From: Lentibacter sp.
GTDB lineage: Bacteria > Pseudomonadota > Alphaproteobacteria > Rhodobacterales > Rhodobacteraceae
Assembly (NCBI GenBank): GCA_016744435.1
Contig: JADGEJ010000019.1
Location: 1-64,000 of the forward strand
DNA: 64,000 nucleotides
Direction: 5' to 3'
This document shows positions 1 through 64,000 of the stretch, in pieces. The translations under genes were made by a program, and so were the position numbers. Positions within the stretch are counted from its first letter, which is position 1. Each line of letters begins with the position of its first letter. The notes under the pieces were generated by a model. That model ran no database searches. It was not told the DNA's origin and saw only the letters and a list, made by a program, of their open reading frames with translations.

Positions 1-203
1 TGCTGAAGGAATAGTGGTTCTATTTCAAGGCATTGGAAAGACGGCAGGCGAAATATCTGCCAAATCCGAAGGACGCCAAATCCGCATCATCTCAGCGGCT
101 TGTCGCGCTTGGGAATAGAACCACTATGCCGGCGCGCACCAAACCCCTGATATTTCGCGGATTTGACGCCAGAGGTGCAGGATTAATGGGTCCTGACCCT
201 AGG

Positions 204-980
204 CTAGCGCAATTTCGGCGGCTTATCTGGGTCTGAACCGGGCGTCTGCGGCTCATAGGTTGCTGGCTGCACTGGCTCGGGAACTTCAAAGCGCATGCCG
301 ACACGGCTGAGCTGTGAGCGCAGCGCGGGTGCGTCGTTGAAAAACGCCACGTCGAGCGAAAGGTCTTCAAGCCCTGAGAACACCAGCGCCTCGCTCGCGG
401 CTTTCGCCAGAGGCGCTTGTGCGCGTTCGCCCGCACCGAGGATGGCCAGCAACAGGCTGCCGTCTTCCTGCCCGCAAAGGTACGCGACTTCGGCAAGACC
501 CGCTGCGCGCACCAGTTTTGCGTCAAGCGTGTGCAACAGCACTTCTGGCACGTCTGGCGACTTGAGTGCGCCCAAAACGCCGCCCTTTTCTTTCGGCACA
601 GCTCCGAGGGCCGATTGCATCCAGCTCATCGCCTCAACGGGCAGCACGATCGAACTTTCCGCGACACCAAGGTTGAGCGCCAGCCCGGCGCCCTCGTCGT
701 TGAGCATTTCGGCCAGCACACGGCCCGAAACTGCCGCATAGGGCGCAGGCCCTTCAGCAAACTTTGTCAGCCGCGCGGGGCTGTCAAAGCCAAGCACATA
801 GGTGCCCTCGTCTAGCTCGGCGAATTGCGGCTCGATCACATCGTCCTCGGGCTCGGCCTCAAGCAGCAGATGAATCTCGGTATCAGCCAGCAGAGCGTAA
901 TATGCCAGCCGCGCCTCTTCACTGTCAGGGGCTTTCATCATGATGGCATGCGCTCTGTCGAGCGGGGTTTGGTCACTCAT
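204..980 (-). CDS. SseB family protein
   Basis: 258-aa ORF; sequence resembles SseB N-terminal-domain proteins. Confidence 0.7.
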   Translation of the reverse strand: MSDQTPLDRAHAIMMKAPDSEEARLAYYALLADTEIHLLLEAEPEDDVIEPQFAELDEGTYVLGFDSPARLTKFAEGPAPYAAVSGRVLAEMLNDEGAGLALNLGVAESSIVLPVEAMSWMQSALGAVPKEKGGVLGALKSPDVPEVLLHTLDAKLVRAAGLAEVAYLCGQEDGSLLLAILGAGERAQAPLAKAASEALVFSGLEDLSLDVAFFNDAPALRSQLSRVGMRFEVPEPVQPATYEPQTPGSDPDKPPKLR

Positions 981-1573
981 TTCATCACCTTGGATACGGC
1001 TGCGGTAACGGCTGTTCGCAATTGAGGCAAAAGCTCGGCCTCAAACCACGGGTTCTTCTTCAGCCACGAAGTATTGCGCCAAGACGGATGCGGCAAGGGG
1101 AAAGCGTCAGGTGCGTGCTCGCGCCACGCTTTGACAGTATCGTTGACGCCGGTTTTTACCCCGAGGTGGTATTTCTGGGCATACCCACCAATCAACAGCC
1201 GGAGCTGCATGTCGGGCAGGTTTTGCATGACACCAGCGTGCCATGTTCTTCTGCAAAGCGGCGGAGGCGGCAAGTCAGAGCCTGCCGCGTTGTAGCCCGG
1301 AAAGCAAAACGCCATGGGCACAATGGCCACGCGAGACGTGTCATAAAACTGCGCGCTCGTAAGGCCGAGCCAGTCGCGCAGGCGCTCGCCTGACGGATCA
1401 TCAAACGGCACGCCACTTTGATGAACACGCATCCCCGGTGCTTGGCCCGCAATAAGCAGGCGCGCACTTGGCTCAAACCACGCCACGGGGCGCGGCGCGT
1501 GGGCGGTGTGTGTTGCCGCGAAGCGCTCGGTGCAAAGCGTGCAAGCGCGGATTTGATCAGGCAGGTTTGACAT
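977..1573 (-). CDS. uracil-DNA glycosylase superfamily protein
   Basis: ORF with CTLCTERF start and LLIAGQAPGMRVHQSGVPFDDPSGERLR motif; overlaps upstream gene by 4 nt. Confidence 0.85.
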   Translation of the reverse strand: MSNLPDQIRACTLCTERFAATHTAHAPRPVAWFEPSARLLIAGQAPGMRVHQSGVPFDDPSGERLRDWLGLTSAQFYDTSRVAIVPMAFCFPGYNAAGSDLPPPPLCRRTWHAGVMQNLPDMQLRLLIGGYAQKYHLGVKTGVNDTVKAWREHAPDAFPLPHPSWRNTSWLKKNPWFEAELLPQLRTAVTAAVSKVMK

Positions 1574-1627
1574 GATCGAGACAATAGCGCCGTGGCACGC
1601 GAGCGCAATGTTTCGAGATTTATCGAA

Positions 1628-1671
1628 GTATTTCTTGCAATATCAGATTGTTTCGATATTTCTAGAAATAT
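1628..1671 (+). promoter_or_regulatory. candidate double ArsR operator
   Basis: Perfect 16-bp palindrome ATATTTCTAGAAATAT (1656-1671) overlapping the ATG, plus GTATTTCTTGCAATAT (1628-1643), 13/16 identical. Confidence 0.6.
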
Positions 1672-2014
1672 GAAACACGAATCCCCTTCCCCGACTCTCG
1701 ACTTGGCCGTTGCGGCCTCGACATTTGCCGCTCTCGGCAGCGAGCAGCGCCTTACCGTGCTGCGCACCCTCGTGCGCGCTGGCCCTGATGGCGTTACGAT
1801 CGGCGAGCTTGGCACCCGCGCGGGTGTCACGGGCTCGACGCTCACCCACCACATGAAAATTCTGGCCCAAGCGGGGCTTGTGACGCAAGCGCGCCAGGGG
1901 CGACAAATTATCTGCGCCGCAGTGGCTTACGGCGAGCTGCGCGAACTTTCACAATTCTTGCTGCGCGAATGTTGCGCAGACAGCGACTGCCCTGAGGAGC
2001 ACAATCATGGCTGA
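1670..2014 (+). CDS. ArsR family winged-helix transcriptional regulator
   Basis: ALGSEQRLTVLRTLVRAGPDGVTIGELGTRAGVTGSTLTHHMKILAQAGLV HTH; Cys/His-rich C-terminus CCADSDCPEEHNHG. Confidence 0.9.
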   Translation: MKHESPSPTLDLAVAASTFAALGSEQRLTVLRTLVRAGPDGVTIGELGTRAGVTGSTLTHHMKILAQAGLVTQARQGRQIICAAVAYGELRELSQFLLRECCADSDCPEEHNHG

Positions 2015-3050
2015 TATATCCACACCCCCAAGCTCGACGCCGCCAGGCAAATTTAGCTTTGCCAAAATTGATAAGGCATGGCTGGCGCTTGGCGTTATCT
2101 TGCTCGGGCTTGCCGTGTTCGCAAACGAGCACTTCCAACCCGCCGTTATCTTTGCGGTGCAAGCGCTTGGCCGCACCGCGCCATTCATTGCCTTTGCCAT
2201 TTTCGCCGTTGCCTACATGAAGGCGACGGGCGCGGAAAACCTGCTCGCCAAGGCCTTTGAGGGGCGCGAGACACATATGATCGTGATGGCGGCACTGCTT
2301 GGCGGGCTGTCGCCGTTTTGCTCCTGTCAGGTGATCCCGTTCATCGCGGCGCTTTTAGCGATGGGCGTTCCGCTTGGGCCGGTTATGGCCTTCTGGCTTG
2401 CCTCACCGCTTATGGACCCTGCTATGTTCTCGATAACAGCGGGCGGGCTTGGCTTTGACTTCGCAGTTGCCAAGACTGTCTCAGCGGTTGGTGTTGGCTT
2501 GCTGGGCGGCTTCGGCACGATGCTGCTCAAAACCACGCCTGTGTTTGCCGACCCGCTGCGCAAAAAGCAGCACGTTGGCGACTGCTGCGGCACGAAGAAG
2601 CCTTTTTCTGACAAGCCACACTGGGCCTTCTGGAGCGACGCGGAACGCCGCACGACGTTCCGCGATACGTTTATCGAGAACGGTGTGTTCCTCGTGAAGT
2701 GGCTGCTGCTGGCCTATGTTCTGGAATACATGATGCTGACATTTGTGCCTGCCGAAGCGATTGCCACAGTGCTGGGCGGCGAAGGCCTCAAGCCGATCAT
2801 CCTAGGCGCGCTTGTTGGCGCCCCCGCTTACCTTAACGGCTATGCTGCGGTGCCGCTTGTCTCAGGCCTTATCGAGCAAGGCATGTCGCAAGGCGCAGCT
2901 ATGAGCTTTGTGATCGCGGGTGGCGTAAGCTGCATCCCTGCCGCTGTCGCCGTTTGGGCGCTGGTTAAGCCACGGGTGTTTGCTGCCTACCTTGGCTTTG
3001 CCTTCATCGGCGCGCTGATTGCGGGCTTGGCTTGGCAGGCTATAGTCTAA
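2007..3050 (+). CDS. permease (ArsP/DUF318-type metal(loid) efflux)
   Basis: Polytopic membrane protein with PFCSCQVIPFIAALLAMGVPLGPVMAFWLASPLMDP; overlaps ArsR gene by 8 nt. Confidence 0.85.
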   Translation: MADISTPPSSTPPGKFSFAKIDKAWLALGVILLGLAVFANEHFQPAVIFAVQALGRTAPFIAFAIFAVAYMKATGAENLLAKAFEGRETHMIVMAALLGGLSPFCSCQVIPFIAALLAMGVPLGPVMAFWLASPLMDPAMFSITAGGLGFDFAVAKTVSAVGVGLLGGFGTMLLKTTPVFADPLRKKQHVGDCCGTKKPFSDKPHWAFWSDAERRTTFRDTFIENGVFLVKWLLLAYVLEYMMLTFVPAEAIATVLGGEGLKPIILGALVGAPAYLNGYAAVPLVSGLIEQGMSQGAAMSFVIAGGVSCIPAAVAVWALVKPRVFAAYLGFAFIGALIAGLAWQAIV

Positions 3051-3088
3051 CGCCCGACAAGGCGCATTGACGCTTACTCGAACAAACT

Positions 3089-3130
3089 AAGGTCGCTGAC
3101 TGCCAGATTTGGCTCTCAGCGACCTTTACA
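3089..3130 (+). terminator. strong hairpin, probable terminator
   Basis: AAGGTCGCTGA / TCAGCGACCTT 11-bp stem plus inner GCCA-GATT-TGGC stem, followed by TTTACATTT. Confidence 0.6.
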
Positions 3131-3184
3131 TTTGCGGCGCAAGCTTTAGACAGGCAAACCAATTAACCGCTGTGGAGGGTGGAC

Positions 3185-4432
3185 ATGTATCGCGTTTGGG
3201 GTTTCCTGACTGACTATTCATTGTTGCTGATTGGCGGGGCGATTATTGCCTTGTTTTGGGCTAATACGAACCCTGAGAGCTATCACCACTTCGTTGAGTT
3301 TGTGATCTGGGACAATGCGCCGATTGGCCACTTGCACGACGGCCACCGCACGCTGACGCTGCACTACCTTGTTAACGACGTGCTGATGGCGCTGTTCTTT
3401 GCGATTGCTGCGAAGGAAGTCTGGGAAGCTGTTGTTCTAAAGAACGGCTCTTTGCGCGGGAAAAAGGCTGCGACGCCCTTGTTTGCAACGGCGGGCGGCA
3501 TGTTTGGCCCAATCGCTGTCTACCTTCTTCTCGCCTATTTCATGGGCAGCGAAACATATAATGCCGTCGCCAATGGCTGGGCTATTCCGACTGCAACTGA
3601 CATCGCATTTAGCTATCTCGTTGGCCGGATGGTGTTTGGCGCCGGGCACCCTGCAGTGCGCTTCTTGCTGCTCTTGGCCATCGCAGATGACGCAGCGGGC
3701 CTGATCATTCTCGCGATCTTCTACCCGTCGGGCGAACTTGCACCTGTATGGCTATTGCTTTCACTTGCATCAGCGCTGATCGTGTTCTGGGGCTTTAACC
3801 GCCTGCCGCGCATCTTGGATCGGGGCAAGCAAGACCGCCCGACTTCAACCGCTGTGCGCAAATATCTGGGCGGGCTGCCCTATGTTATCGCGGGCTGCGT
3901 GAGCTGGTATGGCTTCATGCGCTCAGGCCTGCACCCTGCCCTCGGCTTGCTGCCGATTGTGCCGACAATCCCCCACGCTGACCGCGCCTTTGGCCTGTTC
4001 TCCGAAGCCGAGCGCTACTTGACTGACTTACTCAACGTCATGGAACATGCGCTGAAATACCCTGTCGAGATCGTGCTGTTCTTCTTTGGGCTGCTCAACG
4101 CTGGCGTCGAGCTCTCAGCGATTGGCGACGCGACATGGCTTGTCTTGGCAGGCCTGATTATCGGCAAGCCTTTGGGCGTGTTCCTGTTTGGCTGGTTTGC
4201 AGCCAAGCCTCTTGGCCTTGGTATTCCGGAAGGCATGCGGATCGTTGACCTTATCGTCATCGGCTTTGTGGCCGCGATCGGCTTTACTGTGGCGCTGTTT
4301 GTAGCCTCTGTCGCGTTTGACGCAGGGCCTGTGCAAGACGCCGCCAAGATGGGCGCATTGTTCAGCTTTGGTGCTGCGATCCTGTCGATCATTGCAGGCA
4401 AAGTCTTCAAGGTGCAAAAGCAAAACCTCTAA
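3185..4432 (+). CDS. nhaA: Na+/H+ antiporter NhaA family
   Basis: Multi-TM protein with WAIPTATDIAFS and AIADDAAGLIILAIFY (NhaA Asp-Asp motif); GGAGG RBS 6 nt upstream of ATG 3185. Confidence 0.9.
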   Translation: MYRVWGFLTDYSLLLIGGAIIALFWANTNPESYHHFVEFVIWDNAPIGHLHDGHRTLTLHYLVNDVLMALFFAIAAKEVWEAVVLKNGSLRGKKAATPLFATAGGMFGPIAVYLLLAYFMGSETYNAVANGWAIPTATDIAFSYLVGRMVFGAGHPAVRFLLLLAIADDAAGLIILAIFYPSGELAPVWLLLSLASALIVFWGFNRLPRILDRGKQDRPTSTAVRKYLGGLPYVIAGCVSWYGFMRSGLHPALGLLPIVPTIPHADRAFGLFSEAERYLTDLLNVMEHALKYPVEIVLFFFGLLNAGVELSAIGDATWLVLAGLIIGKPLGVFLFGWFAAKPLGLGIPEGMRIVDLIVIGFVAAIGFTVALFVASVAFDAGPVQDAAKMGALFSFGAAILSIIAGKVFKVQKQNL

Positions 4433-4450
4433 GCACTCCAGCATTGCTTG

Positions 4451-4488
4451 AAACCGCCCCTGAGCTCTTGGGGGCGGTTTTATTTTGT
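4451..4488 (+). terminator. Rho-independent terminator downstream of nhaA
   Basis: AAACCGCCCC tgagctcttg GGGGCGGTTT followed by TATTTTGTTTT. Confidence 0.85.
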
Positions 4489-4628
4489 TTTCCAGCCAGA
4501 GGTCTTATTTTTGCCAAAAACAACTGTATGCTATATGGAAACAGTAACCCCGCTTGGCAGTGCAAATACACGAACTTTTAGGGAAATACCCTTATACAGG
4601 GCCAGGCAAGAGCAGAAACGGAGCAAGA

Positions 4629-5288
4629 ATGCTCGAGTTCAACAATGTCAGCAAGTCTTTCTGGACAGGCTCTCAACGCAAGGTGATCTTGGAAAAGGTC
4701 TCTTTTCGTGTGGAGCTTGGCACGTCGCTCGGCATTTTGGCGCCTAACGGCACCGGCAAGACCACTTTGATCAACATGATGTCTGGCCTCGAAAAGCCTG
4801 ATGAGGGCACTGTCTTGCGCACCTGTAAAGTCAGCTTTCCACTCGGTTTTATGGGCGGCGTCGTTGGCCGCCACTCGGCGGTTGAAAACAGCCGCTATAT
4901 CGCCCGCCTCTATGGCCTTGAGCCTGACTATGTCGAGGCATTCTGCCGTTGGCTTTGTAACCTCGGCGAATATTTCGAGCAGCCTTTAGGCACCTACAGC
5001 CAAGGCATGCGCGCGCGCTTTTCCTTTGCGCTTTTGCTAGCGCTGGACTTTGACATCTACCTGATTGATGAGGGCATGCCGAGCTCGACCGATGTAGAAT
5101 TCAACCGCAAAGCAGGCGAAATCCTGCGCGACAGATTGCAAACAACCACTGTGATCATCGTTTCACACCAAGCGCAGACTTTGGAAAAATTCGCGCGCTC
5201 CGCAGCTGTTTTGATCGACGGCAAACTTGAAATGTTCGACACCCTTGAAGAAGCGAAACAGCTCTATGACTACCAAACCCAAAGCTAG
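4629..5288 (+). CDS. capsular polysaccharide ABC transporter ATP-binding protein (KpsT-like)
   Basis: Walker A LAPNGTGKTT, signature-like YSQGMRARFSFALLLALDFDIYLIDE, H-loop VSH. Confidence 0.85.
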   Translation: MLEFNNVSKSFWTGSQRKVILEKVSFRVELGTSLGILAPNGTGKTTLINMMSGLEKPDEGTVLRTCKVSFPLGFMGGVVGRHSAVENSRYIARLYGLEPDYVEAFCRWLCNLGEYFEQPLGTYSQGMRARFSFALLLALDFDIYLIDEGMPSSTDVEFNRKAGEILRDRLQTTTVIIVSHQAQTLEKFARSAAVLIDGKLEMFDTLEEAKQLYDYQTQS

Positions 5289-6978
5289 AAAGTTTCGCAT
5301 CCGCCGCACAGGCGAGATGGGAACAGGCCCCCGCTCGGCTGCACCCGAGAGTGCCGCCCCCGAAAGCACGGCGCCCGAAACGGCCGCGCCACAAGAGCCT
5401 GTGCGCCAGCGCCGTGCAGCGGCACCTGCCAGCGCGCCAGAAGCACAGCCCACCAAGCAGCCAGCAGCAGAACCCGCGCGCGAAGGGATGGTCTCCTCTG
5501 CCAATGAAACCAAGGCCGAAACCGACATTGACGCGATCCGCCGTGAGGGCCTAACAGGCCGCCAGCTTCGCCTCGCCCGGCGGATGGCGCAAAAGCACGG
5601 ACTAGCGCCTATCTCTGATTTTGATGCGGTGCGCCAGTTGCGTGTGAAGGGCATTGACCCGTTCCAGCGCGCCAACATGCTTGAGCTGGTTGTTCCCGGC
5701 AAAGACGCCAAAACGCCCGGCCTGCTTGATGAGCCAGACGTGGACAACATGCCAGGCCTCGGCAAAATCCAACTCCCACAGACGATGAAGGCAGACACTG
5801 CTCAGGTTCCCTCAACCGAGATATACACCGCCGACAGACGCGCTTCAGAGATCACCAAAATCCAGGAAGACATTGCCCGCCGTCGCCGCAAGCGGATGGT
5901 GCTGCTCATGGCGCGGCTTTCGGCCTTCGTGTTTTTGCCAACCATTTTGGCGGGCTGGTATTACTACGCCATCGCCACGCCGATGTACTCGACCAAGACA
6001 GAGTTTCTGATCCAATCAGCCGAGAGCGGCGGAGGCAGTGCCCTTGCTGGCCTGATCCCAGCGCAGCTTGCCAACAGTCAGGAGAGTATTGCTGTACAAT
6101 CCTATCTCACGTCAAAAGACGCTATGATCCGGCTGGATGACGAGCTTGGCTACAAGGCGCATTTCTCTGGTGAGAATGTCGATGCGATCCAGCGTTTGGA
6201 CACGGATTCAACCAATGAGGACGCCCATAAAGTCTACAAGAAAAACATCAAAATTGGCTATGATCCAACAGAAGGTGTTGTCCGGATGGAAGTGATCGCA
6301 GCTGACCCTGTCGTGGCGACTGACTTCTCTAAAGCTTTGATTTCTTACGCGGAAGAACGCGTCGATGCGCTCTCCCAAAAGATCCGTGATGACGCCATGG
6401 GAGATGCCCGGCGCAACCTTGAAACAGCCAAGCTTGAGCGCCGTCAGGCACAGGAAGCCCTGATCAGACTGCAAGAAGTCTACTCGGCTGACCCGACAGA
6501 GCAACTTGCCGCCTTGCGCACCCAGATCACCACCTATGATCAACAATTGCTGGAGAAAAAACTGGCGTTGCAGGCCTTGCTCGACAACTCGCGCCCCAAC
6601 CGCGCCAAAGTTGACGGCGCCCGCGGTGATGTACGCCGCCTTGAAAACGTGCTTGTCGAGTTGAACAACAGGATGACCGATGCGAGCACCTCAGACTTGT
6701 CGCTTGTGCAACAAAGCACCGAGATCCAACTCGCCCGCGCTGACCTGGCCTCATCAGACACTTTCTTGCAATCGGCCCTTCAAGGCGAAAAGCAGGCCGC
6801 GCTAGAAGCTGGCCGCCAAGTGCGTTACCTCTCGGTTCCGGTGCGCCCGATCGCCTCGGATGCGCCAAGTTATCCTCGCAAGTTTGAGAACACTGTTCTG
6901 GCATTCCTGATTTTCTCAGGCATCTACCTGATGGTTTCGCTAACGTCCTCAATCCTGCGCGAGCAAGTCTCAAACTAA
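5266..6978 (+). CDS. capsule polysaccharide export inner-membrane protein (KpsE/CtrB-like)
   Basis: Two terminal TM segments flanking a coiled-coil; Ala/Pro/Glu-rich N-terminus; overlaps KpsT-like gene by 23 nt. Confidence 0.8.
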   Translation: MTTKPKARKFRIRRTGEMGTGPRSAAPESAAPESTAPETAAPQEPVRQRRAAAPASAPEAQPTKQPAAEPAREGMVSSANETKAETDIDAIRREGLTGRQLRLARRMAQKHGLAPISDFDAVRQLRVKGIDPFQRANMLELVVPGKDAKTPGLLDEPDVDNMPGLGKIQLPQTMKADTAQVPSTEIYTADRRASEITKIQEDIARRRRKRMVLLMARLSAFVFLPTILAGWYYYAIATPMYSTKTEFLIQSAESGGGSALAGLIPAQLANSQESIAVQSYLTSKDAMIRLDDELGYKAHFSGENVDAIQRLDTDSTNEDAHKVYKKNIKIGYDPTEGVVRMEVIAADPVVATDFSKALISYAEERVDALSQKIRDDAMGDARRNLETAKLERRQAQEALIRLQEVYSADPTEQLAALRTQITTYDQQLLEKKLALQALLDNSRPNRAKVDGARGDVRRLENVLVELNNRMTDASTSDLSLVQQSTEIQLARADLASSDTFLQSALQGEKQAALEAGRQVRYLSVPVRPIASDAPSYPRKFENTVLAFLIFSGIYLMVSLTSSILREQVSN

Positions 6979-7026
6979 CACATCAATACTGGTGCACTGC
7001 GCCCGACAAAAGAACGAGTAATAATT

Positions 7027-8523
7027 GTGAAGAAGCCCCTAAACTCATCGACCCCCAACACCTGGGAATTCCTGCGTGACCCAATGATTACTCCGACAGG
7101 GTTTCGCGAATATGACGCGCGCTGGAAGTATCCAGAAGAGATCAACTTGCCGGGCATTACGGCCCTTGGCCTTGGCCTTGGCACGCAGATGCACGCGCGT
7201 GGCATTGAGCCGGTTATCGCCGTTGGAAACGACTATCGCGACTATTCCCTGAGCATCAAAAACGCGCTGATGCTGGGCCTCATGCAGGCCGGCATTCACG
7301 TCAAAGACATCGGCCCAGCTGTTTCTCCCATGGCATACTTCGCTCAGTTTCACTTGAACGCGCCTGCCGTCGCCATGGTCACCGCGAGCCACAACCCAAA
7401 CGGTTGGACGGGTGTCAAAATGGGCTTTGAGCGCCCCCTAACCCACGGACCCGACGAAATGAACGAGTTGCGTGACATCGTGCTTGAGGGCCGCGGCATG
7501 GCCCGCGAAGGCGGCAAATACGAATTCGTCGAAGGCGTGAAAGAGGCCTATATCGACGATCTGGTTGGTGACTTCAAAATGTCGCGCAAACTGCGCGTTG
7601 TCTGCGCCACGGGCAATGGCACGGCAGCAGCGTTTGGCCCTGAAGTTTTTGAGCGGATCGGCGTTGAGCTTGTTCCCTCCCACAACACGCTCGACTACAC
7701 CTTCCCGCACTACAACCCCAACCCCGAAGCAATGGAAATGCTCCACGATATGAGCGCCTCAGTGCGCGACAGCGGCGCTGATTTTGCCCTCGGGTTTGAT
7801 GGCGATGGAGACCGCTGCGGCGTGGTTGACGACGAATGTGAAGAGATATTTGCAGACAAAGTCGGTGTCATCATGGCCCGCGACCTAAGTAAGCTATACC
7901 CAAACAGCACCTTCGTCGCTGACGTTAAGTCCACGGGGCTGTTTGCGTCGGACCCTGAGCTGAAAGCAAATGGCGCTAAGGCTGACTATTGGAAAACCGG
8001 CCACAGCCACATGAAGCGCCGTGTCAAAGAACTGGGCGCACTGGCGGGCTTTGAGAAATCCGGCCACTACTTTTTGGCGGAGCCCGTCGGGCGCGGATAT
8101 GACTGCGGCATGCGTGTGGCCGTAGAAATATGCAAACTGATGGACCGGAACCCTGACATGAAAATGTCAGACCTGCGCAAAGCCCTACCCGTCACATGGG
8201 CCACCCCAACAATGTCGCCCTATTGCGCGGACACCGAAAAATACCAAGTGCTTGAACGCCTCGTTGCCAAGCTTGTCGCCAAGGCCGAAACTGGCGAGAA
8301 AATCGCAGGCCGGGCCATCAAAGAAGTTGTCACAGTCAACGGCGCACGTGTCATTCTTGACAACGGCTCATGGGGTCTTGTCCGCGCCAGTTCCAACACC
8401 CCCAACCTCGTTGTTGTCTGCGAAAGCTCGGAAAGCGAATTAGAAATGCGCGCAATATTCGCCGACATCGACGCTGTCATCCGCACGGAAGAGCTTGTTG
8501 GCGACTACGACCAAACGATCTAG
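7027..8523 (+). CDS. phosphomannomutase/phosphoglucomutase
   Basis: TASHNPNGWTGVK phosphoserine loop, FDGDGDRCG metal loop; GTG start. Confidence 0.9.
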   Translation: MKKPLNSSTPNTWEFLRDPMITPTGFREYDARWKYPEEINLPGITALGLGLGTQMHARGIEPVIAVGNDYRDYSLSIKNALMLGLMQAGIHVKDIGPAVSPMAYFAQFHLNAPAVAMVTASHNPNGWTGVKMGFERPLTHGPDEMNELRDIVLEGRGMAREGGKYEFVEGVKEAYIDDLVGDFKMSRKLRVVCATGNGTAAAFGPEVFERIGVELVPSHNTLDYTFPHYNPNPEAMEMLHDMSASVRDSGADFALGFDGDGDRCGVVDDECEEIFADKVGVIMARDLSKLYPNSTFVADVKSTGLFASDPELKANGAKADYWKTGHSHMKRRVKELGALAGFEKSGHYFLAEPVGRGYDCGMRVAVEICKLMDRNPDMKMSDLRKALPVTWATPTMSPYCADTEKYQVLERLVAKLVAKAETGEKIAGRAIKEVVTVNGARVILDNGSWGLVRASSNTPNLVVVCESSESELEMRAIFADIDAVIRTEELVGDYDQTI

Positions 8524-8534
8524 CAGCTTCTACT

Positions 8535-8613
8535 CTTTTTCTTTCTCAAAATATCCCGGGGGGTGCGGGGGGCTGGCCCCCCGCTTCCGTCGGATTTGCA
8601 CAGTAATTCGAAA
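8535..8613. repeat. dispersed intergenic element, copy 1
   Basis: CTTTTTCTTTCTCAAAATATCCC... with palindrome GCGGGGGGC-TG-GCCCCCCGC and tail GTCGGATTTGCACAGTAATTCGAAATC, similar to the copy at 49.8-49.96 kb. Confidence 0.7.
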
Positions 8614-10626
8614 TCAGGCCGCGAGGCCACGCCCTTTTAGCAAAGCTTCGACGCCCGGCATACGTCCGCGAAACGCCCGGTAGAGCTCAGCCGCGTCTCG
8701 CGAACCGCCAGTCGAGAGGATGTTCGCCTCAAGCGACGCGGCCAACTCACCGTCAAAAGCATCGCCCTTTTCCTCAAAGGCTGCGAAGGCGTCAGCATCC
8801 ATAACCTCAGACCACATGTAAGAATAATACCCGCTTGAATAGCCGTCCCCCGCAAAGACATGCGCAAAATGCGGCGTTGCGTGGCGCATCGTGATGGCAC
8901 GCGGCATGCCCATTCCGTCCAATATTTCCGCCTGACGTGCTATAGGATCAGACGGCGGTGTACCTTCGTGGAACTCCAGATCAACCATCGCCGAGGCGAC
9001 ATATTCCACCGTCTGAAAGCCCATGTCGAATGTCGCGACCCCCAAGAGTTTGTCGAGCAGCGCCTTTGGCATCGCCTTTCCAGTTTCGGCGTGTGTGGCA
9101 AATTCGGCCAACACTTCGGGCACGTCCAACCAATGCTCGTAAAGCTGGCTTGGCAGTTCAACAAAGTCGCGCGCCACAGAGGTTCCGGAAATGCTCTCAT
9201 AAGTCACGTTTGACAGCATCTGGTGTAGCGCGTGGCCAAATTCATGAAACAGCGTGCGCGCGTCGTCATAGCTAAGCAGCGCAGGCTCACCCTTGGCAAA
9301 GTTGCACACGTTGATCACAACGGGCGTTTGCGGCTCAGGGAATTTTGCCTGACCACGCATCGCCGAACACCAAGCGCCTGAGCGTTTAGAGTCGCGCGCG
9401 AAATAATCACCGATGAAAACCGCCAAGTGCTTGCCGTCGCGTGTGACGTCCCAAGCACGGCAATCTTCATGGTAAAGCGGCACGTCGAGCGGTGTAAACT
9501 TGAGCCCGAATAGCCGCGTGGCACAGGCAAAGCTGGCCTCGATCATCCGTTCCAACTGGAAGTATGGCTTCACCTCGGCCTCGTTCAGATCGTGCTCAGC
9601 AACACGGCGTTTGTCAGCGTAGTATCGCCAGTCCCAAGCTTCAAGCGCGCCATTGAAACCATCTTCGTGCATCATCGCGGTGAGCACCTCGGCGTCGGCG
9701 TCGGCTTGGGCTTTCGCGGGCGCCCAAACGTCGTTCAAAAGCTGGCGCACCGCAGCTGGCTTGCCGGCCATTTCTGTTTCAAGTTTGTAGTCAGCGAAGC
9801 TCGCGTATCCTAGCAATTGTGCCCTTTCGTGGCGCAGTTGCAATATCTCGGTGCAGATATCGCGGTTGTCTGTCACCCCTCCATTGGCCCCGCGAGCGAC
9901 CCAGGCCTCAAAGGCCTTTTGGCGCAGATCACGTCGAGGCGAGAACTGCAGGAACGGCACGATCAGCGATCGTGATAGTGTCACTACTGGCCCGTCAACA
10001 CCTTTCTCAACACCAGCCGCGCGCGCGGTTTCAACCACGAATTCGGGCAAGCCTTCCAAGTCGGCCTCCGTGAGCGCCATAAACCAGCTACGCTCGTCGG
10101 CCAGCACATTCTGGGTAAACGCGGTGCCCAGCTCGGCGAGGCGTGATTTGATCTCAGCCATGCGCGTGTCTTCCGCCCCTGTCAGCGCGGCCCCTGCGCG
10201 CAAGAAGCTTCGTCGGGTAAGCATCAGCACGCGCCCCTGCTCACTGCTCAGGCTCATGGTCTCGCGCGCCTCCCAGACAGCCTCGACCCGCGCAAACAAC
10301 GCTTTATTGGCGGTGATACGCGAGGAATGCTGCGCCAGCTTTGGTGAAAAATCTCGCTGCAGGGCTTCCCGCTCAGGGTTACTGTCTGCACCTGCGACTG
10401 TGAAAAACACCGAAAGCACCTTGTCGAGCGCTTCACCCGCGCTCTCAAGCGCGCCGATGACATTGTCAAAATCAGCCTCGCGAGTGTCAGACGCGATAGC
10501 GGCGATCTCTGCCTCATGTTCCGCAAGTGCCACATCAAGGGCAGGGGCGAAGTCTTGATCCGAAATCGCCTCGAAAGGCGCTATTTGGAAATCTGTAGTC
10601 CAGTCCTGCAAAAGCGGGTTTTTCAT
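8614..10626 (-). CDS. M3 family oligoendopeptidase/dipeptidyl carboxypeptidase
   Basis: 670 aa; HEFGHALHQML zinc motif. Confidence 0.95.
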   Translation of the reverse strand: MKNPLLQDWTTDFQIAPFEAISDQDFAPALDVALAEHEAEIAAIASDTREADFDNVIGALESAGEALDKVLSVFFTVAGADSNPEREALQRDFSPKLAQHSSRITANKALFARVEAVWEARETMSLSSEQGRVLMLTRRSFLRAGAALTGAEDTRMAEIKSRLAELGTAFTQNVLADERSWFMALTEADLEGLPEFVVETARAAGVEKGVDGPVVTLSRSLIVPFLQFSPRRDLRQKAFEAWVARGANGGVTDNRDICTEILQLRHERAQLLGYASFADYKLETEMAGKPAAVRQLLNDVWAPAKAQADADAEVLTAMMHEDGFNGALEAWDWRYYADKRRVAEHDLNEAEVKPYFQLERMIEASFACATRLFGLKFTPLDVPLYHEDCRAWDVTRDGKHLAVFIGDYFARDSKRSGAWCSAMRGQAKFPEPQTPVVINVCNFAKGEPALLSYDDARTLFHEFGHALHQMLSNVTYESISGTSVARDFVELPSQLYEHWLDVPEVLAEFATHAETGKAMPKALLDKLLGVATFDMGFQTVEYVASAMVDLEFHEGTPPSDPIARQAEILDGMGMPRAITMRHATPHFAHVFAGDGYSSGYYSYMWSEVMDADAFAAFEEKGDAFDGELAASLEANILSTGGSRDAAELYRAFRGRMPGVEALLKGRGLAA

Positions 10627-10897
10627 CGAGTGTCTCTCCTTAGGGTTGGCCCCAAACTAAGCCTTCTCGCGGCGTGCTTCAATCAGGGTAGCAAAAGGTT
10701 TTGTCTTACCCAGCATCCCAACCGCGACAACTGGTACGCAATAACCAAGATCACCCATGAAGCGGGTACATTGCTGTCCTGTGACTGCACATTTTCCTCG
10801 CCACTCGGGCAGAGCTTGGCCAGTGACCGTGACGTGACGGTGTGTTCTGCCTGTCAATTGGCATGGAAGACACTCAAGGTATCATCGCTGATCTGGC

Positions 10898-11914
10898 TCA
10901 GGTGCTCTGACAAATCGGGCAATCCTCGCGCGGCGCGAGCTTGATCTTGCGGCTCTCGCCATAAAGCCCGTCATAGATCAGCATTTCGCCGCGAATTATC
11001 TGGCCAGCGCCGGTGATCAGCTTGACGGCTTCAAGCGCCATCATCGAGCCGACCACTCCGGGCAGAGGCCCGATAACCCCCGCTTCTGCACAGGATGGAG
11101 CAAGGCCCGGCGCAGGCGCTTCTGGGAAGATACATTGGTAGCACGGCCCGCCTTTGGCCACGTCAAACACCGAAAGCTGCCCCTCCCATTGCGCCAACGC
11201 GCCCGAGATAAGCGGCTTACCAAGCTTCACAGAAATTCGATTTGCAAGGTAGCGTGTTTCGAAGTTGTCAGTGCCGTCGACGATGACGTCGTAGTCGGAA
11301 AAAAGCTGTTCCGCGATCTCCTCTGTCAGCCGCCTCTGGTAGGGCTGCAATGTGATAAACGGGTTGAGCGCGGCCATCGCCTGCACAGCCGACTGCACCT
11401 TTGGCAAGCCAATCGTGCCTTCGCCGTGAATAACCTGCCGCTGCATATTGGTGTGTTCGACCATGTCGTCATCAATCACGCCGATCGTGCCCACCCCCGC
11501 CGCGGCCAGATACATCAACACCGGAGAGCCAAGCCCCCCTGCGCCAATGACCAAAACTTTGGATTGTTTCAGTTTTTTCTGCCCCGGCCCGCCTACTTCG
11601 CGTAAAACAATATGGCGGGCATAGCGCTCAAGCTCAGCCTCTCTAAAGGTGCCCTGTTGTTCAGGCTCGGTGCTGACAGGCATAGGCACCCGAGCTTTCA
11701 GCCTCGCCAAACCAAAGCTGTAAAGCCCCACCAAAACCGCTGCGCTGCCAAGCATCGCCAGCGGCATGGCATTGCCATCAGGCAATATCAACTGCAGGCT
11801 CAGAACTGCGGCAAATGCCAGCGCCATCAGGCTCCAGGTCATCGGCTTGGGCCATTTCAAAAAGCTGCCCAACGCCCAAAGCACGGCCATGATCCCGAGG
11901 GCCGTAAGTACCAT
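10898..11914 (-). CDS. moeB: HesA/MoeB/ThiF family adenylyltransferase
   Basis: GAGGLGSPVLMYLAAAGVGTIGVIDDD nucleotide motif; CYQC and CPIC zinc cysteines. Confidence 0.9.
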   Translation of the reverse strand: MVLTALGIMAVLWALGSFLKWPKPMTWSLMALAFAAVLSLQLILPDGNAMPLAMLGSAAVLVGLYSFGLARLKARVPMPVSTEPEQQGTFREAELERYARHIVLREVGGPGQKKLKQSKVLVIGAGGLGSPVLMYLAAAGVGTIGVIDDDMVEHTNMQRQVIHGEGTIGLPKVQSAVQAMAALNPFITLQPYQRRLTEEIAEQLFSDYDVIVDGTDNFETRYLANRISVKLGKPLISGALAQWEGQLSVFDVAKGGPCYQCIFPEAPAPGLAPSCAEAGVIGPLPGVVGSMMALEAVKLITGAGQIIRGEMLIYDGLYGESRKIKLAPREDCPICQST

Positions 11915-12369
11915 CAGCCGCGCCCCGTTGAGCCAAAGCCGCCTGAGCCGCGCGCGGTATCTGACAAACCCTCGGCCAACTCAAACCGCGCCTGCACCAC
12001 TGGAGCCACGACCATCTGTGCAATCCGCTCGCCGTGCTTTACCGTAAAAGCCTCGCTGCCAGCATTCATCACGATCACCCCAAGAGGGCCGCGATAATCC
12101 GCATCAATCGTACCAGGGCTGTTGGGCAAGGTGATCCCGTGTTTCAGTGCCAAGCCCGAGCGCGGCCTCAGCTGCACTTCATAGCCCATCGGAATTTCAA
12201 TCCGCAGTCCCGTCGGCACCAAAGCACGTGCGCCCGCCTCCAGAACGACTTCGCCGCGATCAGCTAAATTCGCCCGCACGTCAGCGCCCGCCGCCCCGGC
12301 ACTTTCGTATGACGGCAGCCCCAACGCTCGGTCGGCACTCTCGTCCCATGTGAATTTTACAGTGACCAC
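11914..12369 (-). CDS. dut: dUTP diphosphatase
   Basis: [25 protein letters not shown] and C-terminal [11 protein letters not shown]. Confidence 0.97.
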
Positions 12370-12377
12370 ACTCAGCT

Positions 12378-12405
12378 CTTTTTCTTCGCTAAAATACTCA
12401 AAACC
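12378..12405. repeat. dispersed intergenic element, truncated copy (left part only)
   Basis: CTTTTTCTTCGCTAAAATACTC matches the left part of copies at 8.5, 23.3 and 49.8 kb; GC palindrome missing. Confidence 0.4.
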
Positions 12406-13599
12406 CTAGGCCAGCGCCCCAGCGATGCGCTCTGCGAGTTTGCGCGCCACTTGGTCTTTGCCCATACGTGGCCAGCCTTCCACACCAGCATCAGTGATCA
12501 GGTGAACCGCGTTCTCTGAGCCGCCCATGATGCCTGTTTCAGGGCTCACGTCGTTGGCAACAATCCAGTCGCAGCCCTTGCGCTGTCGCTTGGCCGTGGC
12601 GTTGTCGACAACATCGTCGGTCTCAGCCGCAAAGCCCACAACAAGCCCCGGGCGGCCCTTTTTCATTTGGCTCACTTCCGCCAGAATGTCGGGGTTCTCG
12701 GCAAATTCCAGAATTGGCAATGCCCCTTTGACCTTCTTTATCTTGCTGCCGCTTTCGCGCTTTACGCGCCAGTCCGCCACGGCGGCAGCAAACACACCCG
12801 CGTCAACGGGCAATACGCCCTCAACCGCGTCTAGCATTTCGGCCGCGCTTTGCACCGCGATAACCTCAACTCCCGCTGGCGGCAGCACATCGGCAGGGCC
12901 TGTCACGAAGATGACATCAGCGCCCAAAGCTGCCAGCGCAGAGGCGATAGCCGTGCCTTGCGCGCCTGACGAGCGGTTGGCGATATAGCGCACCGGGTCG
13001 ATCGGCTCATGCGTCGGCCCCGACGTTACCAGCACGCGCTTGCCTTTGAGCGGGCCATTTGCCAGCACTCGGCCAATAGCTTCGATGATCTCAAAAGGCT
13101 CGGCCATACGCCCCGGCCCGTACTCGCCACAAGCCATGCCGCCCTCGTTTGGACCGACAACATGCATGCCATCGCCCTGCAACGTCGCCAAATTGCGCTG
13201 CGTTGAAGCGCGCTCCCACATCCGTATATTCATCGAGGGTGCAATCATAACTGGCGTATCCGTCGCCATCAAAAGCGTGGTTGCCAAGTCGTCGGCGTGC
13301 CCCCCTGCCATTTTCGCCATCAAGTCAGCGGTTGCAGGCGCCACGACAACCAAGTCAGCAACACGCGACAGTTGGATATGTCCCATCTCGGCTTCATCCG
13401 TCAGATCAAACAGGTCTGTATAGGCCTTTTCGCCCGCCAAAGCGGCAACTGACAGCGGTGTGACAAACTGCTGTGCAGCGCGCGTCATCACTGGCGTGAC
13501 TGCTGCGCCGTGTTCTTGCAAACGCCGGATCAGATCAAGGCATTTATAGGCCGCGATACCGCCACCGATGATCAGAAGGATTCTCTTGCCAGCCAGCAT
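12406..13599 (-). CDS. coaBC: bifunctional phosphopantothenoylcysteine decarboxylase/phosphopantothenate-cysteine ligase
   Basis: MLAGKRILLIIGGGIAAYKCLDLIRRL; APSMNIRMW; VLVTSGPTHEPIDPVRYIANRSSG. Confidence 0.97.
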   Translation of the reverse strand: MLAGKRILLIIGGGIAAYKCLDLIRRLQEHGAAVTPVMTRAAQQFVTPLSVAALAGEKAYTDLFDLTDEAEMGHIQLSRVADLVVVAPATADLMAKMAGGHADDLATTLLMATDTPVMIAPSMNIRMWERASTQRNLATLQGDGMHVVGPNEGGMACGEYGPGRMAEPFEIIEAIGRVLANGPLKGKRVLVTSGPTHEPIDPVRYIANRSSGAQGTAIASALAALGADVIFVTGPADVLPPAGVEVIAVQSAAEMLDAVEGVLPVDAGVFAAAVADWRVKRESGSKIKKVKGALPILEFAENPDILAEVSQMKKGRPGLVVGFAAETDDVVDNATAKRQRKGCDWIVANDVSPETGIMGGSENAVHLITDAGVEGWPRMGKDQVARKLAERIAGALA

Positions 13600-13740
13600 C
13601 GTGACCTCCGCTTTGTTTTGCCCCACAACAGTTAAGGCCAAGGCGGCGCAAACTCAATGCCACTTCGATCAGCCCCGCTTATGGCCTTCCACACAAATGA
13701 GAATTGGCCAAGCCTTCTGCGCCGCCTTAGCCTCTGGTCC

Positions 13741-14421
13741 ATGACATATGATTTATACATTGGCGACCGGGCGTTTTCGAGCTGGTCATTGCGCGGCTGG
13801 CTCATGCTTGAAAAGTTTGACCTGCCTCACCGAGCTCATCTTGTCGGGCTTTACTCCGGTACCATGGCCGAAGACTTGGCCGAGTTTGCGCCCGCACGCC
13901 TTGTGCCTGTGATGTGCGATGAGGCTGGCGCGGTTATTTTCGACAGCCTCGCCATGGCCGAAACTTTGGCCGAACGACACCCCGAGGCGGGGCTTTGGCC
14001 CGCAGACCCAACAGCGCGGGCCTATGCCCGTTCCATAACCGCCGAGTTGCACGCAGGTTTTAGTGCTCTGCGCGGTGATTGTGCCATGCAGCTGTTTCAC
14101 CAGTGGGTTGGCTTTGAGCCTTCAGAGGCTGTGCAAGCTGACTTGCGACGCCTTGAAGTGCTGTTTGAAATTGCTCGCGAGCGCTATGGAGCCGATGGCC
14201 CCTGGCTCTTTGGGACATACTCGCTTGCCGATGCGTTTTATGCGCCCGTCGCGGCTCGCATCGCAGGCTATGGCCTCAAAGTGAACCCCGTGGTGCAAGC
14301 CTATGTAGACACAACGCTGGCTGATCCGAGCTTTCGAGCTTGGCGCGCGGAAGGCCTAGGCGTCAGTTATGAGCCCTTCCCCTACCCCCAGCCATTGGAA
14401 AAGGCCCCTTGGCCAGCCTAA
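13741..14421 (+). CDS. glutathione S-transferase family protein
   Basis: YIGDRAFSSWSLRGWLMLEKFDLP thioredoxin-like N-terminus. Confidence 0.85.
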   Translation: MTYDLYIGDRAFSSWSLRGWLMLEKFDLPHRAHLVGLYSGTMAEDLAEFAPARLVPVMCDEAGAVIFDSLAMAETLAERHPEAGLWPADPTARAYARSITAELHAGFSALRGDCAMQLFHQWVGFEPSEAVQADLRRLEVLFEIARERYGADGPWLFGTYSLADAFYAPVAARIAGYGLKVNPVVQAYVDTTLADPSFRAWRAEGLGVSYEPFPYPQPLEKAPWPA

Positions 14422-14423
14422 TG

Positions 14424-14472
14424 TTAACTTGCGTTAACCAATTGTAAACAAAGCCTGCCTACTCGTTAACCA
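14424..14472 (+). promoter_or_regulatory. candidate CtrA sites upstream of comM
   Basis: TTAA-CCAATTG-TAAAC (14434-14449; one mismatch to TTAA-N7-TTAAC) plus a TTAACCA half-site at 14466. Confidence 0.4.
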
Positions 14473-14485
14473 AAGAGGAGGCTGC

Positions 14486-16000
14486 ATGGTTGCACGCACA
14501 TACACCGTGGCGTTTGAAGGCGTCGTGGCCCGCCCTGTTGAGGTGCAATGCGCTGTCACGGCGGGTTTGCCGGCATTCTCGATTGTCGGCCTGCCTGACA
14601 AGGCGGTGTCAGAAGCGCGTGATCGCGTGCGTGCTGCGCTGTCTTCCATGTCGATAGCGCTGCCCTCCAAGCGGATCACCATCAATCTTTCCCCAGCTGA
14701 TCTGCCCAAAGAAGGCAGCCACTTTGACTTGCCGATTGCTTTGGCATTGCTGGCGGCGTTAGAGGTATTGCCGCAAGACGCTGTCGAAACCGTGACCTCG
14801 CTTGGCGAGTTGTCTCTCGATGGGGCCTTGATGCCCGTCATCGGCGCTTTGCCTGCTGCCCTTGCAGCGGCTGAGGCCCAGCGCAGCCTGATTTGCCCTG
14901 AGAAGTCAGGCGCTGAAGCAGCTTGGGTTGAGGCCGCCCAAGTGATCGCGCCCGAAACGCTGCTGCACTGCATTCAACACCTCAACGGCCAGCGCTCACT
15001 TGATCCGGCCAAGCCCGGCGAAGTTACGACGGGAGACAGCCTGCGAGACCTGCGTGACGTAAAAGGACAGGAACGCGCCAAACGCGCTTTAGAAATCGCG
15101 GCAGCGGGACGGCACCATATGATGATGATCGGCTCGCCGGGTGCGGGCAAGTCAATGCTCGCGGCGCGCTTGCCGTCTATCTTACCGGTGCTTTCACCCG
15201 CAGAGGCGCTCGAAACTTCAATGATCCACTCACTATCAGGCTTGCTTAAAGAGGGCGGCATTTCTCGACTGCGCCCATTTCGCGAGCCACACCACACCGC
15301 GTCGATGGCGGCGATTGTCGGCGGGGGGCGCAGCGCCAAGCCCGGCGAGATCAGTCTTGCCCACAATGGTGTCTTGTTCATGGACGAATTCCCTGAGTTT
15401 CCGCGCACCGTGCTGGAGACGCTCCGCCAGCCCATTGAAACTGGCGAGATTGTGGTCAGCCGTGCGAATGCTCATGTTCGCTACCCCTGCCGTTTCCTGC
15501 TGGTAGCTGCCGCAAACCCCTGCAAATGCGGCTATTTATTTGACGCCGCGCGCGCCTGTGCACGCGTGCCTTTGTGTGGAGAAGACTACTTGGGCCGCAT
15601 CTCTGGGCCGCTGATGGACAGGTTTGATCTACGCTTAGATGTGCCGCCTGTTTCGCTGTCAGACCTCGACTTGCCCAGCGCTGGCGACAGCTCGGCCGAC
15701 GTGGCGGCACGCGTGGAGGCTGCCCGCGCTTTACAAGCAACACGGTTTCACGACGCGAGCGGCGTGCACCTTAACGCCGACGCGGAAGGCGAATTGCTGG
15801 AAGACATCGCAGCGCCCGATGCTGAGGGTCGGGGGTTTCTGCTCAAGGTTGCCGACAAATTCGGCCTCACCGCGCGCGGCTATCATCGCGTTTTGCGCGT
15901 CGCCCGCACGATTGCCGACCTTGAAGGCGCAGCCGATGTGCGCGCGCCGCATGTCGCCGAGGCTGTCAGCTTTCGCGTTCAGGCGCTGAAAGAGAGTTGA
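14486..16000 (+). CDS. comM: YifB family Mg-chelatase-like AAA ATPase (ComM)
   Basis: GSPGAGKSMLAARLPSILP, FREPHHTASMAAIVGGG, NGVLFMDEFPEF. Confidence 0.95.
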   Translation: MVARTYTVAFEGVVARPVEVQCAVTAGLPAFSIVGLPDKAVSEARDRVRAALSSMSIALPSKRITINLSPADLPKEGSHFDLPIALALLAALEVLPQDAVETVTSLGELSLDGALMPVIGALPAALAAAEAQRSLICPEKSGAEAAWVEAAQVIAPETLLHCIQHLNGQRSLDPAKPGEVTTGDSLRDLRDVKGQERAKRALEIAAAGRHHMMMIGSPGAGKSMLAARLPSILPVLSPAEALETSMIHSLSGLLKEGGISRLRPFREPHHTASMAAIVGGGRSAKPGEISLAHNGVLFMDEFPEFPRTVLETLRQPIETGEIVVSRANAHVRYPCRFLLVAAANPCKCGYLFDAARACARVPLCGEDYLGRISGPLMDRFDLRLDVPPVSLSDLDLPSAGDSSADVAARVEAARALQATRFHDASGVHLNADAEGELLEDIAAPDAEGRGFLLKVADKFGLTARGYHRVLRVARTIADLEGAADVRAPHVAEAVSFRVQALKES

Positions 16001-16883
16001 TCCAACCCGCGATTTGACCAAGCGTTCTTCCGGCTTCAGGCATAAAGCCATGAACTATCGGCCAGACATGGGGCAGATCGTGCTCAAGCTTGAACGTCAC
16101 GGCGACGCCTTGCTCCGACAAGTGCTGCGCCATCCGAGTGCTGTCATCACGCAGTATTTCTGTGTCCCCGACGGCCAGCCAAACAGGGCAAGCGCCTGTG
16201 AAGTCTCCAAACAGTGGAGAAGCCCGCGCGTCTTGCGGATCGGCGTCTAACAGATAGTGCTTCTTAAGGTCTTTCACACGGTCTGCAGGCAAAACCACAT
16301 CTGCCTCGGCATTCTCGCTGAACGAGGCGCCCGAAAACGTCACGTCCGTGAGCGGCGAGAGCGCAAAACATCCGGCGGGCGGCTCCAGTTTGAGGCGTAT
16401 TATCTCACTTAAAAGCGCAAGGGCGATGCCGCCACCTGCGCTGTCGCCTCCGATGATAATTTGGCGTGCGGGCACCGTCTCAAGCAGAGCTTTATAAGCA
16501 CTCAGCGCATCGTCGATCGCTGCGGGAAACGGGTTCTCGGGAGCTTTTCGATAGCCAACCAAGACGGCACGTGCATCGGCTTTTTTGCACAGAGTGGCGA
16601 GCATGGCTTTATGGGTGTTTGGCGACCCCATAACATAGGCTCCACCGTGAAAGTAGAGGATGGTAGCGCCCTGCTTGTCGCCTCTTTGCGCCACGTTAAT
16701 TACTGGAAGGCCTGCGAGCTTGCCCGCCTCAAACCGGGTGCCGCGCGGAGCATGAAAGCTGATTTTCGCTTTGAGTTCAAACGCGTGTCGCAACTTCAAC
16801 ACATCAGTGGTGCGCGAGAGCTGGCGCTTCTCGGTCACCCTTAGCCAAAAGTTCATCAACCGTGCGCGCAAACTCGGGGTCAT
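15966..16883 (-). CDS. alpha/beta hydrolase
   Basis: HGGAYVMGS and GDSAGGG motifs (HSL-type). Confidence 0.9.
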
Positions 16884-17815
16884 GTGCGGCGCGCCTCGAT
16901 GGCTTCCCAGATTTTCTCAGCAATGTTGGTGCCGTCAAAACGCTCCAGCTCTTGGATGCCGGTTGGTGAGGTCACGTTGATCTCGGTGAGGTAGTCGCCG
17001 ATCACGTCGATGCCGACGAAAACTTGGCCTTTTTCCTTGAGGAGTGGGCCGATGCGCGCGCATATTTCGAGGTCGCGTTCGGTGAGGCCGATTTTCTCAG
17101 GCCGCCCGCCGACGTGCATGTTGGAGCGGGTTTCGCCCTTGGCTGGCACGCGGTTGATCGCCCCGACAGGCTCACCGTCTACCAAAATCACCCGCTTGTC
17201 TCCGGCTGAAACGTCAGGCAAAAACTTCTGCATGATCAGTGGTTCGCGGCTGTTGGCGGCGAATAGCTCATGCAACGACGCAAGGTTGCGGTCCTCCGGA
17301 GTGAGGCGGAAAACGCCTGCGCCGCCGTTGCCGTAAAGTGGCTTAAGGATCACATCATTGTGCTTGGCCTTAAAGGCTTTGAGGTCTTCCAAATCGCGTG
17401 CGATCATCGTGGGTGGCGTCAGGTCTGGGTAGTCGAGCACTAGCAATTTTTCAGGATAGTTGCGCACCCAGAAAGGATCATTCACCACCAGCGTGCCGGG
17501 GTGTATGCGATCAAGAATGTGGGTTGTCGTGATGTAGAACATGTCAAACGGCGGGTCTTGACGCAGCCAGACCACGTCAAACTCCGAGAGATCGACCTCG
17601 GCCTGCTCACCCAGCGTGAAGTGGTTGCCAACCTCGCGGCGTACCGTCAGGGGCCAACCGCGCGCCATAACGCGACCTTCGCGGTAGCTAAGCTGCTCAG
17701 GTGTGTAGTAAAACAGCTCATGGCCACGCGCTTGCGCTTCTTCCGCAATGCGAAAGCTGCTGTCAGCGTTGATGTCTATTGGCCCGATCGGGTCCATTTG
17801 GAAGGCAATTTTCAT
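16880..17815 (-). CDS. gshB: glutathione synthase
   Basis: [35 protein letters not shown]-grasp [10 protein letters not shown]. Confidence 0.97.
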
Positions 17816-17885
17816 GGCGCACCTTTTGAAGCAAGTTGCGCTATAGATGGCCTATGTTGATCAGGTGTTCAATGCTTGGTGCGCC

Positions 17886-18287
17886 TCAAGCGCCAAAGGC
17901 GTTTTCAACCACCTCGATCTGGCCTGTAGCGTCAACGAGAGCCACATCAATGCGCATCTCGCTGAGGCTGCCATTGGGCAGGCAGCCTGAGTAGGCCTCG
18001 GCGCTTTGAGCGATCCGACTCATTTGAAGCGGTGAGATGCGTGCGGCGGCCGTCGCAAAACACTTGGCTTTCTTCACTTCGATGAAAACAGTTAAGGGGC
18101 CACGTTGCATGATAAGGTCAATCTCGCCACCAGCCCCGCGCCAGCGTTGGTTGCGGGTTTCAAAGCCAAGGGCATGATAGTACCGCTCGGCTATGCCTTC
18201 CGCTGCAAGGCCAGCCCGGTAGGAAACCGCACTGCGTTTTGCGCGCTGAGAAGTATGATGATCTGGTTCAAATGCGAAATCTAGCAT
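17886..18287 (-). CDS. YraN family protein
   Basis: GLAAEGIAERYYHALGFETRNQRWRGAGGEIDLIMQRG...FIEVKK. Confidence 0.9.
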   Translation of the reverse strand: MLDFAFEPDHHTSQRAKRSAVSYRAGLAAEGIAERYYHALGFETRNQRWRGAGGEIDLIMQRGPLTVFIEVKKAKCFATAAARISPLQMSRIAQSAEAYSGCLPNGSLSEMRIDVALVDATGQIEVVENAFGA

Positions 18288-18320
18288 GAGGCATTTTCGC
18301 TTAGAAAAGTTATTAAGGGG

Positions 18321-19181
18321 TTAACTTCGCTGCAGTTTCAGGCCCATCTGATAAATATCGCGCCGCTTGTGGCCTGTGTCTTCTGCCAGTCTGTCGGCCG
18401 CATCGCGCAAGCTCATGTCCACCAGCAGAACTTCAAGCTCGGCCAAAAGTTCGTCTTCGGTGACAACAGTCGCAGCCCCTTTGCCGATCAGCACCACGAT
18501 CTCGCCCTTCACGCTGCGCTCTCCAAGTTCTGCGCTCAGCTCGTCCAGTGTGCCCGAAAGGACTTCCTCGAACTTTTTGGTCAACTCACGGCAAACCCGA
18601 GCTTCGCGTGTTCCGCCCAAAACCTCGGCTGCATCGGCCAGCATCGCCGCGACACGCTTAGGCGATTCGTAAAACACAAGCGTGCCTTGCACCCCCGCCA
18701 GAGCCTTCAGAGCGTTTTTTCGCGCGCCTTTCGTGTTGGGCAAAAAACCTGCGAAAGTGAACATATCGGTCGGCAACCCTCCCAAAGTGAGGGCCGTGAC
18801 AACGGCTGAAGGCCCGGGCAGAGACGTGACCATATGGCCCTGTGCACGGGCCGCGGCGACCAGATGATAGCCCGGATCGGCGATCATTGGCGTACCAGCC
18901 TCTGAGCCATAGGCGACGGATTGCCCAGCCTCCAAAGCCTTTAATAACTTGGGCCGCGCGCGATCACCGTTGTGATCATGATAGGCAATCAGCGGCCTGT
19001 TACCGAGCGGAACACCATGAATTTCCATCAATTTTCGCATGGTGCGTGTGTCTTCGGCGGCGACCACATCGGCGCTCGCGAGCACGTCAAGCGCACGCAA
19101 AGTAATGTCACGCGCCGTGCCAAGAGGCGTGGCAACCAGATAGAGGCCGCTCTCAAGTTTCACTTCTTTATGATTCAACAC
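18321..19181 (-). CDS. rsmI: 16S rRNA (cytidine(1402)-2'-O)-methyltransferase
   Basis: LYLVATPLGTARDITLRALDVL; SEAGTPMIADPGYHLV; neighbours yraN and LpoA-like gene. Confidence 0.97.
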   Translation of the reverse strand: MLNHKEVKLESGLYLVATPLGTARDITLRALDVLASADVVAAEDTRTMRKLMEIHGVPLGNRPLIAYHDHNGDRARPKLLKALEAGQSVAYGSEAGTPMIADPGYHLVAAARAQGHMVTSLPGPSAVVTALTLGGLPTDMFTFAGFLPNTKGARKNALKALAGVQGTLVFYESPKRVAAMLADAAEVLGGTREARVCRELTKKFEEVLSGTLDELSAELGERSVKGEIVVLIGKGAATVVTEDELLAELEVLLVDMSLRDAADRLAEDTGHKRRDIYQMGLKLQRS

Positions 19182-19289
19182 TAGACCCTATAGCCTCGAC
19201 GTTTATGATCACCCCAGAACCAATCCACGCCAGTTGAAGGGTATTGTTGCCCTACCTTAGCAGAGCGTATCAGGGAGAAGAAGTTACCA

Positions 19290-20480
19290 ATGTTTGCTGT
19301 TTTGAGCGCTGTTTTTAAGTCTGCCCGCAAGCCGCTTGTGCGCCTTGTGATCTTGTCCAACCTTGTCTGGCTTGCCGCCTGTGAGCCTGTCTCGCTTGGC
19401 GCAGGATCAGGGGGCAACGTAAAAGCGGGCGAGCCCGTGACTGTTGCACTCCTGTTGCCCCGAGGCAGTGCCATTTCCGGCGATGACCTGATCTCAACTG
19501 CGCTTGAAAACGCCGCGCGCCTTGCGGTGAGTGATTTGCAGGGTGTGAAAGTCGACTTGCGTGTCTACGCGACAGCCGGTGACGCTGCCCGCGCCCAAAC
19601 GGCGGCTAAACAGGCGGTAGCTGATGGCGCCCAGATCATCCTTGGGCCGCTGCGGGCTGAAAGTGCCAATGCTGTTGCTGTGGCCGTGGCATCAAGCGGC
19701 GTGAATGTGCTGGCGTTCTCCAACAATACAACCGTCGCTGGCGGCAATTTGTTCTTGCTCGGATCGACGTTTCAGAACACTGCTAACCGTCTGACGGCCT
19801 ATGCAAAACGTCAGGGCAAGGGGCGCATTCTTGTTGTCCATGACCAAGAGATCGGCGGGCAACTCGGCAAAACAGCGATCACCCAGGCAATCGCGGCAAC
19901 CGGCGCGACACTCGCGGGCACAGTGGCCTATGAGCGTAGCCAGCAAGGCGTCACCAGTGCTGTGCCGCGGATCAAGGCCGCCGCCGTTGCCGGGCAGGCC
20001 AATGCAATTTTCCTGACCTCGACTTCCGACGCTGCGCTGCCATTTTACGCGCAGATGCTGCCAGAGGTTGGCCTCTCAGGAGCGACCACACAGTTCATCG
20101 GCCTGTCACGCTGGGATGTTCCCGCGCAGACGCTGGCCTTGCCCGGCCTTCAAGGTGGCTGGTTTGCCCTGCCCGACCCTGCGCGCACGGCCAGTTTTGC
20201 CAACCGCTATTCAGGCGCTTATGGCAACTCACCGCACCCGCTTGCAGCCCTCGCTTACGACGGTATCGCAGCCGTTGGTGCGCTGGCAAAATCCGGCAAG
20301 CGCAACGCTCTCTCGGCGTCGTCGCTCACCCAAGGCGCTGGCTTTCAGGGCGCCAACGGCATTTTCCGTTTGCGCCCCGACGGAACCAACCAGCGCGGGT
20401 TGGCGATTGCTCAAATCAAAGACAGCCGTGTCGTCGTGATTGATACCGCTCCAAGTGCTTTTGGCGGTGCCGGGTTCTGA
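19290..20480 (+). CDS. penicillin-binding protein activator (LpoA/LppC-like lipoprotein)
   Basis: Lipobox-like WLAACEP; periplasmic-binding fold; adjacent to rsmI/yraN. Confidence 0.85.
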   Translation: MFAVLSAVFKSARKPLVRLVILSNLVWLAACEPVSLGAGSGGNVKAGEPVTVALLLPRGSAISGDDLISTALENAARLAVSDLQGVKVDLRVYATAGDAARAQTAAKQAVADGAQIILGPLRAESANAVAVAVASSGVNVLAFSNNTTVAGGNLFLLGSTFQNTANRLTAYAKRQGKGRILVVHDQEIGGQLGKTAITQAIAATGATLAGTVAYERSQQGVTSAVPRIKAAAVAGQANAIFLTSTSDAALPFYAQMLPEVGLSGATTQFIGLSRWDVPAQTLALPGLQGGWFALPDPARTASFANRYSGAYGNSPHPLAALAYDGIAAVGALAKSGKRNALSASSLTQGAGFQGANGIFRLRPDGTNQRGLAIAQIKDSRVVVIDTAPSAFGGAGF

Positions 20481-23253
20481 TCGGGCGCTCAGCGCCTGCT
20501 TTCCAACGCCACCTGACGCTCTGATATGCGCGCCTGACCTGATCTTTGATCGGGACACAGTCGGCGCGGCTCTGAGCGCCGCCATACGGGGTCCGCAAGA
20601 TGATACCAGTTTGCGTAGTGCTGTCGTGCCGTTGCTGCAAGGCGCGCGCACCACAGGCATGCAGGCCATCGAAGCTGCCTTTCTCGCAGCGCCGATGGAT
20701 GCCCTCAAAGCACGGCAGAGCTATTGCTGGCTGACCGATTGCATCGTGGCTTGCACCTACGAACTTGTCTCAAGCAAGCTCTTTCCGCTTGCGAAAAACA
20801 CGCCCTCCGAAGGCCTCGCACTTATGGCCGTGGGAGGGTATGGACGTTTTGAAATGGCACCCCAGTCTGATGTTGATCTGCTATTCTTGATGACCAAAAA
20901 AATCACGCCACGCGCCGAAAGCATGATCGAAGCGATGCTCTACATTTTGTGGGATCTGCGTTTCAAAGTCGGCCATGCCAGCCGCACAGTGGGCGACTGT
21001 CTCACGCTTGGTGCCGAAGATTTCACCATTCGCACTGCCCTTCTTGAACGACGCTTCTTATGCGGCACCAAGGCCCCCGCCAACAGCTTGTCAAAACGGC
21101 TTAAGGCCGAGTTGTTTGAAGGCACCGAGACAGAGTTTGTTGACGCCAAACTGGCCGAGCGCGACGCCCGCCACGAAAAGCAGGGCGAGCGCTATGTTGT
21201 TGAGCCCAACGTCAAAGAGGGCAAAGGCGGCTTGCGCGATTTGCAGTCGCTCTACTGGATCGCGAAATACACCTACCACGTTGAAAAAATTGAGCAACTC
21301 GTCAAGCAAAAGGTGGTTCGCCTCGAAGAATACCAGATGTTCCAGAAGGCTGAAAACTTCCTCTGGGCGGTGCGCTGCCATATCCACCTGATCACCAAAC
21401 GCCCGACCGAGCAGCTGACATTTGACCTGCAAGTCGAAGTGGCTGAGCGCATGGGTTACCTTGACAAGACAGGCCGCCGCGCTGTCGAGTATTTCATGCA
21501 GGACTACTTCCGCAATGCTACCCTCGTAGGCGATCTGACGCGCATTTTCCTCACCAAGCTTGAGGCGATACATGCCAAGCCTGCCCCCCTTTTGCAGCGC
21601 ATGTTTGCCCGTAAGCCACGGGTCAAAACCGGCTATGAAGTGATTCACGGGCGCATGGCTGTCGTTGACGGCGAGAGCTTTCTGCAAGACCCGCTGAACT
21701 TGCTGCGTCTCTTTGAAGAAGGCCTGCGCACAGGGTTGCTCCTTCATCCCGACGCGATGCGCTTGGTGACGGCCAACCTGCACCTTATCGACGATAGCTT
21801 TCGCGCCAACAAAGAAGCGCAGCGCATTTTCCTCGATCTGTTGTTAAAACATGGTAACCCCGAACGCGCTTTGCGGCGGATGAACGAGCTGGGAGTTCTG
21901 GGCGCTTTCATCCCAGAATTCGCGCCGATCGTGGCGATGATGCAGTTCAATATGTATCACTCTTACACCGTTGATGAGCACACCATTCAGGTGATCTCGA
22001 ATTTCGCGCGCATCGAGCGGCTCGAGCTTGAGGAAGAGCTTCCAATCTCGACTGAGATCCTCAAAGAAGGAATCGACCGCAAGGTGCTGATGGTCGCGAT
22101 GCTGTGTCACGACATCGGCAAGGGCCGCGATCAGGATCACTCCATTCTTGGCGCACAAATCAGCCGCAAAGTCACGGCGCGTTTGGGCCTGTCCAAAGCA
22201 GACTGCGACACAGTCGAGTGGCTGGTGCGCTACCATCTGTTGATGTCGGACATGGCCCAAAAACGCGATATTGCTGATCCGCGCACTATCCGCGACTTTG
22301 CCAAGGCAGCGGGCAGCGTAAAGCGGCTTAACCTTCTGACATTGCTCACAGTTTGCGACATTCGCGGCGTCGGCCCGGACACTTGGAACAACTGGAAAGC
22401 TGTGCTGATCCGCGCGCTTTACCGCCAAACACGCCACGCCCTTGAAGAAGGCATGGAAGACTTGGGGCGCGAGAACCGGGGCACCGAGGCCAAAAAGCTT
22501 TTGCGTGGCGAGCTTGAAGGCTGGGACAAAAAAGACATCAAGACCGAAACCGCGCGCCACTACCCCCCCTACTGGCAGGGGTTGCACATTACCGCGCATG
22601 TCGTTTTCGCCAACCTGCTCAAAGACATCGACAACGACGAGGTGCGCATCGACTTGCACCCCGATAGTGACCGCGACGCAACCCGTGCTTGCTTTGCCAT
22701 GTCTGATCACCCCGGTATTTTCAGCCGTGTGTGCGGTGCGCTTGCGCTAGTCGGCGCCAATATCGTTGACGCGCGCACCTTCACTTCAAAGGATGGTTAC
22801 GCAACGGCCGCCTTCTGGATCCAAGACGCCGAAGGCCACCCGTTTGAAGCCAGCCGCCTACCGCGCCTGCGCAAAATGATCGAACGCACTCTGGCAGGTG
22901 AAGTGATCGCAAGCGAAGCCATCCAGACCCGCGACAAGATGAAGAAGCGCGAGCGTGCCTTCCGCGTGCCAACATCGATCACTTTCGACAATGAGGGTTC
23001 CGAGATTTACACAATCATCGAAGTCGACACCCGCGATAGGCCAGGCCTGCTCTTCGATCTCGCCCGTACCTTAGCAGGTTCAAACGTCTATATCGCCTCT
23101 GCGGTGATAGCGACTTACGGTGAGCAAGTTGTTGATACCTTCTATGTCAAAGATATGTTCGGGCTGAAGTTCCACGCCGAAGGTAAACAACAAGCGCTCG
23201 AAAAGAAACTTCATGAAGCCATTGCCCAAGGTTCCAAACGCGCCCGCGCATAA
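20440..23253 (+). CDS. glnD: [protein-PII] uridylyltransferase
   Basis: GGYGRFEMAPQSDVDLLFL nucleotidyltransferase, HDIGKG HD domain, two ACT domains. Confidence 0.97.
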   Translation: MIPLQVLLAVPGSDRALSACFPTPPDALICAPDLIFDRDTVGAALSAAIRGPQDDTSLRSAVVPLLQGARTTGMQAIEAAFLAAPMDALKARQSYCWLTDCIVACTYELVSSKLFPLAKNTPSEGLALMAVGGYGRFEMAPQSDVDLLFLMTKKITPRAESMIEAMLYILWDLRFKVGHASRTVGDCLTLGAEDFTIRTALLERRFLCGTKAPANSLSKRLKAELFEGTETEFVDAKLAERDARHEKQGERYVVEPNVKEGKGGLRDLQSLYWIAKYTYHVEKIEQLVKQKVVRLEEYQMFQKAENFLWAVRCHIHLITKRPTEQLTFDLQVEVAERMGYLDKTGRRAVEYFMQDYFRNATLVGDLTRIFLTKLEAIHAKPAPLLQRMFARKPRVKTGYEVIHGRMAVVDGESFLQDPLNLLRLFEEGLRTGLLLHPDAMRLVTANLHLIDDSFRANKEAQRIFLDLLLKHGNPERALRRMNELGVLGAFIPEFAPIVAMMQFNMYHSYTVDEHTIQVISNFARIERLELEEELPISTEILKEGIDRKVLMVAMLCHDIGKGRDQDHSILGAQISRKVTARLGLSKADCDTVEWLVRYHLLMSDMAQKRDIADPRTIRDFAKAAGSVKRLNLLTLLTVCDIRGVGPDTWNNWKAVLIRALYRQTRHALEEGMEDLGRENRGTEAKKLLRGELEGWDKKDIKTETARHYPPYWQGLHITAHVVFANLLKDIDNDEVRIDLHPDSDRDATRACFAMSDHPGIFSRVCGALALVGANIVDARTFTSKDGYATAAFWIQDAEGHPFEASRLPRLRKMIERTLAGEVIASEAIQTRDKMKKRERAFRVPTSITFDNEGSEIYTIIEVDTRDRPGLLFDLARTLAGSNVYIASAVIATYGEQVVDTFYVKDMFGLKFHAEGKQQALEKKLHEAIAQGSKRARA

Positions 23254-23278
23254 TTTCTTTCGATAGAGCTCCCTGTCT

Positions 23279-23355
23279 CTTTTTCTTTCCCTAAATATCC
23301 TGGGGAGCTTGAGGGGCTAGCCCCTCAACACCGCGACGCGGCGAAGCCGCGGCGT
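23279..23355. repeat. dispersed intergenic element, copy 2
   Basis: CTTTTTCTTTCCCTAAATATCC then perfect 20-bp palindrome TTGAGGGGCTAGCCCCTCAA and second stem CGCGGC-GAA-GCCGCG. Confidence 0.7.
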
Positions 23356-23431
23356 AATCCTCCTCAAAACGGTGCCTTTCGTGTGGTCGCGCAATCCGCT
23401 ATGTCTTCCACAAAAGCAAACGAGCAGCCCC

Positions 23432-24973
23432 ATGAAACCCATCCGCCTTATCGCAAGCGTCTTCACCGTCGGATTTTGGACGCTGATGAGCCGTATCATG
23501 GGCTTTGCGCGCGATATTCTGATCTCGTCCTACATTGGCCCCGGCCCGCTCATGGACGCCTATGTCGTCGCTTTCCGCCTGCCCAACCTGTTCCGCCGAT
23601 TCTTTGCCGAGGGCGCCTTCAATGCAGCTTTCGTGCCCATGTTTGCTAAACGGCTAGAGGCCAATGAAGCGCCCGAGAAGTTTGCCTCCGACGCGCTCAG
23701 CTGGCTCGGCCTTGCGGTGCTGGTGCTCACGGGCCTCGCGCTTGTCTTCATGCCCGCGCTGGTCTGGATCACCGCCGAGGGCTTCGTCGGCGACGCGCGG
23801 TTTGATCTTGCCACTGGCTTTGGCCGCATTGTCTTTCCCTATATCTTCTTTATCTCGCTGGCAGCACTGTTCTCAGGCGTTCTCAACGCGACTGGGCGTT
23901 TTGCCGCCGCCGCCGCGGCACCTGTGCTGCTCAATATCATGCTGGTTGCCGCCATGTTGTTCGCAGCTCATCAGGGTGGTGATGTGGCGCGCGCGCTAGT
24001 CTACACCATTCCGCTCGCGGGCATCGCGCAGCTTGTGCTGGTCTGGGTGGCTACGCGCCGTGCGGGGCTCAACATTCGCCCACGCATCCCGCGGCCTTCG
24101 CCCGAAATGGGACACTTGCTGCGCGTCGCCCTGCCCGCGGCATTAGCGATGGGAGTTGTGCAGATCAACCTTGTCGTTGGCCAGCTCGTTGCCTCAGATT
24201 ACGAGAAAGCCATCAGCTGGCTCTATGCCGCTGACCGGCTTTACCAACTGCCGCTCGGCGTTGTCGGCATTGCAATTGGCATCGTACTGTTGCCTGACCT
24301 ATCGCGCCGCCTTCGTGCCGGCGATGAAAAAGGCGCACAGCACGCATATTCACGTGCAACAGAGCTGTCTCTGGCACTGACTTTGCCTTCCGCGGTCGCG
24401 CTTGTTGTCATTCCACTGCCGCTGATTTCTGTGTTGTTTGAACGCGGAAACTTCACAGGCGCCGACGCCTCAGCCACAGCACTGGCCGTCGCGGTTTATG
24501 GCCTTGGCCTGCCAGCCTTCGTGTTGCAAAAAACCTTGCAACCGCTGTTTTTCGCCCGTGAAGACACCAAGAGTCCGTTTCGCTTTGCGATCCTCGCGAT
24601 GGCTGTGAATGCCGCGCTGGCCTTTGGCCTTAAGCCCTATATCGGCTGGCTTGCGCCCGCTGTCGCCGCCTCTGCCGCCGCCTGGATCATGGTAGCACAG
24701 CTTGGGTTTGGAGCGCGTCAGTTTGGCGAGGTCACGCGACTTGATGCCCGTTTCAGGGCGCGCATCTGGCCGATCATCCTTGCCGCGCTTGCAATGGGTG
24801 TTGCGCTCTGGGCTGCCAGCCTCGCGCTTACTCCGATGTTTGAAGGCGGCACGCGTTATCTCGCCCTGATGATCCTGATCATCAGTGGTATTGTCAGCTT
24901 CTTCGGCTTTGGCCAACTCTTCGGGGCTTTCCGCCTCGCGGAGTTCAAACAAGCCCTACGGCGTGGAGCTTAG
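23432..24973 (+). CDS. murJ: lipid II flippase MurJ
   Basis: SVFTVGFWTLMSRIMGFARDILISSYIGPGPLMDAYVVAFRLPNLFRRFFAEGAFNAAFVP. Confidence 0.97.
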   Translation: MKPIRLIASVFTVGFWTLMSRIMGFARDILISSYIGPGPLMDAYVVAFRLPNLFRRFFAEGAFNAAFVPMFAKRLEANEAPEKFASDALSWLGLAVLVLTGLALVFMPALVWITAEGFVGDARFDLATGFGRIVFPYIFFISLAALFSGVLNATGRFAAAAAAPVLLNIMLVAAMLFAAHQGGDVARALVYTIPLAGIAQLVLVWVATRRAGLNIRPRIPRPSPEMGHLLRVALPAALAMGVVQINLVVGQLVASDYEKAISWLYAADRLYQLPLGVVGIAIGIVLLPDLSRRLRAGDEKGAQHAYSRATELSLALTLPSAVALVVIPLPLISVLFERGNFTGADASATALAVAVYGLGLPAFVLQKTLQPLFFAREDTKSPFRFAILAMAVNAALAFGLKPYIGWLAPAVAASAAAWIMVAQLGFGARQFGEVTRLDARFRARIWPIILAALAMGVALWAASLALTPMFEGGTRYLALMILIISGIVSFFGFGQLFGAFRLAEFKQALRRGA

Positions 24974-24974
24974 C

Positions 24975-25664
24975 CTAGCTGCGCTGGATGCTTGCGCGCA
25001 GCCGCGCAAAGCCGCCCGGGCTGACGAGGAAAGACACAGCAAAGCCCGCCGCAAAGCCTGCCAACTCCCCAATCCAAGTGGTGCCTGTGCCAAACAGCAT
25101 GCCTAAGACAAACTGGATCGCGAGGAGAACGCCGATCAGCTGAAAGGCCTTGAGTTGGTTCTCGCCCAACTGCCCAAGCCGCAACCAAAGGATGTAGCTG
25201 AACGCACCGATGAGGCCATATGCGCCCGGATAAGCGCCTATAAGGTAGGACTTATCGGCAGACAGCAGCCCCCAAACCAGCCCACCGGCAATGGAAGCCG
25301 TGAAAAACACCGCAAGTACGGCAGGTGCGCTGAAGTTGTCGCCAACGTATTTCCCGAGCGCCAGCGTGATAACACCAGCAAAGATCATCTGGGTGAACTC
25401 GCCGTGGATAAACGGATAGCTCACAAAACGCACAAGCTCGCTTGCGGGCCAGCGGCCATTCTCCCACATCCAGCTGACAAGCGGGCCGGGCAAGCCCCAG
25501 TCTTGCACCGCAGCGAGCCGCCATCCGATGCCCATCTTCCCGCCGATGATACCTTGTGCTGCCAATGTGAACACCAGCTCAACGCCGACGATTGCACAAA
25601 ACAGTAGCACCACGACAGGGGCCACGTTGCCCACTGCACTCTCAGGTTGGTTCTGCTCGCTCAT
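24975..25664 (-). CDS. rhomboid family protein, probably catalytically inactive
   Basis: Rhomboid topology; YPGAYGLIGAF in place of GxSG and WIGELAGF in place of the TM6 His motif. Confidence 0.75.
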   Translation of the reverse strand: MSEQNQPESAVGNVAPVVVLLFCAIVGVELVFTLAAQGIIGGKMGIGWRLAAVQDWGLPGPLVSWMWENGRWPASELVRFVSYPFIHGEFTQMIFAGVITLALGKYVGDNFSAPAVLAVFFTASIAGGLVWGLLSADKSYLIGAYPGAYGLIGAFSYILWLRLGQLGENQLKAFQLIGVLLAIQFVLGMLFGTGTTWIGELAGFAAGFAVSFLVSPGGFARLRASIQRS

Positions 25665-25750
25665 TTGTGCCTCCGCTTGACCTTCGCAAGACCCATGGGT
25701 AAGCCAGCCGCAACACATATTCCAGACAGATCTTTGATCGGAGACCCAGC

Positions 25751-26791
25751 ATGACGGATGCGGCCACAACACCCCCTACCAACGCTGCCTTCACGCCGCG
25801 CGTTTTCTCGGGCATCCAGCCTTCGGGTGACTTGCACCTTGGCAACTATCTTGGCGCGCTTAAACGCTTTGCCGATGCGCAAAACCAAGGCATCGAAACG
25901 GTGTACTGCATGGTTGATCAGCACGCGATCACCGTCTGGCAAGACCCTGCCGAGCTGCGGCGCTCGACCCGCGAGTTGGCGGCTGGCTTTATTGCCTCGG
26001 GGATCGACCCTGCAAAGTCTATTCTGTTCAACCAAAGCCAAGTCGCCGAGCACGCGCAGCTTGCTTGGGTGTTCAACTGCGTCGCCCGCATGGGCTGGAT
26101 GCAGCGCATGACCCAGTGGAAAGACAAGGCCGGCAAAAACCAGCAGAACGCGTCGCTGGGCCTGTTTGCCTACCCCTCGCTGATGGCGGCTGACATCTTG
26201 CTTTATCACGCAACGCATGTGCCTGTTGGCGAAGACCAAAAGCAGCACCTCGAGCTGACACGCGATATTGCCACCAAGTTTAACAACGACTTCGGGGTTG
26301 ATTTCTTCCCAATTACAGAGCCAGTTATAACGGGCACGGCAACGCGGGTAATGAGCCTGCGTGACGGCGCCAAGAAGATGTCAAAGTCTGACCCGTCAGA
26401 CGCGTCGCGCATCAACATGACAGACGACGCGGACACCATTGCCAAGAAGATCCGCAAGGCCAAGTCAGACGCTGACGCGCTGCCCTCGGAAGCCAAGGGC
26501 TTGGATGCGCGCGCCGAGGCCCGCAACCTTGTGAACATCTACGCCGCGATGGCCGACATGAGCGTTGACGCAGTTTTGGCCGAAGTGGGCGGCAAGCAGT
26601 TTAGCGAGTTCAAGCCGATGCTGGCGGAACTGGCCGTTGAAAAACTCGCGCCTATCTCCGGCGAGATGGCCCGCCTGATGCAGCACGAAGACGAGATCGA
26701 CGCTATTTTGCGCGCCGGCGCCGAGCGCGCCCGCGCCATCGCCGCACCTATCCTGCAAAAGACCTACGACATCGTCGGGATGATCCGCTAA
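25751..26791 (+). CDS. trpS: tryptophanyl-tRNA synthetase
   Basis: [19 protein letters not shown] (HIGH-like) and [10 protein letters not shown] (KMSKS). Confidence 0.97.
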
Positions 26792-26822
26792 GGTGCTAAA
26801 ACAACATCGACGTGGAGTGACT

Positions 26823-27197
26823 GTGAAACTTGCATCAGCACTATTCGTGGCCCTTTTCTGCGCCACACTCACACATGCAGAGCCCGCCAAACTCAATGTA
26901 GATTTCGGCTTTTTCCCGAAGGGGACAAGCTGCAAAGCATTTGGCACAAATGGCCGCGTGAAGCTTAAAGTCGGGCGTGAGATCGAGTTTAATATCCGTG
27001 AGAACACTGGAAACGTTTCGTTCCGCTGTCAGCAGCCTAACGGTGCCACGTTTACTGTCAACACTGGCCCTCTGCTTCCTCAAGGCAACCACCGGATGGT
27101 GTCGATCCAGATCAACCAAGACAACAACGCTCATGTGCTTTGGGATCAGGGCGGCTTGCGCAGGAAAACCGTTTCTGGTGTTTTGAACTGGGAATAA
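26823..27197 (+). CDS. hypothetical exported protein
   Basis: GTG-start ORF with signal peptide KLASALFVALFCATLTHAEPA. Confidence 0.6.
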   Translation: MKLASALFVALFCATLTHAEPAKLNVDFGFFPKGTSCKAFGTNGRVKLKVGREIEFNIRENTGNVSFRCQQPNGATFTVNTGPLLPQGNHRMVSIQINQDNNAHVLWDQGGLRRKTVSGVLNWE

Positions 27198-27269
27198 CCC
27201 TCAAAGCGTTTTCGCGCTTTACCCTGTTTGAGCGGGCCTCTAACCTTCGCGTATCATGGAGGGTTGAAA

Positions 27270-28133
27270 ATGGCTGTCGGAACGAACATTCGCACTTGGT
27301 TTAATGGCGCTTGGCACGAGGGCGACTTGCCTGTCATGAACGCCGCCGATCACGGAGCTTGGCTTGGCAGCACGGTGTTTGACGGCGCGCGCATGGTCAA
27401 CGGGTTGATGCCCGATCTTGACCTGCACTGCGCCCGCGTCAACCGTTCGGCGGAGGCGCTGATGATTGCGCCCACTGTCGGCGCTGACGACATGGTGGCG
27501 ATCGTTCGCGAGGGGCTGAAGGCCTATCCGCAAGGCGCGGCTGTCTATATCCGGCCAATGTATTGGGGCATCGCGGGCGACGCGACTGCCATTGTGCCGA
27601 GCCAAGACGAGACTGGGTTTTGCATCAGCCTCGAAGAGATCCCCTTTGCGCCGCCCGACGCCAGCACCACACTGACGCGCACCCGCTTTCGCCGCCCTGT
27701 TCTGGAAGACGCAGTCGTCAACGCCAAGGCGGGCTGCCTTTACCCCAACAACGCCCGCATGCTCGCCGAAGCGCGCGCCAAGGGCTTTGGCAACGCGCTG
27801 GTGGCTGACGCCGTGGGCAACGTGGCCGAAACGGCGACGGCCAATGTGTTTATGGTGAAAGACGGCGAGGTGTTTACGCCCATCGCCAACGGAACTTTCC
27901 TGTCAGGCATCACCCGTGCGCGCCACATCTCAAACCTCGCGGCAGACGGCACCAAAGTGCACGAGGCTGTGCTGAGCTTTGACGACTTTCACGCCGCTGA
28001 CGAAGTCTTCCTGTCGGGCAATATGAGCAAAGTCACACCCGTCACCGCGTTTGACGACACCAACTACCAAGTCGGCCCCGTCACCCGCCGCGTGCGCGAC
28101 CTCTACTGGGAGTGGGCTGCTAGCAATGGCTAA
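27270..28133 (+). CDS. ilvE: branched-chain amino acid aminotransferase
   Basis: PLP fold-type IV; VVNAKAGCLYPNNARMLAEA; FLSGNMSKVTPV. Confidence 0.9.
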   Translation: MAVGTNIRTWFNGAWHEGDLPVMNAADHGAWLGSTVFDGARMVNGLMPDLDLHCARVNRSAEALMIAPTVGADDMVAIVREGLKAYPQGAAVYIRPMYWGIAGDATAIVPSQDETGFCISLEEIPFAPPDASTTLTRTRFRRPVLEDAVVNAKAGCLYPNNARMLAEARAKGFGNALVADAVGNVAETATANVFMVKDGEVFTPIANGTFLSGITRARHISNLAADGTKVHEAVLSFDDFHAADEVFLSGNMSKVTPVTAFDDTNYQVGPVTRRVRDLYWEWAASNG

Positions 28134-28725
28134 GCCGCTGGAGTTTTGGTTTGAATTCGCCAGCCCCTACTCCTACTTAAGTGCGATGCGCATCGAGACA
28201 TTGGCGGCAGAGGCCAATGTCCCCCTCATTCTGCGGCCCTTCCTGCTCGGGCCGATCTTTGCTGCACAAGGTTGGGCTGACAGCCCGTTCAACATTTACC
28301 CTGCCAAGGGCGTATATCTCTGGCAAGACATGGCCCGAGAGGCCGAGGCTGCAGGGCTCGCTTTTCAAAAACCCACAGATTTCCCACGCGGGTCGCTGCT
28401 GGCCACGCGCATTGTCACGGCAAACGCCGCCGAGCCTTGGGCCTTGGCCTTCAGTCGCGCGGTCTTTGCCGCCAATTTCGCGCAAGACCGCGCAGTTGAC
28501 CAACCCGAGGTGATCGCGGAGCTGCTAGACGCGTTGGGCCTTGATGGACAAGCCCTGATCGCGCGCGCCGCTGACCCCTCAGTGAAAGAGGAGTTGCGCC
28601 AGCAAACCAAGGCGGCGCAAGCCCAAGGCCTCTTTGGCGCGCCAAGCTTTACGGTCAACGGCACGCTCTTTTGGGGCAACGACAGGCTAGAGCGCGCGCT
28701 GGAGCATGCAAAAAGCTTTGCCTGA
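28126..28725 (+). CDS. 2-hydroxychromene-2-carboxylate isomerase (DsbA-like)
   Basis: FWFEFASPYSYLSAMRIE; GLFGAPSFTVNGTLFWGNDRL. Confidence 0.9.
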   Translation: MAKPLEFWFEFASPYSYLSAMRIETLAAEANVPLILRPFLLGPIFAAQGWADSPFNIYPAKGVYLWQDMAREAEAAGLAFQKPTDFPRGSLLATRIVTANAAEPWALAFSRAVFAANFAQDRAVDQPEVIAELLDALGLDGQALIARAADPSVKEELRQQTKAAQAQGLFGAPSFTVNGTLFWGNDRLERALEHAKSFA

Positions 28726-28797
28726 ACTTGCATGCCTTCTATTGAACGCGCCTGCTCTTTCAGTCATGATCACCGAACAGTTGATGTGAGGCCCCAA

Positions 28798-29256
28798 ATG
28801 CGTAAGTTCCTCGTTGTTCTTGATGACAGCCGCGAATGCCTGAATGCTATGCGTTTTGCAGCAATGCGCGCTTCGCACACGGGCGGCGGCGTTGAAATCC
28901 TTGCGGTGGTAGAGCCTGAAGAGTTCAACCACTGGATCGGCGTTGGCGACATCATGCGCGAAGAGGCCCGCGAACGCATCCATGCGCATTTTGAGGTTTT
29001 CGCCAAGTGGATGCGCGACAAGCAAAACGTTGATCCTGAGCTTGTCATCCGCGAAGGCGAGCCGATTGCCGAGATCTTGGCGCAAGTCAAAGACGACAAC
29101 GACATCGGCGTGCTGGTTCTGGGCGCCAGCACCGACAGCAAGGCAGGCCCCGGCCCGTTGGTAACACAACTGACACGCAGTGCTGGTAGCCTTGATATTC
29201 CCATCACAATCGTGCCCGGCGATCTTTCCAAAGAGCGCCTTGAGGCGATCACGTAA
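28798..29256 (+). CDS. universal stress protein family
   Basis: MRKFLVVLDDSRECLNAMRFAAMRA; VLVLGAST...GPLVTQL. Confidence 0.9.
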   Translation: MRKFLVVLDDSRECLNAMRFAAMRASHTGGGVEILAVVEPEEFNHWIGVGDIMREEARERIHAHFEVFAKWMRDKQNVDPELVIREGEPIAEILAQVKDDNDIGVLVLGASTDSKAGPGPLVTQLTRSAGSLDIPITIVPGDLSKERLEAIT

Positions 29257-29295
29257 CAAGCAAACAAGACCTTCATGCAATACAGGACATTTTTG

Positions 29296-29874
29296 ATGAG
29301 CGACGACGACAAGAAGAAAGACGACGACAAAAAGAGTAGCGGCATCGGCCAGAAGCTGTTTGAAGCGCGCCAGATCCTGATCTGTGAAGCGATCGACCAA
29401 GAGATGGCCGCACGCGTTGTGAGCCAGCTTTTGGCGCTCGCGGCAGACAGTGACGACGACATCACGCTGTTTCTCAACAGCCAAGGTGGCCACGTGGAAG
29501 CGGGCGACAGCATCCACGATGTGATCCGCTTTATCAAACCCCGCGTGCGCATAGTTGGCACTGGCTGGGTGGCTTCGGCGGGCACGCATATCTTCCTCGC
29601 GGTTGATAAAGAAGACCGCGTCTGCCTGCCCAACACGCGCTTTCTGATCCACCAGCCTTCAGGTGGCGTTGGCGGCAAAGTTACCGACATTGCCATTCAG
29701 GCCGAGCAGATCGAGATCATGCGCAAACGTCTTGCTGTGATCATTTCCGAACAAACCGGCCAGAAGCTTGAAAAGGTCCTGAAAGACATCGAGCGTGACC
29801 ACTGGATGGGCACTGATGAGGCCATCAAATACGGCATCTTGTCGAAAGTTATCCGCTCCTCTGACGAGCTTTAA
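29296..29874 (+). CDS. ClpP-like protease (ATP-dependent Clp protease proteolytic subunit-like)
   Basis: FLNSQGGHVEAGDSIHDVIRF; GWVASAGTHIFLA; FLIHQPSGGVGG; ERDHWMGTDEAIKYGI. Confidence 0.85.
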   Translation: MSDDDKKKDDDKKSSGIGQKLFEARQILICEAIDQEMAARVVSQLLALAADSDDDITLFLNSQGGHVEAGDSIHDVIRFIKPRVRIVGTGWVASAGTHIFLAVDKEDRVCLPNTRFLIHQPSGGVGGKVTDIAIQAEQIEIMRKRLAVIISEQTGQKLEKVLKDIERDHWMGTDEAIKYGILSKVIRSSDEL

Positions 29875-29881
29875 GACAAAA

Positions 29882-29907
29882 GTGCCTCGCCTTCGCAGGC
29901 GGGGCAC
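29882..29907 (+). terminator. hairpin downstream of the ClpP-like gene
   Basis: GTGCCTCGCC-TTCGCA-GGCGGGGCAC (10-bp stem with one G-U); no U tract. Confidence 0.5.
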
Positions 29908-29952
29908 ATGCTGCAGGCTGGCAATGCGCCGCACAAAGCTTATATCGGCCTC

Positions 29953-30759
29953 ATGACATATTTCTTGCTGCTCTTTTTCGTCGCCATCAGCCCGTTTGCC
30001 TTTTTTAGCTGGCGCAAACGGCGCAGGGTTGAGACGCTGCTGAACACGCCCCTATCCTCACTTGAGAACGACATGGTCGATGAGGCCGTGCCCATCGTGC
30101 GCAAGCTTCCGCCAGAGCTGCGCGCCAAGCTTGATGGTAAAATCAAACTGTTCATCGACCAAGTTGAGTTTTACCGCGGTGAAGACCTCGACATCACCGA
30201 AGAGATGATGCTGTCAATCGCCGCGCAGGCCTGCTTGCTCGTGTTGGGGCGTGACATCTGGTACGATAACCTGCGCTCGGTGATCATCTACCCGGGGGCC
30301 TTCAAGTCGCGTACCCAAAGCCACAGCGGCTACGTTGTGACTGAGCAGGAAACTGTGCGCCTTGGCGAAAGCTGGTCGCATGGGCGGGTTGTTTTGTCGT
30401 GGCAACACAGCCAACAAGGCGCCGCCGACGCGCACGACGGCCACAACGTTGTGTTCCACGAGTTCGCCCACCAGATCGACGATCTGACAGGCACTACCAA
30501 CGGTGTCCCGCTCTTGAGTGAAGGCCAGAGTTTTGCCGAGTGGGAGCGCGTTTTCCTTGCCGCATATGACACCCACGTAAAGCGTGTTCAACACGGGCAC
30601 AAAACCGTGCTTGACGCCTATGGCGCCACAGCCCACGAGGAGTTTTTTGCCGTTGCTGTCGAGATGTTCTTTGAACGCCCAGAGGCATTGCGCGCCGATC
30701 TGCCCGAGGTCTATGATCAGCTCGCAATGCTCTTTGAGCTTGATCCCGTGAACTGGTGA
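29953..30759 (+). CDS. mtfA: MtfA family zinc-dependent peptidase (M90)
   Basis: VVFHEFAHQIDDLTGTTNGVPLL. Confidence 0.92.
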   Translation: MTYFLLLFFVAISPFAFFSWRKRRRVETLLNTPLSSLENDMVDEAVPIVRKLPPELRAKLDGKIKLFIDQVEFYRGEDLDITEEMMLSIAAQACLLVLGRDIWYDNLRSVIIYPGAFKSRTQSHSGYVVTEQETVRLGESWSHGRVVLSWQHSQQGAADAHDGHNVVFHEFAHQIDDLTGTTNGVPLLSEGQSFAEWERVFLAAYDTHVKRVQHGHKTVLDAYGATAHEEFFAVAVEMFFERPEALRADLPEVYDQLAMLFELDPVNW

Positions 30760-30847
30760 GGCCGTAGTCCAGCGCAAGATTTTGCGAACGACGCGCAAAA
30801 ACCTCAGACCGCGCAACCCAACGGATCTATCATCGTCGGCAAGGCAG

Positions 30848-30895
30848 TTTAGAACACTTCTAAAACTTGACTTTTCGCTGTCTCAAGCGCATATC
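30848..30895 (+). promoter_or_regulatory. nfuA promoter with candidate Iron-Rhodo-box-like operator
   Basis: TTTAGAA-CAC-TTCTAAA (30848-30864) next to TTGACT-N17-CATATC (30867-30895). Confidence 0.5.
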
Positions 30896-30921
30896 TGACA
30901 AAAGAGATAGGATATCACGCC

Positions 30922-31485
30922 ATGTTCATTCAGACAGAATCAACTCCAAACCCAGCCACGCTGAAATTCTTGCCTGGCCAGACAGTTTTGCCAACGGGCA
31001 CGGCTGACTTTCCCAACCGCGAGAGTGCGGACGTATCGCCGCTGGCGAGCCGCGTTTACGCCGTTGATGGCGTCACGGGCGTGTTCTTGGGCACCGACTT
31101 TGTCACCGTCACAAAGGCCGACGCTGTTGAGTGGGACCACATCAAACCCTCGGTTCTTGGTGCAATCATGGAGCACTACCAGTCGGGCCAATCGGTACTC
31201 GCAGAAGCCGCCAACCCTCAGGCCGGCCATGCTGAGCATAGCGGTGAAGACGGTGAAATTGTCTCCCAAATCAAAGAGTTGCTAGATACGCGTGTACGCC
31301 CTGCTGTGGCGCAAGACGGTGGCGACATCACGTTTTATGGCTTTGAGGAAGGTGTGGTTTACTTGCACATGCAAGGCGCTTGTGCGGGCTGCCCGTCATC
31401 AACCATCACCCTCAAGATGGGCATCGAGAACTTGTTGCGCCACTACATCCCTGAAGTGACAGAGGTGCGCCCTGTTGCCGTCTGA
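30922..31485 (+). CDS. nfuA: NifU family Fe-S scaffold protein
   Basis: MFIQTESTPNPATLKFLPG; CAGCPSSTITLKMGIENLLRHYIPEV. Confidence 0.95.
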   Translation: MFIQTESTPNPATLKFLPGQTVLPTGTADFPNRESADVSPLASRVYAVDGVTGVFLGTDFVTVTKADAVEWDHIKPSVLGAIMEHYQSGQSVLAEAANPQAGHAEHSGEDGEIVSQIKELLDTRVRPAVAQDGGDITFYGFEEGVVYLHMQGACAGCPSSTITLKMGIENLLRHYIPEVTEVRPVAV

Positions 31486-31930
31486 TACGGCCGCCTTAAC
31501 GGGCAACTTAACGGGCCAATGCTATTGCGGGGCGGTGCGGGTGAAAGCCAGCGCCGCCCCTTTTACGACTGCCTATTGCCATTGCTCTGACTGCCGCCGC
31601 ATCTCGGGCGCGCCGGTAAGTGCTTTGGCGGCCTTCGCCCCAGACAGCCTGCTCTGGACACCGGCTTTGGGCGTTGGCGTGTCGCACAGCGCAGGCGTCA
31701 GGCGCTGGTTTTGCACAAGCTGCGGCTCGCCTCTTGTGGCGCGCTACGAATACTTGCCAGACCAATCCTATGTGCCGATCGGGCTGTTTGATGACGCGTC
31801 CAGCCTCGCGCCACAAAGCCACTCGCACGCAGGCTCGGCCCTGTCGTGGTTGCATTTACGAGACGACTTGCCCAAAAGCACAGGCAGCGGAAGAGGCAGG
31901 TTGAATGACGCAAGTGACCAAAACGACTGA
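31475..31930 (+). CDS. GFA family protein
   Basis: GQCYCGAVRVKA...AYCHCSDCRRISGAP...WFCTSCGSPL zinc-site cysteines. Confidence 0.9.
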   Translation: MPSDTAALTGNLTGQCYCGAVRVKASAAPFTTAYCHCSDCRRISGAPVSALAAFAPDSLLWTPALGVGVSHSAGVRRWFCTSCGSPLVARYEYLPDQSYVPIGLFDDASSLAPQSHSHAGSALSWLHLRDDLPKSTGSGRGRLNDASDQND

Positions 31931-32507
31931 AGTGATTTTGGCGTTCGACACGTCAGGCCCCTATTGCGCGGCGGCTTTGCTGCGTGGCGGTGCACTGGTT
32001 GGGTCAGTCAGTGAGCCCATGAAGCGCGGCCAGTCGGAGCGCCTGATGGGCCTGCTCGAAGAGCTTTTGGCCGCCCATGGCGCAAACTGGCAAGACTTGT
32101 CGCGCATTGGAGTCGGTGTCGGCCCCGGTAACTTCACAGGTATCCGCATCGCCGTTGCTACGGCGCGCGGGCTTGCGCTGTCGCTTGGCGTGCCAGCTAT
32201 TGGCGTGAGCACTTTTGAGGCCACGCTCTTGGGCAAGCCTGATGGCAGCACCGCTTTGGTGGCCGCCCCGCGTGAGCAAGTCTATGTGCACACCGAAGGC
32301 TGTGAGGTGCGCCTTGACGACGCCGCAAATTGGCAAGGCAAACCCGAGGCACATATGCCACCTGCCCCCGACAGGCTTGCCGAAAACATCGCACAGGCGG
32401 CGACTGGTGCACCTTCAAGCGCCCCCGCCCCGACACCGCTTTACATCAAACCTGCCGATGCCGCGCCAGCATCTGACCCGCCTCCGGTGATCCTTGATGA
32501 CACCTGA
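31905..32507 (+). CDS. tsaB: tRNA threonylcarbamoyladenosine biosynthesis protein TsaB
   Basis: ILAFDTSGPYCAAALLRGG; GVGVGPGNFTGIRIAVATARGLA. Confidence 0.95.
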   Translation: MTQVTKTTEVILAFDTSGPYCAAALLRGGALVGSVSEPMKRGQSERLMGLLEELLAAHGANWQDLSRIGVGVGPGNFTGIRIAVATARGLALSLGVPAIGVSTFEATLLGKPDGSTALVAAPREQVYVHTEGCEVRLDDAANWQGKPEAHMPPAPDRLAENIAQAATGAPSSAPAPTPLYIKPADAAPASDPPPVILDDT

Positions 32508-32916
32508 GCGACTGGCGACAATCCATGCTGCCTGTTTCGCGCAAAGGCCGTGGAGCGCGCGCGAAATTTCCGAGCTTCTCGCCAAGCCGACAACCCGCCT
32601 GACATCATCCCCCTGTCAAAACGGCTTTGCGCTCACCCAGCTTGTGGCGGGAGAGGCTGAATTGCTCATGATCGCCGTTTTGCCAACCGCGCAAGGCAAG
32701 GGCCTCGGCACGGTCTTGTTAGAAGGCCTGCTGAGCACTCTGGCGCGCGAGAACGCCGAGCGGCTTTTTCTGGACGTGGCGGAAGACAACACAGCTGCAC
32801 GCGCGCTCTATAAGGCGTTTGACTTTAACCAAGTTGGCCTGCGGAAAGGCTATTACGCGCGCAGAGGTGCGGCCCCTGCCTGTGCATTGGTCTTATGCCG
32901 CGAAATTGCCAGCTAA
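32494..32916 (+). CDS. rimI: GNAT acetyltransferase, RimI-like
   Basis: AQGKGLGTVLLEGLL; overlaps tsaB by 14 nt; LFLDVAEDNTAARALYKAFDF. Confidence 0.85.
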   Translation: MMTPERLATIHAACFAQRPWSAREISELLAKPTTRLTSSPCQNGFALTQLVAGEAELLMIAVLPTAQGKGLGTVLLEGLLSTLARENAERLFLDVAEDNTAARALYKAFDFNQVGLRKGYYARRGAAPACALVLCREIAS

Positions 32917-32980
32917 CCTCAGGCCAGGTCATAAGAATCGGTTGACCATCGGCCTTGAAAGCGGGCTAAATCGGGCATGA

Positions 32981-33001
32981 TGAAACGATCTGCTCGTTTC
33001 A
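32981..33001 (+). promoter_or_regulatory. candidate operator upstream of nucleoside ABC operon
   Basis: Perfect inverted repeat TGAAACGA-TCTGC-TCGTTTCA. Confidence 0.45.
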
Positions 33002-33052
33002 GCGCTTGGCTTACTGCCAGAAGCGCCAAAAAACCAACTCGGGAGACAACAG

Positions 33053-34057
33053 ATGACCCTTATGCAAAAATTTCTCGGCGCAGCAGCCACACTGGCGCTG
33101 AGCGCTGGTGCCGCTTTCGCTGAGCCTGCCCTGATCTACGATCTGGGTGGCAAGTTCGACAAATCATTCAACGAAGCGGCCTTCAACGGCGCACAGAAAT
33201 GGGCCGACGAAACCGGCAGCACTTTCCGCGAGATTGAACTACAGTCAGAAGCTCAACGCGAGCAGGCCCTGCGCCGCTTCGCCGAAGCCGGTGCCAACCC
33301 CGTTGTCACCACAGGTTTCGCGATTGCCTCAATTCTTGGCGAAGTTGCCAAAGACTATCCTGACACGAAGTTCGTCAACATTGACGGCTGGCTGCCTGAA
33401 ATCCCAGCAAACGTTAAGCTGATCGGCTTTCAAGAGCACCAAGGCTCATATCTCGTTGGTATGATGGCTGCGATGGCGTCAAAGTCGGGCACCGTGGGCT
33501 TCATCGGCGGCATGGACATTCCCCTCATCCGCCACTTCGGCTGTGGCTATGCACAGGGCGCCAAAGCGGTAAACCCTGATATCAAGATCATTGCCAACAT
33601 GACAGGCACAACCCCAACAGCCTGGAACGATCCGGTTAAAGGCTCAGAGCTCGCAAAAGCCCAAATCAGCCAAGGTGCTGACGTGATCTATGCTGCGGCT
33701 GGCGGTACGGGTGTTGGCGTCCTGCAAACAGCCGCTGACGAGGACATCCTCTCGATCGGCGTTGATAGCAACCAAAACCACCTGCATTCTGGCAAAGTTC
33801 TGACGTCAATGCTCAAGCGGGTTGATGTGGCTGTTTACAACTCAATGAAGTCTGGCGCTTCGCTTGAAACCGGCGGCAGCACTGTGCTTGGCCTTGCCGA
33901 AGACGGCGTTGGCGTTGCCATGGACGAGCACAACGCAGCCCTCGTATCCGACGCGATGAAAGCCGCTGTTGAAGACGCGCGCGCCAAGATCATCAGCGGC
34001 GACCTTGAAGTTGTGGCTTACTACACAAACGACAGCTGCCCAGCACTCGACTTCTGA
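33053..34057 (+). CDS. BMP family ABC transporter substrate-binding protein
   Basis: LIYDLGGKFDKSFNEAAFNGA; DVIYAAAGGTGVGVLQTA. Confidence 0.95.
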   Translation: MTLMQKFLGAAATLALSAGAAFAEPALIYDLGGKFDKSFNEAAFNGAQKWADETGSTFREIELQSEAQREQALRRFAEAGANPVVTTGFAIASILGEVAKDYPDTKFVNIDGWLPEIPANVKLIGFQEHQGSYLVGMMAAMASKSGTVGFIGGMDIPLIRHFGCGYAQGAKAVNPDIKIIANMTGTTPTAWNDPVKGSELAKAQISQGADVIYAAAGGTGVGVLQTAADEDILSIGVDSNQNHLHSGKVLTSMLKRVDVAVYNSMKSGASLETGGSTVLGLAEDGVGVAMDEHNAALVSDAMKAAVEDARAKIISGDLEVVAYYTNDSCPALDF

Positions 34058-34084
34058 TCGGCGGCCATTTGATCGGCGGCCATT
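34055..34084 (+). repeat. 15-bp tandem duplication starting at the stop codon
   Basis: TGATCGGCGGCCATT x2 exactly; first TGA is the stop codon. Confidence 0.9.
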
Positions 34085-34093
34085 GAAAAACTG

Positions 34094-34118
34094 GGCCGCG
34101 CGGAGTTTTCGCGCGGCC
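34094..34118 (+). terminator. intra-operon hairpin downstream of substrate-binding protein gene
   Basis: GGCCGCGCG-GAGTTTT-CGCGCGGCC perfect 9-bp stem. Confidence 0.6.
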
Positions 34119-34167
34119 TTGCTGCTTAAAAAGGCCGCCCATAAGGCCTGATGCTTTGGAGGGACAG

Positions 34168-35724
34168 ATGACAGAAACAGCCATGTCACCGGCGATTGAG
34201 CTTAAAGGCATCTCCAAGGCCTTTGGCCCTGTGCAAGCCAACAAGGACATCTCGATTTCTGTGCAACCGGGCACAATTCACGGCATCATTGGCGAGAATG
34301 GTGCGGGCAAATCAACGCTGATGTCGATCCTCTTTGGGTTTTACAAAGCCGACAGCGGCGAGATTTACATTCACGGCAAAAAGACAAGCATCCCCGATAG
34401 CCAAGCCGCGATTGCGGTGGGCATTGGCATGGTGTTTCAGCACTTCAAACTGGTGGAAAACTTCACCGTATTGGAGAACGTAATTCTGGGCGCCGAAGAC
34501 GGTGGGCTGCTGCGCCCTTCCCTCACCAAAGCGCGCAAAACACTCAAAGAATTGGCGGCGGAATATGAGCTCAACGTTGAGCCTGACGCGCTTATCGAAG
34601 ACATAGGCGTTGGTATGCAACAGCGTGTCGAGATCCTCAAAGCACTTTACCGCAAGGCTGATATCCTCATTCTGGATGAGCCTACTGGCGTGCTCACCCC
34701 TGCCGAAGCCGACCAGTTGTTTCGCATTCTCGGGCGGCTACGCGAAGAGGGCAAAACCATAATCCTGATCACCCACAAGCTGCGTGAGATCATGGAGATC
34801 ACCGACACAGTGAGCGTCATGCGGCGCGGCCAGATGACGGCGACAGTCAAGACATCCGAGACCAGCCCCGAGCACCTCGCCGAGCTGATGGTGGGCCGCA
34901 AAGTGCTGCTGCGCGTTGACAAAAAACCAGCCCAACCCGGCGAGACGGTGCTGCAAGTTGAGAACCTGCAAGTGACTGACGAAAAAGGCGTTGAGCGGCT
35001 GAAAGGCATTTCGCTGAATGTGCGGGCCGGTGAGATCCTCGGTATTGCTGGCGTGTCTGGAAACGGACAATCAGAGCTGCTTGAGGTGTTGGGTGGCATG
35101 CGCAACGGCACTGGGCGCATCTTGATCAATGGCGACGAGATAGACCTCACAGGCAAGTTCTCTGACGGCCAGTCGCGGCGCGCACGCGGCATTGCCCATG
35201 TGCCCGAAGACAGGCAGCGCGAGGGGCTGATCATGGACTTCATGGCTTGGGAAAACTGTATTTTTGGCTACCATCGCGACCCTGACTACCAAAGCGGCTT
35301 GCTGATGGATCAGGCCAAGATCATCGCCGATGCGGAGGGTAAGATGGAGCGCTTTGATGTGCGTCCACCCAACGTTAAGCTGACAGCAAAGAACTTTTCG
35401 GGCGGCAACCAGCAAAAGCTCGTGCTGGCGCGCGAGATCGAGCGCAACCCTGATTTGCTGCTTGTCGGCCAGCCCACACGCGGTGTTGATATTGGCGCGA
35501 TCGAGTTCATCCACCAGCAGATTATCGCGCTGCGCGATGCGGGCAAGGCTATCTTGCTGGTCAGTGTCGAACTGGAAGAGATCCTGTCGCTCGCCGACCG
35601 CGTCACTGTGATGTTTGATGGCCAGATCATGGGCGAACGCCTGCCTGCCGACACAAACGAAACCGAGCTTGGCCTGCTTATGGCGGGTGTGAGCAGTGGT
35701 GATACAAACGGAGAGGCTGCCTGA
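34168..35724 (+). CDS. ABC transporter ATP-binding protein (nucleoside/sugar type, two NBDs)
   Basis: GENGAGKSTLMSIL and a second NBD with SGNGQSELLEVLGG; FSGGNQQKLVLAREI. Confidence 0.95.
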   Translation: MTETAMSPAIELKGISKAFGPVQANKDISISVQPGTIHGIIGENGAGKSTLMSILFGFYKADSGEIYIHGKKTSIPDSQAAIAVGIGMVFQHFKLVENFTVLENVILGAEDGGLLRPSLTKARKTLKELAAEYELNVEPDALIEDIGVGMQQRVEILKALYRKADILILDEPTGVLTPAEADQLFRILGRLREEGKTIILITHKLREIMEITDTVSVMRRGQMTATVKTSETSPEHLAELMVGRKVLLRVDKKPAQPGETVLQVENLQVTDEKGVERLKGISLNVRAGEILGIAGVSGNGQSELLEVLGGMRNGTGRILINGDEIDLTGKFSDGQSRRARGIAHVPEDRQREGLIMDFMAWENCIFGYHRDPDYQSGLLMDQAKIIADAEGKMERFDVRPPNVKLTAKNFSGGNQQKLVLAREIERNPDLLLVGQPTRGVDIGAIEFIHQQIIALRDAGKAILLVSVELEEILSLADRVTVMFDGQIMGERLPADTNETELGLLMAGVSSGDTNGEAA

Positions 35725-36839
35725 TGGATAAGATGCCAAAATGGGCTGACGCCGTGCTTGTGCCGCTGTTCAGCCTGATACTCGCGGCACTGCTTTCTGC
35801 GCTGGTTATCCTCGCCATCGGCGAAGACCCGATCGCCGCCTTCAAGCTGATGGTTAACGGGGCGCTGATGCGCTCGGCGGGCTGGGGCTATACGCTCTAC
35901 TACGCCACCAACTTTATTTTCACGGGCCTCGCGGTGTCCGTCGCCTTTCACGCGCGGCTGTTTAACATTGGCGGCGAAGGTCAGGCCATGCTTGGCGGCC
36001 TCGGTGTTGCCATGGCCTGCTTGTATATCCCCTGGCCACATTGGGCGCTTGCCTTACTAGGCTCTGCCACGCTTGCGGCGCTGTTCGGTGCAGCTTGGGC
36101 GCTTATTCCGGCTTACCTACAGGCCAAACGCGGCAGCCATGTCGTGATCACCACGATCATGTTCAACTACATCGCCTTCTCGCTGCTTGGCTATATGCTC
36201 GTCAATGTGCTGCGCCCGCCGGGTGCCGGCGACCCAGCAAGCGAGAAGTTTCATGCCTCTACGCATCTGCCAACGTTTCAGGACATGTTTGCAACGCCAG
36301 ACAACCCGCTGTTCCGCAGCGCGCCTGCCAATGTGTCGTTCTTTCTGGCTCTTGCTGCCTGTGTGTTCGTTTACATCCTGATCTGGCGCACGCGCCTCGG
36401 CTATGAAATCCGCCATTTTGGCCACTCGCAAACAGCGGCCCTTTATGCGGGCACAAACGGCACGCGCATCACGGTTATCGCCATGCTTATTTCCGGAGCG
36501 CTTGCGGGTCTCATGGCCGTGAACACCACTCAAGGCGAGGCCGAGCGCCTCATCCTGAACTCGACAGAAGGCGCGGGCTTTATTGGCATCGCCGTGGCGC
36601 TGATGGGCCGCAACCACCCGTTCGGCGTTTTGCTGGCCGCGCTCTTGTTTGGGTTCCTTTACCAAGGCGGCGCTGAGCTTGCGCTTTGGACAACGATCCC
36701 GGTTCAGCTGATCATGGTCATACAAGCGCTGGTTATCCTGTTCACAGGCGCGCTTGATAACATGGTGCGGATGCCGCTTGAGAAGCTGTTTCTCGCGTTG
36801 CGCAAAGACACGCCCTCTAAAAACGGGGAGACATTGTGA
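35724..36839 (+). CDS. ABC transporter permease (nucleoside type)
   Basis: Multi-TM; NIGGEGQAMLGGLG; operon position. Confidence 0.92.
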   Translation: MDKMPKWADAVLVPLFSLILAALLSALVILAIGEDPIAAFKLMVNGALMRSAGWGYTLYYATNFIFTGLAVSVAFHARLFNIGGEGQAMLGGLGVAMACLYIPWPHWALALLGSATLAALFGAAWALIPAYLQAKRGSHVVITTIMFNYIAFSLLGYMLVNVLRPPGAGDPASEKFHASTHLPTFQDMFATPDNPLFRSAPANVSFFLALAACVFVYILIWRTRLGYEIRHFGHSQTAALYAGTNGTRITVIAMLISGALAGLMAVNTTQGEAERLILNSTEGAGFIGIAVALMGRNHPFGVLLAALLFGFLYQGGAELALWTTIPVQLIMVIQALVILFTGALDNMVRMPLEKLFLALRKDTPSKNGETL

Positions 36840-37816
36840 TGGAGTTTATCACGATCATTCAGGTCCTCGACAGCACGCTGCGCTTGTCTACACCGCTTTT
36901 GCTGGCCTGCCTTGCCGGGCTTTACAGCGAGCGTGCTGGGATTTTTGACATCGGCCTTGAGGGCAAGATGCTGATCGCCGCGCTGTTCTCCGCTGCAGTT
37001 GCTTACACTTCAGGCAATGTCTGGGTTGGCATGTTGGCCGGCATTGGCGCCTCACTGGCGCTGTCGCTTATCCATGGCCTTGCCTCGATCACCTTTCGTG
37101 GCAACCAGCTCATTTCCGGTGTCGCCATCAACTTTCTCGCCAGCGGGATGAGCGTTCTGGTGGCGCAAAGCTGGTTCAAGCAAGGCGGGCGCACACCCTC
37201 TTTGAAAGGGGATGCGCGCTTTGAGCCGATAGAACTGCCCGGCGCTTTGACCCGCATTCGCGACATCGCTGAGGCAAACCCTTTGATGCAGGTCTATTCC
37301 GAGCTGATTTCGGGGCATACGATCATTGTTTACCTGTCGCTGCTGCTGGTGCCGCTGACATGGTGGGTGCTGTTTCGCACACGCTTTGGCCTGCGCATGC
37401 GAGCTGTCGGCGAAAACCCTGCCGCCGTCGACACGGCCGGTGTTTCGGTTGTCTGGTTGCGCTTTTCTGCGGTGCTGATCTGCGGTGTACTCTGCGGCAT
37501 CGCAGGCGCATACCTTGCCACCGCTTTGCAAGCGCAGTTCGTAAAAGAGATGACAGCGGGACGCGGATTTATAGCCCTTGCCGCGCTCATTTTTGCAAAG
37601 TGGCGGCCTTGGAGCGCGCTCTGGGCCTGTCTGCTGTTTGGACTGTTGCAAGCCATTGCTGTGCGCTTTCAAAACATCCAGGTCGGCGAGTTCACAATTC
37701 CGGTGCAGTTCATGGAAGCTCTGCCCTATATCCTCACCGTGGTTATTCTGGCGGGCTTTATCGGCAAGGCGATCCCGCCCCGCGCGGGCGGTGAGCCTTA
37801 TGTGAAAGAGCGTTAG
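36839..37816 (+). CDS. ABC transporter permease (nucleoside type)
   Basis: Multi-TM; ERAGIFDIGLEGKMLIAALFSA; TGATG overlap with upstream gene. Confidence 0.92.
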   Translation: MEFITIIQVLDSTLRLSTPLLLACLAGLYSERAGIFDIGLEGKMLIAALFSAAVAYTSGNVWVGMLAGIGASLALSLIHGLASITFRGNQLISGVAINFLASGMSVLVAQSWFKQGGRTPSLKGDARFEPIELPGALTRIRDIAEANPLMQVYSELISGHTIIVYLSLLLVPLTWWVLFRTRFGLRMRAVGENPAAVDTAGVSVVWLRFSAVLICGVLCGIAGAYLATALQAQFVKEMTAGRGFIALAALIFAKWRPWSALWACLLFGLLQAIAVRFQNIQVGEFTIPVQFMEALPYILTVVILAGFIGKAIPPRAGGEPYVKER

Positions 37817-37830
37817 CAAGCCTACATTAG

Positions 37831-37881
37831 GGCCAGTTGCGCAAATCTAAGGGGCCAAGCCCCGTTTTTGCGGCGCTGGCC
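37831..37881 (+). terminator. nested three-tier hairpin/terminator
   Basis: GGCCAG..CGCAAA..GGGGC-CAA-GCCCC..TTTGCG..CTGGCC; T5 after the inner stem. Confidence 0.6.
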
Positions 37882-37916
37882 TTGCAAAACCATCGTGGCT
37901 GACGCTAGGAGAGACA

Positions 37917-38840
37917 ATGCAAATCTACCTTCCCATTGCTGAAGTTTCGGTAAACGCCTTCCTCTTATTGGGGCTTGGCGGCATGGTTGGGGTATTGTCG
38001 GGCATGTTTGGTGTCGGCGGTGGCTTTCTGATGACGCCTTTGCTGTTCTTTATCGGCATCCCGCCAGCTGTGGCCGTTGCAACCGAAGCCAACCAGATTG
38101 TGGCTTCGTCGTTTTCTGGCTTGCTGGCACATGTCAAACGCAAGAACGTTGATTTCAAGATGGGCACCATGCTGCTGATCGGCGGGCTTTTTGGCGCGGC
38201 TGTTGGTGTTGTGTTGTTCAACTACCTCAAGGCGCAAGGCCAAGTCGATTTGCTGGTGCGGCTTTGTTATGTCGTCTTCCTTGGCGTCGTTGGCACATTG
38301 ATGTTCGTGGAAAGCCTCAACGCTATTCGAAAGTCTCGGAAGGCCGGAGACGCGCCTGCAAAGAAACGCCGTGAGCGCGGCTGGATTTCCAAACTGCCGT
38401 TCAAAATGCGCTTCCATACCTCTGGGCTTTATATTTCGGTGATCCCGCCGATCATTGTTGGCGTGCTGGTTGGCATTCTCGCCGCGATCATGGGCGTTGG
38501 CGGTGGCTTCATCATGGTCCCGGCGATGATCTATATCCTTGGTATGCCGACAAAAGTTGTGGTCGGAACCTCGCTGTTCCAGATCATCTTCGTCACCGCC
38601 TTCACCACATTGTTGCACGCCACGACAAACTTTACCGTTGATATCATGCTCGCCGTTTTGCTGCTGGTAGGCGGTGTCATCGGCGCGCAAATCGGCACGC
38701 GTATCGGCGTCAAAATGAAGGCTGAGCAGCTGCGCATTCTGCTGGCACTCTTGGTGATGCTCGTCTGCGGAAAGCTCGCGCTCGACCTTCTGCTGCAACC
38801 AGGAGAACTCTACTCAATCGGCGCGGTTGGGGGGCACTGA
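37917..38840 (+). CDS. TauE/SafE family sulfite exporter-like protein
   Basis: Two repeats of GxGGGFLMTPLLFFIGIPPAVAVATEANQ / MGVGGGFIMVPAMIYILGMPTKVVVGTSLFQ. Confidence 0.92.
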   Translation: MQIYLPIAEVSVNAFLLLGLGGMVGVLSGMFGVGGGFLMTPLLFFIGIPPAVAVATEANQIVASSFSGLLAHVKRKNVDFKMGTMLLIGGLFGAAVGVVLFNYLKAQGQVDLLVRLCYVVFLGVVGTLMFVESLNAIRKSRKAGDAPAKKRRERGWISKLPFKMRFHTSGLYISVIPPIIVGVLVGILAAIMGVGGGFIMVPAMIYILGMPTKVVVGTSLFQIIFVTAFTTLLHATTNFTVDIMLAVLLLVGGVIGAQIGTRIGVKMKAEQLRILLALLVMLVCGKLALDLLLQPGELYSIGAVGGH

Positions 38841-39604
38841 TGGCGCGGGTGCTCACAATACTGCTCGCCCTAGCGCTGCCTATGTCGGCGCTCGCCGAAG
38901 ATGTTGTGCTGGGCCTCAGCCAGAAACAAGTCCGTATTACCACCAATTTTGACGGCTCTGAAATTCTGATCTTCGGCGCGGTCAAGCGAGACGCTCCCGC
39001 ACCTGACAGCGCGCCACTTGAAGTGATCGTAGCGATCGAGGGGCCAAGCACGCCGCTCACCGTGCGCCGCAAAGAGCGCAAAGTCGGGATCTGGGTGAAT
39101 GTTGATGCCGTCGAAGTTGATAAGGCGCCCGCCTTCTACGCGATCGCGACATCGGCGCCGTTTGCGCAAGTGATCAGCGACACCGAAGACCTGCGCTACC
39201 GCGTGTCTATTCCCCGTGCGATCCGCTCGGTTGGTGCGCCGATGAACGTTGATGATGCAGCCAGTTTCGTTGAGGCCGTGATCCGCATTCGCCAATCAAG
39301 CGGGCTTTACCAGCTCAACGAAAGCGCGGTTGAAGTCACGGAACAGACCCTGTTCAAAACCACAATCGCTCTGCCTGCCAACCTCACCGAGGGCGACTAC
39401 AAAGCGCGTATTTACCTGACGCGCGCGGGCAAAGTTGTCTCTGATTTCGAGACCGTCATAGATGTTCGCAAAGTCGGGCTCGAGCGTTTCTTGTTTAACT
39501 TGTCGCGCCAACAACCGCTGATCTATGGGCTGCTGTCACTCGCCATCGCTATCGCGGCTGGTTGGCTGGCTTCGGCTGCCTTCCGCGTGTTGCTGCGCAA
39601 CTAG
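38840..39604 (+). CDS. TIGR02186 family protein
   Basis: Position after TauE/SafE gene; signal peptide and C-terminal TM; ITTNFDGSEILIFGAVKR. Confidence 0.8.
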   Translation: MARVLTILLALALPMSALAEDVVLGLSQKQVRITTNFDGSEILIFGAVKRDAPAPDSAPLEVIVAIEGPSTPLTVRRKERKVGIWVNVDAVEVDKAPAFYAIATSAPFAQVISDTEDLRYRVSIPRAIRSVGAPMNVDDAASFVEAVIRIRQSSGLYQLNESAVEVTEQTLFKTTIALPANLTEGDYKARIYLTRAGKVVSDFETVIDVRKVGLERFLFNLSRQQPLIYGLLSLAIAIAAGWLASAAFRVLLRN

Positions 39605-40320
39605 CCCCGCCCGATATAGGGCATTTTCGTTGCCATCAACGTCATGAATTGGACGTTGGCATTTAGCGGCAATGTAGCCATGCTAAACACTGCCTCCGCG
39701 ACATGGCTCACATCCATCATCTCTGGTGGACTGTCAGGCGTCAGCGCTGCGATACCCTCCAAAAGCTCGGTGCGCGCGTTGCCAATGTCGATCTGCCCGC
39801 AAGCAATGTCAAAGGCGCGCCCGTCAAGCGAGAGTGTCTTTGTGAGGCCGGTGATCGCATGTTTCGTCGTCGTATAGCCCACCGACATATCGCGCGGCGC
39901 ATGGGCCGAAACCGAGCCATTGTTGATGATGCGCCCCCCTTGTGGGGCTTGGCTGCGCATCTGTGCAAAGGCGGCGCGTGCCGCGTAGAACATGCCATTG
40001 AGGTTAACACTGACGATGTCTTGCCACTCGTCCACGCCAAGCTCGTCAATCAGTGCCGCGCGTCCGAAAGTGCCCGCATTGTTGAACAATACATCGAGCT
40101 GCCCCGCCTGTTGCGCGAAGGCTTTAACTGCGGCCTCTACAGAGGCAGCATCGCCCACATCAGCGGGCAAAACAGTAGCTTTTGTATGGCCCTGCGCGAC
40201 ATCTTCAAGCGCTTCGCGACGGCGCGCAAGCAGCCCCACATGCCAGCCCTCGTTAAGGAACTTCTCAGCCACGGCGCGGCCAATGCCTGCGCTTGCTCCG
40301 GTGATCAGGATCGAGCTCAT
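39601..40320 (-). CDS. SDR family oxidoreductase
   Basis: ITGASAGIGRAVAEKF; NNAGTFG; YTTTKHAI. Confidence 0.93.
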   Translation of the reverse strand: MSSILITGASAGIGRAVAEKFLNEGWHVGLLARRREALEDVAQGHTKATVLPADVGDAASVEAAVKAFAQQAGQLDVLFNNAGTFGRAALIDELGVDEWQDIVSVNLNGMFYAARAAFAQMRSQAPQGGRIINNGSVSAHAPRDMSVGYTTTKHAITGLTKTLSLDGRAFDIACGQIDIGNARTELLEGIAALTPDSPPEMMDVSHVAEAVFSMATLPLNANVQFMTLMATKMPYIGRG

Positions 40321-41843
40321 ATCTCTTCCACTTCCAGCTGAAGTTTCGCTTTTGGCACGATCAAATCAGAGGTGCTGAGCGGGGCGGAAGGCTTTGACAG
40401 ACGGTTGCGCACCACCCAGAACAGCCGCTCTTCTGCGCGCGTAATCGCCACGTAGGCCAGCCGCTTCCACAACGGTTGGCCCGCCTCAACCCGCCCCATC
40501 CGCGAGGCTGCGTAAAGGTCAGGCGCGAAGACTTGTACGTTCTCCCACTGCGAGCCTTGCGCCTTGTGAATAGTCACAGCAGCGCCGTGCAGAAAGGCCG
40601 CTCCCATACGGGCGGCAAAGGGGATAAACGGCTCTTCCTCATCGGGCATTTCGATTTTGACAATCGAGGCAGCAGAGACCTGCGGGTCTTCCGCGCCAAC
40701 CACATGCAAGCGCGAGAACCCCGGTTTGCGGCCTGGCCCAAGGTAAATAACCTGCGCGCCTTTGATAAGGCCACGCGCCTCCAGATCAAGCCGTTTCTTG
40801 CGGTGCTTCAAAGGCAGCTCAAGCCCGTCACATATGAGCGGCTCACCCTCAAGAAGCATGTCTTCTGGCGCGTCGTAAACCCGGCGAAAGGCGTTGATCA
40901 GGCGAATGCGCGTGGCGTTACGCCAAACCAGCACGGGGCTGCGGGCCATCAAGTCAACTTCGACACGTTGGCCCATCACCACCCGCTCATCCTTACGCGA
41001 GAAGCCTTCGATCATCCGCTCAAAATCTTCGAAACTTAGCTGCGGGTCGGCCAAGGCATGGGCCAGATCAAGGATCGGGTTTGTCGCTTCTTGACGGTGA
41101 ATGCGTTCAAGGTTGAGCACAGCAGGTTCGGGCAGTTTTTCAAACACCATCGCGCCCGACTGTTTAACAGGGGCAAGCTGTGCCGGGTCACCAAACAAGA
41201 TCAGGTTGGGGAAAATCTCTTTGAGATCTTCGAACTGTTTGTCATCCAGCATTGAGGCCTCGTCGATCATCCCGACATCAAGCTCTTCCTCGCGACGCTT
41301 CCAGCCGGTGATGAAGTCAGAGCCACGCAGACCAGCCGCTGCCATGGCACCGGGGATCGACTTGTTTGTCTGGTAAAATGCATGGGCACGGTCAAGGGCG
41401 ACGTCGGTTAACCCTTCAACATCGGGCCGCTCGCCCTGCCCTGTCAGCCACTCGGCGATGCGCTCATATTCGGGGTCATAGACGGGCGTGTAAAGGATCC
41501 GGTGGATCGTCGTCGCGGGCACACCACGCATGCGCAACACGCTGGCCGCCTTGTTTGTCGGAGCAAGGATGGCCAGCGTACGGCGGTCTTTGCGTTTGCG
41601 GCCCTCGTAGTCGCCCGAGATAACATCAACGCCCGCCTCCTCCATTGCGCGGTAGAGCTGGGCCAGCAGAAGTGTTTTGCCGCTGCCCGCCTTGCCGGTA
41701 ATCGCCAGAACACGCGGATTGATCGTCATGCTCGGCTGGGTCGTTCCCTCTTCAAGATCAATCCCCGAACTGCGCAGCAATTCTGTGACGTTGTCAAAGG
41801 CTTCGGCCTGATCTTCGGAGAGCTGTGGCGTGATGTCATTCAT
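40317..41843 (-). CDS. ATP-dependent DNA helicase (RecD/UvrD-like)
   Basis: GKAGSGKTLLLAQL; IDEASMLDDKQ; VTIHKAQGSQWENV; AYVAITRAEERLFWV. Confidence 0.9.
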   Translation of the reverse strand: MNDITPQLSEDQAEAFDNVTELLRSSGIDLEEGTTQPSMTINPRVLAITGKAGSGKTLLLAQLYRAMEEAGVDVISGDYEGRKRKDRRTLAILAPTNKAASVLRMRGVPATTIHRILYTPVYDPEYERIAEWLTGQGERPDVEGLTDVALDRAHAFYQTNKSIPGAMAAAGLRGSDFITGWKRREEELDVGMIDEASMLDDKQFEDLKEIFPNLILFGDPAQLAPVKQSGAMVFEKLPEPAVLNLERIHRQEATNPILDLAHALADPQLSFEDFERMIEGFSRKDERVVMGQRVEVDLMARSPVLVWRNATRIRLINAFRRVYDAPEDMLLEGEPLICDGLELPLKHRKKRLDLEARGLIKGAQVIYLGPGRKPGFSRLHVVGAEDPQVSAASIVKIEMPDEEEPFIPFAARMGAAFLHGAAVTIHKAQGSQWENVQVFAPDLYAASRMGRVEAGQPLWKRLAYVAITRAEERLFWVVRNRLSKPSAPLSTSDLIVPKAKLQLEVEEI

Positions 41844-41892
41844 GCGCCGACCCTACCGGATCAGCGCACAAGATAGAACGCCAAATCGCGCC

Positions 41893-42516
41893 TTAAGCCA
41901 CCGCGTTTAGGGGCCCGTACCGGCGTTGATACCACCAGTTTACCAAGTCCTCAGAAACGCCTGCGTTGGCCAGAAGCCGCGCTTTGGAAGCGGGTGTATG
42001 AGTCCAGAGGCCCACGCTGGTTTTGGCACGGCCAAGGCCGGCACTGCCAAGCACTTCAGGCGATGCACCCACCATCCGGTAAACGCGCTGCATTGGCGCG
42101 TCAAAAACCGCAACGAAGTGGTCAACACCGTGGCCTTTCATCAGCGCACTGCCCGCCAACATAAGGGCTGAGGCAATACGCGTGCTGCCCGAGGCTGACA
42201 GGCAAAAGCGGGTGCACTCCCATATGATCGGGCTTTGCAGAGGCACGCCATCTAGCAAGTGAAGGAAGTGCTCGTTAACCATGGTGCGCCCCGTCGTGGG
42301 CAAAAACCGCATCGAGCCGCCGTGACTGCCATCAGGCATTTCCCAGATCACATAGAGCGGGTTCAGCGCATCATACTGATCGCGCTCTTCACCACTTGCG
42401 CTTACTGTCACGTCCCATTTGAGACGGTCCCTAAACTGCCTTGCGCGGTCGCGAAACATAGTATGGCTCAGCTTTGGGTGCTCTTTCAGCTCGTCGGCTT
42501 GCAAAAATCGGATCAT
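41893..42516 (-). CDS. luxI: acyl-homoserine-lactone synthase (LuxI family)
   Basis: MFRDRARQFRDRLKWDV; YVIWE.....GSMRFLPTTGRTMVNEHF; WECTRFCL. Confidence 0.93.
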   Translation of the reverse strand: MIRFLQADELKEHPKLSHTMFRDRARQFRDRLKWDVTVSASGEERDQYDALNPLYVIWEMPDGSHGGSMRFLPTTGRTMVNEHFLHLLDGVPLQSPIIWECTRFCLSASGSTRIASALMLAGSALMKGHGVDHFVAVFDAPMQRVYRMVGASPEVLGSAGLGRAKTSVGLWTHTPASKARLLANAGVSEDLVNWWYQRRYGPLNAVA

Positions 42517-42563
42517 TCGGCCCTCCATTGATTATGGAGAACAGGGCTAATCGGGATTGGTTA

Positions 42564-42583
42564 ACGGTTTCGTTCGGAACCGT
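42564..42583. promoter_or_regulatory. candidate lux box
   Basis: 20-bp dyad ACGGTT-TCGTTCGG-AACCGT (16/20 symmetric), about 47 bp upstream of luxI start. Confidence 0.6.
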
Positions 42584-42604
42584 GCGCTGGCTTGAATGGG
42601 GCCT

Positions 42605-43333
42605 TTATATAACGATCAACCCGTGTTGAAGTGCGCGCGCCACGGCGTGGGTGGTGTTGGCCGCGCCCAGTTTGTGGCGCGCCGCCTCGATATAAACCCG
42701 TAAGGTATGCTCCGAAATCGACAGTGTGTCAGCGACTTGCGCACGGGAATATCCCATTGCCAGAAATGTCATCGCGTCAACTTCCCGCGGACTGAGCTGT
42801 GTGGCACTTTCCGGTGCGCGATCAGGTTCAAACTCCAGCGCTTTCTGGTTGAAGTAATGCGCCACCAAGATCAGCTCGCGGCGATTGGTCTCCATAAATG
42901 CAAACCAGGCTTCATCATCACATCGGTGGTTAACGGTAAACAAGGCAAACTGCCCGCTTGGGCCGCGGATCGGAACAGAGAACCCTTGATTCCCGATGCC
43001 GTGTTCAAGCGCGTCGGCAAGAAAACCGCGTGCCGCCTTGCTTGTCCAGTTGAGCTTCTTCCAATCAACTGGGGTGAAGCGCTGGTAGCAGCCCTGAACA
43101 ACAGGGTCGACGCGCAGGTAATCGCGCTCGACATAGCGTTGCACCCAAGCAGGGTCATAGGTGCCACATCCATATTGCTCACCCGCACTGCTCACCCAAT
43201 GGTAGACAATGTGGTCGACGTTGAAATAGTCACGCAGGTTCTCGGAAATTTCCTGCAGTTGCGTGAGTTCAGAGGCTTGCTCGAGAGCCTCCAAAATCAC
43301 GTTGAACAATACTGTCTGCTTCTTTCGCGCCAC
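42605..43333 (-). CDS. luxR: LuxR family transcriptional regulator (autoinducer-binding)
   Basis: Autoinducer-binding domain plus C-terminal HTH LSPREVDAMTFLAMGYSRAQVADTLSISEHTLRVYIEAARHKLGA. Confidence 0.93.
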   Translation of the reverse strand: MARKKQTVLFNVILEALEQASELTQLQEISENLRDYFNVDHIVYHWVSSAGEQYGCGTYDPAWVQRYVERDYLRVDPVVQGCYQRFTPVDWKKLNWTSKAARGFLADALEHGIGNQGFSVPIRGPSGQFALFTVNHRCDDEAWFAFMETNRRELILVAHYFNQKALEFEPDRAPESATQLSPREVDAMTFLAMGYSRAQVADTLSISEHTLRVYIEAARHKLGAANTTHAVARALQHGLIVI

Positions 43334-43490
43334 TCACTGCCCCCCCGGCAGACACGGATGCAAGCTCGCAGGCTGCGAGCAAAGATGTGTCTGCGAGCTG
43401 TTCAGCAAGGCTCGGCATGCCGTTGACCTTAGCGAAAGCTGTCAGATCATCCAATACGTCCAGTATCCACTCATTCTTCATAGGGATCAT
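43269..43490 (-). CDS. small conserved-looking protein upstream of luxR
   Basis: 73-aa ORF (MIPMKNEWILDVLDDLTAFAKVNGMPSLAEQLADTSLLA...), overlaps luxR by 65 nt, behind a CtrA-type box. Confidence 0.65.
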   Translation of the reverse strand: MIPMKNEWILDVLDDLTAFAKVNGMPSLAEQLADTSLLAACELASVSAGGAVSGAKEADSIVQRDFGGSRASL

Positions 43491-43500
43491 CGCCTTTGAG

Positions 43501-43521
43501 GTGTTAACGAAACATTAACAC
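43501..43521. promoter_or_regulatory. candidate CtrA box
   Basis: GTGTTAACGAAACATTAACAC: TTAA-N7-TTAA with 7-bp inverted arms; minus-strand reading TTAATGTTTCGTTAAC. Confidence 0.65.
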
Positions 43522-43611
43522 AACTCTAACATGCGACAAATTGGCTGAATATTCGCGAATAAATACTCCCCAATAATAGCGGGGCGACGATTTTTAAGCC
43601 TTTGAAGCATA

Positions 43612-43656
43612 TAGGCGAAAGAAAACCCGCGCCTCGAATGCCTCGAAACGCGGGTT
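43612..43656 (-). terminator. ccr terminator
   Basis: AACCCGCG...CGCGGGTT stem followed on the minus strand by TTCTTTC. Confidence 0.7.
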
Positions 43657-43675
43657 CGTAACAGTGCAGATTGAC

Positions 43676-44977
43676 TTACTTGCCAGCGGCAACCACGTCT
43701 TCAACGGTGCGCAGGCCCGTTTTGGGCGCTTGCACGAGCACGGCCATGTTGCCAGGCTTGTGCTCGTTGCGCAGCATCTTGGTGTGCGCCTGAGGAATCT
43801 CGTTCCAAGGGAATACTTCAGACATGCACGGATCAAGGCGGCGCTCGACCATCAGACGGTTGGCTGACGCGGCTTGCTTGAGGTTGGCAAAGTGGCTGCC
43901 CTGCAAACGCTTCTGGTGCATCCACATGTAGCGCACATCAAACGTGCAGTTGAAGCCCGAAGTGCCCGCGCAGATCACGACGATACCGCCTTTTTTCACC
44001 ACAAGTGTTGAAACGGGGAATGTCGCCTCGCCTGGGTGTTCAAACACCATGTCAACGCTCACGCCCTTGCCGGTGATGTCCCAGATCGCCTTGCCGAACT
44101 TGCGCGCTTCTTTTGTCCACGCAACATACTCGGGGCTGTTCACTTTTGGCAGCTGGCCCCAGCAGTTGAAATCTTTGCGGTTGATCACGCCTTTGGCGCC
44201 CTGATCCATCACAAACTGGCGTTTGCTTTCGTCCGAGATCACACCGATCGCATTTGCGCCCGCTGTATTCGCCAGCTGGATCGCGTATGAGCCGAGGCCG
44301 CCTGAAGCGCCCCAAACCAGAACGTTCTGGCCTGGCTTAAGCTCGTGCGGGTGGTGCCCAAAAAGCATCCGGTAAGCCGTGGCGAGTGTCAGCGTGTAGC
44401 AAGCACTCTCTTCCCACGTAAGGTGCTTTGGGCGCGGCATAAGCTGCTGTGCTTGCACTTTCGTGAACTGCGAGAACGAGCCATCGCCTGTTTCATAGCC
44501 CCAGATACGCTGTGAAGGAGAGAACATCGGATCACCGCCGTTACACTCTTCATCGTCGCCATCGTCTTGGTTGCAGTGGATCACAACCTCGTCGCCGACT
44601 TTCCAGTTTTTCACTTTGTCGCCAACTTTCCAGACGATGCCCGAAGCGTCAGAGCCCGCAATGTGGTAAGGGTCGCCGTGTACATCAAACGGGCTGATCG
44701 GCTCGCCGAGGCCGGCCCAAACGCCGTTGTAGTTAACGCCCGCGGCCATAACCAAAACCAGAACTTCGTGGCTGTCGATGTCCCAGACATCAACCACTTC
44801 CTCTTTGAAGCTTTGCTCTGGCTCGCCGTGGCGCTCACGGCGGATCGCCCATGCATACATCTGTTTGGGAACATGGCCGAGAGGGGGCATTTCGCCCACT
44901 TCGTAAAGGTCTTTTTTGGGTGCATCGTAAGGCGCAATGCCTGTTTCGGTGTCCAAAGCCATCGTTGTAGTCTCCAT
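43676..44977 (-). CDS. ccr: crotonyl-CoA carboxylase/reductase
   Basis: MDR-family enzyme; YNGVWAGLGEPISPFDVHGDPYHIAGSDASG; RIWGYETGDGSFSQF. Confidence 0.97.
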   Translation of the reverse strand: METTTMALDTETGIAPYDAPKKDLYEVGEMPPLGHVPKQMYAWAIRRERHGEPEQSFKEEVVDVWDIDSHEVLVLVMAAGVNYNGVWAGLGEPISPFDVHGDPYHIAGSDASGIVWKVGDKVKNWKVGDEVVIHCNQDDGDDEECNGGDPMFSPSQRIWGYETGDGSFSQFTKVQAQQLMPRPKHLTWEESACYTLTLATAYRMLFGHHPHELKPGQNVLVWGASGGLGSYAIQLANTAGANAIGVISDESKRQFVMDQGAKGVINRKDFNCWGQLPKVNSPEYVAWTKEARKFGKAIWDITGKGVSVDMVFEHPGEATFPVSTLVVKKGGIVVICAGTSGFNCTFDVRYMWMHQKRLQGSHFANLKQAASANRLMVERRLDPCMSEVFPWNEIPQAHTKMLRNEHKPGNMAVLVQAPKTGLRTVEDVVAAGK

Positions 44978-45105
44978 GTTGCGCAGCCACGGCTTGTGCC
45001 GCAGTGCAGAATCTGAATTGCAGACCCGAAATATCACTCAGGCGAAACAATGCAATACCCGAAGGTGTATTTTTGTAATTTTATAACCTCGCAAGTGCAG
45101 AAAGA

Positions 45106-46452
45106 TCAGCCCTTCAGCAAGTGCCGGATCGAGGCGGCGTAATATCGGACCAGAGGCGCGCCTTCTTCTGTCACAACATAGCCAGTTTCTGTCTCCTCTA
45201 GCGCGCCGCGGCTAAGCAGGTTCTGGAGCCCATAGTCCGCCGCATAGCCCATGTCTTCGCGCGGCACATGGACATGCGCTTTGGGCATTGCCTCTGATAG
45301 CTCACGCAAACGCGCCTCATAGGCTGGCTTGCTCAGCGCGCCTTCTGCCGTTTCAAAGGCCAGCGCAGCCAAGGGCACGGGCAGCACCGGTACAACATCA
45401 CCGATCCGCGCCATCAGCCCCTCGGCCAGCGCCTGCACATCGCCCTTGTGCGACCGCAGCGACACCGGAGCACCAAAGCTCACAGCCGCATAGCCAAACC
45501 TGTGGTAGCGCCCGCGCAGCCGCCACCAGAGCAGCCGGAAAATGTAGCGCAGCACAACCGATATCTTGGCTTTAAAGCGTCGCGTGCCCGCCTGCCCCGC
45601 CGCGATCAGGATCTTGTCCTCAAACACCCGATCATAATTTATCGCCACGGGCACAAAGACAACATCGCGTGTCTCGGTGTCGTGGCCCTCCACGATATAC
45701 TTCAAAATCCCGATCTTCGGATCGGCAATCGCGCCGTCAAGCGACAGCCCCCCCTCGGGGAAGACAGCCTGTGTCACCCCGCCGTCTGTGGCCAAGCGCA
45801 CATAGCGTTGCAGCACCCTCCGATAAAGTGCCCCGCGTGATTTGCGGCGGATAAAGTAAGCGCCCATCGCCTTGATAAGCCGGCTCAGAGGCCAGACGCG
45901 GGCCCATTCTCCCACGGCATAGGCCAGCGTGCTTTGCTCGGCGGCAAGATATGTCACCAACACATAATCCATGTTGCTGCGGTGGTTCATCACAAAGACA
46001 ACCGTCGAGGATTTGTCGACACTGGCCAAAGGCTCGCGCGCATGGTGGCCTAGGCGCACGCGGTAAAGCGAGCGGCTCAGAAACCGCGCCAGCCTGATCG
46101 CAACCCCATAATAGAGCGTGGCACTAAAGGAGGGCACTATCTCGCGCGCATAGCGTTGCGCACGTTCAAACGCCACGTTCTGCGGCACGCCTTCGCTTTC
46201 GGCATGCTCTGCAATGGCGCGCGAGACTTGCTCGTCATAGATCAGCCGTTGGATCATATCATGGCGGCGCGCCAGCTTGAACGGCTCAATGGGCCGATCA
46301 AGTCGCTCGTTCAGCTTGGACACAGCCTTCTCCATCCTTCGGCGGAAAAACCAGCGCACCGAGGGAAACAGAAAATGCGAGGCAAATGTCACGGCTGCGA
46401 ACAGCAAGATGACTATCAGAAGCCAGAGATGAATTTCGACCATCTGAAACAT
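45106..46452 (-). CDS. glycerol-3-phosphate/lysophospholipid acyltransferase (PlsB-like)
   Basis: NHRSNMDYVL (H-x4-D) and FPEGGLSLDG motifs. Confidence 0.88.
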   Translation of the reverse strand: MFQMVEIHLWLLIVILLFAAVTFASHFLFPSVRWFFRRRMEKAVSKLNERLDRPIEPFKLARRHDMIQRLIYDEQVSRAIAEHAESEGVPQNVAFERAQRYAREIVPSFSATLYYGVAIRLARFLSRSLYRVRLGHHAREPLASVDKSSTVVFVMNHRSNMDYVLVTYLAAEQSTLAYAVGEWARVWPLSRLIKAMGAYFIRRKSRGALYRRVLQRYVRLATDGGVTQAVFPEGGLSLDGAIADPKIGILKYIVEGHDTETRDVVFVPVAINYDRVFEDKILIAAGQAGTRRFKAKISVVLRYIFRLLWWRLRGRYHRFGYAAVSFGAPVSLRSHKGDVQALAEGLMARIGDVVPVLPVPLAALAFETAEGALSKPAYEARLRELSEAMPKAHVHVPREDMGYAADYGLQNLLSRGALEETETGYVVTEEGAPLVRYYAASIRHLLKG

Positions 46453-46594
46453 GAGATATCTTTGCCAATAAGCTGGTTGCTTGCAAGAAACATGTGCATC
46501 TTGCCGCAACGCAGCGAATTGACGCGCCAGATAATTCCACGTATCTATCTTGCAACGTAACAAAATTACCGAAACTGATTCACGAGGCCGCCCC

Positions 46595-48562
46595 ATGTCG
46601 CAGACGCAGAAAGACCGCTCTTGGTTGATTAGAACCTACGCCGGACACTCGACAGCCGAAGCCTCAAACGCGCTTTACCGCTCCAACCTCGAGAAGGGCC
46701 AAACTGGCCTCTCAGTCGCCTTCGATCTGCCGACGCAGACAGGCTATGACAGCGACCACACACTTGCGCGCGGCGAAGTCGGCAAAGTTGGCGTGCCAGT
46801 GGCACACCTTGGCGACATGCGCGCTTTGTTCAAAAACATTCCGCTTGAGCAGATGAACACCTCGATGACGATCAACGCGACGGCGCCTTGGCTTTTGTCG
46901 CTCTACATCGCGGTTGCCGAAGAGCAAGGTGCTGACATTTCTCAGCTGCAAGGCACCGTGCAGAACGATCTCATCAAGGAATATCTCAGCCGTGGCACAT
47001 ACGTTTGCCCGCCTAAGCCCAGCCTCAAGATGATCGGCGATGTGGCCGAATACTGCTACACCCATGTTCCCAAATGGAACCCGATGAACGTCTGTTCTTA
47101 TCACTTGCAAGAAGCCGGCGCGACGCCAGAGCAGGAGCTGTCCTTCGCCCTTGCCACCGCTATCGCTGTGCTCGACGAGCTCAAGCCGCGCGTGCCTGCT
47201 GAAGACTTCCCCGCACTTTGCGGACGCATCTCTTTCTTCGTTAACGCGGGCATCCGCTTCGTCACCGAAATGTGCAAAATGCGCGCCTTCGTTGACCTTT
47301 GGGATGAGATCCTGCTTGAGCGTTACGGCGTTGAGAACCCCAAGTTCCGCCGCTTCCGCTATGGTGTGCAAGTCAACTCGCTTGGCCTCACCGAGCAGCA
47401 ACCTGAAAACAACGTCTACCGTATCCTGATCGAAATGCTCGCCGTCACGCTGTCCAAGAAAGCCCGCGCCCGCGCCGTGCAGCTCCCGGCTTGGAACGAA
47501 GCCCTTGGCCTGCCCCGCCCGTGGGATCAGCAGTGGTCAATGCGCATGCAACAGATCATGGCCTACGAGACAGACCTGCTTGAGTTTGACGACCTGTTTG
47601 ACAACAACCCAGCCGTTGACGCCAAAGTCGAGATGCTCAAAGAGGGTGCGCGCCACGAGTTGGCCAACCTTGATGGCATGGGCGGCGCGGTTGCCTCGAT
47701 CGACTACATGAAATCACGCCTTGTTGACTCAAACGCCGCCCGTTTGGGCCGCATTGAAGCGGGCGAAACCGTGGTTGTCGGTGTTAACAAGTGGACACAA
47801 ACTGAGCCATCACCTTTGATGAGCGAAGATGGCGGCATCATGGTCGTTGATCCCGCGACAGAAGCTGAGCAAATCAGCCGCCTGAACGAATGGCGCGGCA
47901 GCCGCGACAGTGCCGCCGTTGAAAAGGCGCTCGCCGCTCTGCGTGCCGACGCGCAAGCCGGCAAGAACATCATGCCGGCCTCTATCAAAGCCGCCAAAGC
48001 TGGCGCAACCACAGGCGAATGGGCTGAGCAAATGCGCGCCGTTCATGGCGAATACCGCGGGCCAACGGGCGTGTCAGCCTCACCCTCAAACAAAACCGAG
48101 GGCTTGGATGATTTGCGCTCTGCCGTTGACGTGATGTCAGACAAACTCGGCCGCCGCCTCAGCTTCCTGATCGGCAAACCGGGGCTTGACGGACACTCAA
48201 ACGGCGCTGAGCAGATCGCTTTCCGCGCCCGTGATTGCGGCATGGACATCGCCTATGATGGCATCCGCCTCACGCCCGAAGAGCTGGTGAAAACAGCACT
48301 GGAGAAAAAATCTCACGTTGTTGGCCTGTCGATCCTGTCTGGCTCGCACATCCCCCTCGTCGAAGAGTTGATGGAACGCATGGCCAAGGCTGGCTTGGCT
48401 GACACGCCTGTTGTTGTTGGCGGGATTATTCCCGATGACGACGCCGCGCGCCTGCTCGCGATGGGCGTTTCGCGAGTCTACACGCCGAAGGATTTCGAGC
48501 TCAACACCATCATGATGGACGTTGTCGAGCTGGCCGATCCAAAGCCCGAAGCCGCCGAATAG
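46595..48562 (+). CDS. ecm: ethylmalonyl-CoA mutase (MeaA-type)
   Basis: Methylmalonyl-CoA mutase fold; B12 motif GKPGLDGHSNGAEQIA; located by ccr. Confidence 0.93.
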   Translation: MSQTQKDRSWLIRTYAGHSTAEASNALYRSNLEKGQTGLSVAFDLPTQTGYDSDHTLARGEVGKVGVPVAHLGDMRALFKNIPLEQMNTSMTINATAPWLLSLYIAVAEEQGADISQLQGTVQNDLIKEYLSRGTYVCPPKPSLKMIGDVAEYCYTHVPKWNPMNVCSYHLQEAGATPEQELSFALATAIAVLDELKPRVPAEDFPALCGRISFFVNAGIRFVTEMCKMRAFVDLWDEILLERYGVENPKFRRFRYGVQVNSLGLTEQQPENNVYRILIEMLAVTLSKKARARAVQLPAWNEALGLPRPWDQQWSMRMQQIMAYETDLLEFDDLFDNNPAVDAKVEMLKEGARHELANLDGMGGAVASIDYMKSRLVDSNAARLGRIEAGETVVVGVNKWTQTEPSPLMSEDGGIMVVDPATEAEQISRLNEWRGSRDSAAVEKALAALRADAQAGKNIMPASIKAAKAGATTGEWAEQMRAVHGEYRGPTGVSASPSNKTEGLDDLRSAVDVMSDKLGRRLSFLIGKPGLDGHSNGAEQIAFRARDCGMDIAYDGIRLTPEELVKTALEKKSHVVGLSILSGSHIPLVEELMERMAKAGLADTPVVVGGIIPDDDAARLLAMGVSRVYTPKDFELNTIMMDVVELADPKPEAAE

Positions 48563-48616
48563 GGGCTTGCTGCGCAAATACAAGGTCAGGTTCCCCTGAC
48601 TTGGCCAAGCGCCTAA

Positions 48617-48653
48617 ACTGAAGCATTCAGTGAGCACACAACAAAGGTGCTCA
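48617..48653 (+). other. tandem 5'-UTR hairpins ending next to the ATG
   Basis: ACTGAA-GCA-TTCAGT directly followed by GAGCAC-ACAACAAAG-GTGCTC; the T at 48631 can also serve as the first base of a 7-bp second arm (TGAGCAC/GTGCTCA). Confidence 0.5.
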
Positions 48654-48654
48654 C

Positions 48655-49014
48655 ATGAAACGTTTTGTCCAAATCGTCGCCGTTCTGGCTCTTGGCGTCA
48701 GCCTTACAGCTTGCGACGTCGCTTACCCCGTCACCGTCATCGGCAAAGACGGCATGACATTTCGCGGCAGCGCCACCAACACCTTCCTTGAGGGGGGCTC
48801 GTTTCACGCCACCAATGGCACGTCAGTCTGCGTTGGCCAGTACAAACAGTATCAAGACATCAAAACTGTCAGCTTCCCCGTCAACTGCAACAACGGCCTC
48901 ACAGGCATCGGCACAGCGCATTTTGACAACGCTACTCACGGCTCAGGATTTGTGACAATGTCTGACGGCTCGCGCTGGCAGTTCTTGTTTGGCAAAGGAG
49001 CCGCGCGCATTTAA
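48655..49014 (+). CDS. hypothetical lipoprotein
   Basis: Signal peptide with lipobox [20 protein letters not shown]. Confidence 0.75.
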
Positions 49015-49085
49015 GCCATATCGCGTTGCAGAGCCCCGCAGTTTGGCCCTATCCTTGGCCAAACACCAAGCGAAAGGGCTCTGCC

Positions 49086-49793
49086 ATGACCGTCCATATC
49101 GGCGCACAACCCGGCGATATCGCCGAAACAGTCTTGTTGCCCGGCGATCCGTATCGCGCCAAATGGGCGGCCGAAACCTTCCTTGAAGGCGCCAAATGCG
49201 TCAACGAAGTGCGCGGCATGCTGGGCTATACCGGCACCTATAAGGGCAACCCTGTCACAATCCATGGCTCAGGCATGGGAATGCCCTCGCTCTCAATCTA
49301 CGCCAACGAACTCATCCGCGATTTTGGTGCCAAAACGCTCATTCGCATCGGCTCCTGCGGCGGCATGCAGCCCCACGTAAAGGTGCGCGATGTGATCATA
49401 GCCATGACAGCGACCTCGCTGAACACGCCGTCAATGGGCCTGTTCAAAGAGCTGAACTTCGCCCCCTCTGCCGACTGGACGCTGCTGCACAAAGCCGTTC
49501 ACGCCGCCGAAGAAATGAAGCTCACACCTCACGTCGGCGGCATCTACTCCTCCGATGTGTTCTATGATGAGCGCCCGGACCTCACCGAACAAATGACACG
49601 CCACGGTATCCTTGGCGTCGAAATGGAAGCTGCTGAGCTCTACACCGTCGCCGCCCGCCTAGGCGCGCGCGCGCTTGCCGTGCTCACTGTCTCCGATCAC
49701 CTCCAAACAGGCGAGGCCCTGCCCAGTGAAGACCGCGAGCGCAGCTTCGGCGACATGGTCCAAATAGCCCTCGACGCCGCCTTCCCTGCTTAA
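49086..49793 (+). CDS. deoD: purine-nucleoside phosphorylase
   Basis: [35 protein letters not shown]-like [15 protein letters not shown]. Confidence 0.96.
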
Positions 49794-49794
49794 G

Positions 49795-49963
49795 CTTTTT
49801 CTTTGTAAAAATACTCTGGGGGTCTGGGGGCTAGCCCCCAGTTCGGCCTGTGTCTGGGGGCTAGCCCCCAGTTCGGCCTGTGTCTGGGGGCTAGCCCCCA
49901 GTTCGACCTGTGTCTGGGGGCTAGCCCCCAGACGGTCGGATTTTACGCAGTAAATTCGAAACC
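49795..49963. repeat. dispersed intergenic element, copy 3, with internal 30-bp tandem array
   Basis: TCTGGGGGCTAGCCCCCAGTTCGGCCTGTG x3 plus a fourth partial copy at 49823-49932; CTTTTTCTTT lead; tail GGTCGGATTTTACGCAGTAAATTCGAAACC. Confidence 0.9.
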
Positions 49964-49966
49964 TCG

Positions 49967-50809
49967 TCACCTGCCATGGCTTCTGTCATACCCATTCAAT
50001 GCGGGGCCAACCCAACCGCTCAAAGCGCCCTCAGCTGGCGCAAAGGTCTCAACCAACAACGGGTAGCACGCCGCAGCGTCTGACGTATGCTCGCTTGAGC
50101 AGTCCCCGCCCGGGCAGGCCGACAGCGCCCCGAGCAAGTCAATCTCGGCAAAAAACTCTAAGTAATCTCCTGGCCGCACAGGTGAAGTCTTCATAAAATA
50201 CTGGCCCGTTTCTCGTGTGAAACCGGTGCACATAAAGACGTTAAGCACGTCATGCACATGCGGCTCGGCCTCGCTCTGAGGCACACCAAGTTCGTCTGCC
50301 AGAGCCCGCGTGAGGTTTGAGTGGCAGCAATGGTGATACTGCGCGCCGCTCAGCAAATTGCCAGTATAAGGGTCGCAACGTGTTCCAATCACGTCATGCA
50401 CAGAGCCGCCGAATTCGTCCATACCATACCAACCCAAGGTGTCGTCAACGATCGTCGCCATCGGCCGCAACGCCGGAAAGGATGACCACATTCGCTCCCC
50501 CGTCGTGATATGTGTGCCATGCAGCGCGCGGGTTTTGCCCGAGTAAAACCGCTCACTCAAGTCATGAGCGTTCCACAGGTTCAAATCGCCCACTTGCGCA
50601 CCCTCGACCGAGCTGATGCGAAAAAAATGCCCAGCAGGAACGCGAAAACAAGCCGCTTCGCGCGGTGCCACGATGACCTCGCTAGATTTCACCGCTCCCG
50701 CCCGCGCAGCCTTGTAAAGCGCCAACGGAACCTCCGGCAAGGTGTCGTTCGGGTAGCAAATAACCGGGCTTACAGCACGGCGCACTGCAGCATCTTTTGG
50801 CTCACTCAT
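49967..50809 (-). CDS. DUF1989/urea carboxylase-associated family protein
   Basis: VPAGHFFRISSVEGAQVGDLNLWNAHDLSERF; HHCCHSNLTRAL. Confidence 0.85.
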   Translation of the reverse strand: MSEPKDAAVRRAVSPVICYPNDTLPEVPLALYKAARAGAVKSSEVIVAPREAACFRVPAGHFFRISSVEGAQVGDLNLWNAHDLSERFYSGKTRALHGTHITTGERMWSSFPALRPMATIVDDTLGWYGMDEFGGSVHDVIGTRCDPYTGNLLSGAQYHHCCHSNLTRALADELGVPQSEAEPHVHDVLNVFMCTGFTRETGQYFMKTSPVRPGDYLEFFAEIDLLGALSACPGGDCSSEHTSDAAACYPLLVETFAPAEGALSGWVGPALNGYDRSHGR

Positions 50810-51578
50810 CTGTTATCCTTTCGCCAGGCCCATAGCCTGTCAGTGCCTCTTGCTGCGCGTCAAGTGCGCCCCAGACAAAAGCCTGATCTTTCGTCTCTAG
50901 TGGCGGGTACACTACCGGCTTGTAAAGCCCTTCGTTGACACGCCCGCGCCGTGCCTCCACGGGCTTAAACTGTTGAAACCGCGGCAAGTTGCACAACTGT
51001 GAAACGCACTCCACAAAGCCCTCGGGGTTTTCTGTCAGGTCCTCATGACGCACCATAACGCAGCTTTCAAACCGCTTCTGCAGCGACAAGAAACCAGCCG
51101 TTTTCGCGTTGCGCAGCGCAACAATGTTATCAAATCGAGCCCCTGTCAGAGGGTGCCTGTCATACTGCAACTCAGCTCGCCATCGGGCGTCGTCTCGCAG
51201 CACGCCGAAGTTTTGCTCGTCAACACGTGTCGCCCATTCGGCTCTGATGAACTCGGCGAAGGCCAGCTTGGCTCGTTCCGGCGCATGCCATGGCCGCTTG
51301 TGCATCGAGCGCAGCCAAGGTTCAGGTGCGCGAAACACCACCACAGCCAACGTACTCGCAGGCGCGGCCACCATCTGCGGAAAGCCGTGCTTCCAGCCAA
51401 AGCGAAAGCCGTGTGGCCCGATCCTGTCGCCAGAACTGCGCGCTAAGGCCGGAATGTTTTGAACCAGCAGGTTATGCGCCAGGTTGGTGCCTGTGTTGCG
51501 CTCTCCAAAGACAAAATGCTCAGTCGTTTCGGCCACGGCGCATTGCGCGTGAATGACTGGGAAATCACTATCCTGCAT
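50802..51578 (-). CDS. sulfotransferase-like P-loop protein
   Basis: FGERNTGTNLAHNLLV PAPS-loop-like motif; VVVFRAPEPWLRSM; overlaps DUF1989 gene by 8 nt. Confidence 0.55.
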   Translation of the reverse strand: MQDSDFPVIHAQCAVAETTEHFVFGERNTGTNLAHNLLVQNIPALARSSGDRIGPHGFRFGWKHGFPQMVAAPASTLAVVVFRAPEPWLRSMHKRPWHAPERAKLAFAEFIRAEWATRVDEQNFGVLRDDARWRAELQYDRHPLTGARFDNIVALRNAKTAGFLSLQKRFESCVMVRHEDLTENPEGFVECVSQLCNLPRFQQFKPVEARRGRVNEGLYKPVVYPPLETKDQAFVWGALDAQQEALTGYGPGERITDE

Positions 51579-51894
51579 GGCGCCCCGCTGCACGGCCCGA
51601 GAACAGGCACCCGCCCAAAAACGTGCCTTCAAGAGCGTTGTATCCATGGTAGCCAAACTGGGCTGAGCCGCGCCAGTCGCTCATCGCCAACTCGCGGCTG
51701 TCTTTGATGCCCATGCGCCGCTGCTCTGGGGTGTCGACCATGAACAGCCCGCCGAGGCTCCAGAAAGCCTGCCCGCCAAGCGACTGCGGACCTTCCATAT
51801 CAAGCATAAGAACGCGCTTGCCACGCAAGACAGCTTCATGCGCGGCGGCCATTCCGGCCAGCCCCGCGCCCACAACGATAATGTCTGATGTCAT
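51568..51894 (-). pseudogene. FAD-binding dehydrogenase, internally deleted remnant
   Basis: N-terminal Rossmann TSDIIVVGAGLAGMAAAHEAVLRGKRVLMLDMEGPQSLGGQAFWSLGGLFMVDTPEQRRMGIKDS joined directly to C-terminal-type HGYNALEGTFLGGCLFSGRAAGR; only about 108 aa. Confidence 0.75.
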
Positions 51895-51936
51895 CCAGCC
51901 GCCTCCCGGTTTTTTCAAACCTAGGAGGCAGCTGGA
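51894..51936 (-). promoter_or_regulatory. SD-sequestering hairpin
   Basis: Minus-strand RNA UCCAGCUGCCUCC-UA-GGUUU-GAAA-AAACC-G-GGAGGCGGCUGGA with GGAGG as the RBS of the 51894 ATG. Confidence 0.6.
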
Positions 51937-51948
51937 GGCTTGTCTAGA

Positions 51949-52101
51949 TCAAGCCGCGTCGCAGTATTGCTCATAGGCGTAATCCGGCGTGAGCTTGAAC
52001 TCTTCGTCAGAGTAATACTCATAGGCCTGATCGAGTGCTGCCAGTGCTTCTGCACGGGCTTGGTCTGTTTGAATGTCGGTGATGTTTGTCGCGTCTTGCA
52101 T
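51949..52101 (-). CDS. 50-aa small protein (not in supplied ORF list)
   Basis: MQDATNITDIQTDQARAEALAALDQAYEYYSDEEFKLTPDYAYEQYCDAA; AGGAG RBS 8 nt upstream. Confidence 0.65.
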   Translation of the reverse strand: MQDATNITDIQTDQARAEALAALDQAYEYYSDEEFKLTPDYAYEQYCDAA

Positions 52102-52269
52102 GAAGTTTGCTCCTGATTGGTGTCAAACTCCTCCCAGTTCAAAGCTAGCATGCAGCTAGCGGATTGTAATCGCTTAGTTTTGCATAGCTGTCACGCAGTT
52201 GCTGCAATGCAGCATTCCCTTTGGTTGCACTGTCCTAACGTCAGCCCGCGCAAAACCTTGCATAGCGCT

Positions 52270-52308
52270 CAAACGAAAAGCACCCCGCCCATTTCTGAGG
52301 CGAGGTGC
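52270..52308 (-). terminator. sdh operon terminator
   Basis: GCACCTCGCC-TCAGAAATG-GGCGGGGTGC followed by TTTTCGTTT on the minus strand. Confidence 0.75.
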
Positions 52309-52335
52309 CAAATTCTAGCTCTTAGTTGTCTCGCG

Positions 52336-53118
52336 TCAAACGACGCGGTTAACCTGCATGCGTTTGACTTCGGCGATCGCCTTGGCAGGGTTAAGGCCCT
52401 TGGGGCAAGTCTTGGCGCAGTTCATGATCGTGTGGCAGCGGTACAGCTTGAACGGATCTTCCAGATCGTCCAAACGCTCGCCTGTTGCCTCATCACGGCT
52501 GTCGATGATCCAGCGGTAAGCGTGCAAGAGCGCGGCTGGGCCGAGGTATTTGTCAGAGTTCCACCAGTAGCTTGGGCACGATGTCGAGCAGCACGCGCAC
52601 ATGACACACTCGTAAAGGCCATCAAGTTTCTTGCGGTCATCAATCGACTGCTTCCACTCTTTCTGCGGCGCGTTTGTCTTGGTTTCAAGCCAAGGCATGA
52701 TGCTGGCGTGCTGGGCATAGAAATGCGTCAAGTCGGGGATCAGATCTTTCACCACAGGCATGTGCGGCAGCGGATAGACTTTGACAACGCCATCTTTGAC
52801 TTCGTCCATGCCGTAGATGCAGGCCAGCGTGTTGATGCCGCCGATGTTCATCGCGCAGGAGCCACAGATGCCCTCACGGCACGAGCGGCGGAATGTCAGC
52901 GTCGGGTCGATCTCGTTTTTGATCTTGATCAGCGCATCCAAAATCATCGGCCCGCAGTTGTCCATATCTAGGAAATATGTGTCAACGCTTGGCGTTTCCC
53001 CGTCGTCGGGGCTCCAGCGGTAAATGTCGAACTGGCGCACATTGGTGGCACCTGCCGGCTTGGGCCAGGTTTTGCCCGTCGTGATGCGGCTGTTTTTTGG
53101 GAGCCTGAATTGAACCAT
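52336..53118 (-). CDS. sdhB: succinate dehydrogenase iron-sulfur subunit
   Basis: [29 protein letters not shown]. Confidence 0.97.
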
Positions 53119-53234
53119 GTCTTTGTCTCCTTACACGCGAATACGCGGAGTGCTCGTGAGAGCGGTCATCATATGAGTCTGCGCGAAACGCGCGCAGGCC
53201 TTGGTGTTGATCTTGGCGTTAGAAGCACGCATTT

Positions 53235-53708
53235 TCAGTTGGCCTCCGCAACGCAGTAGCTTGTACCGCCAACAAGAACCGACCCGTCACAAGCGGTGCC
53301 GTAGCCGTTTTGCGTGCTGGGGTAAGTTCTGGTAGCGTAGCTGTCTGCTGCGGGCTCGGCTGCGTATGTTTGCGGAGCGTAATTCTGTGCCGGCACCGGC
53401 GCCACAGCTGGTGCACTCTGGCCTGACAGCAGCCGGTTTCGCGCGCATCCATTGATGCTGCGGGCTTCTGCAAGTGTCATGCCGCCGCCGCCAAGCTTGT
53501 TCGTCGCGGACAAAAGCACGCGGCCATCATTGAGTTTCAACTCGTTGATGATCAGAGCATGCGGTGTTCCAAGAGCTGCGTGGCAGGCAACAAGGGCATC
53601 CTCTTGGGCTGCATCCGGTTGCGCCAGAATTCTGTCAGCTCCAGAGTCACTGGCACCGCATCCAAGCAGGCCAAAGCTCAGCGTGAAGGCAAGTAAAGCG
53701 CGCATCAT
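53235..53708 (-). CDS. hypothetical lipoprotein
   Basis: Signal/lipobox MMRALLAFTLSFGLLGC. Confidence 0.65.
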   Translation of the reverse strand: MMRALLAFTLSFGLLGCGASDSGADRILAQPDAAQEDALVACHAALGTPHALIINELKLNDGRVLLSATNKLGGGGMTLAEARSINGCARNRLLSGQSAPAVAPVPAQNYAPQTYAAEPAADSYATRTYPSTQNGYGTACDGSVLVGGTSYCVAEAN

Positions 53709-53754
53709 AAGCTCCGATCCAGTGGCTGTTTGAAGAGAACCTTAGCCTGCCCCA

Positions 53755-54108
53755 TCATGCCGCCAACTGGCCGACGGAGGCCTTAGCAATGCATGTAGTA
53801 GAGGCCGGGCGCTGAAGCAAATCAGTGACCACTGCGATAGTATCGGCGTCAACGCCCGTCACGGAAGCGCGCGAGAGTTTAAACAGCTCTTTGGCGCTCG
53901 CGCTGTCTATCAGGCAATCAGAATACGGCGTGACAAGTTTGGCAGGCACGCCGACCGGCAGATGCACGGTAAGCACCTTTTCGATCGTCGCCTTAGCCGT
54001 CACGCGCGCGGCGTCATCGACGGCTTCCTGAGCTTGTTCACAAGCCGCCAGCGCGACCAGTGCAACCATGCCGAGGCTAAGCTTGATATGACGCGCCCTA
54101 GACTTCAT
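53755..54108 (-). CDS. hypothetical lipoprotein
   Basis: Signal/lipobox KLSLGMVALVALAAC; abuts sdhA. Confidence 0.65.
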   Translation of the reverse strand: MKSRARHIKLSLGMVALVALAACEQAQEAVDDAARVTAKATIEKVLTVHLPVGVPAKLVTPYSDCLIDSASAKELFKLSRASVTGVDADTIAVVTDLLQRPASTTCIAKASVGQLAA

Positions 54109-55913
54109 CAGAAGGTGCGCTCTTTCGGAGCGATACGCGCAAGGCTAATGCCGCCCTCTTTCTCGGTGGTCAGCGGCGTCTTCACAACGTCGCGGTGCGT
54201 GAGCTTAACCTTGGCACCGTTCACATGGCTAATCGTGTGAACACGCCAGTTGTCATCGTCACGCTTGGAGAAGTCTTCGTGCGCATGCGCCCCGCGGCTT
54301 TCCTTGCGCGCCTCAGCGCCGTGGATCGTGGCCAGCGCGTTTGGCATAAGGTTGCCAAGCTCAAGCGTTTCCATGAGGTCTGAGTTCCAAACGAGGCTGC
54401 GATCGGTGACTTTGAGGTCATCCATCTTGCCCGCGATGGCTGTCATCTTCTCAACACCCTGCGACAGGGTTTCTGATGTGCGGAAAACGGCAGCGTCGGC
54501 TTGCATGGTTTTTTGCATCTCAAGGCGCAGCTCGGCAGTGGCCATGTTGCCCTTGGCGTAACGCAGCGCGTCAAAGCGTTCAAACGCCTTATCAACGCTG
54601 GCTGTGTTGAGCGTCGGAATGGGCGCGTCTGCGTCCACAATCTGCCCCGCGCGAATGGCTGCGGCGCGGCCAAAGACGACCAGGTCGATCAGTGAGTTCG
54701 AGCCGAGGCGGTTGGCCCCGTGCACGCTTGCACAGCCCGCTTCGCCCACGGCCATAAGGCCGGGCACGACTGCGTTGTGGTCTTTCGGCGTCGGGTTGAG
54801 CACTTCGCCCCAGTAGTTTGTCGGCACGCCACCCATGTTGTAGTGCACAGTCGGGATAACCGGGATCGGCTCTTTGTTAACGTCAACACCGGCAAAAATC
54901 TTCGCACTTTCCGAGATGCCCGGCAGGCGTTCGGCAAGCGCTTCTGGCGGCAGGTGCGACAGGTTGAGGTGGATGTGATCCCCCTCAGCGCCCACGCCAC
55001 GGCCTTCGCGGATTTCCATTGTCATCGAGCGGCTCACATAGTCTCGCGGCGCGAGGTCTTTATACTGGGGCGCGTAACGCTCCATAAAGCGCTCGCCTTC
55101 AGAGTTGGTCAGGTAGCCGCCTTCGCCGCGCGCACCTTCGGTGATCAAGCAGCCCGAGCCGTAGATGCCCGTCGGGTGAAACTGGACAAACTCCATGTCT
55201 TGCAAAGCGAGCCCTGCACGCGCGACCATACCGCCGCCGTCGCCTGTGCAGGTGTGGGCCGATGTGGCGCTAAAGTAGGCGCGGCCATAGCCGCCTGTCG
55301 CCAGCACAACCATCTTGGCGTTGAACACGTGCATCGTGCCGTCATCAAGCTTCCAGCAGACGACGCCTTGGCATTGGCCGTCGTCAGACATCACCAAGTC
55401 AATCGCGAAGTATTCGACGTAGAACTCGGCGTTGTTCTTCAGCGACTGGCCGTAAAGCGTGTGCAAAATAGCGTGGCCTGTTCTGTCAGCCGCGGCGCAT
55501 GTGCGCTGCACGGCGGGGCCTTCGCCAAACTCGGTGGTGTGGCCGCCAAACGGGCGCTGATAAATTTTGCCTTCTTCGGTGCGCGAAAACGGCACACCGT
55601 AGTGCTCAAGCTCGTAAACAGCCTTGGGCGCTTCGCGGGTGAGATACTCCATCGCGTCAGTGTCACCGAGCCAGTCAGAGCCTTTGACAGTGTCATACAT
55701 GTGCCACTGCCAGTGGTCTGGGCCCATGTTGCTAAGCGAGGCCGCGATGCCGCCTTGCGCCGCAACCGTGTGGCTGCGTGTCGGGAAAACCTTGGTCACA
55801 CAGGCGGTGCGAAGCCCCTGCTCTGCCATGCCCAGTGTGGCGCGCAAACCCGCGCCGCCAGCGCCAACAACAACGACGTCATAGTCATGCGTTTCATATT
55901 CATATTCAGCCAT
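54108..55913 (-). CDS. sdhA: succinate dehydrogenase flavoprotein subunit
   Basis: [42 protein letters not shown]. Confidence 0.98.
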
Positions 55914-55926
55914 TGTCTCGTATCCT

Positions 55927-56298
55927 TTAAACGGCGAGCCGGATCAGGGCGAAAACGCCAACTGCGATCACAGTATAGGTGAAGCCTTGGGTTGCGATGA
56001 TCGCCAGCTTTTCTGCCGGGCCGTGCATATAGTCCTCAATCGCCTCATGCACTTCGCGCATCAGGTGCAGCATGCCAACGACCAGCGTCAGCAGCGTCAC
56101 GATCAGCGGAAACGGGCGCGCGAAATGCGCCAGCACCTCGTCATGAGTGCCGCCAAATGCGCAGGCAAAGGTGATAACAAAAAGCGGGAGAAGAACCTGC
56201 AGCAAAATCGAGCTGACAAGATGTGCCCAGTGGTGGTGCGTGCCTTCACGGGCCGAACCCATGCCAACAGCGCGCTTGCGGTCAGTGAGAAATCTCAT
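55927..56298 (-). CDS. sdhD: succinate dehydrogenase membrane anchor subunit
   Basis: Operon position; three TM segments; [24 protein letters not shown]. Confidence 0.93.
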
Positions 56299-56308
56299 GT
56301 CTCGCTCC

Positions 56309-56692
56309 TTAGAAAATGATCGCCACAAGGGCGGCTAGAACGGTTGCACCAATGAACATGCCGAGGCCCATTTTTTCAGAAATCGCGACTTCAAGGCAAT
56401 AGCCGAAGTCCCAGATCGCGTGGCGCAAGCGCCCGAGCATGTGGTAAAACAGCGCCCAAGTTGCGCCAAACAGCACCAGATCACCGAACCAACTGCGCAG
56501 CAGCCCGTCGATAAATGCGAATGCGCTTTCAGAGCTAGCTGCGGCCATCAGCCACCACACGGGCAGCACCGCCAACACAAACAGCGCAACCGCTGTGATG
56601 CGCACCATGATTGACGTGATCGACGTTAGCTGGGGGCGATAGATCGCCAGATGCGGTGAAAGCGGGCGTTCGACTGGTTTGCCATCGGCCAT
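56309..56692 (-). CDS. sdhC: succinate dehydrogenase cytochrome b556 subunit
   Basis: RPLSPHLAIYRPQLTSITSIMVRITAVAL. Confidence 0.96.
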   Translation of the reverse strand: MADGKPVERPLSPHLAIYRPQLTSITSIMVRITAVALFVLAVLPVWWLMAAASSESAFAFIDGLLRSWFGDLVLFGATWALFYHMLGRLRHAIWDFGYCLEVAISEKMGLGMFIGATVLAALVAIIF

Positions 56693-56847
56693 GAGCATAT
56701 CCTCTCTTGCGGGCGCGCCGTTGCGTGCATACGGGTGGTATACACTGGCACACGTTACCCCTTTGATAACGGTTTTGGCCGTAGAGTCACGCCTCTCGGC
56801 AGAAAAATTACAGAATTTATTGTCGCATGTTGGCAGAAAAATCGTTT

Positions 56848-56879
56848 TGTGATCACACCGACATCAAGTGTGATCACAC
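56848..56879. promoter_or_regulatory. twin palindromes upstream of sdhC
   Basis: TGTGATCACA at 56848-56857 and 56869-56878, 21 bp apart; second extends to GTGTGATCACAC. Confidence 0.6.
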
Positions 56880-56886
56880 AAGCCGC

Positions 56887-57312
56887 CTAATGAAGGCTTT
56901 TCAGCACTTCTGTCAGCGTCGTGTTGAAGTTCAGAAAGGAAATCTTCATCTCGCCACGGGTGGGCGCGGCCAGCAGGTAAAGCGACATCGGAAAATCCAG
57001 TCCTTTGACGTTAAAGGTAGTCAGTTCCTGCACCATTCCGCCATTCTCGCTACGCTGCACGATGGTCTGACAGCTTTCAAAGCCGTTTGGGAACAGGCCT
57101 TCAAGCTGAGTGACAGGTTTCTCAAGCGCCCGCGACGCAGCTTGGCCCATGCTTGCGGTCGCGTAGTCGGAAAAGCCCTTGAAGTCACCGTCTAGAAACT
57201 TTTTCTTGGCAACTTCCAAGGTTTCCACAGGCTCGGCCCCGCCCATTTCGCAAAGCGGCTCAGCGAAGGCAGGGCCGGCAACAAGCGCCAAGGCAATAGC
57301 TAGCTTTTTCAT
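56887..57312 (-). CDS. hypothetical periplasmic protein
   Basis: Signal peptide MKKLAIALALVAGPAFAEP; 4-nt overlap with mch. Confidence 0.65.
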   Translation of the reverse strand: MKKLAIALALVAGPAFAEPLCEMGGAEPVETLEVAKKKFLDGDFKGFSDYATASMGQAASRALEKPVTQLEGLFPNGFESCQTIVQRSENGGMVQELTTFNVKGLDFPMSLYLLAAPTRGEMKISFLNFNTTLTEVLKSLH

Positions 57313-58355
57313 AGCGGCATCAGCGCCCAGTAATCCAGATCAAGCAAGACATGCGGCAAGTATTTCCCATCGTCGCCCTTCAGCGTAAACGCGTCGCCGC
57401 CGGATGTCGCCACAAGGCGCAGACGCACGGCGCCAACACCGGGCGCGCTTGTTTCGGCCTTCTCCAGCACTTCCGACCACGCCTTAACCGTCAGCCCGCT
57501 AAAGCAGGGGTTGGCGTGTGCGCCGCCGTTTAGGCCAACGATCATCTGCGCATTCGCCAGCCCGTTAAAACTGAGCGCGCGCGCCATCGAGATGATGTGA
57601 CCACCATAGATAAGCCGCTGCCCGTCGGGGCGGAATGTCGCGTCAAAGTGCACCTTGGCAGTGTTTTGCCACAGGCGCGTCGCCAGCATGTGCTCGGCTT
57701 CTTCGATCGTGACGCCATCAACATGGTTGATCTGCTCGCCAACCTCGTAGTCGCCCCAGCGGTGCGGCTCGCCTGCGAGTGTGAAGTCGTATTTGCTAAA
57801 GTCCAAGCCCTCGGGAATGGCCAGATCAGCCGCCGGAATGACGCTTTGCAACTCGGGCACAATCGTCTCGGGCGCGGGCGCGTCCAAGTCGTTTTTACGC
57901 ACCATCACCCAGCGCACATATTCGAGCACAACCTCTTCCATCTGGTTGAGGCCCCGCGTGCGCACCCAGACAACGCCAGTCTTGCCGTTGCTGTTCTGCT
58001 TGAGGCCAATAACTTCACTCACCGAGCGCAGCGTATCACCGGGGTAAACAGGCTTCAGCCACTTGCCCTCGGCGTAGCCAAGGTTGGCCACAGCATTGAG
58101 CGAAATGTCAGGCACAGTCTTGCCAAAGACCACGTGAAACGCTGCCAAGTCGTCAATCGGCGAGCCTTCCAAGCCACTGTCGGCAGCAAACATGTCAGAC
58201 GAATACAGCGCATGCCGCGCGGGGTAGAGCGCATGGTACAAAGCGCGCTCCCCCTCGCCCACGGTGCGTGGCACGGCGTGTTCGATCACTTGGCCAATGC
58301 TGTAGTCTTCAAAGAAACGTCCAGTGTTCGTCTTACCTGCGTTCGTCTTACCCAT
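57309..58355 (-). CDS. mch: mesaconyl-CoA hydratase (MaoC-like)
   Basis: GRFFEDYSIGQVIEHAVPRTVGEGERALYHALYPARHALYSSD; double MaoC-type fold; EMC pathway context. Confidence 0.92.
   Translation of the reverse strand: MGKTNAGKTNTGRFFEDYSIGQVIEHAVPRTVGEGERALYHALYPARHALYSSDMFAADSGLEGSPIDDLAAFHVVFGKTVPDISLNAVANLGYAEGKWLKPVYPGDTLRSVSEVIGLKQNSNGKTGVVWVRTRGLNQMEEVVLEYVRWVMVRKNDLDAPAPETIVPELQSVIPAADLAIPEGLDFSKYDFTLAGEPHRWGDYEVGEQINHVDGVTIEEAEHMLATRLWQNTAKVHFDATFRPDGQRLIYGGHIISMARALSFNGLANAQMIVGLNGGAHANPCFSGLTVKAWSEVLEKAETSAPGVGAVRLRLVATSGGDAFTLKGDDGKYLPHVLLDLDYWALMPL
58326..58352 (-). repeat. 15-bp period tandem duplication in the mch N-terminus
   Basis: GTTCGTCTTACC x2 with 3-nt link; encodes GKTNAGKTNT. 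Confidence 0.85.
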
Positions 58356-58356
58356 C

Positions 58357-58560
58357 TTACTGTGCTCCTAGTTTCATATCGGGGCTGTACTCAGCCGCCA
58401 CATCTTTCGTAACAGCCTGCCCGCAGCGCATAACGCCATTCGCGGCGTCAAACGCATAAGTCGGCGCGCCGTAAAGCTCCCAGCCTTTGCTCAAGGCCTC
58501 CGAAACCTTGTGGCAAAACGCTGCCGTGTCTTCTTCTGTTAGCAATCGGTAGAGCTGCAT
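58357..58560 (-). CDS. DUF1737 domain-containing protein
   Basis: MQLYRLLTEEDTAAFCHKVSEALSKGWELYGAPTYAFD. Confidence 0.85.
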   Translation of the reverse strand: MQLYRLLTEEDTAAFCHKVSEALSKGWELYGAPTYAFDAANGVMRCGQAVTKDVAAEYSPDMKLGAQ

Positions 58561-58561
58561 T

Positions 58562-59110
58562 TCAGCCTCCAAACGGGTTGTAGCCGAGCCAAATGTGAAT
58601 GCCCGAAACAACGCTGAAGACAACAAGGCTCACCACAGCGGCGATGATCTCAGATTTGATCGGAGGTGCCTGGTATTCGCCGCGCGGGCCTTCAGCACGA
58701 TTGATGAGCAACATTTGAGCAACCGCCCAAGCCGCCAAGCCGCCGAACAGCACAAAAGACGGCGTATCGCCGTTTACCAAGAGATGCGCGATTGACCAGA
58801 CAACCGTTGCCGTTAGCTGCGCGTGGCGGATCCAGCGGGTGATCCGCGTTCCCTTGACCGATGCCGCATAGATATAGAATGCCAACAACATCAACAGGTT
58901 GTTAATGCCAACAAGTGCCGCGCTTCGGCCCCAAAAGATGCCGCCGTCGGCTGTTTTGTAGCCCACCGTCATCAGCACGATAGACACGACAAGCGCGAGG
59001 GCAACATAGCCGCGGCCCTTGTCCCCCAACGCAGCCCGCTTTTCTGGTGCGATATGTTTAAACACATGAGCAAGCCACCAAAGTGAAACCCCGATAATCA
59101 GTAATAACAT
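58562..59110 (-). CDS. NnrU family protein
   Basis: Multi-TM; SLWWLAHVFKHIAPEKRAALGDKGRG. Confidence 0.9.
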   Translation of the reverse strand: MLLLIIGVSLWWLAHVFKHIAPEKRAALGDKGRGYVALALVVSIVLMTVGYKTADGGIFWGRSAALVGINNLLMLLAFYIYAASVKGTRITRWIRHAQLTATVVWSIAHLLVNGDTPSFVLFGGLAAWAVAQMLLINRAEGPRGEYQAPPIKSEIIAAVVSLVVFSVVSGIHIWLGYNPFGG

Positions 59111-59158
59111 GCTGGCTTTCCTTGCTGGCTAGTTGTGTCTGCCTTAGTGCGCGAAGCT

Positions 59159-60007
59159 TTAGTTCGCTGCGACAGCCTCAGCCATCGCCAAGATTTTCTT
59201 AGCCGTCTCAACATGTAGGTTTTCGACGATTTTACCATCAACAACAGCAACGCCCTGCCCGCTGGCTTCGGTTTCTTCGAACGCCGCGATCTGGCGCTGC
59301 GCAAGCTCGATCTCGGCCTCACTTGGCGAGAACGCCGCGTTGCAAACCGCAACCTGTGCTGGGTGAATAAGCGTCTTGCCGTCAAAGCCCATGTCGCGGC
59401 CTTGGTCACATTCCACTTTCAGGCCTTCGTCGTCTTTGAACTGGTTGTAAACGCCGTCAATCGCGACAACGCCGTAAGCGCGCGCGGCGAGCAGCATCAT
59501 CTGCAGGCTGGCCTGCATGGGCAGACGGTCAGCACGGAAGCGGCAGTTAAGCTCTTTGGCAAGGTCGTTTGTTCCGGCCACAAAGCCCTTCATCTGCGGG
59601 TGCGCGGCAATCTCTGCGGCGTTCATAACGCCCAGCGGTGTTTCGATCATCGCCCAGATCGCTTTGTCAGTGCCGATGATGGCTGCCAGCGCGTCAACGT
59701 CAGCCGCCGAGTTTACCTTTGGGAGCAAGAACGCATCAGCATCAGCGTCTTTCATCGCGGCTGCGTCGTCAGCACCCCATTCGCTATCAAGCCCGTTGAG
59801 GCGGATGATCTTGGCGCGTGCGCCATAACCGCCCTCTTTCAGAGCCGCGCTCAAAGTCGTGCGCGCTTCAACCTTCGCATCAGGCGCGACAGCGTCTTCC
59901 AGATCAAAGATGATCGCGTCAACGTCAAGCCCGCGGGCCTTTTCCAATGCGCGGTCTTTTGAGCCGGGGATGTAAAGAACCGAACGATAAGGGCGTGGCA
60001 TGTCCAT
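59159..60007 (-). CDS. mcl2: (3S)-malyl-CoA thioesterase / CitE-like lyase
   Basis: MPRPYRSVLYIPGSKDRALEKARGLDVDAIIFDLEDAVAP; synteny with mch. Confidence 0.88.
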   Translation of the reverse strand: MDMPRPYRSVLYIPGSKDRALEKARGLDVDAIIFDLEDAVAPDAKVEARTTLSAALKEGGYGARAKIIRLNGLDSEWGADDAAAMKDADADAFLLPKVNSAADVDALAAIIGTDKAIWAMIETPLGVMNAAEIAAHPQMKGFVAGTNDLAKELNCRFRADRLPMQASLQMMLLAARAYGVVAIDGVYNQFKDDEGLKVECDQGRDMGFDGKTLIHPAQVAVCNAAFSPSEAEIELAQRQIAAFEETEASGQGVAVVDGKIVENLHVETAKKILAMAEAVAAN

Positions 60008-60233
60008 GGGTATCTCCAGAGTGTCAGCAATAAAGTTGCGCAGACTTCGCATTTTTGGTGCAAAAACTTCAAGTGGAAAATTTCTGCAGCGCAGAATTCA
60101 GCATAAATCTATCTCGCATTTGAGGCAAAGCCCGCCACGTTAACCAAACTTCAAACCCTGCCCACGAGGCTTGTGAGATGCCCAAACCAAGGGCTTCACA
60201 ACCCAAGAATAGCGTTTAGGAAAGGCCCAAGAC

Positions 60234-60539
60234 ATGAAACATGCACTGAAATCGGGCTGCGCTCTTGCCCTTATCGGCCTGCTCGCAGCCCCCGCTCATG
60301 CCCAAAACTGCGCCCCACGTGAGCGCGTTCTTGAACGGCTCACACAATCCTACGGTGAGACACGCCAGTCAGTTGGCCTTGGTGCCAACAACGCGGTGGT
60401 TGAAGTCTTCGCCTCCGATGACAGTGGCACTTGGACGATCATTGTAACAACAGCTGCGGGCCTAACCTGCCTTGTTGCCAGCGGCCAAGCCTTTGAAACC
60501 CTCGCTGAAGCGCTGCCCGCCAAAGGCAACGACGCTTAA
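60234..60539 (+). CDS. hypothetical exported protein
   Basis: Signal peptide ALALIGLLAAPAHAQNCAPRERVLERL. Confidence 0.7.
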   Translation: MKHALKSGCALALIGLLAAPAHAQNCAPRERVLERLTQSYGETRQSVGLGANNAVVEVFASDDSGTWTIIVTTAAGLTCLVASGQAFETLAEALPAKGNDA

Positions 60540-60620
60540 GGGAGCACAGACTTGTAAGGGAGCACAGACTTGACACTCCACAGGCTTGACACATCACAGA
60601 CTTGACACATCACTGAGCAG
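60537..60620 (+). repeat. degenerate minisatellite carrying three TTGACA hexamers
   Basis: TAAGGGAGCACAGACTTG x2 then 16-bp ACAC..CA(C/G)A.GCTTG-type units; TTGACA at 60570, 60586 and 60602. Confidence 0.85.
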
Positions 60621-60683
60621 CTATACTCTCTACATCATAATTTCCGCATTGATCCTTTGAACATGAAATTTTGGAGTAAACAA

Positions 60684-61094
60684 ATGAGAACCTTTACGGT
60701 TGCTGCTACTATTGTTGCCTTTGGCCTTGCTATGCCTGTTGCCGCAGACCCTTCTCTGGGCTTCGGACTGAGCATTACCTTCGGTGGCGCTAAAAAACCT
60801 GAAACAGGCCTTGGGCTGCGCATCTTCTCAGACAACAAGCGCGACGAATTCGTCGCCTCTGTCGGAGTAGACTATGTGTTCCAATCAAAGCGGGTGCGAC
60901 CAACGATTGGTGCCGCCTACCTTGGCAGCAACTCATACATCGGGCTTGATCTCGGTTATGACTTCACCCGCCAAGGTGTGGACTACTCAGTTGGTGCAGG
61001 CCTTGCAAACACCAAGACCCCGACTGCAACTGTGGCCACACCGACAGGTAACGGTGGCGGCGATGGCTACACAGCCTCACGCGCCAACAACTAG
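60684..61094 (+). CDS. hypothetical exported/outer-membrane-like protein
   Basis: Signal peptide MRTFTVAATIVAFGLAMPVAADPS; Gly-rich strands; GGAG RBS. Confidence 0.65.
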   Translation: MRTFTVAATIVAFGLAMPVAADPSLGFGLSITFGGAKKPETGLGLRIFSDNKRDEFVASVGVDYVFQSKRVRPTIGAAYLGSNSYIGLDLGYDFTRQGVDYSVGAGLANTKTPTATVATPTGNGGGDGYTASRANN

Positions 61095-61107
61095 GAACAC
61101 TAAAGAG

Positions 61108-61266
61108 CCACCGCGCGCCCAGCTCAGCCCAAATGAGTTTGGTGCCCGTGACGATAAGCAACATTGTGAGCAACACATAGAGGTCAGCGAGAAAACCCTC
61201 GCTGGCCTATGAAACAGTGCTCTTGAGTGGCTCGTGCAAACATACCGCGAGGACGACAAAGGCCAT
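61108..61266 (-). pseudogene. TauE/SafE C-terminal fossil
   Basis: MAFVVLAVCLHEPLKSTVS*ASEGFLADLYVLLTMLLIVTGTKLIWAEL versus intact PFALLGAWLGVKAHFLISERAFFALTYVLLMVTGSKLIWDGL; in-frame TAG. Confidence 0.65.
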
Positions 61267-61271
61267 GACGC

Positions 61272-61694
61272 CTAAAACCGGATCATCATGCCCCATTTTT
61301 CGTCGGCCTCAAAACCGACAGCTTCATAAAACCCGCGCGCATTGCGCCTTTGCCCCGTGAGCAGCATCACCTTATAGCAATTTTGCTCGCGCGCCTGTGC
61401 AATACAATAATGCATCACGGCTTTGCCATGGCCCTGCCCACGCGTCTCTGCGCGCGCGACGACGTTTTCAATCAAAGCATAGGGCCGCCCGCCATATGTC
61501 ATGTTGGGCAAAACATGCAGCGTTGCCATCGCTGCGAGCTTGCCTTCGTGGAACCGCCCTAAAACGCGCGTGCCCTTGTGCGCCAAGACGGCCTCAAACA
61601 TGTCGCGTCCGGCCACAGCACCACTCATCGTCAGCTCCCAGTAAAGCGTCTCGGCGTCCGGCCAGTCGTCAAGCGTTAGTTGGCGCAATGTCAT
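61272..61694 (-). CDS. GNAT family N-acetyltransferase
   Basis: MTLRQLTLDDWPDAETLYWEL; ETRGQGHGKAVMHYCI. Confidence 0.9.
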   Translation of the reverse strand: MTLRQLTLDDWPDAETLYWELTMSGAVAGRDMFEAVLAHKGTRVLGRFHEGKLAAMATLHVLPNMTYGGRPYALIENVVARAETRGQGHGKAVMHYCIAQAREQNCYKVMLLTGQRRNARGFYEAVGFEADEKWGMMIRF

Positions 61695-62494
61695 GTCAGA
61701 CCATCCCAGATAAGCTTGCTGCCAGTAACCATAAGCAGCACATATGTCAGCGCAAAAAATGCCCTCTCGCTGATCAAGAAATGCGCTTTCACGCCGAGCC
61801 ATGCGCCCAAAAGCGCGAAGGGTGCGAGCAGCAGATCAAGCTTGAGCGTCTCAAGCGTGAATATCCCCATGAAGCCATAGGGCACCACTTTCGCAAGGTT
61901 GATCAGCCAGAAAACAAGCACTGACGTCGCCTGATATTCTGTCTTGGTTAGCCTGCGCGACAGCAGGTAAACAGCCGCAGGCGGCCCGCCCGCGTGGCTC
62001 ACAAAACTTGTAAAGCCAACAGCCACGCCCGCCAAAGCACCCCGCCAAAGGCCCGCAGATTGCGCCACACGCGCGGCTACCAGCCCCCGCCCGACCAGTT
62101 GCCAGAGCACGAACAGCACGGCAATCGCCCCGATCAGCAGTTTGAGCGTGTCCGCATCAGCCCAGCGGTAAAACAACGCCCCAAGCAGCACGCCGGGCAC
62201 CCCAGCGAGCACCAAAATGCGCGCATCGGCCCAGCTCCAGCGGCCCCAGTAAGGCCTAAGCGTTGCCACATCTATCAACATCAGCAGCGGCAGCATGATG
62301 CCAAGCGCTGCGCTAGGTTCGATCACCAAAGCGAGAATCGCTGCCGCCGCGAATGCCGCGCCAGAGCCAAAGCCGCCCTTGGAAATGCCCGCAAACACAG
62401 CTGCCGCCGCCGCGATTGTCAAAAAACCTAAATCCAAGGGAATTCCCTCCAAAGTCACTGCTTCTGAGCTGTTTCGAAACTGGTTTAGCGCCAT
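61691..62494 (-). CDS. TauE/SafE family (TSUP) transporter
   Basis: AGISKGGFGSGAAFAAAAILAL; SHAGGPPAAVYLL. Confidence 0.92.
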   Translation of the reverse strand: MALNQFRNSSEAVTLEGIPLDLGFLTIAAAAAVFAGISKGGFGSGAAFAAAAILALVIEPSAALGIMLPLLMLIDVATLRPYWGRWSWADARILVLAGVPGVLLGALFYRWADADTLKLLIGAIAVLFVLWQLVGRGLVAARVAQSAGLWRGALAGVAVGFTSFVSHAGGPPAAVYLLSRRLTKTEYQATSVLVFWLINLAKVVPYGFMGIFTLETLKLDLLLAPFALLGAWLGVKAHFLISERAFFALTYVLLMVTGSKLIWDGLT

Positions 62495-62496
62495 GA

Positions 62497-63570
<1,074 letters not shown>

Positions 63571-63599
63571 ACACGCAACAGACGAGCAAGAATTTGAAG

Positions 63600-63628
63600 G
63601 GTGCGCTGGCAACGGCGCACCATTTTCC
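63600..63628 (+). terminator. mdh terminator
   Basis: GGTGCGC-TGGCAACG-GCGCACC followed by ATTTTCCTTT. Confidence 0.75.
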
Positions 63629-63684
63629 TTTGCGCGCCAGCTTGTTAGCTTGCAGGCAATCAAACTGTAAATGTGAGAGACCCC

Positions 63685-64000
63685 ATGCTTTTTACCCGTC
63701 GCTTTATTGCCCCCGTTGTTGCCCCCATTGTTGCTCTGGCTTTGTCTGCCCAGCTGTGCACAGCACAGGTAGTTGCCCTCAAAAGCGAGAGCCTGCAGGT
63801 CCGGATTGACAGACTAGAGCAAAGCGACACGGAAAACCTGTTTGAGCTTGGCACGATGCAGGTTTTGCGCGCGGTCGAAACCTCGTTACAGACCCGTTAT
63901 GAATACGGCCTCGGGCAGGAAAAGTCGCGAATGCCCATGCTGCGCCTGCCGCTGCCCGGCGGCTACAACCCTGCTCCCAAAGCCCCCTCGCCCGAGACGC
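63685..64000 (+). CDS. hypothetical exported protein, truncated by window end
   Basis: MLFTRRFIAPVVAPIVALALSAQLCTAQ signal peptide; no stop before window end. Confidence 0.6.
   Translation, partial: MLFTRRFIAPVVAPIVALALSAQLCTAQVVALKSESLQVRIDRLEQSDTENLFELGTMQVLRAVETSLQTRYEYGLGQEKSRMPMLRLPLPGGYNPAPKAPSPET

Follow-up and report, generated by a model that had tools for sequence, protein, structure and literature searches.

The question raised by this locus is whether a short open reading frame of 108 codons (51568..51894, minus strand, ATG start and TAG stop), located in the 64,000-nucleotide stretch of DNA analysed here (the window), which comes from a marine bacterium of the Lentibacter type, encodes a working small protein or is what is left of a much larger gene. 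A sequence-only reading had taken it for the gene of a large FAD dehydrogenase shortened by an in-frame internal deletion. Comparison with other genomes bears out the deletion, and judging from sequence the frame, though still open, very probably belongs to a recently dead gene.

Both ends of a single enzyme family are present in this frame, as indicated by matches to NF009472 (PRK12834) and to Pfam FAD_binding_2 (PF00890). The NF009472 match consists of two separate stretches (E 2.3e-47), the best of which covers model positions 4-82 of 550; the score of 161.7 bits lies below the curated cut-off of 476 bits, and an intact sister protein scores 877 bits across residues 2-545. Codons 1-80 (51655..51894, minus strand) encode a Rossmann beta-alpha-beta unit with the dinucleotide-binding motif GxGxxG (GAGLAG, codons 9-14) and the SLGGQAFWSLGG segment, and this region matches FAD_binding_2 at model positions 1-74 of 414. 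The remaining codons (51571..51654, minus strand) correspond to codons 519-546 of the full-length gene and encode its C-terminal GYHGYNALEGTFLGGCLFSGRAAGRHAG. In a profile built from 14 full-length relatives, positions 2-78 fall at 51655-51885 and positions 518-544 at 51574-51654. When compared with the intact gene of the sister genome G005, DNA identity is 88% for codons 1-80 and 87% for the C-terminal part, the latter at 100% protein identity. The segment proposed earlier as the C-terminus of the family does align there, although it spans 28 codons rather than about 24 residues; the estimate of about 80 residues for the N-terminal part agrees with the 80 codons found. Missing are 438 of 546 codons and, with them, every conserved position from codon 81 to codon 518 (the remaining FAD domain and the cap), where most of the conserved positions of the family lie. 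The product would thus be 108 residues long and lack a catalytic core, as had been anticipated.

The intact gene belongs to the flavoprotein superfamily that also includes the flavocytochrome c fumarate reductases, urocanate reductase, and the 3-ketosteroid dehydrogenases (PDB 1d4c, 6t85, and 4c3x). The intact sister protein aligns with urocanate reductase at both ends; however, the sequences of this group are distant, and the remnant holds just the first and last parts of the FAD domain. A literature search for the function of COG3573/PRK12834 found no dedicated paper.

Within the genus we compared eight genomes, that of the window (G000) and seven others. An intact 546-codon gene occupies the same place in two of these, G005 and G004, in the order sdhB, a small ORF, the FAD gene, a sulfotransferase-like gene, and a DUF1989 gene. 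About a dozen other Rhodobacteraceae, including Shimia, Sulfitobacter, Roseovarius, Actibacterium, and Pseudaestuariivita, also have the FAD gene between sdhB and DUF1989. Because the intact gene is syntenic in both relatives and this order recurs across the family, the full-length form is, on comparative grounds, ancestral and the form in the window is derived from it by loss. A fusion of unrelated genes is ruled out, as both ends belong to one family and to one syntenic gene. When the window's own genome was searched, also with the profile of 14 relatives, neither an intact copy nor a displaced middle part was found. A functional paralogue elsewhere in that genome was likewise considered and rejected, the sole other match being 37% over 45 residues in a frame of 1024 aa.

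The ancestor carried an intact FAD-binding dehydrogenase of the NF009472 kind, 546 codons long, between sdhB and the pair formed by the sulfotransferase-like and DUF1989 genes. Relative to the sister genes, codons 81-518 (438 codons, 1314 bp) are gone in the window lineage, and the two halves are joined in frame at 51655/51654 (junction 51654..51655, minus strand), inside the range of 51645-51660 where the join had been placed earlier. At the left breakpoint, G005 reads GCGCAATTT followed by GACCGT, and at the right breakpoint TTTGGCGGCGGC followed by GGATACCAC; the window reads CCCAGTTTGGCTACCATGG across the junction. Microhomology at the flanks, which the sequence-only reading had proposed to look for, amounts to 1 bp or 4-5 bp, depending on the path. 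In one scenario, 1314 bp (codons 81-518) would have been deleted in a single step with about 1 bp of homology. Alternatively, a 1305-bp deletion between TTTG copies at F80 and F515 may have come first, with 9 bp (three glycine codons) lost from the adjoining GGC run in a second step. The two-step path would use a 5-bp match, ATTTG, in G005 (TTTG in the window), and a match of at least 4 bp is expected in about 2.6% of random position pairs within the G005 gene. A deletion driven by a long repeat was rejected, since no such repeat exists and the joined ends share at most 1-5 bp. We would place the event on the branch of the window species, after its split from the sister G005.

Could the gene be whole in the genome and its ends merely misjoined during assembly or sequencing? 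The genome is a draft of 68 contigs, which leaves room for such an error, but the join lies inside a 75-kb contig, and its ends share at most a few base pairs where a collapsed assembly would call for a long repeat. Moreover, the middle part occurs nowhere else in a genome that is 99% complete, and both ends carry synonymous substitutions of the window lineage's own. Given the lack of a long repeat and these private differences at both ends, we regard an artefact as extremely improbable. Another question is whether the fragment has been kept as a mini-protein, the N-terminal beta-alpha-beta unit and the C-terminal helix having been fused and selected, perhaps as a peptide that binds nucleotides or has a regulatory role. 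The open frame, the start codon, the ribosome-binding site, and the promoter-like element are all intact, which counts against a dead gene, and the deletion joins two pieces of one discontinuous FAD-binding domain. The substitution pattern also still resembles that of a constrained protein, as a functional peptide would show. Using G004 as outgroup, we counted changes in the retained codons: about 15 synonymous and 2 non-synonymous ones for the window branch, as compared with 13 and 1 for the branch of G005, whose gene is intact (the ATG-to-GTG change of its start codon left out). In these counts, the changes at codon 93 were scored as synonymous after a manual recount, and Leu to Met at codon 30 was assigned to the window because only the window has Met. 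The other non-synonymous change, from a hydrophobic residue to Arg at codon 75, is not a clear sign of decay, since Arg also occurs there once among the full-length relatives. Had the whole window branch been unconstrained, 38-48 non-synonymous changes would be expected, and the unconstrained period is bounded at no more than 13-16% of that branch. Because the non-synonymous count is as low as that of an intact gene, the options are a recent deletion and a fragment under constraint.

A recent deletion accounts for the low count just as well and needs no new function, and for this reason we prefer it over constraint. In a survey of 397 genomes of the family, 96 gave matches at E <= 1e-15, and those listed for these 96 include no further open frame shorter than 400 aa; the short form is thus confined to a single genome. 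Most positions that are conserved in the family were in the removed part. AlphaFold gave the remnant a mean pLDDT of 46.8 (pTM 0.43, shallow alignment) and the intact sister protein 56.9 at about the same shallow depth. Residues 1-30 reached 59-72 in the remnant versus 84-94 in the intact protein, and the C-terminal helix 34-43 versus 66-83. Since shallow alignments limit both models, these values argue only mildly against the remnant folding as the corresponding part of the enzyme does. Nothing beyond the intact frame and the low protein-change count speaks positively for a mini-protein, which on balance we consider improbable. That a newborn functional small protein arose when a single deletion fused the two ends of the discontinuous domain, and was then kept by selection, seems to us quite improbable. 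Death of the gene, and a recent one, is favored because the cap and catalytic region are gone, the predicted fold is poor, and no other short version exists among the 96 genomes. The frame survived, with a chance of one in three, and still encodes a 108-aa peptide that combines the final helix with half of a Rossmann fold. The remaining FAD site, the cap, and the catalytic region are gone; for want of these parts the remnant most likely has no enzymatic activity.

The position of the junction also bears on the genes downstream. The sulfotransferase-like gene (50802..51578, minus strand, 258 aa) is intact, and its frame, which starts at 51578, overlaps the 3' end of the remnant by 11 nt (51568-51578). 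The stop of the remnant had been thought to overlap the next ATG; the stop itself lies off the ATG, but the two frames do overlap, as they do in the sisters. This ancestral overlap survives only under an in-frame join. Of the other two frames, one would produce a 363-aa fusion of the remnant with the sulfotransferase-like frame, and the remaining one would end about 50 nt short of the ATG of that gene. It is conceivable, and compatible with a dead gene, that frame and overlap were selected because an out-of-frame deletion would upset translation of the sulfotransferase-like gene. The putative relic in G007 described below likewise stays in frame and ends over the ATG of the following gene. However, an in-frame join has a prior chance of 1/3, two cases are too few, and an overlap of this kind is missing at the downstream gene of G001 and G006, so that we hold selection of the frame to be doubtful. 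The last gene of the cluster, encoding a DUF1989 protein (49967..50809, minus strand, 280 aa; Pfam PF09347, E 4.6e-50), is intact as well and was found in all eight genomes of the genus. Both downstream genes are probably still expressed, because the presumed driving element of the cluster, the ribosome-binding site, and the overlap remain. The sulfotransferase-like protein has a weak Pfam match to Sulfotransfer_3, below the cut-off, and no Pfam match above it. Every genome of the genus with the small ORF also encodes a close relative of this protein, and about 30 of 150 genomes of the family contain matches with 35-56% identity.

The FAD gene is missing from the locus in five other genomes of the genus. 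In a tree of five genes, G000 pairs with G005, and G004 adjoins them (100% support), and G001, G002, G003, G006, and G007 form the other part. G001 and G006 keep the small ORF and the sulfotransferase-like gene with no FAD gene in between, although a more distant copy is located elsewhere in G006 (N-terminal identity 74%). The interval from sdhB to DUF1989 is empty in G002 and G003. The locus of G007 holds 19 codons, IRHDGIIIGAGAGFWGRHV, with ATC in place of the start codon, 8 nt after GGAGG, and this stretch ends in TGA over the ATG of the next gene. Its resemblance to the N-terminus was matched by 11 of 3000 shuffles, and it is probably a second, deeper relic of the same FAD gene. The candidate lies at positions 5715-5771 of the extracted locus (L117; contig C47, minus strand) and has some 14 codons from the N-terminus and 4 from the C-terminus, all in one frame. 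The gene must have been lost no fewer than two times within the genus. One genus thus displays stages of loss, from the intact gene (G005 and G004) through the in-frame remnant in the window and a probable trace (G007) to clean absence (G001, G006, G002, and G003).

Pseudogenes formed by internal deletion are a general phenomenon in bacteria (for surveys, see PMC522871 and PMC9336565). Like them, the remnant is a truncated relic whose syntenic locus is occupied by an intact copy in sister genomes; unlike them, it keeps an open frame. Gene-calling software would probably report a small protein here instead of a pseudogene. The locus is a clean case of bacterial gene loss caught early, and it illustrates that a gene collapsed in frame can pass for an ordinary small protein. 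In itself, the remnant is an ordinary, well-preserved gene relic that opens no new mechanism.

Upstream of the remnant lies a putative promoter-like element, TAGACA-17-TAGGTT (51918..51946, minus strand), whose position is conserved in six genomes of the genus. The pattern T(A/G)GACA-17/18-TAGNNT occurs once in each of these six loci, which are the ones with the small ORF, and nowhere else (6 matches in 146 kb, both strands). It is located directly upstream of the FAD gene or its relic and, in loci lacking both, directly upstream of the sulfotransferase-like gene, which suggests that the transcription start of the cluster was spared in each loss. A predicted ribosome-binding site, GGGAGG (51902..51907, minus strand), lies 7 nt before the start of the remnant and is conserved with G005. 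The small ORF (51949..52101, minus strand; 50 codons, MQDATNITDIQTDQARAEALAALDQAYEYYSDEEFKLTPDYAYEQYCDAA) is situated between sdhB and the remnant; it is conserved in six of the eight genomes (G000, G005, G004, G006, G001, and G007) and has no match in Pfam.

A strong inverted repeat with arms of roughly 18 bp (about 51895-51936, minus strand) overlaps both the promoter-like element and the ribosome-binding site; it is also found in G005, and G001 has a shorter one in the corresponding position. It might be viewed as a structure that hides the ribosome-binding site, but because of its overlap with the promoter-like element, an mRNA from the putative promoter would hold one arm only. Between deoD and the DUF1989 gene, a tandem array (49822-49931) contains 3.7 copies of a 30-bp unit with 98% matches, and each unit contains the palindrome GGGGGCTAGCCCCC.
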